64,000 nt of DNA from an uncultured Arthrobacter sp. (GTDB lineage: Bacteria; Actinomycetota; Actinomycetes; Actinomycetales; Micrococcaceae): NCBI RefSeq assembly GCF_947495145.1, contig NZ_CANLXP010000002.1, positions 124,001 to 188,000 on the forward strand, written 5' to 3'. The translations under genes were made by a program, and so were the position numbers. Under the pieces are notes generated by a model that saw nothing but the letters and a program-made list of their open reading frames with translations, searched no databases and was not told the origin of the DNA. This document shows positions 1-64,000 of this stretch, piece by piece; position 1 is the stretch's first letter, and every line of letters starts with the position of its first letter.

Positions 1-1
1 C

Positions 2-787
2 TACATGGCGCTGGTCAACGGGATGGCTCCCATCTTCGCGCCGGTTATTGGATCCCAACTGCTGGTCATCATGCCCTGGCCCGGTATCTTCTGGTTCCTC
101 GCCGCGTACGGTTTCCTGGTGATCCTCGCGGTCTCCTCGTTCATCATCGAAACGCTGCCGGCGGACCGGCGGAAAGCGTCCTCGTCCACCGCTCTTCAGC
201 GGTATCGCGCGGTGCTGACCGACCGGGTCTTCATCGGGATCCTTCTGGTGGGCGGCATGAACTTCTCCGGCCTGTTCTCCTATCTTTCGGCGTCACCGTT
301 CCTGTTCCAGGACGTCTATGGGCTCGATCCGCAGCAGTACGGTCTGCTCTTCGCCGTGAACTCGCTCGGCATCGTGGCAGCTGTCCAGATCAGCGCACGT
401 ATCGTCCGCCGGGTCGGCCCCCAATGGATCATTGCCTGCGCCACCGCAGCGATGCTGGCAATGGCCCTGCTGATCATCCTCTTCGACTTCCTGGACCTGG
501 GTTTCTGGGGCACGGCGGTTCCGCTCTGGTTCTACATCATGGCCGCAGGCTTCACCTTCCCGTGCGTGCAGGTACTGGCCCTCGCGAATCACGGCGCCCA
601 GGCCGGCACCGCGGCGTCGCTCCTGGGAGCAACAACCTTCGGGCTCGCCGGGATCATCTCGCCGATCGTCGGTGTCCTGGGAATTGCCTCGGCAACGCCC
701 ATGGCCGCGGTCATGGCAGTCTGCATCGGCCTCGGAATCGTGTTCCTGTGGACGATTGTCCGGCCGAGGACTGTGCCCGCAATCTAG
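2..787 (+). CDS. MFS multidrug exporter, Bcr/CflA-like (5' end outside window)
   Basis: The reading frame is open at the left edge, so this is the C-terminal part (about 261 residues) of a larger protein. It is strongly hydrophobic with roughly seven or eight predicted membrane segments. Near its start it reads NGMAPIFAPVIGSQLL followed by W..IFWFLA, which matches the motif-C region of the DHA1 drug:H+ antiporters of the Bcr/CflA type (family knowledge). It would be an inner-membrane proton-driven exporter; the substrate cannot be read from the sequence. It converges on the next gene, and the two genes share the stop palindrome CTAG at 784-787. Confidence 0.8.
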   Translation, partial: YMALVNGMAPIFAPVIGSQLLVIMPWPGIFWFLAAYGFLVILAVSSFIIETLPADRRKASSSTALQRYRAVLTDRVFIGILLVGGMNFSGLFSYLSASPFLFQDVYGLDPQQYGLLFAVNSLGIVAAVQISARIVRRVGPQWIIACATAAMLAMALLIILFDFLDLGFWGTAVPLWFYIMAAGFTFPCVQVLALANHGAQAGTAASLLGATTFGLAGIISPIVGVLGIASATPMAAVMAVCIGLGIVFLWTIVRPRTVPAI

Positions 788-2277
788 CCCTTATGGATCG
801 AGGGCGTCTGGCCCGCCCGCTCCGCCCTTCGCGTGATGTTGCGCGCCATCGACGAGAACACCACCCCGTGGAACGGCAGCACGCCCAGCCAGTACAGCCT
901 GCCGGCCAGCCCTTTGGGGAAGAAGATGGCGCGCTGACGGTATTCGCTGGCATCGCCGTCGGGCACTACTGACAGCTCAAGCCAGGCACGGCCTGGAAGT
1001 TTCATCTCCGCCCTCAGGCGGAGCTTCTCGCCGCGCACCAGCTCTTCGACGCGCCAGAAGTCCAGTGCCTCCCCCGCCATCAGCTCGGATGAATGCCGGC
1101 GTCCCCGGCGTAGGCCGACCCCGCCCGCGAGCTTGTCCAGCCAACCGCGTGCGGCCCAGGCGACGGGCCAGGAGTACCAGCCGTTTTCCCCGCCGATGCC
1201 TTCGATCACCGTCCAGACCGCAGGGGCGGGTGCGCTGGAACGGAAGGTCCGCTCATCCTTGTAGACCGCGTGGCCGGCCCACTGCGGGTCCGAGGGAAGC
1301 GGGTCCGCAACTGCGTCGCGCTGTGAAGCTCCCGCCCAGCTCGTTTCCACTTCCCCGGCGCTCATCTTGTTCAGCGCCAGGCCGACGGCGGTGCGGTAGT
1401 CGGTGAACCCGCCCTCCGGTTGCGGCAGATAGTCGTTGATGTCCGCTTCGGCGGTGACGGCGTCGTGCTGGAGGGATTCAATCAGCGGCATCGCCATGGC
1501 TCGCGGGATTGGCGTGACCAGATTCACCCAGTGCCCGGCCAGGCGCGGGGTGAGGACAGGCAGCGCCAGCACGGTCCGCTGGGGCAGGCCGGCGGCTTCT
1601 GCGTAGCGCTTCATCATGTCCGCGTAGGTGAGCACGTCGCCGGAGCCGATGTCGAAGGTGCGGTTGAGTCCCTCCGGAAGATCCAGCGCGCCGAGGAGGT
1701 AGGAGATGACGTCCCGCACGGCGATCGGTTCAATGCGGTTCAGTACCCACTTCGGCGCAGGCATCACCGGCAGGACGTCGGCCAGATGCCGAATCATCTC
1801 GAACGATGCGGAGCCGGATCCGATCACCACGCCGGCTTGGAATGCGATGGTGGGAACGCCTGAGGCCAGCAGCGCTTCGCCCACTGCTACGCGGGAGCGC
1901 ATGTGGGTTGAGAGTTTCACGCCCTCCGGGTGGAGGCCGCCGAGGTAGACGATGCGGCGTACGGAAGCCTGCGCGGCAGCCGTGGCGACGGTCGATGCGA
2001 TGTGCGCTTCCCGCTCCTCGAAGCCGCGTCCGGATCCCATTGAGTGGACGAGGTAGTAGAGCGTGGAAACGCCCTCACATGCTCGGCGCATGGTTTCGGC
2101 GTCCTTGAGGTCGCCTTCGACGACCTCCACCTGTGGCGCCCAGGGCACATCCCGCAGCTTCTGGGGCGAACGCACCACAACCCGAACCCGGCGGCCGTCT
2201 TCCACCAGCCGCGAAACGAGACGGCCTCCGATGTATCCGGTGGCGCCCGTTACGAGGACAAGATCGTCTTTGCTCAT
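784..2277 (-). CDS. SDR/NmrA-like NAD(P)-binding protein with C-terminal DUF2867-type domain
   Basis: The product has 497 residues. It opens with a Rossmann fold carrying the dinucleotide motif GATGYIGGRLVSRL at about residues 11-24, as in atypical short-chain dehydrogenases and NmrA-like proteins. The N-terminal 300 residues look like an extended SDR (YYLVHSMGSG, and a long-range IGSGDVLTYADM segment). The last 150 residues are Trp-rich and resemble the DUF2867 extension seen in actinobacterial and cyanobacterial SDR proteins. Substrate and reaction are unknown. The ATG start at 2277 follows a short leader; the gene is a single transcription unit that converges on the MFS gene. Confidence 0.8.
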   Translation of the reverse strand: MSKDDLVLVTGATGYIGGRLVSRLVEDGRRVRVVVRSPQKLRDVPWAPQVEVVEGDLKDAETMRRACEGVSTLYYLVHSMGSGRGFEEREAHIASTVATAAAQASVRRIVYLGGLHPEGVKLSTHMRSRVAVGEALLASGVPTIAFQAGVVIGSGSASFEMIRHLADVLPVMPAPKWVLNRIEPIAVRDVISYLLGALDLPEGLNRTFDIGSGDVLTYADMMKRYAEAAGLPQRTVLALPVLTPRLAGHWVNLVTPIPRAMAMPLIESLQHDAVTAEADINDYLPQPEGGFTDYRTAVGLALNKMSAGEVETSWAGASQRDAVADPLPSDPQWAGHAVYKDERTFRSSAPAPAVWTVIEGIGGENGWYSWPVAWAARGWLDKLAGGVGLRRGRRHSSELMAGEALDFWRVEELVRGEKLRLRAEMKLPGRAWLELSVVPDGDASEYRQRAIFFPKGLAGRLYWLGVLPFHGVVFSSMARNITRRAERAGQTPSIHKG

Positions 2278-2329
2278 AGAGAAAGGTTAGTGCTCCACCC
2301 TGAACGTGCAGTGGGCGTAGAGAGAAGAA

Positions 2330-2365
2330 AGGCTCCTGACCGGCGAAACCGCAGGTCAGGAGCCT
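2330..2365 (-). terminator. Rho-independent terminator after tRNA-Asn
   Basis: A perfect 12-bp inverted repeat (2330-2341 with 2354-2365, 12-nt loop) lies just downstream of the tRNA on the minus strand. It is followed there by TTTCTTCTC, a typical T-rich tail. Confidence 0.85.
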
Positions 2366-2370
2366 ATTTG

Positions 2371-2443
2371 CTCCCCCGACTGGACTTGAACCAGTAACCC
2401 TTCGATTAACAGTCGAATGCTCTGCCAATTGAGCTACGGGGGA
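2371..2443 (-). tRNA. tRNA-Asn (anticodon GTT)
   Basis: Read on the minus strand, the 73-nt sequence folds as a cloverleaf. The acceptor TCCCCCG pairs with CGGGGGA, the D-arm holds AGCTCAATTGGCAGAGC, the anticodon loop is CTGTTAA with anticodon GTT, and the T-arm contains GGTTCAAGTCC. The discriminator base is G. The 3' CCA is not encoded, as the DNA continues CAA. It stands alone upstream of its own terminator. Confidence 0.97.
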
Positions 2444-2498
2444 AAGCAGCAGATACAACTTTACATAGGAAGAGCGACGAAGTGAAATTGGCTCGTCG

Positions 2499-4481
2499 CT
2501 AGTCGGAGCGCAGCGCGCGGCGTTCCATTTCGAGCTCCATCAACTCCCGGTTGAGCTGCTGAAACAGGGACGGGTCCGCCGCCGGTTCAAGCCGCTGCAG
2601 GGCGCTCAGCTTCTCAGCTTTCAACCGCGTGATCCGTAGCTCCGAAAGCCTGTTGAGAATGTCCCTGCAGTACAAAACCAGAGCGTCGGCGTCCTTCGCC
2701 GGCAGCGGGGTTACCGCAAGCTCGCTCACATAGCCCCGCAGCATCTCGGGAACCTCCTGACGTACCCGCTCCACCCAGTTCGATGCAGCGCCCGGCCCGT
2801 CCGTCCCACCGGTGCCGGCAGCCCGGACCGCATCGTGCAGCGCGGCGTACGCGGGGACCGAGAACCGCGAGTCAGCGAACCGTTCCCACTGGCTCTTGTC
2901 CAGCAGCTGCGGATACTGCAGGACCACCTCGAGCGCCTCTCGTTCCATGCGCGCAACAGGATCACGCGGATCGGGGCGGCGGAACTGCGGCACTTCTTCG
3001 ACCGGTTCACGCTCGTTACTCGCCCCCTGCCCGCCCTGTCGGCGCTGTGGGTCCTGTGAGTGCTGTGGGTGCTGCGAGTGCTGTGGGTTCTTTTGGTTCT
3101 GCGCACCCTGCTGCCCATCCTGCGCCGGCTGCGCCGCACGCTTCGCGGCGGAGGTTACGGCACGCGCCACCTGATCCTCGCCGACGAACTGCATCCCGAG
3201 CCAGCGGGAAAGCTCCCGGGTGTAGACGGATCGCAGGGAAACATCGCGGATATTCGCCACGATCGGTGCAGCGTGCCGGAGGGCCTTCATCTGCCCCTCG
3301 CCGGTGGAGAGATCGAACTGGTCAAAGGATGCCTTGATGGCAAACTCGAACAGCGGACGGCGCGTGCTGATGAGGTCCTGCACCGCCTGGCCCCCCGCCG
3401 TCTGCCGGAGCTCGCAGGGGTCGGCGCCGCCGGCACCGACCGCGACATACGTTTGCGCGTTGAACCGCTGATCTTCCTCGAAAGCCCGCAGGGCCGCCTT
3501 CTGACCGGCCGCATCGCCGTCGAAGGTGAAGACGACCTCCCCGCCGGTGCCGTCATCCGAGAGGAGCCGCCGCGCGATCTTGATGTGCTCGGCACCGAAG
3601 GCCGTACCGCAGGTAGCGACGGCGGTGCCCACGCCTGCCAGGTGGCACGCCATGACGTCGGTGTAGCCCTCCACCACTACGAGCTGCCGGGATTTCGCGA
3701 TCTCCCGTTTCGCCAGGTCGATTCCGTAGAGCACCTGCGACTTCTTGTAGAGGGTGGTCTCCGGGGTGTTCAGGTACTTCGGGCCGGGGTCATCCTCGTA
3801 CAGCTTGCGGGCGCCGAATCCGACGGTGTCACCGGTGATGTCCCGGATAGGCCACATCAACCTGCCGCGGAAGCGGTCGTAGAGCCGGCCGGCGTTGTTG
3901 GAGGAGACGCTGAACATCCCGGTCAGTTTCAGCTCATCCAGCAGAAAGCCACGGCCGGTCAGGTGGTTGAGCAACCCGTCCCAGCCCTGGGGTGCATAGC
4001 CGACTCCGAACTGCTCCGCAGCCGCCCGGTCAAAGCCTCGCTCCTGCAGGAAAGCACGCCCCGTCGCCGCCTCCATGGTGAGCAGCTGGTCGCGGTAAAA
4101 CTCCGCTGCGATCTTGTGGGCGTCCAGAAGCCGCTGCCGCTTGCCGGCGTCCTCACGGCGAGGACCGGTCCCCCCGTCCTCATAGCGCAGCTCGAAACCG
4201 ATCCGCGCCGCCAGCTTTTCAACGGTTTCAGCGAACGATGTGTGGTCCATTTTCTGCACGAAGGAAATGACGTCACCGCCCTCGCCGCACCCGAAGCAGT
4301 GGTAGGAGCCCATATGCGGACGGACATGGAACGACGGCGACCGCTCATCGTGGAAGGGACACAGGCCCTTCCAGGACCCGACGCCGGCGGATTTCAGGGT
4401 GACGTAGCCGTCCACCACTTCCTTGATGTCAGTGCGCTGGCGAACCTCATCGATATCTTCACGCTTGATGAGTCCGGCCAT
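2499..4481 (-). CDS. dnaG: DNA primase DnaG
   Basis: DnaG makes RNA primers at the replication fork together with the DnaB helicase. The 660-residue protein has the N-terminal zinc-binding domain with Cys41, His44, Cys62 and Cys65 (CPFHDERSPSF and CFGCGEGGD). The catalytic core and Toprim domain follow, with VVVEGYTDVMA and FTFDGDAAG carrying the acidic metal ligands. The C-terminal third is the helicase-binding region. Between the core and the C-terminal domain is a Gln/His/Asn-rich linker (around residues 445-480) built from short degenerate repeats of the QHSQ type. It is the last gene of a dusB-dgt-dnaG operon and begins 63 bp after dgt. The ATG at 4481 has only a weak ribosome-binding site. 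Confidence 0.96.
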   Translation of the reverse strand: MAGLIKREDIDEVRQRTDIKEVVDGYVTLKSAGVGSWKGLCPFHDERSPSFHVRPHMGSYHCFGCGEGGDVISFVQKMDHTSFAETVEKLAARIGFELRYEDGGTGPRREDAGKRQRLLDAHKIAAEFYRDQLLTMEAATGRAFLQERGFDRAAAEQFGVGYAPQGWDGLLNHLTGRGFLLDELKLTGMFSVSSNNAGRLYDRFRGRLMWPIRDITGDTVGFGARKLYEDDPGPKYLNTPETTLYKKSQVLYGIDLAKREIAKSRQLVVVEGYTDVMACHLAGVGTAVATCGTAFGAEHIKIARRLLSDDGTGGEVVFTFDGDAAGQKAALRAFEEDQRFNAQTYVAVGAGGADPCELRQTAGGQAVQDLISTRRPLFEFAIKASFDQFDLSTGEGQMKALRHAAPIVANIRDVSLRSVYTRELSRWLGMQFVGEDQVARAVTSAAKRAAQPAQDGQQGAQNQKNPQHSQHPQHSQDPQRRQGGQGASNEREPVEEVPQFRRPDPRDPVARMEREALEVVLQYPQLLDKSQWERFADSRFSVPAYAALHDAVRAAGTGGTDGPGAASNWVERVRQEVPEMLRGYVSELAVTPLPAKDADALVLYCRDILNRLSELRITRLKAEKLSALQRLEPAADPSLFQQLNRELMELEMERRALRSD

Positions 4482-4544
4482 GCCATCCAGTCTAGTGTCG
4501 GGTCTTCGATCACGCCGTCCGATCGTTTCGCCCTGTGAATACCC

Positions 4545-5861
4545 CTACCAGAGCGCAGGAACGGGCCCGACGACCCTCTCATGCAGGGCGAGCGCGGAAG
4601 CGTCCGTGAGGGACGCGACCTGGTCGATCACCACGCGGAGGCGGGCGTCGTCGTCGTCGGCCTGGCGCCAATCGGAGGCGAACATCGGCTCCAGGTAGCG
4701 GTCCCCTGCAGCGGCCATCTGCTGCACGAGGGAAGACAGCACCTCACGCTGGCGCTCGTAGATGGGCTGGCGGTGGACGCTCGTCATCACATATGTGGTG
4801 GCAAGCCCCTTCATGACCGCGATCTCGGTGACCGTGTCTTCGGGAACCACCATTTCCGCGGCGTACCGGGTGAGGGGGGCCGTGCCATAAATGCCGCGGG
4901 TGGTCTCCAGTGCGCTGAGACAGAAGCGACCGATCAGCTGGCTGGTCATGTTCTTCAGCGCGGCCATTGCCCTGCGGCTGCCGTCCGCCTCGCGCACCCA
5001 CACGTCCGTCGCTTCCAACCGCGCGAGCGCGGCGTCGACGGCGGCCGGCTCGGAATGCGGCAGATACCACTGCTGCGTGTACCCGACGACGCGGGCGCGC
5101 TGGTCCGGGTTGTCCATCCACTTGAGCTGGAAGTGCCCGGCGACGATCGCATCCTCGACGTCGTGGACCGAGTAGGAAATGTCGTCGGCGAGGTCCATTA
5201 CCTGCGCTTCGAGGCAGGACCGACCGGCCGGAGCCCCCTGCCGCAGCCAGGCGAAGACGGGCAGGTCATCCTCATAGGCGCCGAACTTCGAGGTCCGGTG
5301 CCCGTGAATGACCGGAGCGTCCAGCGCTGTCCACGGATATTTGCAGGCGGCGTCGAGACTGGCGCGTGTGAGGTTGAGCCCCGCCGGCTCGCCGTCGTCG
5401 CGGATAACCTTCGGCTCGAGCCGGGTCAGCAGCCGAAGGGTCTGGGCGTTGCCTTCGAAACCGCCGATGGAGTGCGCCAGGTCGTTCAGCGTGGCCTCGC
5501 CGTTGTGTCCGAACGGCGGGTGGCCCAGATCGTGTGAAAGGCAGGCCGCGTCCACAATGTCGGGGTCGCAGCCGAGGGAGCGTCCCAGCTCGCGCCCCAC
5601 CTGGGCAACCTCGAGGCTGTGGGTCAGCCGGGTCCGCACGAAGTCGTCCGTATCGGGGGCAACGACCTGCGTCTTTGCGCCGAGCCGTCTCAGCGCCGAG
5701 GAGTGCAGTACGCGTGCACGATCACGTTCGAAGTGCGTGCGGTGAAGGCTTTTGGGCGCCTCATCAACCCATCGCTGCATGTCCGCGTCTGTGTAGCCCG
5801 GCGTGACCGGCGCCTGGTTGCCTCCGGTTTGATTGTGCACGTGCTCCCCTGCCCTATCCAC
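4545..5861 (-). CDS. dgt: Deoxyguanosinetriphosphate triphosphohydrolase-like protein
   Basis: This is an HD-superfamily dNTPase, which hydrolyses dGTP or other dNTPs to the nucleoside and triphosphate. The 438-residue protein has the metal-binding pattern H...HD...D: RTRLTHSLEVAQ followed by CLSHDLGHPPFGHNGE, then VMDLADDISYSVHDVEDA. The N-terminal YTDADMQRWVDEAPK and RARVLHSSALRRL are typical of the actinobacterial Dgt group. The annotated GTG start overlaps the dusB stop by 8 bp. A second GTG at 5840, behind GGGGAG and 13 nt after that stop, is an equally plausible start. Operon position between dusB and dnaG supports a replication and nucleotide-pool role. Confidence 0.93.
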   Translation of the reverse strand: MDRAGEHVHNQTGGNQAPVTPGYTDADMQRWVDEAPKSLHRTHFERDRARVLHSSALRRLGAKTQVVAPDTDDFVRTRLTHSLEVAQVGRELGRSLGCDPDIVDAACLSHDLGHPPFGHNGEATLNDLAHSIGGFEGNAQTLRLLTRLEPKVIRDDGEPAGLNLTRASLDAACKYPWTALDAPVIHGHRTSKFGAYEDDLPVFAWLRQGAPAGRSCLEAQVMDLADDISYSVHDVEDAIVAGHFQLKWMDNPDQRARVVGYTQQWYLPHSEPAAVDAALARLEATDVWVREADGSRRAMAALKNMTSQLIGRFCLSALETTRGIYGTAPLTRYAAEMVVPEDTVTEIAVMKGLATTYVMTSVHRQPIYERQREVLSSLVQQMAAAGDRYLEPMFASDWRQADDDDARLRVVIDQVASLTDASALALHERVVGPVPALW

Positions 5862-7032
5862 CGGATACGTCGACTTCCGCAGCCGCGATGTCTGCCTGCT
5901 GCTCGGGGTTCAGTTGGCGTGCCTCGAGCCACCGTTCGGGGAGCGCGGTGCGCTTGGGCGAACCGGCCCGGCCGCGCGGGCCCTCGGCGTCGGCTCCCGG
6001 ATACGGGGACGTGCGGTCCAGCTGGTCCAGCAGGCCGCGCAGCACCTCGAGGGTGGGCACCGTGGCGAGCGCGGCCCGCAGATCTCCACCCACCACGTAG
6101 CCCTTGAAATACCAGGCCATGTGCTTGCGGATATCCCGCAGCGCCATCATCTCGTTGCCGAAGGTGTCCACCAGCAGTTCCGCGTGCCGGTACACGGTGT
6201 CCGCAACCTGCCCGAGCCCGGGCTGATGGCGTTCATCCTTGCCCTCGAAGGCGTTGACCAGATCACCGAAGAGCCAGGGCCTGCCCTGGCATCCACGGCC
6301 AATAACGACGCCGTCAACACCGGTCTGGTTGACCATGCGGACCGCGTCTTCCGCACTCCAGATGTCGCCGTTGCCCAGTACCGGGATGTCCGGCAAGGCT
6401 TCGCGCAGCTCAGCGATTGCGTTCCAGTCGGCCTTGCCGGAGTAGAACTGCGACGCGGTGCGTCCATGCAGTGCGACGGCGGCTACCCCGGCGTCGCGCG
6501 CGATTTTGCCTGCTTCGCGGAAGGTCAGATGATCGTCGTCGATGCCCTTGCGCATCTTGATGGTGAGCGGGATGTTCCCGCGTGCTGCTTCCCGCACGGC
6601 CGTCTGGACGATGCCGGTGAAAAGGTCGAGCTTCCAGGGCAGCGCCGCTCCGCCGCCCTTACGTGTGACCTTGGGAACGGGACAGCCGAAGTTGAGGTCT
6701 ATGTGGTCGGCGCGGTCTTCCTCCACGAGGATGCGGACGGCGGCGCCGACGGTCTTCGGATCCACCCCGTACAGCTGGACGGAGCGCACCTTTTCATCCT
6801 CGTCGTGCGAGATGATGCGCAGGGATTCCGGGTTGCGCTCAACGAGGGCGCGGGACGTCACCATCTCCGAGACGTACAGTCCGCCGCCGTACTCGCGGCA
6901 TAGCCGCCGGAATGCAGTGTTGGTGATGCCGGCCATCGGAGCGAGAACCACGGGGGTGTTGACGGTGATGCCGCCCAGGCGCAGCGGCGGAAGGTCAAGC
7001 CGCGTGGCGGTGGTTGTTGATGCAATGCTCAC
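5854..7032 (-). CDS. dusB: tRNA-dihydrouridine synthase (DusB family)
   Basis: Dus enzymes use FMN and NADPH to reduce specific uridines in tRNA. The 392-residue TIM-barrel protein shows the N-terminal PVVLAPMAGITNTAFR, the active-site NFGCPVPKVTRKGGGAAL with the catalytic Cys, KMRKGID, the HGRTASQFYSGKADW segment and the FMN-binding GNGDIW and GRGCQGRPW motifs. It is the first gene of the dusB-dgt-dnaG operon. The GTG start at 7032 is preceded by GGATGG. Confidence 0.95.
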   Translation of the reverse strand: MSIASTTTATRLDLPPLRLGGITVNTPVVLAPMAGITNTAFRRLCREYGGGLYVSEMVTSRALVERNPESLRIISHDEDEKVRSVQLYGVDPKTVGAAVRILVEEDRADHIDLNFGCPVPKVTRKGGGAALPWKLDLFTGIVQTAVREAARGNIPLTIKMRKGIDDDHLTFREAGKIARDAGVAAVALHGRTASQFYSGKADWNAIAELREALPDIPVLGNGDIWSAEDAVRMVNQTGVDGVVIGRGCQGRPWLFGDLVNAFEGKDERHQPGLGQVADTVYRHAELLVDTFGNEMMALRDIRKHMAWYFKGYVVGGDLRAALATVPTLEVLRGLLDQLDRTSPYPGADAEGPRGRAGSPKRTALPERWLEARQLNPEQQADIAAAEVDVSGG

Positions 7033-7121
7033 CCATCCATTGTCGCAAGGCGGGGCAAATCGAGGGGCAGTCCCCCAACGATCCGCTGGTTGCGTGCGTC
7101 ATGGGGTCGAAACCGGCACCG

Positions 7122-8525
7122 TCAGCCCTGCCTCTGCTCACGCAACTCCCTGCGGCTCGGCAGCGCGCCCTCCGTAACCTGCCCGGCGGGTATTTCCGCG
7201 GCCGGTGCGCCCTGCACCTCCTCGGCGGCGAGCGCGGCCGGGGTGGGTGCGTCGTCGTGCTGGTTCCCGGAACTGCCTGAACCGGTCCCCTGGCCGACCA
7301 CCTTCACCACCAGCACCGCGATCAGCGTGGTGACCGGGATCGCCAGAACCAGCCCGATCGATCCGACCAGGGTACGCACCACTTCCTCGGCGAGTTCGCC
7401 GCTGGTCAGGGTGCTGACCAGCGAACTGTCCTGTAATGACACCAGGATCAGCAGCGGCAGGGCGGCGCCGGCGTAGGCAAAGGCGATCGTGTAGACGGTC
7501 GAGGCAATATGGTCGCGGCCGATGCGCATCGCGCCCGTGAAAAGGCGCCGCGTGGACGTCCCGGGAGCCAGCTCGTAGAGTTCCCAGACCGCCGAGGACT
7601 GGGTGATCGTCACATCGTTGAGCACGCCCAGCCCGGAGATGATGAGTCCGCAGAGGATGATTCCGGAGAGCGATACCTCCGGCGCGGCGTTGATCAGCGC
7701 ACTGGAACTGTCGTTACCGACGCCGGTGAGATTGGCCGTGTCGGTTGACCACGCGGCCAGCAGCGCCGTGATTGCGAGCCCGAAGATTGTCCCGAGCAGC
7801 GCCGTCGAGGTGCGCGCAGAGAACCCGTGCGCGAAGTAAAGGACCCCGAACATGATGACCACGGAGCCCACCAGTCCCAGCAGCAGCGGCGGCTTGCCTT
7901 CCACCAGGCCCGGCAGCATGAACTGCGCCAGCACAAAGAGTGCTCCGACCAGCCCGATGATTGCCCGCAGTCCCCGCCACCGCGCAACAGAGACAACGAC
8001 GACGGCGTACAGCACCGCGAGCGCAGCCACCGGGAGGGTGCGGACGAAATCGACGAAGATGTACGGCGCGCCGGCACCGCTGATGACGCCTTCAAGATTG
8101 AGGTACCGGATCGAATCGCCCGGCTCGACCTGTCCGGAGCGGGCGATCTCCGGATTCAGTTCGACTGGCACAGCTGAACCGCCCGCGTCGGGCTGCGTGT
8201 AGGCAACGAGGCACTGCTGGGCTTCGCCGCCCGCGTCGACAGTCGGCTGCGAAGACGGGCAGTCCTCCAGGAGCACGCGCTGCACCGTTCCCACATCCAT
8301 CGACGTGCCGGGCGCGGTTGCGAGCGGGTTGGCCACGGCGATACCGGACCTGTCCCCGCTTGGCCACAGCAACATCATGGCGACGAGCGTGATCACGCCG
8401 AGCGGAACGAGGATGGCAGCCAGGAGCAGGTTCGCCCGCCTGCGCGTTCCCCTCACGGCAGCGTTCTGCTCTGGTCCGGGCGGCGAAGCGGCCGCCGCCG
8501 ACGCGTGGATGTGGCTGTGGCCCAC
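7122..8525 (-). CDS. YibE/F family integral membrane protein
   Basis: The 467-residue protein has a His-containing cytoplasmic N-terminus (GHSHIHAS), one membrane segment near residue 40, an extracellular loop with two Cys, and then about seven membrane segments. This layout and the conserved segments VVVSVARWRGLRAIIGL and ALLGTIFGLAITALLA match the YibE/F family, whose biochemical role is unknown. The start is GTG at 8525, after AAGGGAAG. It is transcribed divergently from the alpha/beta hydrolase at 8672. Confidence 0.85.
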   Translation of the reverse strand: MGHSHIHASAAAASPPGPEQNAAVRGTRRRANLLLAAILVPLGVITLVAMMLLWPSGDRSGIAVANPLATAPGTSMDVGTVQRVLLEDCPSSQPTVDAGGEAQQCLVAYTQPDAGGSAVPVELNPEIARSGQVEPGDSIRYLNLEGVISGAGAPYIFVDFVRTLPVAALAVLYAVVVVSVARWRGLRAIIGLVGALFVLAQFMLPGLVEGKPPLLLGLVGSVVIMFGVLYFAHGFSARTSTALLGTIFGLAITALLAAWSTDTANLTGVGNDSSSALINAAPEVSLSGIILCGLIISGLGVLNDVTITQSSAVWELYELAPGTSTRRLFTGAMRIGRDHIASTVYTIAFAYAGAALPLLILVSLQDSSLVSTLTSGELAEEVVRTLVGSIGLVLAIPVTTLIAVLVVKVVGQGTGSGSSGNQHDDAPTPAALAAEEVQGAPAAEIPAGQVTEGALPSRRELREQRQG

Positions 8526-8671
8526 TCATCTTCCCTTGCTGTTGCTGTACTACTGGCAGGATGGATCGAGGGACCCGCGGTGGGATCCCCTGAGGATTCT
8601 ACGCAGGCGCATGGCTGGAGCCGGCAGGCGGCCCAGGCGTTGTGGATGCAGGTTGATTGAACGGAGGGCGC

Positions 8672-9427
8672 ATGGCGAAGGAACGGTTCAGCGAGACTGA
8701 CGGGAATCCGGCAAACGCGATCGCGCATGAGCCGGCGGTGACGGTGCGCCCGGCCGCCGCCGAAGTCCGCGGCGTTGTGCTGGTGCTGCACGGCGGCCGT
8801 GCGAACAGCTTCGAGCCGGTGCGGTCCCGGCACCTGAGCCCGGCTCGCATGGTTCCGATCGCCCGGTTGCTGCACTCCTGGGGGTCTCCAGCCGGCCTCG
8901 AAACGTGGAGCCTGCGCAACCGCGTGCGTGGCTGGAACGGTGAGCATATGTCGCCGCTCCACGATGCCAGATGGGCGCTGGAGCAGATCCGGGAACGTTC
9001 CCCCGATCTTCCCGTATACCTGCTGGGCCACTCAATGGGCGGTCTCACCGCCCTGTGCGTAGCGGATGATCCGCAGGTGCGCGCCGTCGTCGCCCTGGCA
9101 CCGTGGGTGGACAGCACAACGCCCGTGCAGCAGGTGGCCGGGCGGCGGGTCCTGATTGTCCACGGCGACGCTGACCGCTGGACCTCTCCCCGGCAGTCGC
9201 TGCGGTATGCGCAGCGGATTGCACCGATTGCCGACGACGTCCGTTACGTCACCCTCGCCGGTGCCGGCCACTTCATGTTCACAAAACTGCCCCTGTGGCA
9301 CGAACTCAGTGCCTCCTACCTGCTTGACAGTTTCTCCCGCGATACCGGCGCCCCTGTGGATCCCAGGCGCCTGCGGCGCGCTGCACATGTGATCGCGCAG
9401 CCCTCGCCGCTTGGTATGACGCTGTGA
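8672..9427 (+). CDS. Alpha/beta hydrolase (serine esterase/lipase-like)
   Basis: The 251-residue protein has the alpha/beta hydrolase fold. The oxyanion region is VLVLHGGRA, the nucleophile elbow is LLGHSMGGL, the acid is in VHGDADRWTSP and the catalytic His is in AGAGHFMF. The substrate cannot be inferred. I chose ATG 8672 because GGAGGG lies just upstream (8663-8668); an in-frame TTG at 8657 overlaps that site and is less likely. The acyltransferase at 9476 follows at short distance on the same strand, so lipid-related co-function is possible but not shown. Confidence 0.8.
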   Translation: MAKERFSETDGNPANAIAHEPAVTVRPAAAEVRGVVLVLHGGRANSFEPVRSRHLSPARMVPIARLLHSWGSPAGLETWSLRNRVRGWNGEHMSPLHDARWALEQIRERSPDLPVYLLGHSMGGLTALCVADDPQVRAVVALAPWVDSTTPVQQVAGRRVLIVHGDADRWTSPRQSLRYAQRIAPIADDVRYVTLAGAGHFMFTKLPLWHELSASYLLDSFSRDTGAPVDPRRLRRAAHVIAQPSPLGMTL

Positions 9428-9475
9428 TCCCCTTCTCACTGCGGTGCAGCTCCAGGCCGTGCAGTTCCGGACAAG

Positions 9476-10303
9476 GTGCCTGAGGCCGTGGCGTGGGTTC
9501 CCAGGCAGAGTGACCGGTTCTACCGGCTGCTCGTGCGAACCGGCTTGCTGCTGCGATGGGCTTTCCGGGTGCGGGTCCTTGTCAGCGGGCAGGCAAATCT
9601 GCCGCCCGCCGGGCCGCTCACGGGGCTGTCACGGACCGCTACGCCGGGAAGCGGGGCAGTGTTCGCCATCACCCACTTCGGCTACCTCGACTTTGCTTTT
9701 GCCGAACTCGTGCTTTGGAAGGCCGCCCGTGCCCAACTGAAGTTCCTGATCACCAAGGCCGCGGCGTCGCACTGGTTCGGTGGACCGGTGATTGCTGCCT
9801 GCGGACACGTGGTCGTCGACCGGAACGCGGGCGCCGCCGCCTACGAGGGCGCGCTCGAGAAGCTTCGTGCCGGTGAGTACATCGCCATCCTCCCGGAGGC
9901 CGGGGTTAGCCGGAGCTTCACCGTACGCGAGCTCAAGACCGGCGCAGTGCGCCTGGCCGCCGAGGCAGACGTCCCCCTTATTCCGATCTCGGTCTGGGGA
10001 GCGCACCGGCTGTTGACCCGGGGCCACCCATTCTCATTCCGCCGGGCGTGGCGCGCACCGGTCCGGGTGCACATCAGCGAACCGATCCGGCACACCACCG
10101 ACGCCGACATACTGCGCGAAACGGAACAGTTGCGGGCTGAACTGCAGGACGGCATTGACCGCGGCATCGCGGACTTCCCGATCAATCCACCGCAGGGAGC
10201 CTGGTGGCATCCTGCGCACCTCGGCGGCGGTGCCATGACCGAGGCTGAGCGGGACGCAGCAGATGTACGGGACATTGCAGAGGGTCGCTACCGCCGCGGC
10301 TGA
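9476..10303 (+). CDS. 1-acyl-sn-glycerol-3-phosphate acyltransferase family protein (PlsC-like)
   Basis: The 275-residue protein carries the family's block I, ITHFGYLDF (the H-x4-D catalytic pair), and block III, ILPEAGVSRSFTVRELKTGA, in place of the usual FPEG-S. ADVPLIPISVWG corresponds to block IV. Such enzymes transfer an acyl chain to lysophosphatidic acid or a related acceptor at the inner membrane face. The start is GTG at 9476 with a weak ribosome-binding site. It lies 48 bp after the hydrolase and may be cotranscribed with it. Confidence 0.85.
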   Translation: MPEAVAWVPRQSDRFYRLLVRTGLLLRWAFRVRVLVSGQANLPPAGPLTGLSRTATPGSGAVFAITHFGYLDFAFAELVLWKAARAQLKFLITKAAASHWFGGPVIAACGHVVVDRNAGAAAYEGALEKLRAGEYIAILPEAGVSRSFTVRELKTGAVRLAAEADVPLIPISVWGAHRLLTRGHPFSFRRAWRAPVRVHISEPIRHTTDADILRETEQLRAELQDGIDRGIADFPINPPQGAWWHPAHLGGGAMTEAERDAADVRDIAEGRYRRG

Positions 10304-10348
10304 CGCTGGTACGTGCGGCGGGCATCGGCGGGATATCCCAGCAGTGGG

Positions 10349-11266
10349 TCAGTCGCTGACGACCTGCGTTTCGCTCACCACTTTGGCAGAACCGGCGGCA
10401 AGCAGAGGCTCCAGCACCTCGACCAGAGCGGTCATCGAATCATCGACTTCCACCTGAACCGGGTACTGATGGACCAGCATCGCCAACAGCGAAGCCACGG
10501 CTGCGCTCTGTTCGCTGGGGCGGAGCGTCGTGTCGTATCCGAGGAGCACGTCGGCGGGGGCGTCCGTGCGGCTCTGCGTGTAGCTCAGCGCGAACGCGGC
10601 GATCGCACCGCCGGCGCTCTTCGGCTTGTCCCGCAGGACAACTGCCCCGCCGGCACCGGCGGTGTCAGAGAGCAGGAACTGCTGCGCCTGCCCCAAAGTC
10701 ATGTCGGCCGGATCCCACGCATGTACCGCGTTGTACCAATCGGTCACCGCTTTGGTGAGTTCAACTGATCCGGTGGCTGCTTCTTCAAGCTGGGGGCCCG
10801 CGTCATCCGCGAAGTCCGGTATGGCAAGCGCGCCCGGAGCAACCTCGATGATCCGCGAACGCTGGATCTCGCGGAAGCCCGCCGCCGCGGCGAAGGCGGC
10901 GCCGTCAGAGCCGGGGACCACTTTTGCCCGCAGAGCAGACACGCCCGACGGCGATGAGCCGGCTTCGTGGCGAAGCATCCCGAGGAGCGTGGCTCCGGTT
11001 CCTGCACCCCGGTGGTCCCTGCCGACCTCGACGTACGCCCAGAGCCGCTGATCGTGCAGCTTGGGTTCAAAGACGTATCCGGCCGCGACAGGCACCGCGA
11101 CGGAATCGATCACGTCTTCCGCCACGATGCAGCGCAGCCAGGGCGAGTCCGACGACGGCCGGAACAGTGCCCGGGACTGTTCCGCCTGCGCGCTGTCCGG
11201 GCCTCCCCATACCTGCAGGAGCTCAAGGTCGTCGCCGTCACGCCAGGGGCGGTACTGGATCGCCAC
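10349..11266 (-). CDS. GNAT family N-acetyltransferase
   Basis: The 305-residue protein has an N-terminal GNAT domain with the acetyl-CoA loop VGRDHRGAGTGATLLGML at about residues 81-98. The second half resembles a degenerate second GNAT-like domain, giving the tandem size seen in several actinobacterial proteins. The acceptor is unknown. Its GTG start directly abuts the glyS stop (TGA then GTG), so translation is probably coupled to glyS. Confidence 0.78.
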   Translation of the reverse strand: MAIQYRPWRDGDDLELLQVWGGPDSAQAEQSRALFRPSSDSPWLRCIVAEDVIDSVAVPVAAGYVFEPKLHDQRLWAYVEVGRDHRGAGTGATLLGMLRHEAGSSPSGVSALRAKVVPGSDGAAFAAAAGFREIQRSRIIEVAPGALAIPDFADDAGPQLEEAATGSVELTKAVTDWYNAVHAWDPADMTLGQAQQFLLSDTAGAGGAVVLRDKPKSAGGAIAAFALSYTQSRTDAPADVLLGYDTTLRPSEQSAAVASLLAMLVHQYPVQVEVDDSMTALVEVLEPLLAAGSAKVVSETQVVSD

Positions 11267-12667
<1,401 letters not shown>

Positions 12668-12888
12668 CCTCTACATGTCTGGACAGGCCGCTGGGTGCGG
12701 TCGTCGATGTGCCGCCGGGGCAGCGCAGCAAGCGGAACAAACGCTGACTGCGGCGCCGGAACGGGCGGGCGAAGGTACCACCTTAGCCTACCGAAACTCA
12801 CCCGGCCGGTTGGCTGCCGCTAAGGTCAGTGCTGAAGGTTCCGCGCCGGAACCGCGCTTGGAATGAGCAGTTCAAGGAGGAACAGCAA

Positions 12889-13320
12889 ATGGCAGGAAAT
12901 GTGGTTGTTGGAGTGGACGGCAGCGAGACGGCGTACAAGGCTGCATCACGGGCGGCGACGCTTGCCGGGAGTTTGAGAGCCGAACTCGTGGTGTTGAGTG
13001 CGCACATCACGGGCAACACTGAAATTGTGAAGATCGGAAGCGAGACCTGGGTACTGGACGACGCCGAGCGTGCGCTGGAGCTGGCCCAGCGGGTTGCGGC
13101 CAAGCTCCGTCAGGAGCACCCTGGTGTGGAAGTCCGTCCTGCCGCCGGCCGCGGCAAGCCCCAGGACGTCCTGATGGAGGAGGCCGAGCGGACCGGCGCC
13201 CAATTGCTGGTGGTCGGCAACGTGGGTATCAAGGGGCTTGGCCGGGTGCTGGGAAGCGTCGCATGGAGCGTTGTACACAACGCACCCTGCGACGTCCTCG
13301 TAGTGAAAACCGTTTCCTGA
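12889..13320 (+). CDS. Universal stress protein (UspA family)
   Basis: The 143-residue single-domain protein starts VVVGVDGSETAYKAAS and ends with the ATP-binding signature GNVGIKGLGRVLGSVAWSVV followed by CDVLVVK. The G-2x-G-9x-G-S/T pattern predicts an ATP-binding subtype of USP. ATG 12889 is chosen because AAGGAGG stands nine bases upstream; an in-frame upstream extension to 12829 lacks a ribosome-binding site. It is monocistronic, divergent from glyS. Confidence 0.9.
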   Translation: MAGNVVVGVDGSETAYKAASRAATLAGSLRAELVVLSAHITGNTEIVKIGSETWVLDDAERALELAQRVAAKLRQEHPGVEVRPAAGRGKPQDVLMEEAERTGAQLLVVGNVGIKGLGRVLGSVAWSVVHNAPCDVLVVKTVS

Positions 13321-13336
13321 CCGGGATGTGGCGGAA

Positions 13337-13513
13337 CTACCGCCGGTTGAGGATGCTGCGGATCATTCCGCCCACGCCGCCCGAACCGGGCCGGCCGGCT
13401 CCGCCGCGGCCGGCTCCCATTCCACCGGTCCGAGGGGTCCGCCGGGTTGTGCCGGTGCCTCCCCTGCCTGCAAGTCGACCTGCGGCGCTCCTGAGGATAT
13501 TGCTGAGGCCCAT
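13337..13513 (-). CDS. Small Gly/Arg-rich basic protein of unknown function (58 aa)
   Basis: A 58-residue reading frame starts at ATG 13513 behind a strong ribosome-binding site (AAGGAG, seven bases from the ATG) and ends at TAG 13337. The protein begins MGLSNILRSAAGRLAG and ends GGMIRSILNRR. The middle is almost only Gly, Arg, Ala, Thr and Pro. It has amphipathic ends, no signal peptide and a very basic charge. It sits in the interval between the universal stress protein and the M28 peptidase. I recognise no family. The good start signal and the matching hydrophobic ends argue that it is real. Confidence 0.6.
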   Translation of the reverse strand: MGLSNILRSAAGRLAGRGGTGTTRRTPRTGGMGAGRGGAGRPGSGGVGGMIRSILNRR

Positions 13514-13653
13514 GGGAATCTCCTTCGCGTAGAACTATTCATTCGCTTCGGACTTCCGACCCTACGCGCCTACGGAGTGGTTTTCCACCGCCGATCTCCA
13601 CGCTGGTTCGGCGCCCTTGACGCGGCGGGAGAACTGTCCATAGATTGAGCGCA

Positions 13654-13682
13654 CCCCTGTGGCGTGATCAGCGTCACAGGGG
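13654..13682. promoter_or_regulatory. Inverted repeat containing a CRP/GlxR-like box upstream of the M28 peptidase
   Basis: A near-perfect inverted repeat (CCCCTGTG arms) holds GTGA-N6-TCAC followed by A at 13664-13678. The CRP/GlxR consensus of actinobacteria is TGTGA-N6-TCACA, so this matches 9 of 10 specified bases. It lies about 55-70 bp before the GTG start at 13732. Confidence 0.45.
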
Positions 13683-13687
13683 TTCGA

Positions 13688-13707
13688 GTGTCTGCGACCG
13701 CAGACAC
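13688..13707. promoter_or_regulatory. Perfect 8-bp hairpin in the M28 peptidase leader
   Basis: GTGTCTGC and GCAGACAC are separated by GACC, 25 bp before the peptidase start. No T-run follows, so it is more likely an operator or 5'-UTR hairpin than a terminator. Confidence 0.4.
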
Positions 13708-13731
13708 GCCTTTGCGACAGAAGGAACAACG

Positions 13732-15357
13732 GTGATCCCAATCGCTCTACTAAAGCGCGCCCATTTTGGGCGGGCATCGCTTGCATTTGTTGGTGGACTT
13801 GCCCTCGTTGCCTCGGGCGGACTGGCTGCCAACGCCGGTCCAACCCATGAGAACAGCAACAACAACACCTCCCAGAAACTCCGAACCGCTGTGTCGGTCG
13901 ATCGGGTGGTCGGTCATCTTGACGCACTGGACGCGATTGCCGATGCCAATGGCGGCACTCGGGCATCCGGCACCCAGGGGTATGACGACTCGGTGGATTA
14001 CCTGGTCGGGAAGCTTCGCGCTGCGGGGTACTCACCCGTTGTGCAGGAGTTCACCTTCCCCTACTTCCAGCAGCTGAGCCCCTCGGTTCTCACTCAAACC
14101 AGCCCGGAGTCACGCGTCTATCCTTCGGATTCCTTCGCCACGATGACCTACTCCGGCGCCGGAAACGCAGCGGGCACAATCACCACTGTCGATACCACAG
14201 GAGCGGTCGACGGCGCCGGCACCAGCGGTTGCGAAAGTGAGGACTTTGCAGGCTTCGTAGCCGGATCAATCGCCCTGGTGCAGCGCGGCAGCTGCCCGTT
14301 CGCACAGAAAGCGAGCAATGCTGAAGCCGCCGGCGCGTCCGCCGTCGTTATCTTCAACACCGGACTGCCGGGCAGTACCGGACCAATCAACGGCACGTTG
14401 GGCGCACCGGGCATCGGGATTCCGGTGCTGGGAGCAAGCTACGAGGTCGGCACCGACCTGATCGGTGACGGCGTTACGGGCACGGTCGTGGTGGACACCA
14501 TCTCGGAAAACCGGGCGACCTACAACGTGCTTGCCGAGACCGCTTCGGGTGATGCCGGCAATGTGGTGATGGTCGGCGCACACCTCGACAGTGTGGTGGC
14601 CGGTCCGGGCATCAATGACAACGGCTCGGGAAGCGCCGCAATCCTTGCTGTCGCTGAGTCAATGCACAAGGTGAAGACCGCCAACAAGGTCCGCTTTGCG
14701 TGGTGGGGCGCTGAAGAGCAGGGCCTCCTCGGAGCGGAACACTATGTCGCCGATCTCGCGGCGTCCGGCGAACTGGCCAACGTGGGGCTCTATCTCAACT
14801 TTGACATGATCGGGTCGCCGAACTTTGGCCGCTTCGTGTACGACGGTGACAACTCTGCCTTCCCGGTGGGTCCGGGTGCTGCTGAGGGGCCTGCAGGTTC
14901 CGGCCAGATTGAGCAGGACTTCCACGACTACTTCGCCGCAGAGGGCCTGCCCTCGGGCGAAACAGCGTTCAGTGGCCGCAGTGATTACGGACCGTTCATT
15001 GCAGAAGGCATTCCCGCGGGCGGGCTCTTCACCGGTGCCGAAGGCATCAAGACCGAGGAGCAGGCCGACCTGTTCGGTGGCGTTGCGGGTGCCCCGTACG
15101 ACGCCTGTTACCACGCTGAATGTGATGACACAGGCAACGTCAGCATCGAATCGCTGGATCAGATGAGCGACGCAATCGCACACCTGACGTTGACGTACGC
15201 AATGAACACGACGGCTGTGAACGGCGTTGGCGGCAACGTGAAGGGCAACTTCAAGCAGAAGGGCAGCTTCGAAGGCAACCCGCTGGGCGGCGGTACCGAG
15301 AGCGGCGGCGGGCTCCACCCGGAGCATGACCACGACCACGAGTTGGCCGACCGGTAA
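13732..15357 (+). CDS. Secreted M28 family metallopeptidase with PA domain
   Basis: The 541-residue protein has a signal peptide: basic N-terminus, hydrophobic stretch ASLAFVGGLALVASGGLAA, then Ala-Asn-Ala. A PA insert (GSIALVQRGSCPFAQKA) follows. The zinc peptidase domain has GAHLDSVVAGPGINDNGSG (His/Asp ligands), WWGAEEQGLLGAEHY (the Glu-Glu pair), LNFDMIGSPN and the late His in CYHAECDD. It is probably an extracellular aminopeptidase of the Streptomyces/Vibrio type. The C-terminal tail after residue 500 is Gly/Lys then His/Asp-rich. GTG 13732 is chosen for its AAGGA site and because the signal peptide starts there. Expression may be carbon-responsive through the upstream GlxR-like box. Confidence 0.9.
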   Translation: MIPIALLKRAHFGRASLAFVGGLALVASGGLAANAGPTHENSNNNTSQKLRTAVSVDRVVGHLDALDAIADANGGTRASGTQGYDDSVDYLVGKLRAAGYSPVVQEFTFPYFQQLSPSVLTQTSPESRVYPSDSFATMTYSGAGNAAGTITTVDTTGAVDGAGTSGCESEDFAGFVAGSIALVQRGSCPFAQKASNAEAAGASAVVIFNTGLPGSTGPINGTLGAPGIGIPVLGASYEVGTDLIGDGVTGTVVVDTISENRATYNVLAETASGDAGNVVMVGAHLDSVVAGPGINDNGSGSAAILAVAESMHKVKTANKVRFAWWGAEEQGLLGAEHYVADLAASGELANVGLYLNFDMIGSPNFGRFVYDGDNSAFPVGPGAAEGPAGSGQIEQDFHDYFAAEGLPSGETAFSGRSDYGPFIAEGIPAGGLFTGAEGIKTEEQADLFGGVAGAPYDACYHAECDDTGNVSIESLDQMSDAIAHLTLTYAMNTTAVNGVGGNVKGNFKQKGSFEGNPLGGGTESGGGLHPEHDHDHELADR

Positions 15358-15413
15358 AATCCCGGGATTGCCGGTAAACACAGCTATGACCGGTTCATCC
15401 GGGAAGAACTGAA

Positions 15414-15446
15414 GCCGGGCCGGGTTCCACTGGGACCCGGCCCGGC
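15414..15446. terminator. Bidirectional hairpin between convergent M28 and YdcZ genes
   Basis: A perfect 12-bp GC-rich stem (15414-15425 with 15435-15446, 9-nt loop) lies between two convergent genes. There is no long T-run, but the minus-strand side continues TTCAGTTCTT. Confidence 0.65.
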
Positions 15447-15476
15447 CGTCTCAACTGGCCTCTCCTGCGGCGTCTT

Positions 15477-16445
15477 TCAGGTGCGCTGCAGGAGACGGCG
15501 ATTCCACGGCAGCGTGGTGAGGATGATGGCTCCCAGCGCCAGGATCGGCCCCGCCACGGTAGCGAAAACGACGACGGTGCCCGGCGTGGGAAGGACCAGG
15601 TCCAGTGCCAGCGAACCCAGCAGCTGCCCGGCTATCATTCCGAGGCCGGTCAGCAGCACCCCGAGGGATCGCACCAGGAGCGCACCGATTCCGATGAACA
15701 CGCACCCCATCGGTCCGCCGAGGTAATACCACCACTCTTCCGGCAGGGGTTCGGGCGGTCCGGCTACCAGCAGCTTCACCAGCCAGGCGACGAGCAGCAC
15801 TGCCGATCCGGCAATGAAGTTCATGAGCGTTGCCGTGATGGGTGTGCCGTAGTGCACGGCGGCAGTCCCGTTCATGGCCTGCTGGAAACTCACCAGGATG
15901 CCAGCCGCGATGGGCAGCAAAAGCGGCAGGATGAGTGCCGCCGTCGTACCGGTTCCGCACAGCCTGGGCGAGACCGCCCACACCACCGCCGCCACCGTGA
16001 GCGTCACGCCGATCATGCGCATCGGCGTGATCGAGCGGCGTCCGCCCGGTCCCAGACCCACCCGGTCCACGGCAAGCCCGCTCACTGTCTGGCCCATGAC
16101 GGCTGCAACGGTGAAGAGTGCGACTCCCAGGATCGATATGGTGATGGCCTGCGAGAAAACGAACAGGGCACCGATTGTTCCCGCTGCCAGATAGATGGGC
16201 GGAAAGCGCCGCTCGCGGACCGCGGGGATCAGCTGCCGCAGCCCTGCACGCCCGCGGGGCAGCACCAGCGAGATCAGAATCATCAGCACCAGCCCGGTGC
16301 CGAAGCTGACGAGCGCAGCGGCGAGTCCGTCATCGAGCGTCTGGCCCAGCGCGCCGTTGATCCTGCTCTGAAGCGGAATGGCAACCCCGGCGGCTACCGC
16401 CAACGGAAGGCCGACGACGGCGGGCAGGTGACGGGCGCGAGACAC
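15477..16445 (-). CDS. DMT superfamily transporter, YdcZ (DUF606)-like
   Basis: The 322-residue protein has about ten membrane segments arranged as two five-helix repeats. Each repeat starts with a similar segment: AGVAIPLQSRINGALGQTL in the first half and AGILVSFQQAMNGTAAVHYG in the second. That duplicated Q-x-x-x-N-G feature is typical of the YdcZ/DUF606 group of drug/metabolite transporters. The substrate is unknown. It is monocistronic. Confidence 0.85.
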   Translation of the reverse strand: MSRARHLPAVVGLPLAVAAGVAIPLQSRINGALGQTLDDGLAAALVSFGTGLVLMILISLVLPRGRAGLRQLIPAVRERRFPPIYLAAGTIGALFVFSQAITISILGVALFTVAAVMGQTVSGLAVDRVGLGPGGRRSITPMRMIGVTLTVAAVVWAVSPRLCGTGTTAALILPLLLPIAAGILVSFQQAMNGTAAVHYGTPITATLMNFIAGSAVLLVAWLVKLLVAGPPEPLPEEWWYYLGGPMGCVFIGIGALLVRSLGVLLTGLGMIAGQLLGSLALDLVLPTPGTVVVFATVAGPILALGAIILTTLPWNRRLLQRT

Positions 16446-16506
16446 CCGTTAACCCTAGGGCACCGTTGTGGAACAGCCGCTCGCGCTGGGCGGGCATGAT
16501 GTAACT

Positions 16507-16728
16507 ATGAGCAATAACACTGAAGTGCCGATCCGCGACTCAATGATCCGGCTGGGCCAGCTGGTGAAGCTGGCCAACCTCGCCGAAGACGGCGTCGAGG
16601 CCAAGGAACTGATCGAGAATGGCCTGGTGAAGGTCAACGGTGAGATCGAGGACCGCCGCGGACGGCAGATTCACCCCGGCGATTCCGTGACGGTGAACGG
16701 CGTTACCGTGACAGTGGTGTCCGGCTGA
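16507..16728 (+). CDS. S4-domain RNA-binding protein (YbcJ/RlbA-like)
   Basis: The 73-residue protein consists of one S4 domain: IRLGQLVKLANLAEDGVEAK, LIENGLVKVNGEIEDRRGRQ, then IHPGDSVTVNG. Proteins of this size and sequence are the YbcJ-type stand-alone S4 proteins, thought to bind structured RNA. ATG 16507 begins the conserved region. The gene converges on the alpha/beta hydrolase and overlaps its 3' end by 26 bp (16703-16728). Confidence 0.88.
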   Translation: MSNNTEVPIRDSMIRLGQLVKLANLAEDGVEAKELIENGLVKVNGEIEDRRGRQIHPGDSVTVNGVTVTVVSG

Positions 16729-17392
16729 CCCCTGGCACCACCATCTGCAGGAATTCGCGGACGTGCCCGAGTTCCTGCGCATTGATGCTGTGATACATCC
16801 CTGCGTAGAGCACCTTGGTCAGCTTGGTGTGGCGGTTGAGCCACGCGTGTGTGAACTCGATGCGGTCGCCCGGGATGACCGGGTCTTCCTGGTCCCGGCC
16901 CCAGAAGAACGGCACGCGCTGGTTTTCGAGTTCGCTGTCGTGGAATAACGTGCTGCCATCGGTCGGAACAACAAACCCGGAAAGCCCGACGACGGCCGCA
17001 TAGTCTGCAGGGCGGGCACGCAGCATCGAGCTCGCCACTGCCATTCCCATCGAGAAGCCGAGCAGGGTGACGCTTGAATGCGGTTCCTTGATCGAATCGA
17101 CCCAGTCAAGGACGTCCTGGACTGCGTCCGTCACCTTGTCGACCGAGTACGCGGCATCCTGCATCAGCGGGAACCAGGTGAAACCCTGCCCCTGGGCTAC
17201 GGGTGCGCGGACGGAGGCCACCGTGAACTCGTCGGGCAGGAAGTCGAGGATGCCCATGAGGTCTTCCTCGTTGGCCATGTGTCCGTGCAGCATTACCAGC
17301 AGGGGCGAGCCGGAGCGCTCGTTTTCGGGCTTTGACCAGACAACTACGGGTGCAGGCGCGGCAGAATGATCAGACTGGGAGAGATTGGTCAT
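16703..17392 (-). CDS. Alpha/beta hydrolase, carboxylesterase/phospholipase family
   Basis: The 229-residue protein has an oxyanion motif VMLHGHMANEEDL, a nucleophile elbow LLGFSMGMAV and a late His in AGMYHSINAQELGHVREFL, which matches the AbhD2/dienelactone-hydrolase-like carboxylesterases. The acidic residue is probably in WGRDQEDPVIPGDR. The substrate is unknown. Its last 26 bp are antisense to the S4 gene. Confidence 0.82.
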   Translation of the reverse strand: MTNLSQSDHSAAPAPVVVWSKPENERSGSPLLVMLHGHMANEEDLMGILDFLPDEFTVASVRAPVAQGQGFTWFPLMQDAAYSVDKVTDAVQDVLDWVDSIKEPHSSVTLLGFSMGMAVASSMLRARPADYAAVVGLSGFVVPTDGSTLFHDSELENQRVPFFWGRDQEDPVIPGDRIEFTHAWLNRHTKLTKVLYAGMYHSINAQELGHVREFLQMVVPGVSRTPLSR

Positions 17393-17443
17393 TGATCAAT
17401 AGTGGCATGTTCACGAGGGCGGACGTCGACGTCGTATCTTGAA

Positions 17444-18163
17444 TCACGGCGCGGGCAGCACGCACAGCTCGTTGCCGGACGGGTCAGCGTAGATGCGCCA
17501 CGGCAGGTCACCGTAGCCCGGGCTCAGCTCCCGGCCACCGCGCTCAGCGATCCCGGCCGCGACCGCATCGGGGTTGTCCCCCGCTTCAAGCCGGATGTCG
17601 AGATGCAGCCGGTTCTTTCCGGTGCCCTTCGGCGCCGGCTCGTCGCACAGCTCAAGAACGGGTCCACGCATCGATGGATGGCGCAGGGACCGTGGCGACC
17701 CGGAAACGCTTGTCCAGCCCGTCAGCCAGGACCAGAACCGGGCATCACGGTCAGGATCGGCGGAGTCGAGCGGAAGCGACACGATCGGTCCGCTGTCCGG
17801 TACTGCCTGCTCCCCCATCACGCAGCAGGGAGTTCCCTCCGGATCGGCGAGCACAATCCACGGCACATCGCCCTGACCAATATCGAGATGCCGGGCGCCC
17901 AGCGCGAGCAGCCGGTCAACCTCCTGGGCCTGTTGAGCACCGCCAAGCAGGTCGAGATGAAGCCGGGGCTCGCCGGACGGCAACTCGGGAACCCGTTGAA
18001 AACAGAGGTCCAGGACCGGGCCGCCTTCGATGGCGAGCCGTGTCTCATAGCCGTCAGGTTCATCGGTGAGCCGCTCACCTCCGACCACCGCTTCCCAGAA
18101 CCGGCCAAGCCGCTGGGGATCTACTGCATCGAAAACGAGGTTCTCCAGATACATGTTTCTCAC
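17444..18163 (-). CDS. VOC family protein with two glyoxalase-like domains
   Basis: The 239-residue protein is made of two betaalphabetabetabeta modules. The first begins LENLVFDAVDPQRLGRFWEAVVGG and the second begins VSLPLDSADPDRDARFWSWLTG. Each closes with a WxxxADPxGxxxCV segment (WIVLADPEGTPCCV and WRIYADPSGNELCV). This is the Glyoxalase_6 type of the vicinal oxygen chelate superfamily. The reaction is unknown; related proteins act in metabolite repair or antibiotic binding. Confidence 0.82.
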   Translation of the reverse strand: MRNMYLENLVFDAVDPQRLGRFWEAVVGGERLTDEPDGYETRLAIEGGPVLDLCFQRVPELPSGEPRLHLDLLGGAQQAQEVDRLLALGARHLDIGQGDVPWIVLADPEGTPCCVMGEQAVPDSGPIVSLPLDSADPDRDARFWSWLTGWTSVSGSPRSLRHPSMRGPVLELCDEPAPKGTGKNRLHLDIRLEAGDNPDAVAAGIAERGGRELSPGYGDLPWRIYADPSGNELCVLPAP

Positions 18164-18252
18164 CGTAAAACAGCCGGAGGAGACATCTCAATTGATTCGG
18201 CCGATCGGCCTTGATTCCGGGCGTCAGGCGTAACCGGACAGCGCAGTCGTCG

Positions 18253-19431
18253 TCATAGGCCGTCGTCGTTGAAGAACGCCGCTGCCAGCGCGGGTTCCAG
18301 TTGCGCTATTTCAGTCAGGAACGCATCGTGCCCGATGGGTGATGCGATGGTGTGCACGGCAACGTCCCCGGGCAGTGCAGCCGCGAGCTCGTGGGACTGC
18401 GCCGGCCAGTACAGGCGGTCGGATTCCACCGCTGCTAGGAAGAACGACGCCGTTGCATTCGCCAGTGCCGTTGGAAGGCTGCCCCTGTCGCGCGCAACAT
18501 CGTGGCTCATCAGCGCTTCGGTGAGGATCACGTAGCTGTTGGCGTCGAACCGGCCCACCAGCTTGTCCGCCTGATGATCCAGGTAGCTCTCCACCTGGTA
18601 GCGCCCCCGCCCGCCCGGCAGCGCGGATCCGAACGGCTCCTCAACTCCCTGCGCCGCGCGCCCGAACCGGTAGCTGAACTCGGTTTCGGAGCGGTACGTG
18701 ATGTGCGCGATCCGCCGTGCAAGGCCCAAGCCGTCCTCGGGGCCGGCGCTGCCGTAGTAGTCTCCGCCCGCGAACCGAGCATCGAGGCGAATGGCCTGCA
18801 CCTGCGCCTGGGCGAAAGCGATCTGCTCGGCAGTGCTGGCGGCGCCGCACGCGATGACAGCACACCGTTGCACCCGCTCGGGATAGGTGACCGCCCACTC
18901 AAGCGCCCGGGCGCCGCCCATGGAGCCGCCAAGCACGGAGTGCCACGAGGAAATGCCGAGCAGATCTGCGAGCAGAGCTTCTGCCCGGACTGAATCGCGG
19001 ATGGTGACGAACGGGAACCGCGAACCCCAGGGCCGGCCATCCGGATCCGGGGAGGCAGGACCGGTGGACCCGTAACAGCCGCCCAGCATGTTGATGGACA
19101 CCACGAAAAAGCGGTCTGTGTCGATGGTTCTGCCCGGACCGACCAGACCGTCCCACCAGCCGTCCTCGGAAGAGTCGCCGCGGGCAACATGTGAACTTCC
19201 GGTGAGGGCATGCTCAACAAGCACCGCGTTGGAGGCATCCGCATTGAGCGCGCCCCAGGTCTCATAGGCCAGGACGACGTCGGGCAGGTGTCCACCTGTT
19301 TCCAGTGTCAGCGGGCCAATTGAAAGCCGCTGTACGATGACGCCGGCAACAGTTTCCGCGCCGGGATGCGGTTTCACTGTCGTGATGCTTGTCAAACCTG
19401 CCGCCTTTGTGAATCGCGCTTGCTCCTGCAC
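18253..19431 (-). CDS. metX: Homoserine O-acetyltransferase MetX
   Basis: MetX acetylates L-homoserine with acetyl-CoA, the first committed step of methionine synthesis by the sulfhydrylation route. The 392-residue alpha/beta-hydrolase-fold protein has VVLAYETWGALNADASNAV, LTGSSHV, the nucleophile elbow LGGSMGGARALEWAV, the acid in VESDRLYWP and the His in IASPIGHDAFL. The upstream SAM-IV-type riboswitch predicts repression by S-adenosylmethionine. The start is uncertain: GTG 19431 gives 392 residues, and TTG 19395 (LTSITTVKP, behind a purine-rich stretch) gives 380. No metY partner lies in the window. Confidence 0.94.
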   Translation of the reverse strand: MQEQARFTKAAGLTSITTVKPHPGAETVAGVIVQRLSIGPLTLETGGHLPDVVLAYETWGALNADASNAVLVEHALTGSSHVARGDSSEDGWWDGLVGPGRTIDTDRFFVVSINMLGGCYGSTGPASPDPDGRPWGSRFPFVTIRDSVRAEALLADLLGISSWHSVLGGSMGGARALEWAVTYPERVQRCAVIACGAASTAEQIAFAQAQVQAIRLDARFAGGDYYGSAGPEDGLGLARRIAHITYRSETEFSYRFGRAAQGVEEPFGSALPGGRGRYQVESYLDHQADKLVGRFDANSYVILTEALMSHDVARDRGSLPTALANATASFFLAAVESDRLYWPAQSHELAAALPGDVAVHTIASPIGHDAFLTEIAQLEPALAAAFFNDDGL

Positions 19432-19436
19432 ACCGC

Positions 19437-19543
19437 GTGCAGGGCCAGGTCGTCACCCGGGGCACCCCGCCGCGAAGGAGGGTTGCCGGACAGCAAGCCG
19501 GGGCTGGTGGCGGAAGAAACCCACCGCGCTGTCACTCGTGACC
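19437..19543 (-). ncRNA. SAM-IV-type riboswitch upstream of metX
   Basis: Read on the minus strand, the leader starts GGTCACGAGTGACAGCG. It continues through GCTTGCTGTCCGGCAACCC and GCGGGGTGCCCCGGGTGA, and closes with ACGACCTGGCC. GGTC pairs with GACC (P1), GACAGC with GCTGTC (P2), and the GCCGGCAACCC-like core and GGGGTGCCCC element match what I know of the actinobacterial SAM-IV consensus. It ends a few bases before the metX start region, so control of translation initiation is likely. Confidence 0.85.
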
Positions 19544-19608
19544 TTCTACAAGGAAACCCGACACTCGGCGCAGAGGGCAACTATTGTGACTCGCGGTGAA
19601 AAGTTCGG

Positions 19609-19644
19609 CGCTCGATTCGGCGCTCGATTCGGCGTTCGATTCGG
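19609..19644. repeat. Three tandem 12-bp repeats
   Basis: Three copies of CGCTCGATTCGG (the third with one change) occur in a row, preceded by a partial copy at 19601-19608. They lie upstream of the metX riboswitch in non-coding DNA. Confidence 0.8.
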
Positions 19645-19671
19645 CGCTGAGGAGGGCCGGAGCTGCGAAAG

Positions 19672-19723
19672 CCTTGAGTGGGGCAGCCTCTCGTCTATGG
19701 GAAACGGGCTGCCCCACTCAAGG
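19672..19723. repeat. Perfect 17-bp inverted repeat in the metX-VOC intergenic region
   Basis: The arms 19672-19688 and 19707-19723 are exactly complementary with an 18-nt loop. The sequence sits between divergent genes where no terminator is expected. No T-run follows on the plus strand. The 19432-19896 interval contains, in order on the plus strand, the riboswitch, the tandem repeats, this palindrome and the operator-like palindrome at 19844. Confidence 0.75.
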
Positions 19724-19843
19724 TGGACGCTCAAAGGCGTCCCCGGCAGGAAGTCCGGCGGTCTCGGAACCGGGCTCCCTGTGTGCTCCAACTATCGGTG
19801 GCTGACCTTGGGGTTTACTTGGGCTCTGGCGCGACGGGACTGT

Positions 19844-19863
19844 GACTTAGGTAACCCTAAGTC
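19844..19863. promoter_or_regulatory. 20-bp operator-like palindrome before the VOC gene
   Basis: GACTTAGG and CCTAAGTC flank TAAC, 34 bp before the ATG at 19897. Its size and location suit a dimeric repressor site. The regulator is unknown. Confidence 0.4.
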
Positions 19864-19896
19864 GAGGCGTGGATCACAAAGTGCCAAGATGGGGCC

Positions 19897-20538
19897 ATGC
19901 GTCTGGATCATGTGTCTTATGCCTGCGAACCCGATGGCCTGCTTGCCACTGCGGAGCGGATCTCCGATGCCCTCGGGGTTGAATTTGTGAAGGGTGGCGT
20001 GCACCCGCGCTTCGGCACCCGCAACATGATTTTCCCGCTGGTCAACGGCCAGTACCTCGAGGTGGTCGAGGTACTTGACCACCCCGCATCGGACAAGGCT
20101 CCGTTCGGCCAGGCCGTGCGTGCGCGGTCCGAGGCCGGCGGCGGCTGGATGGGCTGGTGCGTTGCCGTTGATGACCTCGCACCGTTCGAGGAGCGGCTGG
20201 GCCGCAGCGCCGTTCCCGGCAACCGCAAGTTCCCCGACGGCCAGGAACTGACCTGGCAGCAAATCGGCATCAAGGGCCTGATTGCTGATCCGCAGGTTCC
20301 CTACATGATCCGCTGGGATGACGGCACGGAGTCCCTCCACCCGTCACAGGCTCGGCCGGCGTCGGTGCGCCTCAATGCGCTGACCATCGCCGGATCCGCT
20401 GCACGGGTTACCGAGTGGCTGGGGACGCCGGTCGCCCACCCGCTGGACGACGTCGACGTGGAATGGATCGCACCGAACGGCACCCCGGGCATTATGTCTG
20501 TCACGTTCGAAACCCCAAAGGGTGCAGTCTCAATCTAG
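19897..20538 (+). CDS. VOC superfamily protein (Glyoxalase_3-like)
   Basis: The 213-residue protein starts MRLDHVSYACEPDGLL and contains FGTRNMIFPLVNGQYLEVVE, with the His and Glu positions of a VOC metal site, then WMGWCVAVDDLAPFEERLGR. This pattern matches the Glyoxalase_3 (PF13468-type) proteins. The second half is a degenerate repeat of the fold. The function is unknown. A 20-bp palindrome lies just upstream and a strong terminator downstream, so it is a single-gene unit. Confidence 0.8.
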   Translation: MRLDHVSYACEPDGLLATAERISDALGVEFVKGGVHPRFGTRNMIFPLVNGQYLEVVEVLDHPASDKAPFGQAVRARSEAGGGWMGWCVAVDDLAPFEERLGRSAVPGNRKFPDGQELTWQQIGIKGLIADPQVPYMIRWDDGTESLHPSQARPASVRLNALTIAGSAARVTEWLGTPVAHPLDDVDVEWIAPNGTPGIMSVTFETPKGAVSI

Positions 20539-20552
20539 CTTCCTCAAGAAGC

Positions 20553-20588
20553 AGTACGGCCCCGGCTTCCATAAGCCGGGGCCGTACT
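20553..20588. terminator. Bidirectional terminator between VOC and CPBP genes
   Basis: A perfect 16-bp stem (20553-20568 with 20573-20588) with a 4-nt loop CCAT is followed by AGTTT on the plus strand and CTGCTTCTTG on the minus strand. It overlaps the stop codon of the CPBP gene. Confidence 0.88.
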
Positions 20589-21375
20589 AGTTTCCGATCC
20601 CGATCGCCGAACCGAAAAGCGCGAAGCCCACAAAGCCCGCAATGTCCAGCAGCGCGTGCGCCACCACCAGCGGCATGACGCGTCTGGTGCGGGTGTAGGC
20701 GTAGCCGAAGATAAGGCCCATGATCACGTTGCCAATGAACGGCCCGATCCCCTGATACAGGTGGTAGCTTCCGCGCAGCAGCGCTGACGTCACGATAATG
20801 ACGGGCACCGACCAGCCGAGTTCCCGCAGCCGTTCGAAGAGGTAACCCACAACGATTACTTCTTCGAGCACCGCATGGCGGACCGCCGAAAGCACCAGCA
20901 CCGGCAGGGTCCACCAGTAGGTGTCCAGCGCCGTCGGGATGATTGCCGTTGTAACCCCCAGTGCCCGGCCGGCCGCGTAGACTCCGAGAGTTCCGACACC
21001 GATGACTGCCGCGAGCGCCACGCCCAGGCCGAAGTCGAGCTTCGGCCTGCTGAAAGTGAACCCCATCCGGCGGAACGCCGATTTCCCCGGTTCGGTGAGC
21101 AGAAAAAGCACGAGTGCCACGGGAACCAGCGCGAAAAAGATCCCGAGCAGCTGATAGGTGAGGTCGAAGTACTGCCGGTCGTCCAGTACGGGATTGAGTC
21201 TCGTAGTCTGCGAGGCGAGGGGCGCGCGGGTCAGCTTGTCGATCAATTCGACCACCGCGTAGACCCCGGCCTGGCCAAGCGATAGACCAAGGACAATCAG
21301 GATCTCGGCCTTGATCCTGCTCCGGCTGGCAGTTTGCGACGACGACGGCGGCGGGTTGGTCCTAGCGGTTGGCAT
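20587..21375 (-). CDS. CPBP family intramembrane metalloprotease (CAAX protease/bacteriocin-processing type)
   Basis: The 262-residue protein has about seven or eight membrane segments and the three motifs of ABI/CPBP glutamic proteases: EEVIVVGYLFERLRE (EExxxR-like), LLRGSYHLYQG (RxxYH) and LVVAHALLDI (HxxxD). The natural substrate is unknown. ATG 21375 is the most likely start; an in-frame TTG at 21411 would add 12 residues. It begins about 40 bp after hutI on the same strand and could be read through from the hut operon. Confidence 0.85.
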   Translation of the reverse strand: MPTARTNPPPSSSQTASRSRIKAEILIVLGLSLGQAGVYAVVELIDKLTRAPLASQTTRLNPVLDDRQYFDLTYQLLGIFFALVPVALVLFLLTEPGKSAFRRMGFTFSRPKLDFGLGVALAAVIGVGTLGVYAAGRALGVTTAIIPTALDTYWWTLPVLVLSAVRHAVLEEVIVVGYLFERLRELGWSVPVIIVTSALLRGSYHLYQGIGPFIGNVIMGLIFGYAYTRTRRVMPLVVAHALLDIAGFVGFALFGSAIGIGN

Positions 21376-21417
21376 GCTTTCATGGTGCCGTATGGCCGGA
21401 CGTGTGCCCAAGCGGAC

Positions 21418-22674
21418 TCAGCGCACTGGCTCCCCGCCGCGCCATACCGCATGGGTCAACTGCATCCCCGGACGGTAGGCGAGGTGCGTTGCGGACGGTG
21501 CGTCCAGCAGCTGCAGGTCAGCCCGGTGTCCGACAGCGAGCGAACCCACGGCAAGCCGGCCGTCGTCGTCGTTCGGTTGTTCGCGATGCAGGGCAAGCGC
21601 TCCTCCATAGGTGGCTGCGCGGACGGCCTCGTGGACGGTGAGGCCCATCTGCAGCACGGCCGTCGCCACGCAGAACGCCATGGACGTGGTGTAGGAGGTG
21701 CCCGGGTTGCAGTTCGAAGCGAGCGCGATTGGAACTCCAGCGTCGAGCAGTTCCCTGGCGGGCGCGAGCGGCTGGCGGGTGGACAGATCACACGCGGGCA
21801 GGCATGTGGCGACGGTGCCCCGGTTGTTGGCATTCTGGCCCAACTGCCCGTTCCAGGCCGACTGACCGTTCCAGCTTGACCAGGATCCGGCGAGCGCGTC
21901 GATATCCGACTTTGTCAGATAGTTCACGTGGTCGACGCTGGCCGCTCCCTCGTCCACCGCGAGCTGTACGCCCTCCCCCGGCCCCAACTGGTTGCCGTGC
22001 ACGCGAAGCCCAAGCCCCGCCAGTCGGCAGGCGCGGAGCACTTCGCGGCTCTGGTCGGGAGTGAATGCGCCTGTCTCACAAAAGACATCGGCCCACTGCA
22101 CATAGGGCCGGACGGCGCTGAGCATGGGACCGGTGACCGTGCGAACGTACTCGTCGGCCGACCACCCCTCCGGCACGAGGTGCGCGCCGAGGAAGGTCAC
22201 CTCATCTGCCGTAGCGGCAGCGATCCGGGCGCTGCGGGCTTCTTCGGCCACATCCAGGCCGTAACCGGTTTTGGTTTCGAGGTAGGTGGTGCCGCCAGCT
22301 GCCGCCTCGGCGGCCCGCTGTGTCACCAGGTCGCCGAGTTCCTCATCCGTTGCCCGCCGGGTTGCCTCCACGGTGACTGAGATCCCGCCGGCGGCATAGG
22401 ACTGCCCGGACATCCGGGCTTCGAATTCGGCCGTGCGATCGCCGGCGAAGACCAGATGCGTGTGGCTGTCCACCCATCCGGGCAGGCAGGCGCGGCCCGC
22501 GGCGTCGTAGTGGCTATCAGCTGCAGGAGCGTCCGCGGCGGAACCGATCCAGGCGATCCGCTCGCCCTCGAAAACGATCGCCGCATCCGTCAGCACACGG
22601 TGCTCGGCGTCCTGCGTCATGAGTTCGCCGATGTTGGTGAGAATGGTTGACGCGTTACCCGCAGGTCCGGTCAT
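21418..22674 (-). CDS. hutI: Imidazolonepropionase HutI
   Basis: HutI hydrolyses 4-imidazolone-5-propionate to N-formimino-L-glutamate. The 418-residue metal-dependent amidohydrolase has the GWVDSHTHLVFAGDR motif with His71 and His73, TYLETKTGYGLD, FLGAHLVPEGW, HGNQLGPGEG and ALASNCNPGTSYTTSMAF. An insertion of about 20 residues rich in Trp, Asn, Gly and Gln (a repeated WNGQ) sits between DALAGS and GTVATCLPA, at a surface loop position. The start overlaps the hutF stop by 4 bp (22671-22674). It is the last hut gene of the hutI/hutF/M20 operon. Confidence 0.95.
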   Translation of the reverse strand: MTGPAGNASTILTNIGELMTQDAEHRVLTDAAIVFEGERIAWIGSAADAPAADSHYDAAGRACLPGWVDSHTHLVFAGDRTAEFEARMSGQSYAAGGISVTVEATRRATDEELGDLVTQRAAEAAAGGTTYLETKTGYGLDVAEEARSARIAAATADEVTFLGAHLVPEGWSADEYVRTVTGPMLSAVRPYVQWADVFCETGAFTPDQSREVLRACRLAGLGLRVHGNQLGPGEGVQLAVDEGAASVDHVNYLTKSDIDALAGSWSSWNGQSAWNGQLGQNANNRGTVATCLPACDLSTRQPLAPARELLDAGVPIALASNCNPGTSYTTSMAFCVATAVLQMGLTVHEAVRAATYGGALALHREQPNDDDGRLAVGSLAVGHRADLQLLDAPSATHLAYRPGMQLTHAVWRGGEPVR

Positions 22675-24080
22675 GGCTGTGCCTTTCGGATTGTAGCCGC
22701 CTCAGCTGTTATCGCCTCAGCTGGTGCTGCCCCGTCCACGCGTGCGATAGCCGCGGCCAGCAGTGGGCCCGGCAATCCCAGCCGGCTGTGGCGGCCGTTA
22801 AGGACGAGCAGTTCACCCCCGACGACGACGGCGTTGACGTCCTGCGCTGTGGCAGTCATCGGGAGCTGGGCCGGGGACGATCCAACCGTCCGCGCGCTTG
22901 CGTGATCGAGTGCCACCAGGTCGCACACCTGTCCCGGTACTAAGCCAGCCGGCACGCGACCCTGCGCTCGCGCGCCGCCGGCCGCGACTGCGCGCACCAG
23001 GTCACCCGGCGAGAACCGACCGCGCCGGCCGCCGGCCAGCCGTTCGCCGTGTTCCAGTGCCCGCATTTCAAGCCAGGGGTCGACGACGGCGTGCTGGTCG
23101 GTGCCCAGTGCCACCACGGCGCCGGCATCCTGCAGAGCCCGTGCGGGGCCGATGCCGTCGGCGAGGTCTGCCTCCGTGGTGGGGCACATCGCAACGGTGA
23201 CGCGGGCGTTGCCAAGAAGGTCAATGTCCTGCGGAGTCAGGTGTGTGGCGTGGACAACTGTCAGTCGTTCCGAAAGCAGATCGTGTCTGGCCAGCAACCC
23301 GGTCGGCGTGGTTCCGGTCGCTTCGAGGCAGTCACGGTTTTCGGCGGGCTGCTCGGAGAGGTGGATGTGCAGGGGTACGTCCCCGGGCAAATTCCGGGCG
23401 ATGAAGGCGAGCGCGGGTTCGTCGACCGCACGCACGGAGTGCAGGGCTGCGCCGACCGATACCTCCGATGCCGGGAAACTTTCGGCGACGGTCGCACGAA
23501 GGGACTGCCACCTGGTGAGCCAGGCCTCTGCGGTGCCATCGCTGAAGCGGGCCTGTTCCGGCAGGATCGGTGCCCCGAATCCGGAGGAGAGGTAGCAGGT
23601 GTCCAGCAGCGTCAGCCGGATGCCGGCGGTGACCGCCGCGCGGGCAAGGGCCAGTTCCAAGGCGTGCGGGCCGCCGTCGTAGGGCTCGCCGTAAGGCGTG
23701 CCGTCCGGCCGGTGGTGCACGTAGTGGAACTCGGCGACGCTGGTCCAGCCCGCGGCCACCATCTCGGTGTAGACGGCGGTGCCAAGTTCCTCGTACACCT
23801 CGGGGGTGAGGACGGCTGCCGCCTGGTACATTGCGTTCCGCCAGGTCCAGAAGGTGCCGGTGCCGGCGTGTGTCCGCCCGCGGAGGACCCGGTGGAAGGC
23901 ATGGGAGTGCGCGTTTGCGGCGGCCGGAAAAACGACGCCGTCCAGCACCAGGTCACCCGGTGCGGGTTCGGTAGCGCGAGTGACCCGGCGGACGATGCCG
24001 CTATCGTCGCACTCAACGCGCACTCCCGTCGCAATCTCTCCGGGCTCCATCCAGGCCTGTTCACACCACAGCGTATTCAC
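22671..24080 (-). CDS. hutF: Formimidoylglutamate deiminase HutF
   Basis: HutF deaminates N-formimino-L-glutamate to N-formyl-L-glutamate and ammonia. The 469-residue amidohydrolase has AANAHSHAFHRVLRGRTH with metal ligands His58 and His60, WTSVAEFHYVHHRPDG, PLHIHLSEQPAEN, VVHATHLT and VALGTDQHAVVDPW. The presence of HutF rather than HutG-type formiminoglutamase means the pathway must pass through N-formylglutamate. It overlaps hutI and the upstream M20 gene by 4 bp each. Confidence 0.95.
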   Translation of the reverse strand: MNTLWCEQAWMEPGEIATGVRVECDDSGIVRRVTRATEPAPGDLVLDGVVFPAAANAHSHAFHRVLRGRTHAGTGTFWTWRNAMYQAAAVLTPEVYEELGTAVYTEMVAAGWTSVAEFHYVHHRPDGTPYGEPYDGGPHALELALARAAVTAGIRLTLLDTCYLSSGFGAPILPEQARFSDGTAEAWLTRWQSLRATVAESFPASEVSVGAALHSVRAVDEPALAFIARNLPGDVPLHIHLSEQPAENRDCLEATGTTPTGLLARHDLLSERLTVVHATHLTPQDIDLLGNARVTVAMCPTTEADLADGIGPARALQDAGAVVALGTDQHAVVDPWLEMRALEHGERLAGGRRGRFSPGDLVRAVAAGGARAQGRVPAGLVPGQVCDLVALDHASARTVGSSPAQLPMTATAQDVNAVVVGGELLVLNGRHSRLGLPGPLLAAAIARVDGAAPAEAITAEAATIRKAQP

Positions 24081-25294
24081 AGCAGCCGCTCCAGCGCATC
24101 GGCGAGGGCGACGGCGCCGAAGTCGACGTCGTCGCCCTCAACGTATTCCTCGGGCGAATGGCTGATGCCTGTCGGGTTGCGTACGTACAGCATGGCTGAG
24201 GGCACGTGGGCGGCCAGGATGCCGGCGTCGTGCCCTGCACCGGTGGGCAGGCCGGGAGCGCCGGGGATGGCGAGTTGCAGTTGACGCTGGAGTTCACCGT
24301 CGAAGCTGACCGTGCCGCTGACCGACTCCCGGGTCAGGGCGGCAGTGCACCCCTCGAACGCGGCGGCTTTCTGGGCCTGGCCGTGGATGGACTCGACGAG
24401 CGCCGCGGTGGTGGCGTCATTCGGGTGCCGGAGGTCGATCCACAGGTCCACCCGGGAAGCGATCACGTTGGTGCCGCCCGGGATCGGCTGGATGCGGCCC
24501 ACGGTGGCACGGGCTTCGGGCGTCGCCGCAGCTGTCTTCCGGATGGCGAGGACCACCTGCGCGGCCGCAACCATGGGGTCGGCGCGGTCATCCATCAGGG
24601 TGGTGCCGGCGTGATTGCCCTGCCCGCTGATGGCCAGTTTCCACCGCCCGTGACCGATGATCGAGGTGCCTACCGCAATGGGCGCATCAAGGTCGATCAG
24701 GCCGCGGCCCTGCTCGACGTGCAGCTCGACGAAGTCGCCGATCCGGCGCAGCGCGTCATCGTCCCTGCCGAAGTGCTCGGGATTCAATCCATTGGCTCGT
24801 GCTGCTTCGGCGATGGTGACGCCGTCGGGATCTTTCAGGTTGCGCGCGGTGTCGGCGTCGATAGCGCCGGTCAGCAGCCGGGAACCCAGGCAGGCAACAC
24901 CGAAGCGCGAGCCTTCCTCTTCCGGAAACACCGTGACGGCAAGCGCCCGCTGGGGCTGGACGCCGCGCTTCTTCAGGAGATCGACGGCGGCCAGTGCAGA
25001 GGCGACACCGAGCGGACCGTCGAAAGCGCCGCCGCCGGGAACCGAGTCGAGGTGGCTGCCGGTGACGAGGGCACCCTGGCGACCGGCGTCGTCGTGCGTC
25101 TCCGTGTCCCACCAGGCCCAGAGGATCCCGTTGCGGTCGGTCTCCACGTCGAGTCCGCGCCGCTGGGCCTCTTCACGGAACCAGGACCTCAGGTCGAGTT
25201 CGGCGGTCGAGAAGACCGGACGGGAGTAGCCGCCGCGCACGGCGTCGCGCCCCACATCCTCAATCGAACCGAGCAGGCTGCTTACGCTCTCCAA
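24077..25294 (-). CDS. M20 family amidohydrolase (AllC/N-carbamoylase-like); candidate N-formylglutamate deformylase
   Basis: The 405-residue protein has the dimetal M20 motifs of the allantoate amidohydrolase group: GSHLDSVPGGGAFDG, FPEEEGSRFG, FVELHVEQGRGL, GQGNHAGTTLM and GAGHDAGILA. By family name it would cleave an N-carbamoyl or ureido amide. In this operon, however, it stands exactly where an N-formylglutamate deformylase is needed after HutF, and no other candidate is seen, so that role is inferred. The TTG start at 25294 is preceded by GGGAAGGGAA. It is the first gene of the M20-hutF-hutI operon. Confidence 0.85.
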   Translation of the reverse strand: MESVSSLLGSIEDVGRDAVRGGYSRPVFSTAELDLRSWFREEAQRRGLDVETDRNGILWAWWDTETHDDAGRQGALVTGSHLDSVPGGGAFDGPLGVASALAAVDLLKKRGVQPQRALAVTVFPEEEGSRFGVACLGSRLLTGAIDADTARNLKDPDGVTIAEAARANGLNPEHFGRDDDALRRIGDFVELHVEQGRGLIDLDAPIAVGTSIIGHGRWKLAISGQGNHAGTTLMDDRADPMVAAAQVVLAIRKTAAATPEARATVGRIQPIPGGTNVIASRVDLWIDLRHPNDATTAALVESIHGQAQKAAAFEGCTAALTRESVSGTVSFDGELQRQLQLAIPGAPGLPTGAGHDAGILAAHVPSAMLYVRNPTGISHSPEEYVEGDDVDFGAVALADALERLL

Positions 25295-25415
25295 TAGTTT
25301 CCCTTCCCGTGTTCAAGCATTTTCCGTGAGCGCCGCGATACCCCTACCCAGTTGCGGGCGCTGGGCCTAGAATCGCGAACATCCTGCTATCCCCACTGAT
25401 CCGGAGGAGTTCCTT

Positions 25416-25793
25416 GTGAGCGGACGTGTTGTGCATTTTGAGATCCCTTTCGACGACGGCGACCGCGCGCGGAGCTTCTACCGCGATGCATTCGGTTGGG
25501 ACGTGGCGCAGATGCCTGAGTTTGACTACACCGCTGCGGGCACCGGGCCGGCCGGCGAACAAGGGCCAACGGAGCCCGGCTACATCAACGGCGGCATGTT
25601 CAAGCGCGACGACGGGCCGCTGGCCGGGCCGATCATCACGATCGATGTCGAGGACATCGACGCCTGCGTGGCGAAGATCGAGTCGCTCGGAGGATCCGCC
25701 GTGGGCGAGAAGATGGCGGTCGGTGACATGGGCTTCGCCGCCTACTTCCGGGACCCCGAAGGCAATGTGATGGGCCTCTGGCAGAATCCCTGA
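25416..25793 (+). CDS. VOC family protein (glyoxalase-like)
   Basis: The 125-residue single-domain protein begins RVVHFEIPFDDGDRARSFYR and ends AAYFRDPEGNVMGLWQ, a layout typical of small VOC proteins related to the mycobacterial Cfp30B halves. The GTG start at 25416 follows GGAGGAG. It is encoded on the opposite strand between two hut transcription units, diverging from the M20 gene and converging on hutU. No link to histidine catabolism is evident. Confidence 0.85.
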   Translation: MSGRVVHFEIPFDDGDRARSFYRDAFGWDVAQMPEFDYTAAGTGPAGEQGPTEPGYINGGMFKRDDGPLAGPIITIDVEDIDACVAKIESLGGSAVGEKMAVGDMGFAAYFRDPEGNVMGLWQNP

Positions 25794-25812
25794 CCGCGGC
25801 CAAGCTTTCGGG

Positions 25813-27492
25813 TCAGCGCTCCATGGGGATCCGCACTCCACGTTCACGGGCCACCTCCTGTGCGCGTTCATAACCGGCGTCCACATGGCGGATGACCCCG
25901 GTTCCCGGGTCATTGGTCAGCAGGCGTTCAAGCTTTTCGGCGGCGAGCGCCGTTCCATCGGCCACCGATACCTGCCCGGCGTGGATGGAGCGTCCGATGC
26001 CGACGCCGCCGCCATGGTGGATAGACACCCAGGTGGCGCCGGATGCGGTGTTGAGCATTGCGTTCAGCAGCGGCCAGTCGGCGATGGCGTCGGATCCATC
26101 AGCCATGGCTTCCGTCTCGCGGTAGGGCGAAGCGACCGAACCGGAGTCGAGGTGGTCACGGCCGATCACGATCGGCGCGGACACCTTGCCCTCAGCGACG
26201 AGGCGGTTGAAGAGCAGGCCCGCCTTCGCCCGGTCGCCGTAGCCGAGCCAGCAAATGCGTGCCGGCAGGCCTTCGAACTCGACGAGGTCTTTTGCGGCAT
26301 CGAGCCACCGGTGCAGGTGCTCGTTTTCGGGGAACAGGTCCTTGAGGGCTGCATCGGTGACTGCGATGTCCGCTGGGTCGCCGGATAGCGCAACCCAGCG
26401 GAAGGGGCCCATTCCCTCGCAGAACAGCGGACGGATGTAGGCCGGAACGAAGCCGGGGAACTCGAAGGCACGCTCATAGCCGCCCTTGCGTGCCTCGTCA
26501 CGGATGGAGTTGCCGTAGTCAAAGACCGTTGCTCCGGCATCCTGGAACCCGACCATCGCCTCCACATGACGGGCCATGGAGGTCTGCGCTTTCTTGGTGA
26601 AACCGTCCGGATCACCCGATGCTTCGCGTTCCCACTCGTCGACGCCGATGCCCTCGGGGAGGTAGCTCAACGGATCATGGGCGGAGGTTTGGTCCGTAAC
26701 GATGTCAATGGTGAACTCACCGTTTCGCTGGCGTTCCAGCAGCGCCGGCAGGATTTCGGCGGCGTTCCCGACGACGCCCACCGACAGGGCGCGCTTCCCG
26801 CGCTTCGCCTCGAGCACCTGTGCGAGGCCATCCTCAAGGTCGGCGGCGACGACGTCGAGGTAGCGTTTGGCGGACCGCCTGCGCAGGCGGGTTTCGCTGA
26901 CGTCGATGATCAGCACCGCGCCGCCGTTCAGGGTGACCGCCAGCGGCTGCGCACCGCCCATTCCGCCGCAGCCTGCTGTGAGGGTGAGAGTGCCGGCGAG
27001 GGATCCGTCGAACCGGGCTTTAGCTACGGCTGCGAAGGTTTCATAGGTCCCCTGCAGGATCCCCTGCGTGCCGATGTAGATCCAGGAGCCTGCGGTCATC
27101 TGCCCGTACATCATAAGTCCCTCCGCCTCCAGCCGCCGGAACTCAGGCCACGTTGCCCAGTCGCCCACGAGGTTCGAGTTGGCCAGAAGAACCCGAGGCG
27201 CCCAGGGGTTGGTGCGGAACACTCCCACCGGCTTGCCCGACTGCACCAACAGCGTTTCGTCTTCATCGAGGTCCTTCAGCGTGGCGACAATGGCGTCGTA
27301 CGCCTCCCAACTGCGCGCAGCCCGGCCCGTACCCCCATAGACGACGAGGTCTTCGGGCCGCTCAGCCACCTCGGGGTCGAGGTTGTTCATCAGCATGCGC
27401 AGGGGCGCCTCGGTCTGCCAGCTTTTCGCGGACAGCTCGGTGCCGCGCGGCGCCCGGACGGTGCGCGACGGATCGTGCTGGGTGAAAGTCAT
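25813..27492 (-). CDS. hutU: Urocanate hydratase HutU
   Basis: HutU adds water to urocanate to give 4-imidazolone-5-propionate, using tightly bound NAD+. The 559-residue length fits the family. Conserved segments include [40 protein letters not shown], the NAD-binding [29 protein letters not shown] and [17 protein letters not shown]. The start overlaps the stop of the IclR gene (ATGA, 27489-27492), so regulator and enzyme are cotranscribed. Confidence 0.97.
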
Positions 27493-28211
27493 GACTGTGC
27501 TCCTGTTGTCGAGGGCTCGTGAGTTGTAGGGGTTTCGATGCCGGTGGAGGAGGTGCCCTGCGGGGCGGCATCCGTCGGGGCTGCGAGGACGCCCGCCGCC
27601 TCGGCGGCGACCTGACGGCCGATCCGGCGGGCGCCGTCGTCGTCGATCCGGTAGCTCGGCACCACAACGCTGAGCGCCGCCACCACCTGTCCGCCCGACA
27701 GAACGGGCGCAGCGATGGCCGTAACGTCAGGTTCGATGCCGTTGCTGATCACCACGAAGCCGTCCTCAGGGGTGTCTCCGCTGAGAACAGCTCCGGCCGC
27801 TGATCCCTCCAACGGGATGCTCCTGCCCACCCAGCTGGTGTGGCGGACCGAGTGCGTTCCTTCCCGCACTGAGAGATAGATGCCGTGGCCGTCCGAGGAG
27901 GGCACGTTGAGGTAGGCCGACTCCCCCGTCGAGCTGACCAGCCGCTCAAGCGCGTCCTCAGCCAGCGACACAAGCGATTCATGGGAGAGCGCCTGCGCGC
28001 CGAGTTGGACCACCCGCATGCCCGGGCGGTAGCCGTCGTCGTCCCGGCGGACAAACCCTGTCCCCTCCAACGTGCGCAGCAGGCGCAGCGCGGTGGACGC
28101 CGAGAGGCCAGCGTCGCGGGCGGCGTCGGCGAGCGTCACCGATCCGCGATCGCACACCGTGCCGAGCAGCAGCAGCGCCCGTTCAACGGTGCGGGTGGAG
28201 GTATCCGCCAC
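27489..28211 (-). CDS. IclR family transcriptional regulator of the hut genes
   Basis: The 240-residue protein has an N-terminal winged helix ([19 protein letters not shown], then [20 protein letters not shown]) and a C-terminal IclR effector domain ([38 protein letters not shown]). It is divergent from hutH and overlaps hutU by 4 bp, so it most likely controls the histidine pathway; the effector would be urocanate by analogy, not shown. I place the start at GTG 28211 because AAGGAA lies upstream; a GTG at 28250 would extend the protein over the intergenic repeats. Confidence 0.9.
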
Positions 28212-28243
28212 GGGTTTCTTCCTTGCGTTCGGGGGACATTTGT

Positions 28244-28277
28244 ATTTCACTTATTGAAACGCTCATTTCACTGATTG
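28244..28277. promoter_or_regulatory. Direct repeats at the IclR-hutH divergent promoter
   Basis: ATTTCACTTATTG (28244-28256) and ATTTCACTGATTG (28265-28277) match at 12 of 13 bases, and their starts are 21 bp apart, two helical turns. The first copy also extends into a palindrome, TTTCActtatTGAAA. Candidate operator for the adjacent IclR regulator. Confidence 0.6.
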
Positions 28278-28314
28278 GCAAGAGCGCGCAGGTTCAGGAC
28301 GGAAGAGGACAGAC

Positions 28315-29892
28315 ATGCGGCACGGGACGATCGTCAGTATCGGTTTGGGAGCTCTGGCGCCGGCGGAGGTCGTCGACGTCGCGCGGTACGGCGCGAAGGT
28401 GGAGCTCAGCGAAGAGTCCCTGGCCGCCATGCAAGCGAGCCGCTCGGTTATCGACGCCCTTATCGATGATCCGACACCGCACTACGGCGTATCCACCGGC
28501 TTCGGCGCGCTGGCGACCAAGCACATCCCTGTCCAGGAGCGCACCCACCTGCAGCGCAGCCTCATCCGCAGCCACGCGGCGTCGTCGGGCGCGGAAGTTG
28601 ACCGTGAGGTGGTGCGCGGGCTGATGCTGGGCAGGCTCTCCACCATGGCCACCGGCCGGACAGGCGTGCGGCCGGTCGTCGCGCAGACCTACGCGGACAT
28701 GCTCAACGCGGGCATCACGCCGGTGATCGGCGAGTACGGCTCGCTCGGCTGCTCCGGCGACCTCGCGCCGCTGTCCCACGTGGCGCTGGCCCTCATGGGT
28801 GAGGGCGAGGTGAGGAACGACGTCGGCGCGCTGCTGCCTGCCGCTGAGGCGCTCGATGCCGCCGGCATCGCCCCCGTCGAACTGCGGGAAAAGGAGGGCC
28901 TTGCCCTCATCAACGGCACCGACGGCATGCTGGGCATGCTGGTCCTTGCGTCCGCCGACCTTCTTCGGCTGCTGCGTACTGCCGACCTTGCCGCTGCAAT
29001 GAGCGTCGAGGGCCTGTTGGGTACCGACAGCGTCTTTGCAGAGGACCTGCACCGGCTTCGGCCGCATCCGGGCCAGCTTGTTTCCGCTGCAAACATTCGC
29101 CGGGTGCTGTCCGGGTCACGGCTGATCGGCGAGCATGCGTCGGAGGAGCGCAAGGCGCATCGTTTCACCCGGGTCCAGGACGCTTATTCGCTGCGGTGCG
29201 CGCCGCAGGTTCACGGGGCAGCGCGGGCAACCCTGGCGCACGTCGAATCGGTGGCTGCGATCGAGCTGGGTTCGGCAATCGACAATCCGGTGGTGACTGT
29301 TGACGGCCGGGTTGAATCGAACGGCAACTTCCATGGCGCACCGATCGGGTATGCACTCGACTTCCTCGCGATCGCCGTCGCTGACCTCGCCTCCATGAGC
29401 GAACGCCGCACCGACCGGTTCCTCGACAAGAGCCGCAACCACGGCCTCAATCCGTTCCTGGCCCATGATCCGGGCGTGGACTCCGGCCACATGATCGCCC
29501 AGTACACCCAGGCCGGCATCGTGTCCGAGCTCAAGCGCCTTGCGGTCCCGGCGTCCGTTGACTCCATCCCGTCCTCGGCCATGCAGGAGGACCACGTGTC
29601 GATGGGCTGGTCCGCGGGCCTGAAGCTGCGGCGCGCATTGGACGGACTCACCCGCGTGGTGGCAGTCGAGCTGCTGACCGCCGCCCGTGCGCTGGACATG
29701 CGCGACGGCGGCATCAGCACCTCCTGCAGTTCTCCTGCCATCCATGCGGCGCGGACTGCTATCCGCGAGGTAGTCGAAGGGCCGGGAACCGACCGGTATC
29801 TCGCGCCTGAAATCGAGGCCGTGCGGAAGCTGGTGGAGGCTGGGTCGGTACTCACCGCCGTCGACCGCGTGCTGGGCGAGCCGCTCGCGTAG
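28315..29892 (+). CDS. hutH: Histidine ammonia-lyase HutH
   Basis: HutH removes ammonia from L-histidine to give trans-urocanate. The 525-residue protein has the active-site Tyr57 in HYGVSTGFG, and the MIO-forming motif EYGSLGCSGDLAPLSH at 140-155. Here the triad is Cys146-Ser147-Gly148 rather than Ala-Ser-Gly; MIO can form from CSG as well. Other conserved parts are QDAYSLRCAPQVHGA, ESNGNFHGAPI and SMQEDHVSMGW (as SSAMQEDHVSMGW). It is transcribed alone, divergent from the IclR-hutU unit, with a terminator at 29972-30006. Confidence 0.97.
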   Translation: MRHGTIVSIGLGALAPAEVVDVARYGAKVELSEESLAAMQASRSVIDALIDDPTPHYGVSTGFGALATKHIPVQERTHLQRSLIRSHAASSGAEVDREVVRGLMLGRLSTMATGRTGVRPVVAQTYADMLNAGITPVIGEYGSLGCSGDLAPLSHVALALMGEGEVRNDVGALLPAAEALDAAGIAPVELREKEGLALINGTDGMLGMLVLASADLLRLLRTADLAAAMSVEGLLGTDSVFAEDLHRLRPHPGQLVSAANIRRVLSGSRLIGEHASEERKAHRFTRVQDAYSLRCAPQVHGAARATLAHVESVAAIELGSAIDNPVVTVDGRVESNGNFHGAPIGYALDFLAIAVADLASMSERRTDRFLDKSRNHGLNPFLAHDPGVDSGHMIAQYTQAGIVSELKRLAVPASVDSIPSSAMQEDHVSMGWSAGLKLRRALDGLTRVVAVELLTAARALDMRDGGISTSCSSPAIHAARTAIREVVEGPGTDRYLAPEIEAVRKLVEAGSVLTAVDRVLGEPLA

Positions 29893-29971
29893 GTGCTGTT
29901 TGTGCTCCGCGACGGTTCGTCGGCCGGGTCCATACCTTCCGTTGGCGCGTACGTCGCCGGCGGAGGCAGAG

Positions 29972-30006
29972 ATAATGGCGCTCTGAGAACCTCAGAGCGC
30001 CATTAT
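29972..30006. terminator. Bidirectional terminator between hutH and the AMIN-like gene
   Basis: A perfect 16-bp stem (29972-29987 with 29991-30006) has a 3-nt loop AAC. It ends in ATAAT/ATTAT and separates convergent genes. Confidence 0.9.
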
Positions 30007-30045
30007 GTGACTCCATCCGTGGACGGGGTGGGGGGCGGATTTCCC

Positions 30046-30588
30046 CTACCAGCGATGGGCCACGTCGATGACGATCCTCGACGAGGTACCCGGTCCGTTA
30101 AGGCTGAACACCCGGAACGGGAGACGGGCACGGACACCGAGGCCGAACGTGGTTGTGCCCTCGTAGCTGGACACGTAAGCCACCTGGCGGAAAGTCGGGA
30201 ATCCGGCCACATTCACTGCTTCTGACCGGACCGCCGGGCGATAGGTTGCGTTGTACCGGGAGTCGTGGGCGGGCGCGTTGACGGTCACCTGGATGTCTGC
30301 GCCACCACGGAGCGGAGTAGCGATTCCGGAGGCTCCGGTGACGGGGCTCGTGTAGCGGACGTTGTAGCCGGCACTCTTGCCGCGCACGTCGATCACGAGC
30401 CGATCGAAGCAGGCATGGCGACCGGCGCGAACGTTCACGACCGGGGCACCGGTGTAGGGCGTGCTGGCCTTCGCCAGTGAGCCCCATGTAATTCCACAGT
30501 AGGGAGCTGCAGCGGCTGGGGCGGGCGCCACCAGACCGAACCCGACTATAAGGAGCAGGCTCGCCAGCAGCGCACGAAGTGAGTGCAT
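30046..30588 (-). CDS. Secreted AMIN-like domain protein
   Basis: The 180-residue protein starts MHSLRALLASLLLIVGFGLV and has a signal peptide cleaved after Ala-Ala-Ala-Ala near residue 27. The mature part (CFDRLVIDVRGKSAGYNVRY, then FRVFSLNGPGTSSRIVIDVAH) resembles the AMIN-like domain found in many actinobacterial secreted proteins, which is thought to bind cell-wall components. Two Cys may form a disulfide. The start at ATG 30588 is supported by AAAGGTGG just upstream; longer upstream frames lack this. Confidence 0.78.
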   Translation of the reverse strand: MHSLRALLASLLLIVGFGLVAPAPAAAAPYCGITWGSLAKASTPYTGAPVVNVRAGRHACFDRLVIDVRGKSAGYNVRYTSPVTGASGIATPLRGGADIQVTVNAPAHDSRYNATYRPAVRSEAVNVAGFPTFRQVAYVSSYEGTTTFGLGVRARLPFRVFSLNGPGTSSRIVIDVAHRW

Positions 30589-30733
30589 GATGCACCACCT
30601 TTCAAATGAGTAGGTGGGATCATCGTAGGGCTGGCTGACGCCGGAGGATCCGGGGATTGGCCCATCGGCGCACAACCGTTACGGGTAGCCCGTCGACCCG
30701 CTTTTCACCGGCGATTTCAGGCTCAAAACGCAA

Positions 30734-31954
30734 TCATTCGGACACCGCAATGTCATCCTGTGCTTCCTTCGGCGCCGGACGGTTCTGCGGAGCCGTGCGC
30801 AAAATGAGCTTCATTGTGGGCTCGGCAAGCCGGGCTGCGATCGGACCGAGGATGGCCATCAGCAGCACATAGGCCGTCGCGAGGGCGGCCAGCTCGTCGG
30901 GGATGGCTCCGGACGCAACCGCCAGGCCTGCGATGACGATGGAAAATTCGCCGCGGGCAATCAGTGCGGCACCGGCGCGGGCGCGTCCCAGGCGACCGAC
31001 ACCCTGCCGCTTTCCTGCCCACCAGCCGGTTGCCACTTTTGTTCCGGCCGTGATGACCGCCAGCAGTAACGCATAACCGAGCACCGGCGGGATGGTGGAG
31101 GGATCGGTATTCAGCCCGAAGACCACGAAGAAGATGGCGGCGAACAGGTCGCGCAGCGGTTCCAGGAGCCGGGTGGCATTGGTGGCGGTGGCACCCGAGA
31201 TCGCAATGCCGAGCAGGAAGGCGCCGACCGCAGCTGACACCTGCATTGCCGCGGCAAGACCCGCAACAAGCAGTGCCCCGCCAATGAGGGTCAGGAGGAA
31301 GACCTCCCGGTCCTTGGAATCGACGATTGCCGAAACGGTGCGGCCAAACCGGAGGGCAATGACCAGGACGATGGTGACCACTACCAGGGAAACGCCAACA
31401 GCCTGGAGCCCGCCTGCGAAACTGACTCCTGCCAGCACTGTTGTGAGGATGGGCAGGTAGATGGCCATGGCCAGGTCCTCGAAGACCAGCAGCGAAAGTA
31501 TGACCGGGGTTTCCCTGTTGCCGAGGCGCCCCAGGTCTGTGAGCACCTTGGCGATGATGCCGGACGACGAAATGTACGTCACTCCCCCGAGCACCAGCGC
31601 TCCTACGCCACCCCAGCCAAGAATCAGCGCGATGATGGCGCCGGGCAGGAAGTTTAGCACGATGTCCAGGAGCCCGGCTGTCCAGGACTGCTTGAGCCCG
31701 GTCACCAGCTCGCCCGCTGTGTACTCGAGGCCAAGCAGCAGGAGCAGGAGAATGACGCCTATCTCGCTGGCTATTGCGCTGAATTCCTCCAGGCCTTCGA
31801 GTTCGACGAAGCCGCCCTGTCCGAAGAACAGACCGCCGATCAGATAGAGCGGGATGGGTGAGAGGCCGATGCGACCGGCTAACCGGCCAAGAATGCCGAG
31901 ACCAAGGAAGACCGCGCCCAACTCAATGAGGACAAGGGTGCTGTGACTTTCCAC
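30734..31954 (-). CDS. Cation:proton antiporter, CPA2 family (KhtU-like)
   Basis: The protein of about 406 residues has a dozen membrane segments and CPA2 motifs (LLLLLLGLEYTAGEL, VFEDLAMAIYLP, GVGRLGRARAGAALIARGEFSIVIAGLA). The short C-terminus ends soon after the last helix and has no RCK domain. The preceding gene encodes a separate TrkA-C regulator, the arrangement of the KhtTU K+/H+ antiporter. It would export K+ (or NH4+) in exchange for H+. The start is uncertain: GTG 31954 follows the khtT stop by 7 bp; an earlier in-frame start at 31996 would overlap that gene. Confidence 0.87.
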   Translation of the reverse strand: MESHSTLVLIELGAVFLGLGILGRLAGRIGLSPIPLYLIGGLFFGQGGFVELEGLEEFSAIASEIGVILLLLLLGLEYTAGELVTGLKQSWTAGLLDIVLNFLPGAIIALILGWGGVGALVLGGVTYISSSGIIAKVLTDLGRLGNRETPVILSLLVFEDLAMAIYLPILTTVLAGVSFAGGLQAVGVSLVVVTIVLVIALRFGRTVSAIVDSKDREVFLLTLIGGALLVAGLAAAMQVSAAVGAFLLGIAISGATATNATRLLEPLRDLFAAIFFVVFGLNTDPSTIPPVLGYALLLAVITAGTKVATGWWAGKRQGVGRLGRARAGAALIARGEFSIVIAGLAVASGAIPDELAALATAYVLLMAILGPIAARLAEPTMKLILRTAPQNRPAPKEAQDDIAVSE

Positions 31955-31961
31955 GGGCGGC

Positions 31962-32444
31962 TCAGCCGCCGCGAAGGATCTCGGCGGCGGCGTCAAGCCC
32001 TTCCGAGGTGCCTACGGCAACGAGCAGGTCTCCGGCGGTCAGCGTGAAATCAGGAGTGGGTGATGCCTGAACCTGTCCCCTTCTCAGAACGGCGACCAGC
32101 GAAACACTGGTTCGGGTACGCATCCTCGTGTCGCCAAGACTGCGGCCGACGTAAGGCGAATCTGCTTCGACCAGGAATTGCCGGGTGCTCACTCCCGGCA
32201 GATCCCGGTGCGCCTCCGTCAGCTGCGCCACGATCTGGTGGCCGCCGATGAGGTTGCCGAGGGCGGAGGCTTCCTCCGCGGTCAGCGGAATGGATGCCAC
32301 GCATGCGTCCGGATCATCCTCGCGGGAAACGATCAACTCGGTTGCGCCATCGCGCTGGGTGACCGTACCGATCCGGCGTCCGGAGGCCGTCACAATGTCC
32401 TTGCGCATGCCGATTCCGGGCAGCGGCGTTTCTTCAACCTTCAT
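31962..32444 (-). CDS. Antiporter regulatory subunit with TrkA-C domain (KhtT-like)
   Basis: The 160-residue protein has an N-terminal KhtT-type region (VEETPLPGIGMRKDIVTASG) and a C-terminal RCK_C/TrkA-C domain with LVEADSPYVGRSLGDTRM and GDLLVAVGTSEGLDAA. In KhtTU systems this soluble subunit gates the antiporter in response to nucleotides or pH. It is directly upstream of the antiporter gene, so the two are cotranscribed. Confidence 0.88.
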   Translation of the reverse strand: MKVEETPLPGIGMRKDIVTASGRRIGTVTQRDGATELIVSREDDPDACVASIPLTAEEASALGNLIGGHQIVAQLTEAHRDLPGVSTRQFLVEADSPYVGRSLGDTRMRTRTSVSLVAVLRRGQVQASPTPDFTLTAGDLLVAVGTSEGLDAAAEILRGG

Positions 32445-32532
32445 GCTTGTACTTTAGACCCGCCGCAACAGCTGGATGGGGTGCTGTCCACCGAAGGCGA
32501 AACGCTGCTCAGCTCCTGATGATGCGCCCCGG

Positions 32533-33636
32533 CTATCGCCCGGCAGCGAGCGATGATGCGAGGGACTGGCCGGCGGAACCTTCCTTGGTCCCGGTAATGA
32601 GCCCCGCGGACAATTCAGCAATGGCCGACGACGTTTGGAACCCATAGCCGCCCTGGCCCGCCAGCCAGAAAAACCCCTCAGCCTCCGGGTCGAACCCGAC
32701 GACCGGGAGCCCGTCGGCCACCTGGGTTCGCAAACCTGTCCAGGCCCGCATTACCTTGCCGATCCCGAGCGTAGTCATGGCATCAAGGCGGGCCATGAGC
32801 GCTTCAAGATCCTCAGGCCGGGGCTGCGCGTCCTCCGGCACGCTGGGAACTGATTCGGCGGGCGAGATCAGCAGGCCGTCGTCGTCCCTGCGGAAATAGA
32901 AACTGTCATCCGCGGCCGCCACCATGGGCGAATCCGGGGCGGGGATATTATCGGCGGCGACAACCGCGGCGGTCCGCCGGTAGGGCCGCATGCCCTGCGT
33001 CGCCACCCCTGAGAGGACGGCAAGTTCATCTGCCCACGCTCCTGCCGCATTGACGACGACGGCGGCGTGCACCGCGTGGGATCCGGCACCGATTTCCCAG
33101 GCCGTCCGGAGCTTCTGGACCGAGTGCACGCGCGCGCCGGTCATGATGTTGGTGCCACCGGCTTCCGCTGCTGACCGGTGGTGTTCGAGGAGGACGTCGG
33201 TATTGCACCCGACTGCCGTGGTGTCCAGCCCTGCGGCATCGTAACCCTGCTCCGGGGCTGCCGGAGAGATCTGCGGACAGAGCACCACCGCTTCTTCCCA
33301 CGGTATTCGTTCCACTGCGCCGCTGGCGCGGGCAGCGACGTCGTTCTCTGAACCGACGAGCATGAAGCTGCGCGGCGACAGCACCGGCGTGGGAAGTTCC
33401 TGTTCCAGTTCGCGGATGAGCGTGAGCGTTCGACCCGTCAGTTGCTGGATCACTGTCGGGCCGTAACTCGGGATGAGTTGGCGGGCCGATCGCGAGGAGG
33501 TGTGGTAGGCGAGCGAATGCTCCGCTTCCACGAGGGTGACCCTCAGTTTTGCCCGGTCACCCGCTGTGAGCGCAGCTGCGAGCGAGAGTCCCGCGATGCC
33601 GCCTCCGACGATCACAACATCTGCTGTCTCAGTCAT
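32533..33636 (-). CDS. FAD-dependent oxidoreductase, DAO family (D-amino-acid dehydrogenase DauA-like)
   Basis: The 367-residue protein has an N-terminal FAD-binding motif VVIVGGGIAGLSLAAAL and the segment EAEHSLAYHTSSRSARQLIPSYGP, which resembles the YHSTGRSAA region of catabolic D-arginine/D-amino-acid dehydrogenases. VVNAAGAWADELA and WTGLRTQVADGLPVVGFD are typical of the DAO fold. It probably oxidises a D-amino acid or a similar amine. It follows the PP2C-like gene by 11 bp and ends an operon of three genes. Confidence 0.83.
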   Translation of the reverse strand: MTETADVVIVGGGIAGLSLAAALTAGDRAKLRVTLVEAEHSLAYHTSSRSARQLIPSYGPTVIQQLTGRTLTLIRELEQELPTPVLSPRSFMLVGSENDVAARASGAVERIPWEEAVVLCPQISPAAPEQGYDAAGLDTTAVGCNTDVLLEHHRSAAEAGGTNIMTGARVHSVQKLRTAWEIGAGSHAVHAAVVVNAAGAWADELAVLSGVATQGMRPYRRTAAVVAADNIPAPDSPMVAAADDSFYFRRDDDGLLISPAESVPSVPEDAQPRPEDLEALMARLDAMTTLGIGKVMRAWTGLRTQVADGLPVVGFDPEAEGFFWLAGQGGYGFQTSSAIAELSAGLITGTKEGSAGQSLASSLAAGR

Positions 33637-33647
33637 TGCAGTGCTCC

Positions 33648-34418
33648 CTAACGTTCCGCTTCGATACTGCTACCGCTAACGCTCCGCCAATGCGACGCAC
33701 AGATCGATGCGTCATCGGCTGATTCGCCGATCTCATTCTGTGTGGTCCGCAGCATCAGCATAAGCTCCTGCGCCCCCATCGGGGTTTGTACCGCCTCAAG
33801 GAACTCCTCGGGCCCGCTCACCAGCCCAAGGTCGATTGCACGCCAAGCGCCGTCCGACGCCAGCGCCACCGTATGTGCCGGCTCGAGCGTGACGAGCCGG
33901 GCGTGTTCGGCGGCAGCCGGTTCGCGGCGTGCCACCCATACCCCCTCTGCGGTGTTCCGCGCCCGTTTCGCCTGCCGTAGTTCATCGAGCGACGACGACG
34001 TGTCCAACGCCTGCCCTACGTGCCTCACTCCCCCGCCATTGAGGGCTGCGACTACGTGGCAATCCGCGAGGCTGAGCACTGAGAGGGCGCCGTCGTCGTC
34101 GGTTGTGACAAGTGAGACCGCGGCGCTGGGGAAGCGCTGGGACTCAGGTCCCACCAGATGGTGACCGAGTTCGTCGACCTTGGCCAATGCCGCGGCCAAA
34201 ACCGTGCGGGGGTTCTTGGGTCCGACGCTCTCCGCCAGCGCCAAGCCAAGAACCTGCGCGTACCAGGAAGGGTTTGACGCGCCGGGAAGATCGAGTTCGT
34301 CGAGCAGGGACGTTGCTCCGTCGATCATCCAGGCGGCGTTGGCTCGGTAGCCGCAGGCGTCTTCCATAACGTGCCTGTCGCCCTCGGTTTGGACGCGGGA
34401 TACGTGGGTGAAGTTCAT
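33648..34418 (-). CDS. PP2C-like phosphatase domain protein
   Basis: The 256-residue protein has PP2C-type acidic motifs: DRHVMEDACGY, AAWMIDGATSLLDE, HTVALASDGAWRAID and ESADDASICASHW. These are the metal-binding Asp positions of the PPM fold, in a short and divergent form. The target may be a protein or a small phosphorylated molecule. ATG 34418 is used because it overlaps the stop of the upstream kinase-like gene (ATGA), and the sequence upstream of it is not PP2C-like. It lies between an APH-like kinase and an FAD oxidoreductase. Confidence 0.75.
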   Translation of the reverse strand: MNFTHVSRVQTEGDRHVMEDACGYRANAAWMIDGATSLLDELDLPGASNPSWYAQVLGLALAESVGPKNPRTVLAAALAKVDELGHHLVGPESQRFPSAAVSLVTTDDDGALSVLSLADCHVVAALNGGGVRHVGQALDTSSSLDELRQAKRARNTAEGVWVARREPAAAEHARLVTLEPAHTVALASDGAWRAIDLGLVSGPEEFLEAVQTPMGAQELMLMLRTTQNEIGESADDASICASHWRSVSGSSIEAER

Positions 34419-35311
34419 CCGGCGGGCCCTTCGTCGGTCAGTACGTCGTCGAGGATGCGGTTGCCCATGGTGCGGAATGCCGGATTGTTGTCCGATGTCG
34501 CCGCCATGGCAGCGGCAATACACAGTGCCCAGCCGCGTGCCCGCTGCCAGGTTGCTGCGTCCAGCGGTCGTTCGCTGTTGATGGTGTCCATGAAGACGCG
34601 TCGGCCAGCACGGTCGAAGACGAGCCATGCGGCGGCGAGGTCGGTGGCAGGATCTCCCGCTGTCAGGTCACCGAAGTCGAGGACGCCGGCGAGCCTGCCC
34701 TTCGGATTTAGTACGAGGTTGGCCGCATGCAGGTCACCGTGAAGCCAGAGCGGCGGGCCGCTCCATTCGGGCTGATCGCGCAGAATCCGCCACAGACCGA
34801 GGAGTTCGCGGGACAGTCCGGCTGCGGCTATCCGTTCCTCCACAGCGGCGTTCCGGGTGGACAGTGGTACTCCGCGGACAGGGTTACGCGGGGCGTCGGC
34901 GGGGGCCGGGCGGTGAAAAGCGAGGACGAACCGCCCCAGGTCTTCCGCCGCGTGGCTGCGACGCCGCGGTTCGATGGCTGCGGCCTGCACGCCGTTCACC
35001 CAGCGTGTGATGGTCCAGTACCAGGGAAAGTACGACGACGGAGCACCAGTCCGCACTGGGACGGTCGTTGCCGCAGGAAGGCCCTGGCTCAGTTCCGGCA
35101 GCCAACGCTGTTCGTTCCGGATCAGCTCCGCGGCCGCTTGCCGCCGTGGCAGGCGTACGGCAAGGTCGGCTCCGAGCCGGAAGATCGCGTTGTCCCAGCC
35201 GTTGGCAGCTGGAGTGAGTCGCAGCTCAACCAGGTCTGGGTGCTGCTCGGCGAGCAGGCGGACGACCAGTTCAGTAGTGACATCCACCTCCGCTGCCGGC
35301 ATGTTCGCCAT
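34415..35311 (-). CDS. Phosphotransferase of the APH (aminoglycoside/choline kinase-like) family
   Basis: The 298-residue protein has the kinase-like fold: GWDNAIFRLGADLAVRLPRR for the ATP-binding region, LWLHGDLHAANLVLNPKGR for the catalytic loop (HGD..N) and GVLDFGDLTAGDPATDLAA for the metal-binding Asp. The family includes antibiotic kinases but most members act on metabolites, and the neighbours here suggest a metabolic role. ATG 35311 follows GAGGAAGCC. It is the first gene of an operon with the PP2C-like and FAD oxidoreductase genes. Confidence 0.85.
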   Translation of the reverse strand: MANMPAAEVDVTTELVVRLLAEQHPDLVELRLTPAANGWDNAIFRLGADLAVRLPRRQAAAELIRNEQRWLPELSQGLPAATTVPVRTGAPSSYFPWYWTITRWVNGVQAAAIEPRRRSHAAEDLGRFVLAFHRPAPADAPRNPVRGVPLSTRNAAVEERIAAAGLSRELLGLWRILRDQPEWSGPPLWLHGDLHAANLVLNPKGRLAGVLDFGDLTAGDPATDLAAAWLVFDRAGRRVFMDTINSERPLDAATWQRARGWALCIAAAMAATSDNNPAFRTMGNRILDDVLTDEGPAG

Positions 35312-35338
35312 GGCTTCCTCACCCGTGGGAGCAACCCG

Positions 35339-35372
35339 GACGCAGGTGGGCGGAATGCTGCCCACCTGCGTC
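35339..35372. terminator. Hairpin terminator downstream of gatB
   Basis: A perfect 13-bp stem (35339-35351 with 35360-35372), 8-nt loop, ends the gatCAB operon on the minus strand. The T-rich side (TTGGTTGCTCT) is on the plus strand, so its direction of use is uncertain. Confidence 0.7.
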
Positions 35373-35432
35373 TTGGTTGCTCTCGTTCATGTCCAATCAG
35401 CTCACCTGCAAACTGGGCTTCGACTCCGCAGA

Positions 35433-36947
35433 TCAGCCCTCGACGCCGAGGCGTTCGAGGATGAGCTGGCGAACCCGGCCGGCGTCGGCCTGTCCGCGGG
35501 TTGCTTTCATCACGCCGCCAACGATTGCGCCGACTGCCTGCAGCTTTCCGCCGCGGATCTTGTCCGCGACATCGGGCTGTGCGGCGAGGGCGCCGTCGAT
35601 CGCTTCCAGGAGGGCGCCGTCGTCGGACACGACCTCCAGACCGCGCTGTGCCACCACTTCGGTGGGCGTTCCTTCACCGGCGAGGACGCCGTCGAGCACC
35701 TCGCGGGAGAGCTTGTCGTTGATTTTGCCTGCGTCGATGAGCCCCTGCAGTTCCACGATCAGGGCGGGCGTGACGCCCAGCTCGGCGGGTTCGACCTCCG
35801 CGACCTTGGCCCGGCGGGAGATTTCACCCATCCACCACTTGCGGGCCGTTGCCGGCTTGACGCCTGCAGCGATGGTTTCCTCGATGGAGTCCATGACACC
35901 GGCGTTCACCACGTCACGGAACTCGGCGTCCGCGTAGCCCCAGTCGGTCTGCAGCCGTTTGCGGCGGGCAGCCGGCGGTTCGGGAAGCTCGCTGCGGAGT
36001 TTCTCGATCCAGGCGTCGTCGGTAACTACCGGAACCAGGTCGGGCTCGGGGAAGTAGCGGTAGTCGTCGGCGTCTGACTTGGGGCGACCGGCCGTCGTCG
36101 ACCGTGTGTCCTCGTGCCAGTGGCGCGTTTCCTGCGTGATGGTGCCGCCGCCGTCGAGCACTGCGGCGTGGCGCTGGATCTCGTACCGAACCGCGTGCTC
36201 AACCGCGCGCAGCGAGTTCACGTTCTTTGTCTCGGTGCGGGTGCCGAACTTCTCCTGGCCCTTGGGCTTGAGGGAAACGTTGGCATCGCAGCGGACGTTG
36301 CCGCGTTCCATGCGGGCATCGGAAACGCCGAGATTTTTCACGATCTCGCGGATGGCCGCAACGTAGGCCTTGGCCAGTTCCGGTGCGCGTTCCCCAGCGC
36401 CGACGATCGGCTTGGTGACGATCTCCACGAGGGGTACGCCGGCGCGGTTATAGTCGACGAGCGAAAACTCGGCACCCTGAATGCGGCCGGTGGCGCCGCC
36501 CATGTGGGTGAGCTTGCCGGCGTCTTCCTCCATGTGGGCGCGCTCGATCTCGACGGTGAAGACGGTGCCGTCGGCGAGCTCGATGTCGATTGAGCCGTCG
36601 TAGGCAATGGGTTCGTCATACTGCGAGGTCTGGAAGTTCTTCGGGGTATCCGGGTAGAAGTAGTTCTTCCGGGCGAAGTGGCACTTCTCGGCGATCTTGC
36701 AGCCCAGCGCGAGGCCGATCTTGATCGAGGACTCGACGGCTACCCGGTTGATGACCGGCAGAACCCCGGGGAGTCCAAGGTCCACCGGGGTGACGTTGGT
36801 GTTCGGTGTGTCCCCGAAAGCGTTCGGCGCTGATGAGAACATCTTGGTGCGGGTGTTCAGTTCGACGTGGACCTCGAAGCCGAGCACCGGGTCGAACTTC
36901 TCCATGGCCTCTTCGAAGGAGAGGATCTCGGCGGTTGCAGTAGTCAT
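35433..36947 (-). CDS. gatB: Asp-tRNA(Asn)/Glu-tRNA(Gln) amidotransferase subunit B
   Basis: GatB is the kinase and tRNA-binding subunit of the GatCAB complex, which converts mischarged Glu-tRNA(Gln) or Asp-tRNA(Asn) to the amidated form. The 504-residue protein begins with [21 protein letters not shown] and contains the zinc and catalytic-cradle region [33 protein letters not shown] and [11 protein letters not shown]. The YqeY-like C-terminal tail domain ends with [17 protein letters not shown]. It abuts gatA, is the last gene of gatC-gatA-gatB and precedes a terminator. Confidence 0.97.
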
Positions 36948-38447
36948 TTACTTCACTCCAGCGATCTCAGGTGCCTGTGCCAGCAGGGGTCCGCCCCAGG
37001 TGTCTTCGAGCAGCGATTCCAGTGCAGCGCCGGCACGGTAGAGCCGTGCATCCTGACGTGCAGGGGCGAGGAACTGGACGCCGACCGGCAGACCGTCGGC
37101 AAGACCGCCGGGCACCGAAATGCCCGGAACGCCGGCCATGTTTGCGGGGATGGTGGCGACGTCGTTCAGGTACATTGCCAGCGGATCATCCAGCTTCTCC
37201 CCCAGCTTGAAGGCGGTGGTGGGAGCGGTGGGCGAAATCAACACGTCAGCCTGGGTGAAGGCGGCGTCGAAATCACGCTGGATCAGGGTGCGGACCTTCT
37301 GCGCTGAGCCATAGTAGGCGTCGTAGTAACCGGCGCTCAGCGCGTAGGTGCCGAGGATGATGCGTCGCTTCACTTCGTCACCGAAGCCGGCTGCGCGGGT
37401 GGCGCCCATGACGCGCTCAATGGTGGGAGCGCCGTCGGGCACGACGCGCATGCCGAACCGGACGCCGTCGTACTTTGCGAGGTTCGACGAGGCTTCCGAC
37501 GGCATGATCAGGTAGTAGGCGCCCAGCGCGTACTTGAAGTTGGGGCAGGAGACCTCGACGACGTTGGCACCCGCCTGGCGCAGTAAATCAAGCGCTTCGT
37601 TGAAGCGTGCCTGGACGCCGTCCTGGTAACCCTCGCCCTGCAGTTCCTTGATGACGCCGATACGCATGCCCTTCACGTCCGCGTTGCGGGCGGCCTCGAC
37701 GAGCGCGCCGACCGGGTCCGTCAGCGAAGTCGAGTCATGGGGATCGTGACCGCCGATAACCTCGTGAAGTAGAGCGGCGTCCAGCACCGTGCGAGTGACG
37801 GGACCGATCTGATCGAGGGAGGACGCCATGGCGATGGCACCGTAGCGGGACACGCCGCCGTAGGTCGGCTTGACGCCGACGGTTCCCGTGACTGCGCCGG
37901 GCTGGCGGATCGAACCGCCAGTGTCGGTTCCCAGCGCGAGCGGCGCTTCAAAGGCAGCGACGGCGGCGGCTGATCCACCTCCGGAACCACCGGGAATACG
38001 GTCCAGGTCCCACGGATTGCGGGTGGGCCCGTAAGCCGAGTGCTCAGTAGAGGAACCCATGGCGAATTCGTCGAGGTTGGTCTTGCCGAGGATGGGCATC
38101 CTGGCGTCGCGCAGGCGCCGGACGACGGTGGCGTCATACGGGCTGTGCCAGCCCTCGAGGATCTTTGAGCCGGCTGTGGTGGGCTGGCCTTTGGTGACGA
38201 TGAGGTCCTTGACGGCGATGGGAACACCTGCAAGCGGGTGCATCGCATCTCCGATGGACCGTTCTTTATCCACCTCGCTGGCCACGCGGAGGGCTTCATC
38301 AGTGTTGACATGCAGGAACGCGTTGATTGCCGGATCGACTTCGCCGATTCGGTCGAGGTGGGCCTGGACAGCTTCAACTGCTGAAACTTCGCGGGAGGAA
38401 AGTTTCTCGGCAAGCTGGGCAGCGCTGAGCCTGGTGAGATCGGTCAT
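36948..38447 (-). CDS. gatA: Asp-tRNA(Asn)/Glu-tRNA(Gln) amidotransferase subunit A
   Basis: GatA is the glutaminase subunit that supplies ammonia to GatB. The 499-residue amidase-signature protein has [14 protein letters not shown] (catalytic Lys), the Gly/Ser-rich [20 protein letters not shown] and [19 protein letters not shown] carrying the cis-Ser and nucleophile Ser. It sits between gatC (2-bp gap) and gatB (directly abutting). Confidence 0.97.
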
Positions 38448-38449
38448 TT

Positions 38450-38746
38450 CTACTCCTCGTCCAGGATTGCGGGGACCTTGAAGCGGCCGGCGGCGTTGTC
38501 GGGAGCGCCGCTAAGGGCTTCTTCGTTGGTGAGCGTTTCTCCGATGACGTCATCGCGGTAGACGTTGCTCAGCGGGATGGGATGGCTGGTTGCGGGAACG
38601 TCGTCACCGGCAACTTCACTGACCGTCTTGATGGAGTCGACAATGACGGAGAGCTCGCCGGTCATCCGGTCCAGCTCCTCGCCAGTCATATCAATGTGGG
38701 CAAGCCGTGCCAGATGCGCGACGTCCTCACGGGTGATCTCGGGCAT
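38450..38746 (-). CDS. gatC: Asp-tRNA(Asn)/Glu-tRNA(Gln) amidotransferase subunit C
   Basis: The 98-residue subunit wraps around GatA and stabilises the complex. It begins [20 protein letters not shown], contains [18 protein letters not shown] and ends with [12 protein letters not shown], all family hallmarks. The ATG at 38746 follows GGAGAAAC. First gene of gatCAB. Confidence 0.95.
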
Positions 38747-38824
38747 GTTTCTCCACGATCCTTGGTACTTCTTCAGTGGCTGGGGTTTCGGGTTCTAGTC
38801 TATGCGCGACCGGTGACACTCTTG

Positions 38825-39352
38825 TCAGGTTGTAGCGCCAACCTGCTTGTTAGATTGCAGCGCCAATCGGAAGACCCATAGCTGGATGTCTTCATCCGGA
38901 ACCCACCAGTCGCGGCTCGGGACCCGTTCGAAGCCGAGCGATTCGTACAACCGGTGGGCACGGACCATATCGGAGCCACTGGTCAGACTGACTGCGTCGA
39001 TGCCCTCCAGGCTGCGGGCATAGTCGATGATCCACTCGACCATCCGCCGTCCGATGCCGCCGCGCTGCGCGGCGGGGTCCACAGCGAGCATACGGAACTC
39101 GAGCTCGCCTGCGATTGCGATATCGGTGTAGCGCTGGCCCTCGAAAGTGATGGCGAAGGAGCCGACGACGACGCCCTCCTCCTCCGCAACCCATACCTCT
39201 GCGTGTTCAGCCCTGTGTTCAACGTTGGCCAAGACCTGGACGTATGGATGGTCAGCTTCACTGAAGTAGCCGGCGTGAAGGTAGGCGTCGCGGGTGATCC
39301 GGCGAACGTCGTCGTAATCGGTTGCCGTTACGCGACGGATGGTGAGGGGCAT
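38825..39352 (-). CDS. GNAT family N-acetyltransferase
   Basis: The 175-residue single-domain protein starts LTIRRVTATDYDDVRRITRD and has the acetyl-CoA motif LAVDPAAQRGGIGRRMVEW, then RLYESLGFERVPSRDWW. It is clearly paralogous to the GNAT protein at 42214 (shared GELEFRMLAV and the final LAL motif). The substrate is unknown. The ATG follows AAGG. Confidence 0.88.
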   Translation of the reverse strand: MPLTIRRVTATDYDDVRRITRDAYLHAGYFSEADHPYVQVLANVEHRAEHAEVWVAEEEGVVVGSFAITFEGQRYTDIAIAGELEFRMLAVDPAAQRGGIGRRMVEWIIDYARSLEGIDAVSLTSGSDMVRAHRLYESLGFERVPSRDWWVPDEDIQLWVFRLALQSNKQVGATT

Positions 39353-39405
39353 GAAACGAACCTTGTTCTGTTTGGACGGCGGAAGATCCGCCTATCCATT
39401 GTTCC

Positions 39406-40155
39406 CTATCCCGTGAGGTGCTCGATAAAAGCCGTGGCGCCTTCACCGGTGAACTCATTACGGTCGGCTGGGCGACCCGAGACAGCGAGCAGTAACGACA
39501 AGGTTGATCCCCTGACTTCGGCACCAGATCCGGCGTCGACGTTGGAATCTGTGGCCACTATCCGTGAGCCTGCGGCGCGTTGCTTGCCTCCTCCCATTGA
39601 GACGGTCGTCTTCAATTGATACTGCAGGGCTGTGACAACGTGTTCGATCGGATAGGTGCGCTTGAATCCAAGCGGGCGCCTGATGTCCTCGCCATGGACG
39701 ATGGCTTCCACCAATCGGGTTGCCGGCGCTGCGGGCGGCGTTCTGGTTTCATTCAGTACGCGGCGAAATTCGGAGAGAGTTTCGGCCGGCGTCGCGGACC
39801 GCTCGCGAGCTACCCCTGCGGCATTATCCCGGTCGAAGTCGAACCGTGCGGCCAACAGGCGACGAACGAAACCGAGACGAGTGGTCTTTGCGGTATCCAC
39901 GAGATGAGCCACCACGTCATGTACGTCCCAACCGGGACACAATGAGGGCGTTGTCCACTGGTCCGGATCGGCAGCAGCGAGGTCTTCGATCAAGGCCCGG
40001 CGTTCTTCATGCACAGCCTGCCACACCACTGCCCAATCCCGGGAAGACCTGGCGCGGGAAGGTGTGTCTCTGGAAGGTGTGTCTCTGGAAGGTGTGTCTC
40101 TGGAGGGCACGTCTCGGGAAGGCACGTCTGGGGAGGGCATGTCTCGGGAGGGCAT
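39406..40155 (-). CDS. Mycothiol-dependent-type (MDMPI/DinB-like) metal-binding protein with repetitive N-terminus
   Basis: The protein is up to 249 residues long. Its core, from about residue 38, is the maleylpyruvate-isomerase-type N-terminal domain: SLCPGWDVHDVVAHLVDTAK and EAIVHGEDIRRPLG hold the His and acidic metal ligands of this mycothiol-linked family. The first 40 residues are eight imperfect PSRDx pentapeptides encoded by a 15-bp tandem repeat (40033-40152). Several ATG and GTG codons occur at repeat boundaries, so the true start is uncertain. The reaction is unknown. Confidence 0.75.
   Translation of the reverse strand: MPSRDMPSPDVPSRDVPSRDTPSRDTPSRDTPSRARSSRDWAVVWQAVHEERRALIEDLAAADPDQWTTPSLCPGWDVHDVVAHLVDTAKTTRLGFVRRLLAARFDFDRDNAAGVARERSATPAETLSEFRRVLNETRTPPAAPATRLVEAIVHGEDIRRPLGFKRTYPIEHVVTALQYQLKTTVSMGGGKQRAAGSRIVATDSNVDAGSGAEVRGSTLSLLLAVSGRPADRNEFTGEGATAFIEHLTG
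40033..40152 (-). repeat. Tandem 15-bp coding repeat (eight units, PSRDx)
   Basis: Eight successive 15-bp units encode PSRDM, PSPDV, PSRDV, PSRDT three times, PSRAR and SSRDW. Three central copies are nearly identical, a sign of recent slippage. Because the unit is a multiple of three, copy-number change keeps the frame. Confidence 0.92.
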
Positions 40156-40288
40156 GCAGCCACTAAAGCATGTGGTCTTGGAACTCAGCTAGCCTTCAGC
40201 CGGTCCGTGCCGCTGCCTGGCGAGGCGTCGTCTGGAGGCTAGCTTCAATGTTCTCCACAACCCTCTTTATTTCGTAGTTGTGTTCGAA

Positions 40289-40294
40289 TAGAAT
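40289..40294 (+). promoter_or_regulatory. Candidate -10 element for a leaderless DUF222 mRNA
   Basis: TAGAAT lies only five bases before the ATG at 40300, so transcription would start on or near the start codon. A GTTCGA sequence (40282-40287) is just upstream. The AT-rich stretch around 40260-40300 contrasts with the GC-rich flanks. Confidence 0.4.
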
Positions 40295-40299
40295 GAAGT

Positions 40300-42105
40300 A
40301 TGAGCCTGACAGCCGCACTCGACGCCTCCCCCGGCAGTATGTTGCGTGCGGTCCCGGTCCTCGAGTTTGCTGACCCTGCAAACGGTCTGGCTACCTCAAT
40401 CGAGGAGCTGAACCGGGTCGCTGCCGCGTACGCGTCGGATTTCGTTGACGCGTTCCCCGGGATGGATCAGGTCGAACTCGCCGAGCACCTCGTCAAGATT
40501 GAAGACCTCTCCCGGACTGTGGAGTACCTCCAGGTTGCTGCCGCCGCGGCTGTGGACCGCAGCAGCGCCGACGCCGGCGGCCGACCAACCGAAGGAGACA
40601 GTCCCGCTGCTACCGGTGGTGCCGCAGCTACGGGCGGTGTCGGGTTCGCTTTCGGGCTGCCCGCTTCGGCTGCCGGTGCCCGGTCCGTGTACCGGTGCAC
40701 CGCCGAATACCTGCGGGACCGGCTACGAATCAGCAGAACCGAAGCCAACCGGCGGCTACGCCTGGGCGGCAAACTCCTGCCCCGCACCACCCTCACCGGA
40801 GACCCGCTACCCGCTGCCTGCGAACACCTCGCAGCAGCAGCGTCCACAGGCACCGTCTCCGGCAAAGCAACGACCATGATCGCCAACGCCCTGGACCGGG
40901 CACGGTTCCTCGCCGAACCGGCCGTGCTCGACACGATGGAAGCCCAGCTCACCGCCAGCGCCACCCGCTTCGATCCCGACTTCCTTACCAAACTCATCCA
41001 CCGCTTCGAAGCGCACCTGGATCCCGACGGGTCCGAGCCCACCGACAAGGAACTCACCGCCCGTCAAGGCGTGTTCCTCCGCGGCAAGAAACGCGGCCTC
41101 CACCTGCTCGACATCGCCGCCACCGACGAACAATACGAACACCTCATCACCATCATGAACACCGCCACCAACCCCCGAACACCCTCGGCCAGTGCCACCA
41201 CCTCCAGCGGACAGGCCGACGACGGCGACGGCGGTGGGGACGGACCCGGTCACGGCAGCGGCGGCGAGCACGGCAGCGGCGGCGAGGGCGGCAGGGGCGG
41301 CGGCGGCGGCGAGGGCGACGGCGGCGGCGAGGGCGGCTCCCTGCGCGATTGTCCGGGCACGGTGGATACCAGAACACGGGCACAGTTACTGCTCGACGGA
41401 CTCGTCGGCGCCTGCCAAGTAGCCCTGGCCACCGACAAACTCCCGGCAACCGGAGGCCAACGGCCGCAAGTACTCGTCACCATCGACTACAAAACACTGC
41501 TGGACGACCTACAAACTCACACTGACGCCACACCCGCAACGCCTTCCACCAGTGACGGCGTCTTCACCACCACCGGCGCCACGTTTACCACAAGCGCCAC
41601 GCCTACCGACGGCGCCTGCGCTTCCAACTCCACGCTTTCCAACGGCGACGCCACCCTCACCGAAGGTGGCTTCTCCCCCGCGGTCGGGGCGTTCCTTGCC
41701 TACACCGGCCCCGTCAGCGCCCGCACCGCCCGCAAGATCGCGTGCGACGCCGACCTAATCCCGGTCGTCCTCGGCGGAAACAACGAGATCCTAGACCTCG
41801 GCCGCACCCAACGGCTCTTCACGGCAAAGCAGCGCAAAGCCCTCATAGCCCGAGATAAGGGCTGCGCGTTTCCCGCCTGCACCCTGCCCTCGCACTGGAC
41901 CGAAGCCCACCACATCACACCCTGGTCACACGGCGGCTCAACGAGCACCGACAACGGCGTACTGCTCTGCAGCCACCACCACCACCTCATCCACCAAAAC
42001 GACTGGACGATCCAAATCCGGGACCGCATCCCCTGGTTCATCCCACCCGCATACCTCGACCCAGACAGACAACCCCGGCGAAACCACTACTGGACACTCT
42101 GCTGA
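40300..42105 (+). CDS. DUF222 and HNH endonuclease domain protein (13E12 repeat family)
   Basis: The 601-residue protein has an N-terminal DUF222 region (YLRDRLRISRTEANRRLRLG, ATDEQYEHLITIMNTATNP) and a C-terminal HNH nuclease fold: CAFPACTLPSHWTEAHHITP, then HGGSTSTDNGVLLCSHHH. A Gly/Asp/Glu-rich linker (about residues 306-348, 41215-41345) with simple-sequence DNA separates the two parts. This family is multicopy in many Micrococcaceae and mycobacteria and behaves like a degenerate mobile or SOS-type gene; the function is not established. It stands alone between two GNAT paralogues. Confidence 0.88.
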   Translation: MSLTAALDASPGSMLRAVPVLEFADPANGLATSIEELNRVAAAYASDFVDAFPGMDQVELAEHLVKIEDLSRTVEYLQVAAAAAVDRSSADAGGRPTEGDSPAATGGAAATGGVGFAFGLPASAAGARSVYRCTAEYLRDRLRISRTEANRRLRLGGKLLPRTTLTGDPLPAACEHLAAAASTGTVSGKATTMIANALDRARFLAEPAVLDTMEAQLTASATRFDPDFLTKLIHRFEAHLDPDGSEPTDKELTARQGVFLRGKKRGLHLLDIAATDEQYEHLITIMNTATNPRTPSASATTSSGQADDGDGGGDGPGHGSGGEHGSGGEGGRGGGGGEGDGGGEGGSLRDCPGTVDTRTRAQLLLDGLVGACQVALATDKLPATGGQRPQVLVTIDYKTLLDDLQTHTDATPATPSTSDGVFTTTGATFTTSATPTDGACASNSTLSNGDATLTEGGFSPAVGAFLAYTGPVSARTARKIACDADLIPVVLGGNNEILDLGRTQRLFTAKQRKALIARDKGCAFPACTLPSHWTEAHHITPWSHGGSTSTDNGVLLCSHHHHLIHQNDWTIQIRDRIPWFIPPAYLDPDRQPRRNHYWTLC

Positions 42106-42213
42106 AAACCGACGCGGGCGGGATTAGTGCTTGGCCGGACAGCGCATCTCTCTGCCCGCCGGACCAACCTGCCTGCCGGACCAACCCGACCGGTTAAACC
42201 AGCCAGACCAGCC

Positions 42214-42705
42214 CTACAGCGCAAGCTTGTAGACGTGCAGCGCAAAAGTGTCCGATAACAGGAAGTCCCTTTCCGGAATGCGCACAAAGTTCATGGACTC
42301 GTACAGTGCGTGCTGCCCGTCCATGTCTGGCGCAATGGTCAGAACGACCCCCGAGACGTCAGGATCCAACCGAGCACGATCGATGACAGCCTGAACCAGC
42401 GAATGTCCGATCCCTTGATGCTGTTGACCGGGCTCGACTGCCAGCATTCGGAACTCGAGTTCACCGTCATGGGCAACATCGCTGAAGTCGCCGCCCGGAC
42501 GGGTAACAAAAACCGAACCCACAACTCGTCCATCCGATTCCGCCACCAGAAGGGATGAACCGGAGTACCCCTCCTCGATGGCCGCAAGAATGTGGTTATA
42601 GGCGTACTCGTCGTCGATATATCCGGCGCCCGAATAAGCCTCGACAGTGATACGCCGGATATCCCCGAAGTCTTCCCTGTCAGCCGATCTGATGTTGATG
42701 TCCAC
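42214..42705 (-). CDS. GNAT family N-acetyltransferase
   Basis: The 163-residue protein begins VDINIRSADREDFGDIRRIT and contains GELEFRMLAVEPGQQHQGIG (acetyl-CoA loop) and YESMNFVRIPERDF. It is paralogous to the protein at 38825. GTG 42705 is the best start, because GAGGAGG lies five bases upstream; an ATG-like extension to 42780 carries no GNAT sequence. The substrate is unknown. Confidence 0.87.
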   Translation of the reverse strand: MDINIRSADREDFGDIRRITVEAYSGAGYIDDEYAYNHILAAIEEGYSGSSLLVAESDGRVVGSVFVTRPGGDFSDVAHDGELEFRMLAVEPGQQHQGIGHSLVQAVIDRARLDPDVSGVVLTIAPDMDGQHALYESMNFVRIPERDFLLSDTFALHVYKLAL

Positions 42706-42788
42706 AAACGCCTCCTCATGCGTCGGACCGATGATCTGAGTGTGGCAGAACAAAGAACCCGTGGGACAGGACCGATGCAACGATCAGA

Positions 42789-43252
42789 TTAAATTAGCGG
42801 ACTTGTCGTTCTGCGGTACCCCGTGCCATCCGGATGACGCTCCAGGTACCCGGCATCAACAAGCGCACGCCGCAGGGTGGGAATGTCCTGTGTCACGGTT
42901 GCAATCAATAAATTCACGGTCGGCTCACCCAGCTCCCGGTCAGCGGGAAACAGCCTGCGGGCAAGATGCTCGAGCACGGCCCGCCGGTCCCCCTGACTCG
43001 CCGGCAACGCCTCGAGTCTCCCTTTCCGGAAAAACCGGTCAATCCCCTGCGGACGAGGACGTGCCGAGCTACCCAGTACCTCCTTGAAAAGCCCGCCGTC
43101 AACGGTCCCATCGCTGCGCAGCAACCCCGATTCAACAAGCTTCGAGAACTCCCGGGACCGCACCTCGGGTTCCTGTCCAAGAACTGCCCGGGCATATGCC
43201 TCCCGGAGCTGTTCCGACGCCAGGGTCGAAAAAACCTTCTGCCAGCTCGCAG

Positions 43253-43256
<4 letters not shown>
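42789..43256 (-). CDS. DUF2087 domain protein
   Basis: The 155-residue protein has a helical N-terminus (LREAYARAVLGQEP) and a C-terminal DUF2087 domain: IDRFFRKGRLEALPASQGDR, VLEHLARRLF and LRRALVDAGYLERHPDGTGY. DUF2087 often follows helix-turn-helix regulators and may bind nucleic acid, but no function is established. Its GTG start overlaps the upstream phosphatase stop by 4 bp, so it is cotranscribed with ligA and the IMPase gene. Confidence 0.85.
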
Positions 43257-46380
<3,124 letters not shown>

Positions 46381-46389
46381 TTAACGAAA

Positions 46390-46418
46390 ACGGCCCGCAG
46401 CGTGATGCCGCGGGCCGT
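46390..46418 (-). terminator. Rho-independent terminator of the WXG100-ended operon
   Basis: A 9-bp stem (46390-46398 with 46410-46418) on the minus strand is followed by TTTTCGTT. It lies just after the WXG100 stop codon. Confidence 0.88.
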
Positions 46419-46436
46419 CCTGCCGTATCGGGAAAC

Positions 46437-46706
46437 CTACGCGTTCGAGGTGGCTTCCTGATCCTGGCGGTTGCGCTGTACGGTTGCGCTCACTTCCTGC
46501 AGCTGTGCTGCAATCTGGGTCAGCTGCGCGCGGTGGGTCTCCCACTCGCCGCGGAAGCGCTCCGAGTCCGGGCCAACCCACGCCGTGTTGCCGAGCTGCT
46601 GCGTCAGCTGGTTGGCGGTCTGGTTCAGTTCTTCGGACTTCTGGGTAAGCAGCTGTGCCAGCTGTCCCATCTGCTCCGGGTTATTACCGTGCGTAACGTT
46701 GCTCAT
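46437..46706 (-). CDS. WXG100 family (ESAT-6-like) type VII secretion target
   Basis: The 89-residue protein is a predicted helix-turn-helix hairpin with Trp43-Val44-Gly45 (NTAWVGPDSERFRGEW) between two helices of about 35 residues, as in EsxA/ESAT-6. Gln/Asn content is high. I see no Tyr-x-x-x-Asp/Glu signal in the C-terminal tail; that motif is typical of mycobacterial partners. ATG 46706 follows AAGGTGG. It lies 221 bp downstream of the EssC/EccC-like ATPase gene, its likely export motor, and ends before a strong terminator. Confidence 0.92.
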   Translation of the reverse strand: MSNVTHGNNPEQMGQLAQLLTQKSEELNQTANQLTQQLGNTAWVGPDSERFRGEWETHRAQLTQIAAQLQEVSATVQRNRQDQEATSNA

Positions 46707-46841
46707 TGTCCCCACCTTTCGTCTGTGGCGGCCCGGCATTTCCGGAACCGCCTGCCTTGCGGGGGTATCCCTTGCGGGTTCCCTGTCAGGGCGACCTAGT
46801 ACAACCTATCCAAGCCCCGTGTGAAGTGTCGATGGGGACCG

Positions 46842-46903
46842 CTCCCCAAGGACCTCTACCCAAGGAACACTCCCCAAGGAGCTCTACCCAGGCAGCACTC
46901 CCC
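46842..46903. repeat. Two tandem 28-bp repeats between the ATPase and WXG100 genes
   Basis: Copies at 46842-46869 and 46870-46897 begin CTCCCCAAGGA, followed by a third partial copy, CTCCCC. They lie in the only non-coding gap of more than 200 bp in this operon. Confidence 0.8.
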
Positions 46904-46927
46904 GGCGCCGATTCCAAGGAACCATCG

Positions 46928-49900
46928 CTAGTCCACGCCGCCCATCGTCGTGGCGACCTGCAGCCTGTACGCCTTGCCCCTGCCGATGACGTACCCGCGC
47001 CCCGGGATGAAGCGGTTACCCGCCGTGCGCCCAAGCGAGGTGTTCAGGAGCGTGTCGCCGTCGAGCTCGTTCGGATTGAGCAGCAGACCCCGCCTGCCGG
47101 ACTTGAACGGACCGGACAGGTTCCAGGCACTGGACCAGGTTGAGGTCTCAGCCTCTCCGACAACCCACTGCCCGGCCTTCACTGCAGCCTTCACCAGCGA
47201 GGACAGCTCGAGTTCGGCCAGCGAATCGCTGAACTCGGTCACCCCCTCAAGAAAGAACGCCACTGAGCCTTCCGGCCCATCGGCGAGCGAGGCGAGCCGC
47301 GACAGCTCCGGCTGCACCAGCGCCGGGGTGGCATAGGCCTCATCCCAAAGCCCCAGCGACGCCACGGTGGAACGCCGCGCACCAAGGTAGATCCGCCTGA
47401 CGTTCGGCGACGACTTCTGCAGCGCCGCCGCCAGCGTCACCAGCGCCACCGTCCGTCCGGACCCGGGCGGCCCCGACACCATGAACGCACCCGTCGCAGC
47501 CACCGTTGCAGGCTCCAGGTTGAAGTCATCAACCCCAATCACCGCCGACCCCGCCTGAGCGGCAGGCAACACGTCCAGGTCAATCGACTCAGGCAGGCTG
47601 AGGACCCCCGGCGCCTGCGGAACACCCTGGCGCAGCATGGCATCACGCATACGTTCCACTTCACGGGCTTGCAGCTCGAGGTTCGCGTTGCCGCCGAAGA
47701 CGGCAAGCTGCACTTCCAGCCCGTCGAGCAGGCCGCGTCCGGGCGGGGACGAACTCGAAAGCACATCGCGCGGCACGCCGAGCGTCGAGTAGTCGTCCTT
47801 TCCCGCCATCCGCAGGATGATTCGGCGGCTTATGGAGGACGCCAACGACGGCGGCAGCGAGTTGGTGCGCTCACCGGTCACGACAATGTGCACGCCCATG
47901 GGACGGCCGTCGGTTGCGATCTGCTGGAACAGTTCGAAGTGGCGCTCGCGACCCTTGAACTCGTAGGTCTCCCGGAACGTGGTGATGCCGTCCACCAGAA
48001 GCAGGATCCGTGGCTCATCGGGCCTGCCCGCCAGCCTCCGGTACTCCGAAATGCTGCCGGCCTTCACTTCGGCGAAGCGGTCGGCACGCTCGGTGATGAT
48101 GCCCCGCAGGTACCGGAGCAGCCGGCCGATCCGCTCCGAATCGTCCCCGTCGAGGATCGCGCCGACGTGCGGCAGCTGCCCGAGCATCTGCAGGCCGTTG
48201 GAAGCACAGTCGATGCCGTACACCTGCACCGGACCGCCGCGCACCGTCACCGCCGAGCCGATCGCAAGCGTCCGCAAAGCCGTCGATTTACCCGAACCGC
48301 CGGAGCCAAGGATCGCAAGGTTCCCGTCGACGTCGGGCTGATAGGACACGGTGGGCTGCGCCTGGTGCTCCGGATCGTCGACCACGCCCAGCAGCAGCGA
48401 CTCGTCAGTACGCGGATTGGGCAGCTTCGAGAAATCATAGGCTTCGGCGAGTTCAGCCAGCCACGGCTTGCGCGGCGGCTTGATGCCGAGCTCCAGCGCC
48501 GCCTGCGAGACGTTGCCGACGATCCGCGCAATGTCGTTTGGCCCGCCGGGTTCGGCAACAACATCATCGGCCGCAGACTCCCATCGCGCACCCGAGCCGA
48601 AGTTCATCTCCACCACGTCAATCCGTGGCCGCGCGGGGGCGCGGGTGGTCCAGCCGCCGGCATAGCCGGCCTGGAAACTCTGGATGCGGCCGGGCCCGGT
48701 CTTCGCGGCGCCACGTCCCGGAATGGACGGGCTGAAGTAGGCGGCCATCGGCGTGCCGAGGATGTCCTGGGAGTCATCGGTGTCAGCCATCCGCAGCGCG
48801 ATGCGGAGGTTGGTGTTGGCACGCAGGTTGTCCTTGATCACGCCGGACGGCCGCTGGGTGGCCAGGATCAGGTGCAGGCCGAGTGACCGGCCGCGGGCCG
48901 CGATATCGACGACGCCGTCGACGAACTCGGGAACCTCGCGGGCGAGCGCCGCGAATTCATCCACCACGATGACCAGCGACGGCGGCGTCTCCGGATCAGC
49001 ATCGCGTTCCATGGCGAGGAGGTCCTTGGCCTTCTTGCGGTTGAACAGGTGCTCACGGTAATGCAACTCGGCCCGCAGCGAGGTCAGCGCCCGCCGCACC
49101 AGGTGCGGCGACAGGTCCGTGACCAGGCCGACAGTGTGCGGCAGCTTCACACAGTCCGCAAACGCCGCTCCGCCCTTGTAGTCGACGAAGAGGAAGGTGA
49201 GCCGGTCAGGGCTGTAGGCAGCAGCCATCCCAAGCACCCAGGACTGCAGGAATTCCGATTTGCCGGCGCCGGTGGTTCCGCCAACCAGGGCGTGCGGTCC
49301 CTCGGTCTTCAGGTCCAGATACATCGGCTCAACGCCCTTTGAGCCAACCAACGCACGAAGCGAGCCCTGGTGCTTCCGGTTGGGCACCGCACGGGATGCC
49401 ACCGAGTTGTTCTCGCTCCAGCGGTCGGCAACCGCCGTCGTCGTCTCCACCAGTTCGTGACCGGCAAGAGTCACGTAGGAGACGGCGCGCGGGAGGTCGG
49501 AGTCGTCCTCCACAGGCTTTCCGACGTCGACGACGGGAGTCAGCATCCGTGCCAGCTGGCCCGCCAGCTCAAGGTCCACGCTTTCGCAGCTCACCGGCGT
49601 CGACAATTCACCCAGCCGTACCTGTCCGCTGACGTTCGCAGCATCACCATCGACGAAGAGGAAGTCGCGGCAGGCTGCGGGGAGCGCCGCCACGGTTCCG
49701 GCAATCCACAGGACGTGGACACCGACGTCGGCGCCCGCCTCTGCGACCCGGGTCAGGCGGGCGCGGTCCACCGGAGCGTCATCCTCCACGATCACCAGGA
49801 CCGACGGCGTGACCGGCAGCGGCACATCCAGTTCCTTGCTCGCGTCCAGCCGCCCGCGAAGACCGACGCCGGAGCGCTCCGCAGACCGGACGGACACCAG

Positions 49901-51367
49901 GTCCTCCAGCCGGGAAAGCAGCAGGCCTGCCGCTGCCGGTCCGGCCGCGAGATGGTCACCGGTCAGCGGACTGTGGACGGAGCCGGCGTGCGGAAGCCAC
50001 TGCAGCCAACCCCACCGTTCCTTCGACTGGACTGAGGTGAGGCCGACGACGGCCAACTCGGCAGGTGAGTGCAGACCGATTGCCTGCACCACCAGACCAC
50101 GCGCGACGTCGTCAACCACCCCGCGTGCCCCGGCGACACCGAGCGCTCCCGCCAGGCGCAGGTTCGCGACGATCGGCACGTCGTCAATGTAGGCGTACTC
50201 CTCCGCTGCGTCGCGGATCTCCTCCGAGAATTCGGGCAGGGTCTCGGAGCCGGCCGGTTCCGCCAGCTCGATCCGCGAGGGAGCCCGGCCGGTTCCAAAG
50301 CGCAGGGTGAGGAAGAAGTCATGCTCGGGACGGTGCGTCCACAGCAGTGGCCCAAGCTTGTAGATGGCGTCGACAGTGTCCGCGACAGAGGGCGCTTCGG
50401 CGTGCCGGACGGCCCGCTCCACCTTCCGCGTCCGTTCGATGTCGCTGCGGAAGAATGCCATCGAGTCATGAAACTGCGCTACGGCTTCCCGAAAGGTGCG
50501 CTTCGCGTTGATCCGCTGGTCCAGGTAGCTGCCGACCAGGATCATCGGCATCATGAGGATGAAAATCAGGCTGAACGGGCTGCGGGTAATGGAGAACATG
50601 ATGGCGCCCAGCAGGATCGGCGCGATCAGCAGCAGGTAGGGGAACCGCATAGGGTTCGGCCGCCGCGGACCCGCCGGAATCTGTTTCGGCTTTTCATCAA
50701 AGGCCGGCACGACCCGCGGCGACCGGTTGAACTCGACGACCGGGTTGGTGGGATCCGAGGAGTAGGCGCGGGTCAGCGGTACCACGGCAAGGGTGGTGTC
50801 CCCCAGCGTGATCTCATCCGCGCTGGTCAGCGCTGACCGGGCCACCCTCGTGCCGCCCATGACCAGACCGTTGGCGGAGTTCGTGTCGATGATCTCGATG
50901 CCGTCGGCAACGTTGATTCGCGCATGCCGTTTGGACATCATCGGATCGGAGAACCGGATGTCGCAGTTGCGGTCCCGGCCCAGGTAGCTGGCGCCGGCCG
51001 GCAGCGAAAACTCCTTGCCGGCGTCGGGCCCCGAAAGCACGCGCAGCGTGGCGACGGCCGGCCCCCGGTCCTGGCCGGGCACGTTAAATTGGTCGCTGAC
51101 CCGGCTGATCGTTACGGCGGATCCCGGCCGCAGACCCGACTCAAAGAGGCTGACGTCAGGATTGAGCGTCCGGCCGCGCATGCCGCCGGCAACGTAGGAC
51201 TCCTCGACCGTCAGGGACAACTCACCGGGAGGTTCAGCCCCAGCGCGCGCCGGATCAGCCACATACAGCTCGCGGGCAACATCGCTTACGGTAGCGAGCC
51301 CGTCCACGGTGACGGCGAGATCCTTGGCAGGGTCAGGGTCACGCCGCAGGGTGAGACGCAGCAACAT
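46928..51367 (-). CDS. EssC/EccC-like type VII secretion ATPase with N-terminal FHA domain (FtsK/SpoIIIE)
   Basis: The 1479-residue protein has a beta-rich N-terminal region (1-90), a canonical FHA domain at 106-198 (Gly130-Arg131, SKRHARI at 145-151, TNSANG), two membrane helices at about 242-283 and three P-loop modules. Module 1 is intact: GGTTGAGKSE at 696-705, the EccC hallmark FVDYKGGAAF at 727-736, and LVIVVDEF at 798-805. Module 2 has GSGGSGKST (1021-1029) but LLLVDG lacks the Walker B Glu. Module 3 has GPPGSGRTV (1299-1307), with Arg for Lys. This matches the EssC architecture. It probably exports the neighbouring WXG100 protein, with its FHA domain reading phosphothreonine marks from the local kinase (inference). 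Confidence 0.93.
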   Translation of the reverse strand: MLLRLTLRRDPDPAKDLAVTVDGLATVSDVARELYVADPARAGAEPPGELSLTVEESYVAGGMRGRTLNPDVSLFESGLRPGSAVTISRVSDQFNVPGQDRGPAVATLRVLSGPDAGKEFSLPAGASYLGRDRNCDIRFSDPMMSKRHARINVADGIEIIDTNSANGLVMGGTRVARSALTSADEITLGDTTLAVVPLTRAYSSDPTNPVVEFNRSPRVVPAFDEKPKQIPAGPRRPNPMRFPYLLLIAPILLGAIMFSITRSPFSLIFILMMPMILVGSYLDQRINAKRTFREAVAQFHDSMAFFRSDIERTRKVERAVRHAEAPSVADTVDAIYKLGPLLWTHRPEHDFFLTLRFGTGRAPSRIELAEPAGSETLPEFSEEIRDAAEEYAYIDDVPIVANLRLAGALGVAGARGVVDDVARGLVVQAIGLHSPAELAVVGLTSVQSKERWGWLQWLPHAGSVHSPLTGDHLAAGPAAAGLLLSRLEDLVSVRSAERSGVGLRGRLDASKELDVPLPVTPSVLVIVEDDAPVDRARLTRVAEAGADVGVHVLWIAGTVAALPAACRDFLFVDGDAANVSGQVRLGELSTPVSCESVDLELAGQLARMLTPVVDVGKPVEDDSDLPRAVSYVTLAGHELVETTTAVADRWSENNSVASRAVPNRKHQGSLRALVGSKGVEPMYLDLKTEGPHALVGGTTGAGKSEFLQSWVLGMAAAYSPDRLTFLFVDYKGGAAFADCVKLPHTVGLVTDLSPHLVRRALTSLRAELHYREHLFNRKKAKDLLAMERDADPETPPSLVIVVDEFAALAREVPEFVDGVVDIAARGRSLGLHLILATQRPSGVIKDNLRANTNLRIALRMADTDDSQDILGTPMAAYFSPSIPGRGAAKTGPGRIQSFQAGYAGGWTTRAPARPRIDVVEMNFGSGARWESAADDVVAEPGGPNDIARIVGNVSQAALELGIKPPRKPWLAELAEAYDFSKLPNPRTDESLLLGVVDDPEHQAQPTVSYQPDVDGNLAILGSGGSGKSTALRTLAIGSAVTVRGGPVQVYGIDCASNGLQMLGQLPHVGAILDGDDSERIGRLLRYLRGIITERADRFAEVKAGSISEYRRLAGRPDEPRILLLVDGITTFRETYEFKGRERHFELFQQIATDGRPMGVHIVVTGERTNSLPPSLASSISRRIILRMAGKDDYSTLGVPRDVLSSSSPPGRGLLDGLEVQLAVFGGNANLELQAREVERMRDAMLRQGVPQAPGVLSLPESIDLDVLPAAQAGSAVIGVDDFNLEPATVAATGAFMVSGPPGSGRTVALVTLAAALQKSSPNVRRIYLGARRSTVASLGLWDEAYATPALVQPELSRLASLADGPEGSVAFFLEGVTEFSDSLAELELSSLVKAAVKAGQWVVGEAETSTWSSAWNLSGPFKSGRRGLLLNPNELDGDTLLNTSLGRTAGNRFIPGRGYVIGRGKAYRLQVATTMGGVD

Positions 51368-51426
51368 ATCAGGAACACTCCGGGTGGTTGAGAGGGGTGA
51401 TTGGGCAGGGACAGCACGCAGAAGCG

Positions 51427-52134
51427 TCAGTCCTCATCCGCCTTGCCCTTCATGGTTTCGAGCAGGGGCAGGTCCTCGGGCGTGACGATATGGGAGGTCA
51501 CCGCGTGCTCAACGAGCCGGGCACGGCGGTTGGTGGCGAGTTTCCCACCGCCGCCGCGCAGGCCCACAACCCCCACCCGGTCCAGTTTGTCGCACACATT
51601 GTCGAGCTTGCGGTTGAACTTGGTCAGCGCCCACCCGAGCCGCTGGGCGGCAGCCGACGACGACGGGATGGAACTGAACCCGGTCCCTTCACGGCGCAGC
51701 ATGGGTTCGGCGAGCGCAACGATCAGCGCCCGCTGGGAATCGGTGAAGCGCACCGGGCCGATCGTCGTCGTTCCGGAGCCGTCGTCAACCTGGCGTTCCT
51801 GCCGGAAGGCCGGGGTTTTGAGGTGGACGTCGAACTCGTAGGTGGTGGGTCCGGCGGTGAACACCACGCGGGTCTGGCCGAAGACCAGCGGAATCCGTGC
51901 TCCGGGAGCCACCCAGGCCTGCATACCGCCCGTGGTGTCGGCAACGGTGGCCGAGATCATGGTGCCGACGTTGCTAAGCCACCAGATGTCGTTCTGCCGG
52001 GCAATCTGGAGGAACTTGCGGTGCAGGTACGGGTTGTCGTCGACCTCAAGGTCGCCCTCCCGGCCGATGTTGAAAGGCTCATCATCCTTCGGCTCATACC
52101 ACTCGCCGCAAAAATCTATTGCCAGTTCCCCCAC
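51427..52134 (-). CDS. FHA-like protein with C-terminal winged-helix-like domain
   Basis: The 235-residue protein starts GELAIDFCGEWYEPKDDEPF and has an FHA-like fold with NIGREGDLEVDDNPYLHRKF in the position of the FHA Gly-Arg and Ser-x-x-His motifs; the Ser is replaced. The C-terminal 90 residues (DSQRALIVALAEPML, then AQRLGWALTKFNRKLDNVCDKL) look like a winged-helix or similar DNA-binding domain. I do not recognise a named family. GTG 52134 is preceded by AAGGGA and lies 16 bp after the kinase stop. It may be the transcriptional or regulatory output of the kinase system. Confidence 0.7.
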   Translation of the reverse strand: MGELAIDFCGEWYEPKDDEPFNIGREGDLEVDDNPYLHRKFLQIARQNDIWWLSNVGTMISATVADTTGGMQAWVAPGARIPLVFGQTRVVFTAGPTTYEFDVHLKTPAFRQERQVDDGSGTTTIGPVRFTDSQRALIVALAEPMLRREGTGFSSIPSSSAAAQRLGWALTKFNRKLDNVCDKLDRVGVVGLRGGGGKLATNRRARLVEHAVTSHIVTPEDLPLLETMKGKADED

Positions 52135-52150
52135 GGGTATTCCCTTCGAA

Positions 52151-53842
52151 TCACTCAGGCCAGCAGGCACGTTCAGGGTCGGATGCAATTCCGTTTGCCC
52201 GCACTATCTGTATATCAGCGCAGGTGGGACCGTCCGGATTGGCGACGACCGGCGCCTCGGTCTGCACCGTCCGGTCCCAGTCGCCCTCCTCCGTCACGGT
52301 CACCGTGCGGAAACGGTAGACGTCGCCCTCCTGCGGATCGGGGTTGGTCCACGTGAAGACCACATTGTTGCCCGATTCCGCCGCCGTGATGTCGGTGGGC
52401 GTCGGCACAACTCCCTCCACCCCCGCCAGCGCGTCGGGCGGCGGTTGGGTGGGCGGCGCCACCGTGGGCTGGTCCTCCGGCTGCCCATTCACGACGGCGA
52501 ACCCTCCGATGACGACGCCGGCAAGCACCACGAGCCCCAGCAGGATGCCGACAAGCGGGCCCCGCTTGCGCCGAGCAGGCTCGACTCCGTCCGTTCCGTC
52601 GGCCCGGTCGGTCCGGTCGGTTCGTAGCAGTGCATCCGCCGGCCGGTTGACTGTCGTGTCCAGGCGTACCGAGTCGCCGTGCGGATCCCCGCCGCGAAGA
52701 ACTGTGCGGTCCCGCCAGGCATGATCTTCGGTTGCGTCGTTGTCGGCGGCCGGCTGCGCCGCGTGGGAAGAAGCAGCCGACGACGGCGACGGGTACGTGG
52801 GCGCCCCGTCCTGCGCCGGGCGAACGGGCGGCGCGGTGCGTGCGGGCGGCGCGGTGCGTGCCGCCGTCGGGAAAGTGGGTGAGAAGGTTGGGGACTCTGG
52901 ATCGATCGAGATGACCTTGCGCACCCGGGTGGCCTCGGCGGCGTCGTCGTCATTGCGCACGTGCTCGGTCTCATCGAGCACCTCGAAAGGGGTGACGGAG
53001 ATGCCCAGTTCCGTCTGGATCCGCTGCAGCGTGAGCGCGAAGAAGTGCGCGGAGCTGTAGCGGGCGGCCGGGTTCTTCGCCATTGCGGTTGAGAGGGCGA
53101 GCTCGAGAGACTGCGGAACGTCGTCCCGTCCGATCGGTGCCAGCGGCATGGACCCGATGCGGTCCATCAACTGCCGCTGGGCGTTGTCCATGCCCGGGAA
53201 CACAAAGGGTGACCGTCCGGCGAGCAGCGTATAAAGGGTAGCTCCGAGCGACCAGACGTCCATCCGGACGCCGTTCACGCTGCCGCCTTCGAAGGCCTCC
53301 GGCGGGGACCACGGAATGGACATGCCGAGGTCTTCATCTGCGGCGCCGTCAGTGGTGCCGGAAATCCCGAAGTCGGTCAGGGCCGGGCGGTTGTAGTCGG
53401 TCACCAGGATGTTCGCCGGTTTGATGTCGCGGTGCACAATGCCGGCCCGGTGCGCGGACTCCACGGCCGAAGAAACCTGGATGCCGATCGTCAGGGTCTC
53501 GGCGAGGGACAGCCGCGCCTTGCGGTACCGCACGTCGAGGCTGGGCCGGGAGCAGTACTCCATTGCGAGGTAGGAGTGACCGTCGTCGGTGATGTTCGCT
53601 TCGTAGATGGTGACGATGTACGGGTGCGTGGAGAGCTGGGCCATGAGGTTGGCCTCGGACTCGAACGCCTTGCGGGCACCCTCGGTCAGCAGGCCCGACA
53701 CCAGTACTTTCACGGCCACCCGGCGGCGCGGGCGGTCCTGTTCGTACAGGTAGACGTCGGAGAAGCCGCCCGAGCCGAGCAGGCTGATGTAGCGGTAGCC
53801 CGGGATGTGCGGTGGCGGTGCGGCGGCGCGCCGTGAACTCAT
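52151..53842 (-). CDS. Transmembrane Ser/Thr protein kinase with FN3-like sensor domain
   Basis: The 563-residue protein has a kinase domain: Gly-rich loop GSGGFSDV (23-30), Lys45, HRDIKPANIL (137-146) and DFG at 157-159. A Pro/Ala/Ser-rich linker follows, then a membrane helix at about 429-452. The extracellular end (about 478-555) resembles a fibronectin type III domain (DITAAESGNNVVFTWTNPD) and has two Cys (541, 560). It is a PknB-type kinase without PASTA repeats, closest in layout to the bifidobacterial Pkb2 described for PFNA clusters. The ATG overlaps the stop of the FHA gene upstream (ATGA). Confidence 0.9.
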   Translation of the reverse strand: MSSRRAAAPPPHIPGYRYISLLGSGGFSDVYLYEQDRPRRRVAVKVLVSGLLTEGARKAFESEANLMAQLSTHPYIVTIYEANITDDGHSYLAMEYCSRPSLDVRYRKARLSLAETLTIGIQVSSAVESAHRAGIVHRDIKPANILVTDYNRPALTDFGISGTTDGAADEDLGMSIPWSPPEAFEGGSVNGVRMDVWSLGATLYTLLAGRSPFVFPGMDNAQRQLMDRIGSMPLAPIGRDDVPQSLELALSTAMAKNPAARYSSAHFFALTLQRIQTELGISVTPFEVLDETEHVRNDDDAAEATRVRKVISIDPESPTFSPTFPTAARTAPPARTAPPVRPAQDGAPTYPSPSSAASSHAAQPAADNDATEDHAWRDRTVLRGGDPHGDSVRLDTTVNRPADALLRTDRTDRADGTDGVEPARRKRGPLVGILLGLVVLAGVVIGGFAVVNGQPEDQPTVAPPTQPPPDALAGVEGVVPTPTDITAAESGNNVVFTWTNPDPQEGDVYRFRTVTVTEEGDWDRTVQTEAPVVANPDGPTCADIQIVRANGIASDPERACWPE

Positions 53843-55662
53843 CGCAGACCCTCGAAACGCAGGAAGACGTCGTCGCCGAGCTGAGCTACGTCGCCGTCGA
53901 GCAGGAACGCGGTTTCTCCCCCACCCAGGCGGCGAGGCGGCTGGCCCGGACGGATCAGGACGGTGCCGTTGGTGGCCTTGAGGTCGCACAGCAGTACGTG
54001 CCAGCCATCGAGCCGCACCTCCACGTGCGAGCGCGAGATGTCACCGCCGGTGCTGGTGACCTGCACCAGTTTCGGCATGCCCCGGCCCTGCACGCGTGAG
54101 ACTGAGGGCTGCCGTCCGATAATCAGCGACTGGTCCAGCTCCATCACTTCGCCGGTTGAGATGCGCATGGTGCCTAGGCTGGGTCGCGGGACCTCCCGCG
54201 GTTCACCGTCGAGCGGTTGGGAACATTCGCCGCAGTCCGGCGCTTCGGGTGGGTTCGCGTGGCCCTGCGGGCACAGCCGGGCCAGCACCAGCGGCCCGGT
54301 GGCGGGCCGGGACTCGGACGCCGGCTGATTCTGGGCCGATTGGTTCTGGGCTGGCTGAGACTCGGCCGATTGGTTCTGGGCCGGCTGGTTCTGCAGGTCG
54401 CTGCGCATAATCGTCTGGCCATCATGGTCATCCGAGTCGAGCTGGTTCTGGCTCGCGGTTTGGCTCGCCGCCGGGAGTGAGGTCGAGCGTGCGGCCTCTG
54501 GTGCGGCTGCCGCAGGCGGCATAGCTGTTGCCTGAGGTGTCTCATTGACCGACACGGCCGGCGGCTCATCAGTCCGGGCACTCTTGCGCGCCCACGGTAC
54601 TGAGTCGATCAACTGGCCCGGCGCAGACAGTGGGATCGGAGTCGGTTCAGGAGTGCGCTCGGGAGTCGGCTTCGAAGCGGGATCGTTTGAGGACGCCGAC
54701 GACGGCGGCACCGCTGCATCGTGGGACACGCCAGTTCCGGAGGGGGCTGATTCGGCGGACGCCCGCGGCTCCTCTTCCGCATCCGAACCCGCGCGTGCGT
54801 CGTCGTCGTCGTAGGACGAGTTGTCCTCCTCAGGTGGACGCACGGCGGCGTCCTCCACCCGGCGCAGAACCGTCTGGTCCCACAGGTGGTCATAACCGGT
54901 CGTTTGAAGCTCCGGGTCCGGTTCGGATTCCTGGTTCTGGTCATCGCCGACACTGTCAGCACCGTCCCCGATGCGCTGACCATCCTCATCGACGCTGTCG
55001 GTGGAGGTGAGGTAGAGGTTCGGGTTGATCGTCGCGAATTCCTCGGCCTCAACGGCTCCCGTGATCGCCCGTTCGGGATCATCGTCAGCGGTGTCCGCCG
55101 GTTCGGGCACCAGAGGACTGCTCGGTTCGGGCACAGGAGATCCGGCCGGTTCGGGCGTCGGAGTATTGACGGGTTCGGACCCGGCCCGGCCAGTCAATCC
55201 AACGCTGACCCCCGACGAACGAACGATCCCGGCTTCCAGCGGAAACGCTGACACCTCAAACGCAGACGCATCTGCGCCGGCTCCGTCTGTTGCGGCGCTG
55301 AGAATGAAGCGGTCCCCGCCGTCGTCGATAATCCGCTCGGTCCACGTGGTGACGTGCTCGCCGGAAAGCTCGACCGTCGCCGCACCCTGGGCGTAAGTAA
55401 TGCTCAAGTGAACCGGCCCGCGAAGCAGCACATGCAGCCTGTCGGTGTAGGACACCAGGCCGAACGGCGGCATCGACCCAAGATCCTGGCCAAATCCGCC
55501 CGCCACAATCGGCAGCACGGCCTGCAGGTTGGGACTCTCCCCCAACTGGTGCCACAGGCGGTCGAGCACATCCGGCGGAGTGCTCGCGGGCATCAGAACG
55601 ACGACGCCGGAACGCACCACACTGAGCCAGCCCTCCCCCGGGCGGTAACGGACACTGCTCAC
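53839..55662 (-). CDS. FHA domain protein with zinc-ribbon-like motif
   Basis: The 607-residue protein has an N-terminal folded region (about 1-150) of unknown type, a long Asp/Glu/Ser/Pro-rich disordered middle and a Gln-rich repeat (QNQ/SQPAQNQ units, about 425-455). A Cys-x-x-x-His and Cys-x-x-Cys-like pair follows (LCPQGHANPPEAPDCGECSQ), then a canonical C-terminal FHA domain (498-607) with GRQPSVS, SRSHVEV and ATNGT. It probably docks phosphorylated partners, perhaps the adjacent kinase. It overlaps its neighbours by 4 bp on both sides. Confidence 0.87.
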   Translation of the reverse strand: MSSVRYRPGEGWLSVVRSGVVVLMPASTPPDVLDRLWHQLGESPNLQAVLPIVAGGFGQDLGSMPPFGLVSYTDRLHVLLRGPVHLSITYAQGAATVELSGEHVTTWTERIIDDGGDRFILSAATDGAGADASAFEVSAFPLEAGIVRSSGVSVGLTGRAGSEPVNTPTPEPAGSPVPEPSSPLVPEPADTADDDPERAITGAVEAEEFATINPNLYLTSTDSVDEDGQRIGDGADSVGDDQNQESEPDPELQTTGYDHLWDQTVLRRVEDAAVRPPEEDNSSYDDDDARAGSDAEEEPRASAESAPSGTGVSHDAAVPPSSASSNDPASKPTPERTPEPTPIPLSAPGQLIDSVPWARKSARTDEPPAVSVNETPQATAMPPAAAAPEAARSTSLPAASQTASQNQLDSDDHDGQTIMRSDLQNQPAQNQSAESQPAQNQSAQNQPASESRPATGPLVLARLCPQGHANPPEAPDCGECSQPLDGEPREVPRPSLGTMRISTGEVMELDQSLIIGRQPSVSRVQGRGMPKLVQVTSTGGDISRSHVEVRLDGWHVLLCDLKATNGTVLIRPGQPPRRLGGGETAFLLDGDVAQLGDDVFLRFEGLR

Positions 55663-56468
55663 GAACGCTCCGCTTCCGGGTCGCGGGGCGCCGTTGTGTG
55701 GAGGTCAGCATCGCCGTCGACCCAGTGGGCATCCACCACCACAACGGTCACGTTGTCGCGCGCTCCTGACCGGAGGGTTTCCTGCACCAGCGCATCAGCG
55801 GCCTGCTGGGGATCACTCACGGAGCTGAGCACCGTGTAGATACCGTCATCGGATACCTCGGTACTCAGCCCGTCGGAACAGATGAGGATCCGGTCCCCCA
55901 CTTCCACGGGCATGAGCCAGTAGTCGGCCTCTGAATCGTCGCCGGTGCCAAGCGCCCGGGTGATGACGTGACGCCGGGGATGGCCTGCCGCCTGCTCCTG
56001 CGTAATATGGCCGCGGTCGACGAGCTCCTGCACCTCGGAATGGTCAACTGAGATCTGCCCGAACCGGCCCTGGCTCAGCCGATAGGTACGCGAATCGCCC
56101 ACATTGAAGAACAGCCAGTACGGCATCCCCGACTCCTCGACGAAGACGACTCCGGACAGTGTGGTACCCGCCCGGCCGCCCGTCTCGGCACGGATTCGCT
56201 CATCAGCGGTCTGCAGCAGGTCCTCAAGGTCCGAGGCCGAGAAACTCGGTGCGTGCTCACCGATGATGCTGCTCTCCGCCAATGTCCGCACACAGATTCC
56301 GGAGGCAACCTCACCTGCCTCATGCCCGCCCATGCCGTCCGCCACCGCAAAAATCGGTTCAGATGCAATCAGCGAGTCCTCGTTCAGTTGACGCTTGAGT
56401 CCGCGGTCGGACGCGTACCCGACGGTGAGTTTGATATCCCAGTCCTTTGTCTGTTCCGGATTATTCAT
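55659..56468 (-). CDS. PP2C family Ser/Thr protein phosphatase (PrpC-like)
   Basis: The 269-residue phosphatase has the metal ligands Glu30-Asp31 (KRQLNEDSL), Asp44-Gly45 (FAVADGMGGHEAG), LICSDGLSTEV and ARDNVTVVVVDA. It should reverse phosphorylation by the adjacent kinase. The start overlaps the stop of the RDD/FHA gene by 4 bp and its stop overlaps the start of the FHA gene by 4 bp. Confidence 0.95.
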   Translation of the reverse strand: MNNPEQTKDWDIKLTVGYASDRGLKRQLNEDSLIASEPIFAVADGMGGHEAGEVASGICVRTLAESSIIGEHAPSFSASDLEDLLQTADERIRAETGGRAGTTLSGVVFVEESGMPYWLFFNVGDSRTYRLSQGRFGQISVDHSEVQELVDRGHITQEQAAGHPRRHVITRALGTGDDSEADYWLMPVEVGDRILICSDGLSTEVSDDGIYTVLSSVSDPQQAADALVQETLRSGARDNVTVVVVDAHWVDGDADLHTTAPRDPEAERS

Positions 56469-57823
56469 GCCTGTTCCACCTTGAAGCTGTGGTCGCCGAA
56501 GTGCACCGTTGATCCCGGTGCTGCCCAGTAGGGCTGCCCGCCGGGCAGCGGAGTGCGTTCACCATCGGCGCCGGACACCGCACTGCCGTTGGTTGAATGC
56601 CGGTCGGTCACCCAGAGCCTGCCCGCCTCCACCCGCAGGTGCAGGTGGGTTTTCGAAACTGATCGGCCCTCATCCTTGACGGGAATCAATTGCGCAGGCT
56701 CGTTGTCCTTCGCGGCCGGGTTGCGGCCCACCAGCGCTGCAGACTGGAGCACGACGTCGCGTCCGTCGTCGAGCCGGATCCTAACCGCATTGCGCGTGAA
56801 TGGATCTGAGTTCGGGGGCACGGCCGCGGAACGCCGGGACACAACGGTCTCTCCGCCTTCCTCGTCCGGGTGGGCGAAGTCGAAGTCGTGAAGCGGTGCA
56901 GTCCTGCCCGTCGGAACCTTCTCGGACTGGAAGACCACCGGCTCAGGCTGGAACGTGGACTGCTGCGGCTGGGAAACGGCTGGCCCAGGCTGGGAAACGG
57001 CCGGTCCGGGCTGGGAAACGGCCGGCTGCGGCTCCGGCTGGGACGCTCCCGGTGCACGCCGCGAGATAACCGGCGATGGAATCGGCTGCACGGCAGGCGG
57101 CTGCGGTTGCGGGGCGAACGACGACGGTCCGTTGATTCCGCCGGTGACCAGCGGATTGCGCCCGCGCCGGATATCGAACACAAAGGTGCGGGCAGCTTTG
57201 TCATACCAGCCCTGACGCTTGCCGTTCGAATCGAACAGGTTGGAGATCATGACGATCACAAAGCCGATCACCGGAACAATGCCCGACAGCCCGATGATGA
57301 GGTTCCGCAGGAAGACAGCCAGCCACCCGGGGGCAAGGCCCTCCTCATTGGTGGTCCGCAGACCGAACATCAGGTTGCCGAGCGTCTTTCCTGTCCTGGC
57401 TTCCCAACCCCACAGAAAGATCCAGTAGCCAAGCGCGAGGAGGCTGCCTGCACCCGTCACCACAAAGAACATACTGAGATCCACGACGGCGGAGCTCGCC
57501 GACACCTGCTCGTAGCCGATCAACGGCATACCGACGACGGCGGCCAGCCCGGTAATCAGCGCAGGCGGAATACCGTCAACCAGTTTTGCTCCGAGCCGCT
57601 TGCCCGCTGAGCCGTTCTCCAGGTTGAGCTGAGCCATGGTGCCCCGCTGTCCTCCCTCACCGTTCATCCGGGCGTCAGGATGCGCCAGCGCGTTGCCCGG
57701 TGGATCCACTGTACGGACATGGGCGGTGCGATTGGGAATGGAAGCGCCGCAGCGCACGCAATATGCGGTTCCGGGAGCTATCCGGGAGGAGCAGCGCGGG
57801 CACTCCTGAGCAGGTGCCGTCAT
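56465..57823 (-). CDS. Zinc-ribbon, RDD and FHA domain membrane protein
   Basis: The 452-residue protein has an N-terminal zinc ribbon (Cys8, Cys11, Cys22, Cys25), then an RDD domain with several membrane segments (about 75-200; segment RTGKTLGNLMFGLRT). A Pro/Gln-rich linker with SQPGPAV repeats (about 265-300) follows, then a C-terminal FHA domain (LVGRNPAA, SVSKTHLHL, STNGS). This membrane anchor could recruit phosphorylated partners to the membrane. It overlaps both neighbours by 4 bp. Confidence 0.88.
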   Translation of the reverse strand: MTAPAQECPRCSSRIAPGTAYCVRCGASIPNRTAHVRTVDPPGNALAHPDARMNGEGGQRGTMAQLNLENGSAGKRLGAKLVDGIPPALITGLAAVVGMPLIGYEQVSASSAVVDLSMFFVVTGAGSLLALGYWIFLWGWEARTGKTLGNLMFGLRTTNEEGLAPGWLAVFLRNLIIGLSGIVPVIGFVIVMISNLFDSNGKRQGWYDKAARTFVFDIRRGRNPLVTGGINGPSSFAPQPQPPAVQPIPSPVISRRAPGASQPEPQPAVSQPGPAVSQPGPAVSQPQQSTFQPEPVVFQSEKVPTGRTAPLHDFDFAHPDEEGGETVVSRRSAAVPPNSDPFTRNAVRIRLDDGRDVVLQSAALVGRNPAAKDNEPAQLIPVKDEGRSVSKTHLHLRVEAGRLWVTDRHSTNGSAVSGADGERTPLPGGQPYWAAPGSTVHFGDHSFKVEQA

Positions 57824-60324
57824 GAGTCGCGCCTTCGCACCGGGCCGCTGCCCGGGCCGGTGCCGGTGCCTCTGCCCTTCCCGGTGCCGGTACCGGTTCC
57901 GGTACCGGTGCGGCTGCCGCTGCCCGTGCCTTCGCCATTGCTCCGTTGCGGCGTGCGCCGGCCCGCCCTGGCGCGCGTTTCGCGGATGAGCGAGCGCGGC
58001 GAGAACCGTGCACGCTGCCTTCGGAACCAGCCGACCGAGCCGCGCATGTCATCCAGTGAGGACTCGACGGCAGTCCAGTACTCCCCCACCTCGCGTTCAG
58101 TGGGCTCGCCGTACGCGAAGATGTTGGCATCGGCACGCTCGGCGAGGAGTGTGGTGGAACCAGCGCTGGCCGGGAAAGCCTGCCCGAGCTCACGTGCGCT
58201 TTCGCGGCGGGTGGCCCTGGCATTTGTCTCAGCTCCCAGGTCAGTCGCAAGGCTCAGCACCTCGCTCCAGCCTCCACCGACCCGCTGGGATGGCGCACCG
58301 ACATTCGCACGCCGCTTCCGCCGTCGTACCTTCAGCAGCACAATGAGCAGCAGCGGCAGAAGCAGCACGCCCAACGGAATCAGGGCCAGCGCGATAGCGC
58401 GGATGAGCGGACCCCAATCGTCCCAGAAGTCCTTGGTGCGGTCTTCGGCGTCTTGCGGTTCAGGAGCGGAGTCCGGCGGCAGTTCGGCCGGCTCCTGCGG
58501 CGGTGGCGGCGGCTGCAGGACCTGCGGCTTTGGCGATGACTTCGGCTGCTGCTGCGGCGGCACGGGCTCGTTGTCCTCGGGCGGGGTTGGGTCGAACGGC
58601 ACCCAGCCGGCATTGTCGAATGCGATTTCAACCCAGGCATGGACGTCTTCCCCGGTCAGGGCGAGCGGCGCGGAAGGGTCTTCGATCTCGTCCCAGTCCG
58701 GGTAGAAGCCCATCACCACGCGGGCAGGGATGTTCAGCTTGCGAGCCATCAGCGCCATTGAGACGGCGTATTGTTCGTCGTCGCCCACCATCTGTTCTGC
58801 ATCCAGGAGGGTGAGCATGCGCGCGGCTCCGTGACCGGGCAGCGACGGCGCTTCCCCGTCCTTGCCGTTGCTGAAGAATCCCTGCGAGCTCAGCACCTGC
58901 TCGAGGCGCCGCGCGCGCTCGATCGGATCCGACACCTCGCCCACGTACTCGCTTGCCTTGGACGCAATGACCGGCGGCTCATTCTGGACGCGCGGGAGGC
59001 TGAGCTCCGCGAAGTCGTACTGGGTGAGCACCTCATCGCTGGGAATCTCGGGGAAGACCACGTTGACGCTGTAGGTATCGCCCGACTGGACGCCGATGGT
59101 CGACAGTGCGGTCAGCGCGTCATTGTTGTAGTACAGCGACCGGTTCAGCTCCTGTGACCGCGGACCGTTGAGGTCAACGCCGAGCAGTTCACCACCTGAG
59201 GGCAGCCACACGCCGTTGTAGGCGCCGATGCTGATGTCGAGTGTCGCAACGGTGCCCTCGTCCTCGGCGATGTCTGCGCTGCCGAGCTGCTGCGCGTCCC
59301 CTACCCGGGCGAAATTGCCCGCGGCCTGCGGGTTCACGTTGTACACCACGCCGTCATACGCGTCCATGGCGGCGAGCCGGATCCGCTGCCCCTCGGGCAG
59401 TCCGTCGACGGTCAGAAGAGTTTCCTCAGCCTGGTCCTTGACGTACTTGCGGAAGCTGGTGAGCGGGCTCGGATAGTCGAACAGGTCAACAGGCGGCTCG
59501 ACGACGTCGCGAAGCACATCCCGGTCCGTGTTGCCCGCCAGCACCGGACTCACCACCAGGGTGAGGATGGTTCCGACGGCGAGCACCGCTCCGCCCAGCC
59601 CCAGCCGGCGCGCCCTGTTGGAGGAAAAGATCCCGCCGCGCCCGCCGGCGGCAGCTGGATCCGGCGGAGCCGCCACGTTGGCTGACAGCGCGTCCGTGTT
59701 GTCCGTCCGCGCTATGTCCCGGCGGTACGCCAGCCAGGCGGTTGCCACGACAACCAGCAGGATCCCGCGGAGTTCCGGCAGCGCCGCACGGTTGGTACCG
59801 AACGCGATACTGGCGACAAACAGGCCGAGCACCGGCAGGAGCACCCAGTACGGCGTGCGGACCCGCCAGGCGAGCAGCCCGGCTCCGGCAGAGAGCAGGA
59901 GCGCCGAGAGGAAAGGGACCACCAGCATCCCCCGGCTGATGCCCACGGGGTCCGCGACGGTCAACAGGTCCTTCCACGAGAAGATGATGCCGACGATCAG
60001 GACGCGCAGCGATTCGAGGGTGGGCAGGAATCCCAGGAAAGACTCGACCGGCGCGGCCAGTGCGTGCCCCAGCAGGAGGTAGGCGCCCAGCAGCACACCG
60101 GCGGTCGGCCAGAAGCCCCACCGGTGGCGGGAGCTCAGCCAGGCATTGAGAAGGCCGATGGCGAGGCCGCCAAAGCCGGCCGCGAGGTAGCGGACATCCC
60201 CTCCGAAAGTGGGACCGAAGCCGAGGACGCCGAGGCCGAGGAGGACAACCAGCGCGGCGACGTCGATGCTGGCCTGGAACCGCCCCGGCATGGGACGGGC
60301 GGTGCTGCCTAGCCGGCGGCTCAT
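57820..60324 (-). CDS. Transglutaminase-fold membrane protein with Cys-to-Asp active site change
   Basis: The 834-residue protein has about seven N-terminal membrane segments, a long extracellular part and a final membrane helix, the layout of TgpA-type proteins. The core reads VGDDEQYAVSMALMARKLNI, where the usual catalytic Cys is Asp516 (G514-D515-D516). The His (GEDVHAWVEIAF, His562) and Asp (VPFDPTPP, Asp578) of the triad are kept. A classical thiol transamidase is therefore unlikely. A Pro/Gln-rich linker precedes the last helix. ATG 60324 overlaps the DUF58 stop by 4 bp. Confidence 0.9.
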   Translation of the reverse strand: MSRRLGSTARPMPGRFQASIDVAALVVLLGLGVLGFGPTFGGDVRYLAAGFGGLAIGLLNAWLSSRHRWGFWPTAGVLLGAYLLLGHALAAPVESFLGFLPTLESLRVLIVGIIFSWKDLLTVADPVGISRGMLVVPFLSALLLSAGAGLLAWRVRTPYWVLLPVLGLFVASIAFGTNRAALPELRGILLVVVATAWLAYRRDIARTDNTDALSANVAAPPDPAAAGGRGGIFSSNRARRLGLGGAVLAVGTILTLVVSPVLAGNTDRDVLRDVVEPPVDLFDYPSPLTSFRKYVKDQAEETLLTVDGLPEGQRIRLAAMDAYDGVVYNVNPQAAGNFARVGDAQQLGSADIAEDEGTVATLDISIGAYNGVWLPSGGELLGVDLNGPRSQELNRSLYYNNDALTALSTIGVQSGDTYSVNVVFPEIPSDEVLTQYDFAELSLPRVQNEPPVIASKASEYVGEVSDPIERARRLEQVLSSQGFFSNGKDGEAPSLPGHGAARMLTLLDAEQMVGDDEQYAVSMALMARKLNIPARVVMGFYPDWDEIEDPSAPLALTGEDVHAWVEIAFDNAGWVPFDPTPPEDNEPVPPQQQPKSSPKPQVLQPPPPPQEPAELPPDSAPEPQDAEDRTKDFWDDWGPLIRAIALALIPLGVLLLPLLLIVLLKVRRRKRRANVGAPSQRVGGGWSEVLSLATDLGAETNARATRRESARELGQAFPASAGSTTLLAERADANIFAYGEPTEREVGEYWTAVESSLDDMRGSVGWFRRQRARFSPRSLIRETRARAGRRTPQRSNGEGTGSGSRTGTGTGTGTGKGRGTGTGPGSGPVRRRDS

Positions 60325-61709
60325 GCTGCTGCCTTTCGGAGGATCAAGGCGAGGTCGGACAGGTTGCTGAGGGTGAGCACGGTGAGGTCGCCGATGGTTG
60401 CCCTTCCCGGTTCCTGGCCGCTGACGCAACGGATGGCAATGCACCGGATACCGGGCGGAACCGAAGCAGCGGCCGAACGGAGCTGGGACGGGGTCACGTG
60501 GGGACCCACCACGAAGAACACCACTGACGCGTTGGGGACTGTGTCCGCCGTCGTCCTCGCCAGGTCCACCGCGGTAAGGCGGCGGCTGCGGCCCTCGATG
60601 CGGGTCATGTCATCGAGCAGGTTGCGGCCGGTTTCGGAACGGACGGGGCCGTCCTGGGTGAGCACGCTGAGGTTCCGCTGCTCCCGGATGGCCTGCAGCC
60701 CGATTGAGCCGGCAACTGAGACGCCCAGCTCGAACTCCGCGTTCGACGCGTATTCCGAGGTGTTGGTCGAGAGCGCGACGGCGAGGTGTGAGCGTCGGGT
60801 CTCCTCGAATTGGCGGACCATGAGCTGGCCGGTCCGCGCCGTCGTCTTCCAGTGGATGTGGCGGCGGTCATCGCCGGGCACATAGTCGCGCAGTGCGTGG
60901 AAAGATACGTCGGCGCTGGAGAGGTCCTTGGTGGGCAGCCCCTCCAGGTCCTTGATGAAGCCCGCTGCCGAACCCACCAGCGCAACGGTCTTCGGGTGCA
61001 CGTAGAGGTCGGTCGGCTCCGTCCAGAAAACCTGTCGGCGCAGCAGGCTCAGCGGGTCGGCGCGCACTGAACGGACCGGCCCCACCACGATGACGGCACG
61101 CCGCTGGGTGGGGATGGTGAACAGGTCCTCGTGCAGTTGGTGCGGTTTCAGCCGAGGCAGGTGGAAGATGGCAGTGGCCGCTCCCACCGGCAGTTCCAGT
61201 GAGGCCGGTAACAGCGGTTTGGCGGAGGTATTGGACACGGCAACGCTTCCGACCGCACGGTCCCCCACCGCGACGCGCGTCCGGGTCAGGTCGAGCTCGA
61301 CCGCGTAGGACGATCGGCCGAGAATGAATCCCACCGCCAGGAGGAACAGCACCGTGCCCAGCAGGGCGGCAACCAGTGCTTCGCGCCAGTCGAACACTGA
61401 ACCGAGCACCCACAGCGCTGCGACCATCACCGCGATGATCCAGCCGAGCGGGCTGACCACTCCCACGACGGGGCCGCAGTACTTCCGCAGGGCAGCGAGC
61501 ACGCGCTGGACAACCGGCGTACCTGCGGCACGTACCAGCTGCCAGGCCTCCCGTGTCAGTGACCGCGGGTGGAGGCGGGACGACGGCGGCGTCGTACGTT
61601 TCTGCTTTCCGCTCCGTGCCGGGGACGGCCTGGCCGCGCGACGGCGCACGGGATCGGCTGCGCGCCGTCGTGAGGCGCGCTTTTCAGCGGTTTCGGTACT
61701 GGTTGCCAT
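60321..61709 (-). CDS. DUF58 domain membrane protein
   Basis: The 462-residue protein has a basic N-terminus, two membrane helices (about 90-140) and the DUF58 region: SSADVSFHALRDYVPGDDRR, HWKTTARTGQLMVRQFEE, then a vWA-like half. DUF58 proteins are almost always next to MoxR ATPases and are probable chaperone clients or metal-assisted assembly partners. It follows moxR by 15 bp and overlaps the transglutaminase-like gene. Confidence 0.92.
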   Translation of the reverse strand: MATSTETAEKRASRRRAADPVRRRAARPSPARSGKQKRTTPPSSRLHPRSLTREAWQLVRAAGTPVVQRVLAALRKYCGPVVGVVSPLGWIIAVMVAALWVLGSVFDWREALVAALLGTVLFLLAVGFILGRSSYAVELDLTRTRVAVGDRAVGSVAVSNTSAKPLLPASLELPVGAATAIFHLPRLKPHQLHEDLFTIPTQRRAVIVVGPVRSVRADPLSLLRRQVFWTEPTDLYVHPKTVALVGSAAGFIKDLEGLPTKDLSSADVSFHALRDYVPGDDRRHIHWKTTARTGQLMVRQFEETRRSHLAVALSTNTSEYASNAEFELGVSVAGSIGLQAIREQRNLSVLTQDGPVRSETGRNLLDDMTRIEGRSRRLTAVDLARTTADTVPNASVVFFVVGPHVTPSQLRSAAASVPPGIRCIAIRCVSGQEPGRATIGDLTVLTLSNLSDLALILRKAAA

Positions 61710-61724
61710 GGAGGATCAGTCGGG

Positions 61725-62696
61725 TCAGGCTGTGGCGCGCTGCTGGGGAGCTGACACATCGGCGAGCACGCGGCGCAGGACAGCCTCGGGCGTTGCACCG
61801 GCGAACTCCGCTTCGGGATCCATGACAAACCGGTGGGTCCACACGTACGGTGCCAGTTCCTTGACGTCGTCGGGCAGGACGTAGTGACGGCCCTGGCCTG
61901 CAGCCCAGACCTTTGCGGTGCGGACCATCGCCAGTGCGCCACGGACGCTCACTCCGAGGCGGGTCTCGAGAGCGGAGCGGGTTTCCTCCGTGAGCCGTGA
62001 AATGTACTCGAGGACGGCTGAATCGACGTGGGTTTCCGTCGCGAGATCCGCCATGTCCTTGATTGCCTGCGTGGTGATGATCGGAGTCAGAGCCGCGGAA
62101 CGGTCGCGCGTCGAGGATCCACTGAGCAGCTGGACCGTTGATGCGTGGTCCGGGTAGCCGATCATCGTCTTGATGAGGAAGCGGTCAAGCTGTGCTTCGG
62201 GCAGCCGGTAGGTTCCGGCCTGCTCGATCGGGTTCTGGGTTGCAATCACCATGAACGGGCGCTCGTTGGTGTAGCTGACGCCGTCCACGGTCACCCGTGA
62301 CTCTTCCATGACCTCCAGCAGTGCCGACTGGGTCTTCGGCGACGCCCGGTTGATCTCATCAGCGAGCACGATGTTGGCGAAGATGGGGCCCTTGTGGAAC
62401 TCGAATTCCTGGGTCTTCTGGTCATAGATGGTGATGCCCGTAACGTCCGAGGGCAGCAGGTCAGGGGTGAACTGGATGCGCGAGTGCGTTCCCTGCACTG
62501 TGGCGGCAAGCGACCGGGCGAGCATGGTTTTGCCGGTTCCGGGAGCGTCCTCAAGCAGCACATGCCCCTCGGCGAGCATGGCTGTCAGGACAAGCCGCAC
62601 CACGTGGGACTTGCCGAGGACGGCCTGCCCCACGTTGCCCACTAGCTTGTCGAAGGTCCCGGCGAACCACGCGGCCTGCTCAGCGGTCATTGTCAT
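61725..62696 (-). CDS. MoxR family AAA+ ATPase
   Basis: The 323-residue AAA+ protein has Walker A LEDAPGTGKTML (53-57), Walker B IVLADEINRASPKTQSALLE, sensor 1 in MVIATQNPIEQAGTYRLPEA and a C-terminal lid. MoxR ATPases remodel or activate partner proteins carrying vWA-like domains, here most likely the DUF58 protein. The start is 73 bp after the FN3 gene. Confidence 0.96.
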   Translation of the reverse strand: MTMTAEQAAWFAGTFDKLVGNVGQAVLGKSHVVRLVLTAMLAEGHVLLEDAPGTGKTMLARSLAATVQGTHSRIQFTPDLLPSDVTGITIYDQKTQEFEFHKGPIFANIVLADEINRASPKTQSALLEVMEESRVTVDGVSYTNERPFMVIATQNPIEQAGTYRLPEAQLDRFLIKTMIGYPDHASTVQLLSGSSTRDRSAALTPIITTQAIKDMADLATETHVDSAVLEYISRLTEETRSALETRLGVSVRGALAMVRTAKVWAAGQGRHYVLPDDVKELAPYVWTHRFVMDPEAEFAGATPEAVLRRVLADVSAPQQRATA

Positions 62697-62769
62697 GATG
62701 ATCTGTTCCTTTTTCTCTTGCGGAATCCGTGCTTGCCCACGGGAAAGAATACGTGCAGACCGCTGGGTG

Positions 62770-64000
62770 TCAGCACTGCGGGAGCTTGCTCTGGGCGGGG
62801 CCTCCGACCGTCACGTGGCCGGCGTCGATGTAGCGGCCGACGTTGCGAGGTCCTCCGACGATCCGGTACCACTGACCGGCCCGGCCGTATCCATCGGTGT
62901 GGTGAATCCAGCAACCGACAGTGAACTGGTGCATTGCGTAGAACCACGGGGGATTATTTCCGCCCACGCCTTCGCACGTGAACTCCTTTGGATCGTAGGT
63001 GGCCCGGTTCGCCGGGTCGGTGCAGCTTCGTTCCATGTGCCCCAGCAGGCGTGTGTCGAGCTGGCTCGGTTGTTCCTTGCCGGCACGGGCTGTAGCGCTT
63101 GCAATTCCCCCTGCCTCACCGCGGGAATTCAGCGAGCGAACCCGAATCTCGTGCTGTTGTTCAAAGTTGCCGCTGACCCGCCTCGAACCGGAATTGGCAA
63201 CATTCTGCCAACCACCGCCGTCGACGCTGATCTGAATCTGCTTGACGTCTCGGGCGCCGGTGTCGGGCGGCCCCCAGTTGAAGGTGACGCTGTTCTCGTT
63301 CTGCGCTCCGTTTTGTCCGCTCGCCGAGGGCTTTCCCGGGCTGCCGTAAGGGCTTACCTGGTTGGAGGTGACGGGTGCACTTGAGTAGCTGGCACCATCG
63401 CTGTTGACGATGGCAGTGACCGTAGCGGTCACTGCAGACCCGTTGGCGAATCCGCCGATCTCCTGGCCCGGCCTGACCATCATCTGACGATTGTTGAACG
63501 TCGCCTGGTAGCTGACTTCGGACGCTCGTGCGCCGTTGCGCTGCTGCGCGTTGAGTTCGCTGAAGTTGATTTGGACGTGGCGGCCCTCAGCGCCGGTACG
63601 AGTTTCCTTCAGGCTCACGTTGCTCGGTGCCGCAGGAGAACCAACCGCGCGACGAGGCGCTGACTGGGCACCATACTCGGTCCAGCCTGCCTTGTTGTAG
63701 GCGCGGACCGCGTAACTGTAATCCGCCTCGGCGTTGGGCACCACGATCGTCTGCTCGGACGCCTGGACCTCCGGCAGTGTGCGCACCAGGGCGCCACCGC
63801 GGAACTCCTGGACCTGGTACTTCGTCACCGGTGCACCGTTTGGGGTCACGTCCGCCCAATCGACCACCAACTGACTCTCGCTGCCCAGATCCTGGGCACG
63901 CGTCGTCGTCGGCGCCGCGGGTGTTCCCGGCAAGCCAGCGGGAGTCTCCGCCGCGGAGTAATCACTCCACTCCGACGGCTCCGGAGCAGCGTTGCGCGCC
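62770..64000 (-). CDS. Fibronectin type III domain protein, C-terminal part (5' end outside window)
   Basis: The frame is open at the right edge, so about 409 C-terminal residues are seen. They contain at least two to three FN3 domains (QLVVDWADVTPNGAPVTKYQ, YSYAVRAYNKAGWTEYG; NSVTFNWGPPDTGARDVKQI). The C-terminal 85 residues form a Cys-rich unit with about four Cys and several Trp/Tyr (CTDPANRATYDPKEFTC, HQFTVGCWIHHTDGYG). It should be a secreted or surface protein encoded at or near the start of this operon. Confidence 0.85.
   Translation of the reverse strand, partial: ARNAAPEPSEWSDYSAAETPAGLPGTPAAPTTTRAQDLGSESQLVVDWADVTPNGAPVTKYQVQEFRGGALVRTLPEVQASEQTIVVPNAEADYSYAVRAYNKAGWTEYGAQSAPRRAVGSPAAPSNVSLKETRTGAEGRHVQINFSELNAQQRNGARASEVSYQATFNNRQMMVRPGQEIGGFANGSAVTATVTAIVNSDGASYSSAPVTSNQVSPYGSPGKPSASGQNGAQNENSVTFNWGPPDTGARDVKQIQISVDGGGWQNVANSGSRRVSGNFEQQHEIRVRSLNSRGEAGGIASATARAGKEQPSQLDTRLLGHMERSCTDPANRATYDPKEFTCEGVGGNNPPWFYAMHQFTVGCWIHHTDGYGRAGQWYRIVGGPRNVGRYIDAGHVTVGGPAQSKLPQC

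Follow-up and report, generated by a model that had tools for sequence, protein, structure and literature searches.

An M20-family amidohydrolase gene embedded in the histidine-degradation (hut) cluster of an uncultured Arthrobacter sp. probably encodes the pathway's N-formyl-L-glutamate deformylase (N-formylglutamate amidohydrolase, EC 3.5.1.68), as judged from sequence comparisons. In the proposed scheme, histidine would be converted via urocanate and imidazolonepropionate to formiminoglutamate, HutF would turn the latter into N-formylglutamate, and the M20 enzyme would split this product into L-glutamate and formate as a non-orthologous replacement of HutG (FGase), with a peptide deformylase (PDF) paralogue doing the same job in other actinobacterial lineages. 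We infer the substrate, chemistry, and residue roles of the M20 protein from its family, its conserved residues, the absence of HutG, its co-occurrence with hutF, and its exchange with PDF.

The window (i.e., the whole 64,000-nucleotide stretch of DNA that was analyzed) contains HutH, HutU, HutI, and HutF under the NCBIfam names expected from the original prediction, with hutI a hair under its cut-off. On the minus strand lie hutI, imidazolonepropionase (21418-22674; TIGR01224, 298.0 bits, cut-off 298.15); hutF, the formimidoylglutamate deiminase that would supply N-formylglutamate (22671-24080; NF006681, 524.3 bits, cut-off 362; TIGR02022, 414.3 bits, cut-off 413.05), inside whose end hutI starts by 4 bp; hutU, urocanate hydratase (25813-27492; TIGR01228, 887.3 bits, cut-off 375); and an IclR-family regulator (27489-28250; PF01614, PF09339) overlapping hutU by 4 bp. 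The histidine ammonia-lyase gene hutH is divergent (28315-29892, plus strand; TIGR01225, 619.9 bits, cut-off 539.15), and no convincing inverted repeats were seen around the hutH/IclR intergenic region. The M20 gene (24077-25294, minus strand), an ORF of 405 aa with a TTG start, stands between hutU and hutF, and its predicted 4-bp overlap with hutF is present as the GTGA at 24077-24080, common to the M20 stop codon TGA and the hutF start codon GTG. A small 125-aa gene (25416-25793, plus strand), VOC-like by eye and with no NCBIfam match at 1e-15, is probably not part of the pathway; because it lies on the opposite strand between hutU and the M20 gene, M20-hutF-hutI probably form a transcription unit of their own.

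The description of the M20 protein as a dimetal amidohydrolase of the carbamoylase type is borne out by its scores against the hydantoinase/carbamoylase family model TIGR01879 (281.1 bits, cut-off 204) and NF006770 'allantoate amidohydrolase' (PRK09290.1-4; 606.5 bits, cut-off 372), as well as by its catalytic positions, whereas the models for AllC allantoate deiminase (TIGR03176, 192.6 bits, cut-off 597.75) and ErtE (NF058540, 281.6 bits, cut-off 520) fall below their cut-offs. Its Pfam domains are M20, M28, and M20_dimer only, with no PF05013 match. Residues H81, D92, E126, E127, H192, H228, N276, R289, and H379 are kept in at least 95% of the 78 rows of clade A of the M20 tree and have equivalents in the reference structures 3n5f, 1z2l, and 4pxe; presumably they serve, as is usual in the family, as dimetal ligands, glutamate base, and substrate-binding histidine, arginine, and asparagine. 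H215 and N373 are invariant in clade A and replaced by other residues in the three references, W61 and W285 are clade-conserved and absent from the references, and R217 and R372 are further clade-conserved positions. If the mechanism resembles that of other M20 carbamoylase/AllC enzymes, water would be activated by two metals bound by H81, D92, E127, H192, and H379, with E126 as the general base; the tetrahedral intermediate would be steadied by H228, contributed by the other subunit of the dimer, and the alpha-carboxylate held by N276/R289. Recognition of the glutamate side chain may fall to H215, R217, R372, and N373. The AlphaFold model of the M20 protein alone has a pLDDT of 36.1, and no claim is built on it.

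In pseudomonads, HutG is the PF05013 FGase, an N-formylglutamate deformylase/amidohydrolase. The absence of a HutG-type gene, predicted from the window, holds for the whole assembly (3.55 Mb, 57 contigs, completeness 99.97), where PF05013 has no matches (a Caulobacter genome served as positive control) and the sole arginase-family (PF00491) protein is an agmatinase (NF002564, 311.8 bits, cut-off 302), which scores 126.7 bits with the formimidoylglutamase HutG model TIGR01227, below the cut-off of 229.15. A HutG gene elsewhere in the genome, named in the original prediction as grounds for dropping it, was thus sought assembly-wide and not found. FGase shows no association with hutF in the order sample (4/53 hutF genomes, 5/96 others, p 0.72). 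The two are associated in the phylum sample (p 3e-4, a value inflated by shared ancestry), where 10 of the 44 hutF genomes carry FGase elsewhere in the genome, nine of them in family codes f4 and f14. An FGase gene beside hut genes was looked for at 13 FGase loci representing 12 genes (L001-L004, L022, L023, L227, L249-L254; L003 and L227 are one gene), and no tblastn match to a hut gene was seen, with only ~1.5 kb visible per side at the small loci L249-L254 and L002 (3.6-3.7 kb). In G023, FGase adjoins a monomeric isocitrate dehydrogenase gene (L022). For an FGase-family protein of Streptomyces coelicolor, gamma-glutamylglycine has been proposed as the substrate (PMC6529630).

Across genomes, the M20 gene follows hutF closely. 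In the phylum sample (197 Actinomycetota genomes), NF006770 exceeds its cut-off in 25 genomes, and hutF exceeds its own in every one of these and in 44 genomes overall (Fisher p 5e-20). In the order sample of 149 genomes, M20 and hutF occur together in 52, M20 alone in 3, hutF alone in 1, and neither in 93 (p 3e-35). Both p-values are inflated by shared ancestry. One of the three M20-only genomes, G310, has hutF beside M20 by tblastn (L268); the other two, G241 and G282, have no hutF match. In 8/52 genomes, the two genes are separated by >20 kb or placed on different contigs, yet both are kept, and five genomes of family code f65 retain an M20 gene located away from hutF. Hut-linked copies make up 65 of the 78 clade-A tree rows and 45 of the 57 copies in the order (41/53 plus L033, L035, L037, and L039); 94 M20 copies were read, including only part of the sub-cut-off NF006770 matches.

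Gene order in the phylum sample's 44 genomes with hutF indicates what occupies the position of the M20 gene. A clade-A M20 gene adjoins hutF in 26 of them (G124 being entered on a partial match only), 19 times in the slot between hutU and hutF; in 5 genomes, the hut cluster contains a clade-B M20 gene, adjoining hutH or lying between this gene and hutU, i.e., outside the hutU-hutF slot; and a PDF paralogue is found without M20 in another 5, four times between hutU and hutF and once between hutF and hutI. Clade-A M20, clade-B M20, and PDF never occur two together in these hut loci, and all three are absent from the cluster in 8 of the 44 genomes (G017, G179, G056, G168, G095, G196, and the contig-edge cases G184 and G115). 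No deformylase was found among the ten flanking ORFs of G017, G179, G056, G168, and G196, which encode transporter parts, LGT, dehydrogenases, a methyltransferase, and others; G095, G184, and G115 were examined by tblastn only. In G056 and G196, an M20 gene not linked to hut branches next to clade A. In G008, a genome of the same family that has only hutH and hutU, the flanks are uninformative. Family code f14 includes four genomes with M20 and one (G094) with the deformylase.

A wider scan extends the PDF pattern. Among the best 80 of 443 PDF relatives (a top-scoring selection, whose hut-linked share does not carry over to all 443, and three of whose loci repeat genes already counted in the 44-genome tally), 64 have hut genes in the examined stretch and 16 have none. 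Of these 64, 63 include hutF, on the same strand as PDF in 63/63, with PDF <=250 bp upstream of hutF in 61 and between hutU and hutF in 60. At these best 80 loci, M20 is found at none, and a similar IclR regulator match at 33. PDF-type hut clusters belong to other lineages of actinobacteria, with Acidimicrobiia accounting for many of these; related PDFs in Myxococcota have no local hut linkage. The catalytic motifs are kept in 69/69 rows of hut-linked deformylases, and a model of one has the PDF fold (pLDDT 95.4; TM to 1sv2 0.97 by target length, 0.87 by query length). Each of 10 genomes checked has two PDF matches, 7 of them including a hut-linked copy; weaker PDF matches also occur in G108 and G159, where hutF does not pass its cut-off. 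The chemistry of peptide deformylase is deformylation, and the presence of PDF in the hut slot of M20 therefore names deformylation as the chemistry of that slot. An RYPYKP insert was rejected as a hut-specific mark of these deformylases, being present also at the 16 loci without local hut genes and, as a similar stretch, in Leptospira PDF. The window genome's own PDF was likewise rejected as the hut enzyme, since the hut-type model, at 1e-30, picks up none of its three PDF-family matches.

In the M20 tree, clade B (family code f16) lies far from clade A, and a single hut M20 clade is not rejected by the AU test (p 0.147); AllC 1z2l, UAH 4pxe, and L-carbamoylase 3n5f fall outside the clade of the window's M20 protein. 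The truncated L018 (G124) was excluded from the tree with references and clade B, and the broken L268 (G310) from the 78-row clade-A tree. In the window's subclade, 10 copies stand beside an FAD oxidase (an N-methyl-tryptophan-oxidase-like flavoprotein) and are interleaved with hut-linked ones; since two of the 10 are in genomes without a hutF match, this type of M20 has a role outside hut as well.

A deformylase role for the hut M20 protein is not new, having been proposed by 2011: case 20 in Table 3 of Gerdes et al. lists COG0624 as an 'Alternative form of N-formylglutamate deformylase', and reports for the Streptomyces avermitilis protein 'No deformylase activity detected', the hypothesis being listed as invalidated (PMC3223725). 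That protein may or may not have been the hut-linked copy, and the passages concerned contain neither the PDF exchange nor genome-wide co-occurrence (PMC3223725). Beyond this source, no further mention of the idea, and no report of PDF/M20 exchange in hut clusters, was found in the open-access literature. N-formyl amino acids are reportedly recognized better than N-carbamoyl ones by an L-carbamoylase of Geobacillus employed together with a racemase (PMC7431475). The prediction that M20 is the missing deformylase is partly supported: hutF co-occurrence and PDF replacement strengthen it much further than gene context would, and it is weakened by the reported inactivity of the S. avermitilis homologue and by the partly FAD-oxidase-linked subclade.

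The genome patterns point the other way from the 2011 assay. The interleaved flavoprotein-linked copies would suit a clade whose basic job is an FAD-oxidase-linked reaction in a pathway for N-substituted amino acids, with hut copies acting on a side or accessory product and an unlinked enzyme deformylating, and the M20 genes of G241 and G282, the 8/44 genomes without a cluster candidate, and the negative assay as tabulated in PMC3223725 agree with it. We consider this unlikely, since most clade-A copies are hut-linked, five f65 genomes keep their M20 although it lies away from hutF, and PDF replacement names the chemistry. A true allantoate amidohydrolase of ureide catabolism, adjacent to hut incidentally, is what the NF006770 equivalog label implies; the low TIGR03176 score, the exclusion of all three references from the clade and their differing residues at H215 and N373, and the presence of hutF in 52/55 M20 genomes of the order sample make this highly improbable. 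Hydantoin-5-propionate is an oxidation product of imidazolonepropionate. Its salvage by an N-carbamoyl-L-glutamate amidohydrolase, as the name given to ErtE implies for ergothioneine breakdown, would draw on the likeness to NF058540 and the common chemistry of the family, and would fit the negative deformylase result given in PMC3223725. However, the match is far below the ErtE cut-off, none of the six hut-cluster proteins scanned is ErtD-like (hutI scores 24.5 against the NF058538 cut-off of 600), N-formylglutamate from HutF would be left without an enzyme, and the PDF substitution would be unaccounted for, so that this reading is distinctly unlikely. For the preferred N-formylglutamate deformylase, the negative assay, the 8 hutF genomes without a candidate, and the FAD-oxidase-linked copies remain unexplained, and the off-slot position of clade B, FGase in 10/44 genomes, the 16/80 PDF loci without hut genes, and the NCBIfam label also count against it.

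If the deformylase reading is correct, the M20 enzyme fills a gap in a textbook pathway, peptide deformylase has been recruited into amino-acid catabolism, and many actinobacterial 'allantoate amidohydrolase' labels are wrong (NF006770 exceeds its cut-off in 25/197 genomes of the phylum and 55/149 of the order samples). We lean toward the view that the last step of HutF-type degradation is served by three unrelated, interchanging folds, namely FGase, an AllC-like M20 (perhaps recruited twice, as A and B), and a duplicated PDF turned from protein maturation to catabolism, and that the 2011 invalidation either was a false negative or holds only for the species tested. The PDF in the same hut slot reopens an idea that one published assay, as listed in PMC3223725, had rejected.

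Among known systems, the window's M20 protein shares its family model and catalytic positions with the M20 hydantoinase/carbamoylase family (3n5f, AllC 1z2l, ureidoglycolate hydrolase 4pxe/4pxb), but forms a separate clade with its own H215, N373, W61, and W285 and a hut context. ErtE, whose function is known here by its NCBIfam label alone and for which no paper was found in the open-access literature, belongs to the same superfamily and has a glutamate-side substrate, but its curated cut-off is not reached. The hut PDF paralogue has the fold and motifs of the closest solved enzyme, Leptospira interrogans PDF 1sv2, but differs from ordinary peptide deformylase in being hut-embedded and a second PDF in the same genome. 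Compared with HutG (FGase), which belongs to an unrelated sequence family without a match in this genome, the M20 protein would catalyze the same reaction at the same place after HutF.

The M20 gene lies where the original prediction had placed it, at 24077-25294 on the minus strand, and encodes 405 aa; its proposed 4-bp overlap with hutF is borne out by a GTGA common to the M20 TGA stop and the hutF GTG start. The hutF, hutI, hutU and hutH genes are likewise present as described, together with an IclR regulator. On the minus strand the window ORFs run IclR-hutU, a small opposite-strand gene, and M20-hutF-hutI, with hutH divergent; the small gene (25416-25793, plus strand) is VOC-like and sits within the hut cluster with hutU on one side and the M20 on the other. 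TIGR01879 (281.1 bits, cut-off 204) places the window protein in the M20 hydantoinase/carbamoylase family, and NF006770 is also matched (606.5 bits, cut-off 372); among solved structures the nearest in sequence are those of L-carbamoylase (3n5f), ureidoglycolate hydrolase (UAH; 4pxe/4pxb) and AllC (1z2l). A separate HutG elsewhere in the genome, which the prediction had named as evidence against itself, was looked for: the whole assembly (3.55 Mb, completeness 99.97) contains no match to the classical N-formylglutamate deformylase (FGase, PF05013), and the only member of the arginase family encoded there is an agmatinase rather than a formimidoylglutamase. A model of the peptide deformylases (PDFs) found in hut clusters, applied at 1e-30, reaches none of the assembly's three PDF-family matches. 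The HutF product is therefore left without a known enzyme here.

With presence defined as a match over cut-off (NF006681 for hutF, NF006770 for the M20), 197 Actinomycetota genomes include 44 with hutF and 25 with the M20, all 25 falling within the 44. The window's order, sampled by 149 genomes, has hutF in 53 and the M20 in 55 (both in 52, neither in 93); one genome (G265) has hutF without the M20, and three (G241, G282, G310) have the M20 without hutF over cut-off. Since tblastn finds hutF adjoining the M20 of G310 (L268), the M20-only exceptions drop to two. In eight of the 52 genomes (G235, G264, G290, G303, G340, G308, G227 and G285) a distance of over 20 kb separates the two genes or they sit on separate contigs, and the association is thus more than neighbourhood. 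By Fisher tests that take genomes as independent and ignore shared ancestry, FGase is not associated with hutF in the order (4/53 with hutF, 5/96 without, p 0.72) and is associated in the phylum sample (10/44 with, 6/153 without, p 3e-4), where nine of the ten genomes with both belong to families f4 and f14. The FGase-family gene of G023 (9.2 Mb; L022 5353-6147, minus strand) lies away from hut, near a monomeric isocitrate dehydrogenase. The hutF matches of G168, G174, G084, G196 and G115 each read through one internal stop, which could reflect an assembly error or a protein that ends earlier.

For each of the 44 phylum-sample genomes with hutF, the locus around that gene was fetched and its contents read by tblastn. 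An M20 of clade A, which includes the window protein, adjoins hutF in 26 loci, one copy being cut short by the end of its contig. It lies between hutU and hutF in 19; the other seven have a different gene order or a stretch that does not include hutU. Five loci have a divergent clade-B M20 in the cluster, beside hutH rather than hutF, and five others (G088, G178, G094, G139, G154) a PDF of ~191 aa. Four of these PDFs, at L007 6759-7334 (minus strand), L008 7007-7582, L005 4934-5518 and L006 6800-7384 (all plus), are second peptide deformylases embedded in the hutU-hutF interval, and the fifth (L009 8144-8719, plus) lies between hutF and hutI. None of the 44 loci holds two of the three types together, and eight hold neither M20 nor PDF by tblastn; in family f14 the M20 occurs in four genomes and the deformylase in one. 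When named genome contigs were pattern-scanned with the five hut PDFs, 443 relatives emerged, of which the best 80 (L125-L204) were kept, three being the same genes as in the 44-genome set. Among these best 80, hut genes lie within the stretch in 64 (L184 has the PDF after hutI) and hutF in 63, always on the PDF strand; the PDF is upstream of hutF in 62, within 250 bp in 61 and in the hutU-hutF interval in 60, and none of the 80 loci has an M20 match. Actinobacterial MAGs make up most of the 80 records; many carry the names Acidimicrobiia or Ilumatobacteraceae, others Solirubrobacterales or Thermoleophilaceae, with Desertimonas flava and Salsipaludibacter albus as cultured carriers; the 16 hut-unlinked loci are from Myxococcota, 'Deltaproteobacteria' and one Phycisphaerales.

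The PDF catalytic motifs are kept in all 69 hut-linked rows, a few of which are one protein from two sources, and the predicted fold is that of a standard PDF (pLDDT 95.4; TM 0.97 by target length and 0.87 by query length against Leptospira PDF 1sv2). Two PDF matches were found in every one of ten genomes checked, of which seven carry a hut-linked copy. Peptide deformylases take the formyl group off an amino-acid nitrogen, and the economical reading of PDFs standing in place of the M20 in other lineages is that both would remove the formyl group of N-formylglutamate. Weaker matches to the hut-type model in the 197-genome set occur in G108 (8.5e-75) and G159 (7.4e-48), both without hutF over cut-off; in G108 the diverged deformylase (C6:3400-3957, 250.9 bits) and a sub-cut-off hutF match (C2:242352-243353, 346.8 bits) both lie away from the hutH-hutU-hutI cluster (L058). 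A PhyH-type (phytanoyl-CoA dioxygenase family) gene separates hutU from the deformylase at L006 5946-6800 (plus strand), and a gap of ~0.8 kb recurs at the corresponding place in several further clusters of the PDF type. Diverged HutF-like proteins (~230-263 bits) stand beside hutU or hutH in hut clusters of family f7 (L209-L216).

The window M20 falls in a subclade of 27 rows (tree support 99*), in which 15 hut-linked copies (families f1, f59, f62) are interleaved with two other copies and with ten whose neighbour is an FAD oxidase of the N-methyl-tryptophan oxidase kind. These non-hut pairs of M20 and N-methyl-tryptophan-oxidase/sarcosine-oxidase-like flavoprotein are at L257 5550-7884, L255 6054-8509, L256 2223-4602, L266 5003-7388, L269 5345-7647, and in L261 (where only a short piece of the flavoprotein matches), L274, L301, L302 and L313. 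In five f65 genomes the only NF006770 copy is away from hutF, adjoining the FAD oxidase in four and unlinked in one, and in three of the five (G235, G264, G303) the hut cluster lacks an M20; G241 and G282 carry the FAD-linked M20 without a hutF match. Either one M20 enzyme serves both kinds of locus or its two tasks resemble each other chemically. Near the L255 pair lie an ammonium transporter gene and one that exceeds the NF004848 cut-off ('tyramine oxidase subunit B', 525.9 against 362), both with homologues in L256.

The deformylase reading of the M20 is neither new nor untested. Gerdes et al. 2011 (PMC3223725; Table 3, case 20), drawing on the SEED subsystem 'Experimental - Histidine Degradation', predicted for COG0624 an 'Alternative form of N-formylglutamate deformylase (EC 3.5.1.68)' as a working assignment, recorded 'No deformylase activity detected in Streptomyces avermitilis protein' as its status, and placed the case among families 'invalidated by us'; that entry names a COG0624 protein, not necessarily the hut-linked one. 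Because idea and assay are already in that paper, the added weight here comes from the genome comparison. The family is chemically capable of deformylation: a tandem of a racemase and the Geobacillus stearothermophilus L-carbamoylase is reported to recognise N-formyl substrates more efficiently than N-carbamoyl ones (PMC7431475). N-formylglutamate deformylase is the best explanation of the window M20, and we consider it probable. The main weight against it is the published S. avermitilis negative, possibly explained by the wrong metal, poor folding or another enzyme having taken over in that species; bearing on the last, FGase occurs elsewhere in the genome in six of seven hutF-bearing genomes of f4, which are taken as Streptomyces from their size of 7-10 Mb.

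Across 78 clade-A rows, the catalytic positions of the M20 family (H81, D92, E126, E127, H192, H228, N276, R289 and H379) are kept in at least 95%; for W38, W59, W61 and W285 the figure is at least 96%, and H215, R217, R372 and N373 are invariant (78/78). These last four are candidates for residues that would read the glutamate side chain. None of the three solved references (3n5f, 1z2l and 4pxe) shares H215 or N373, and in the tree AllC, UAH and L-carbamoylase branch outside clade A.
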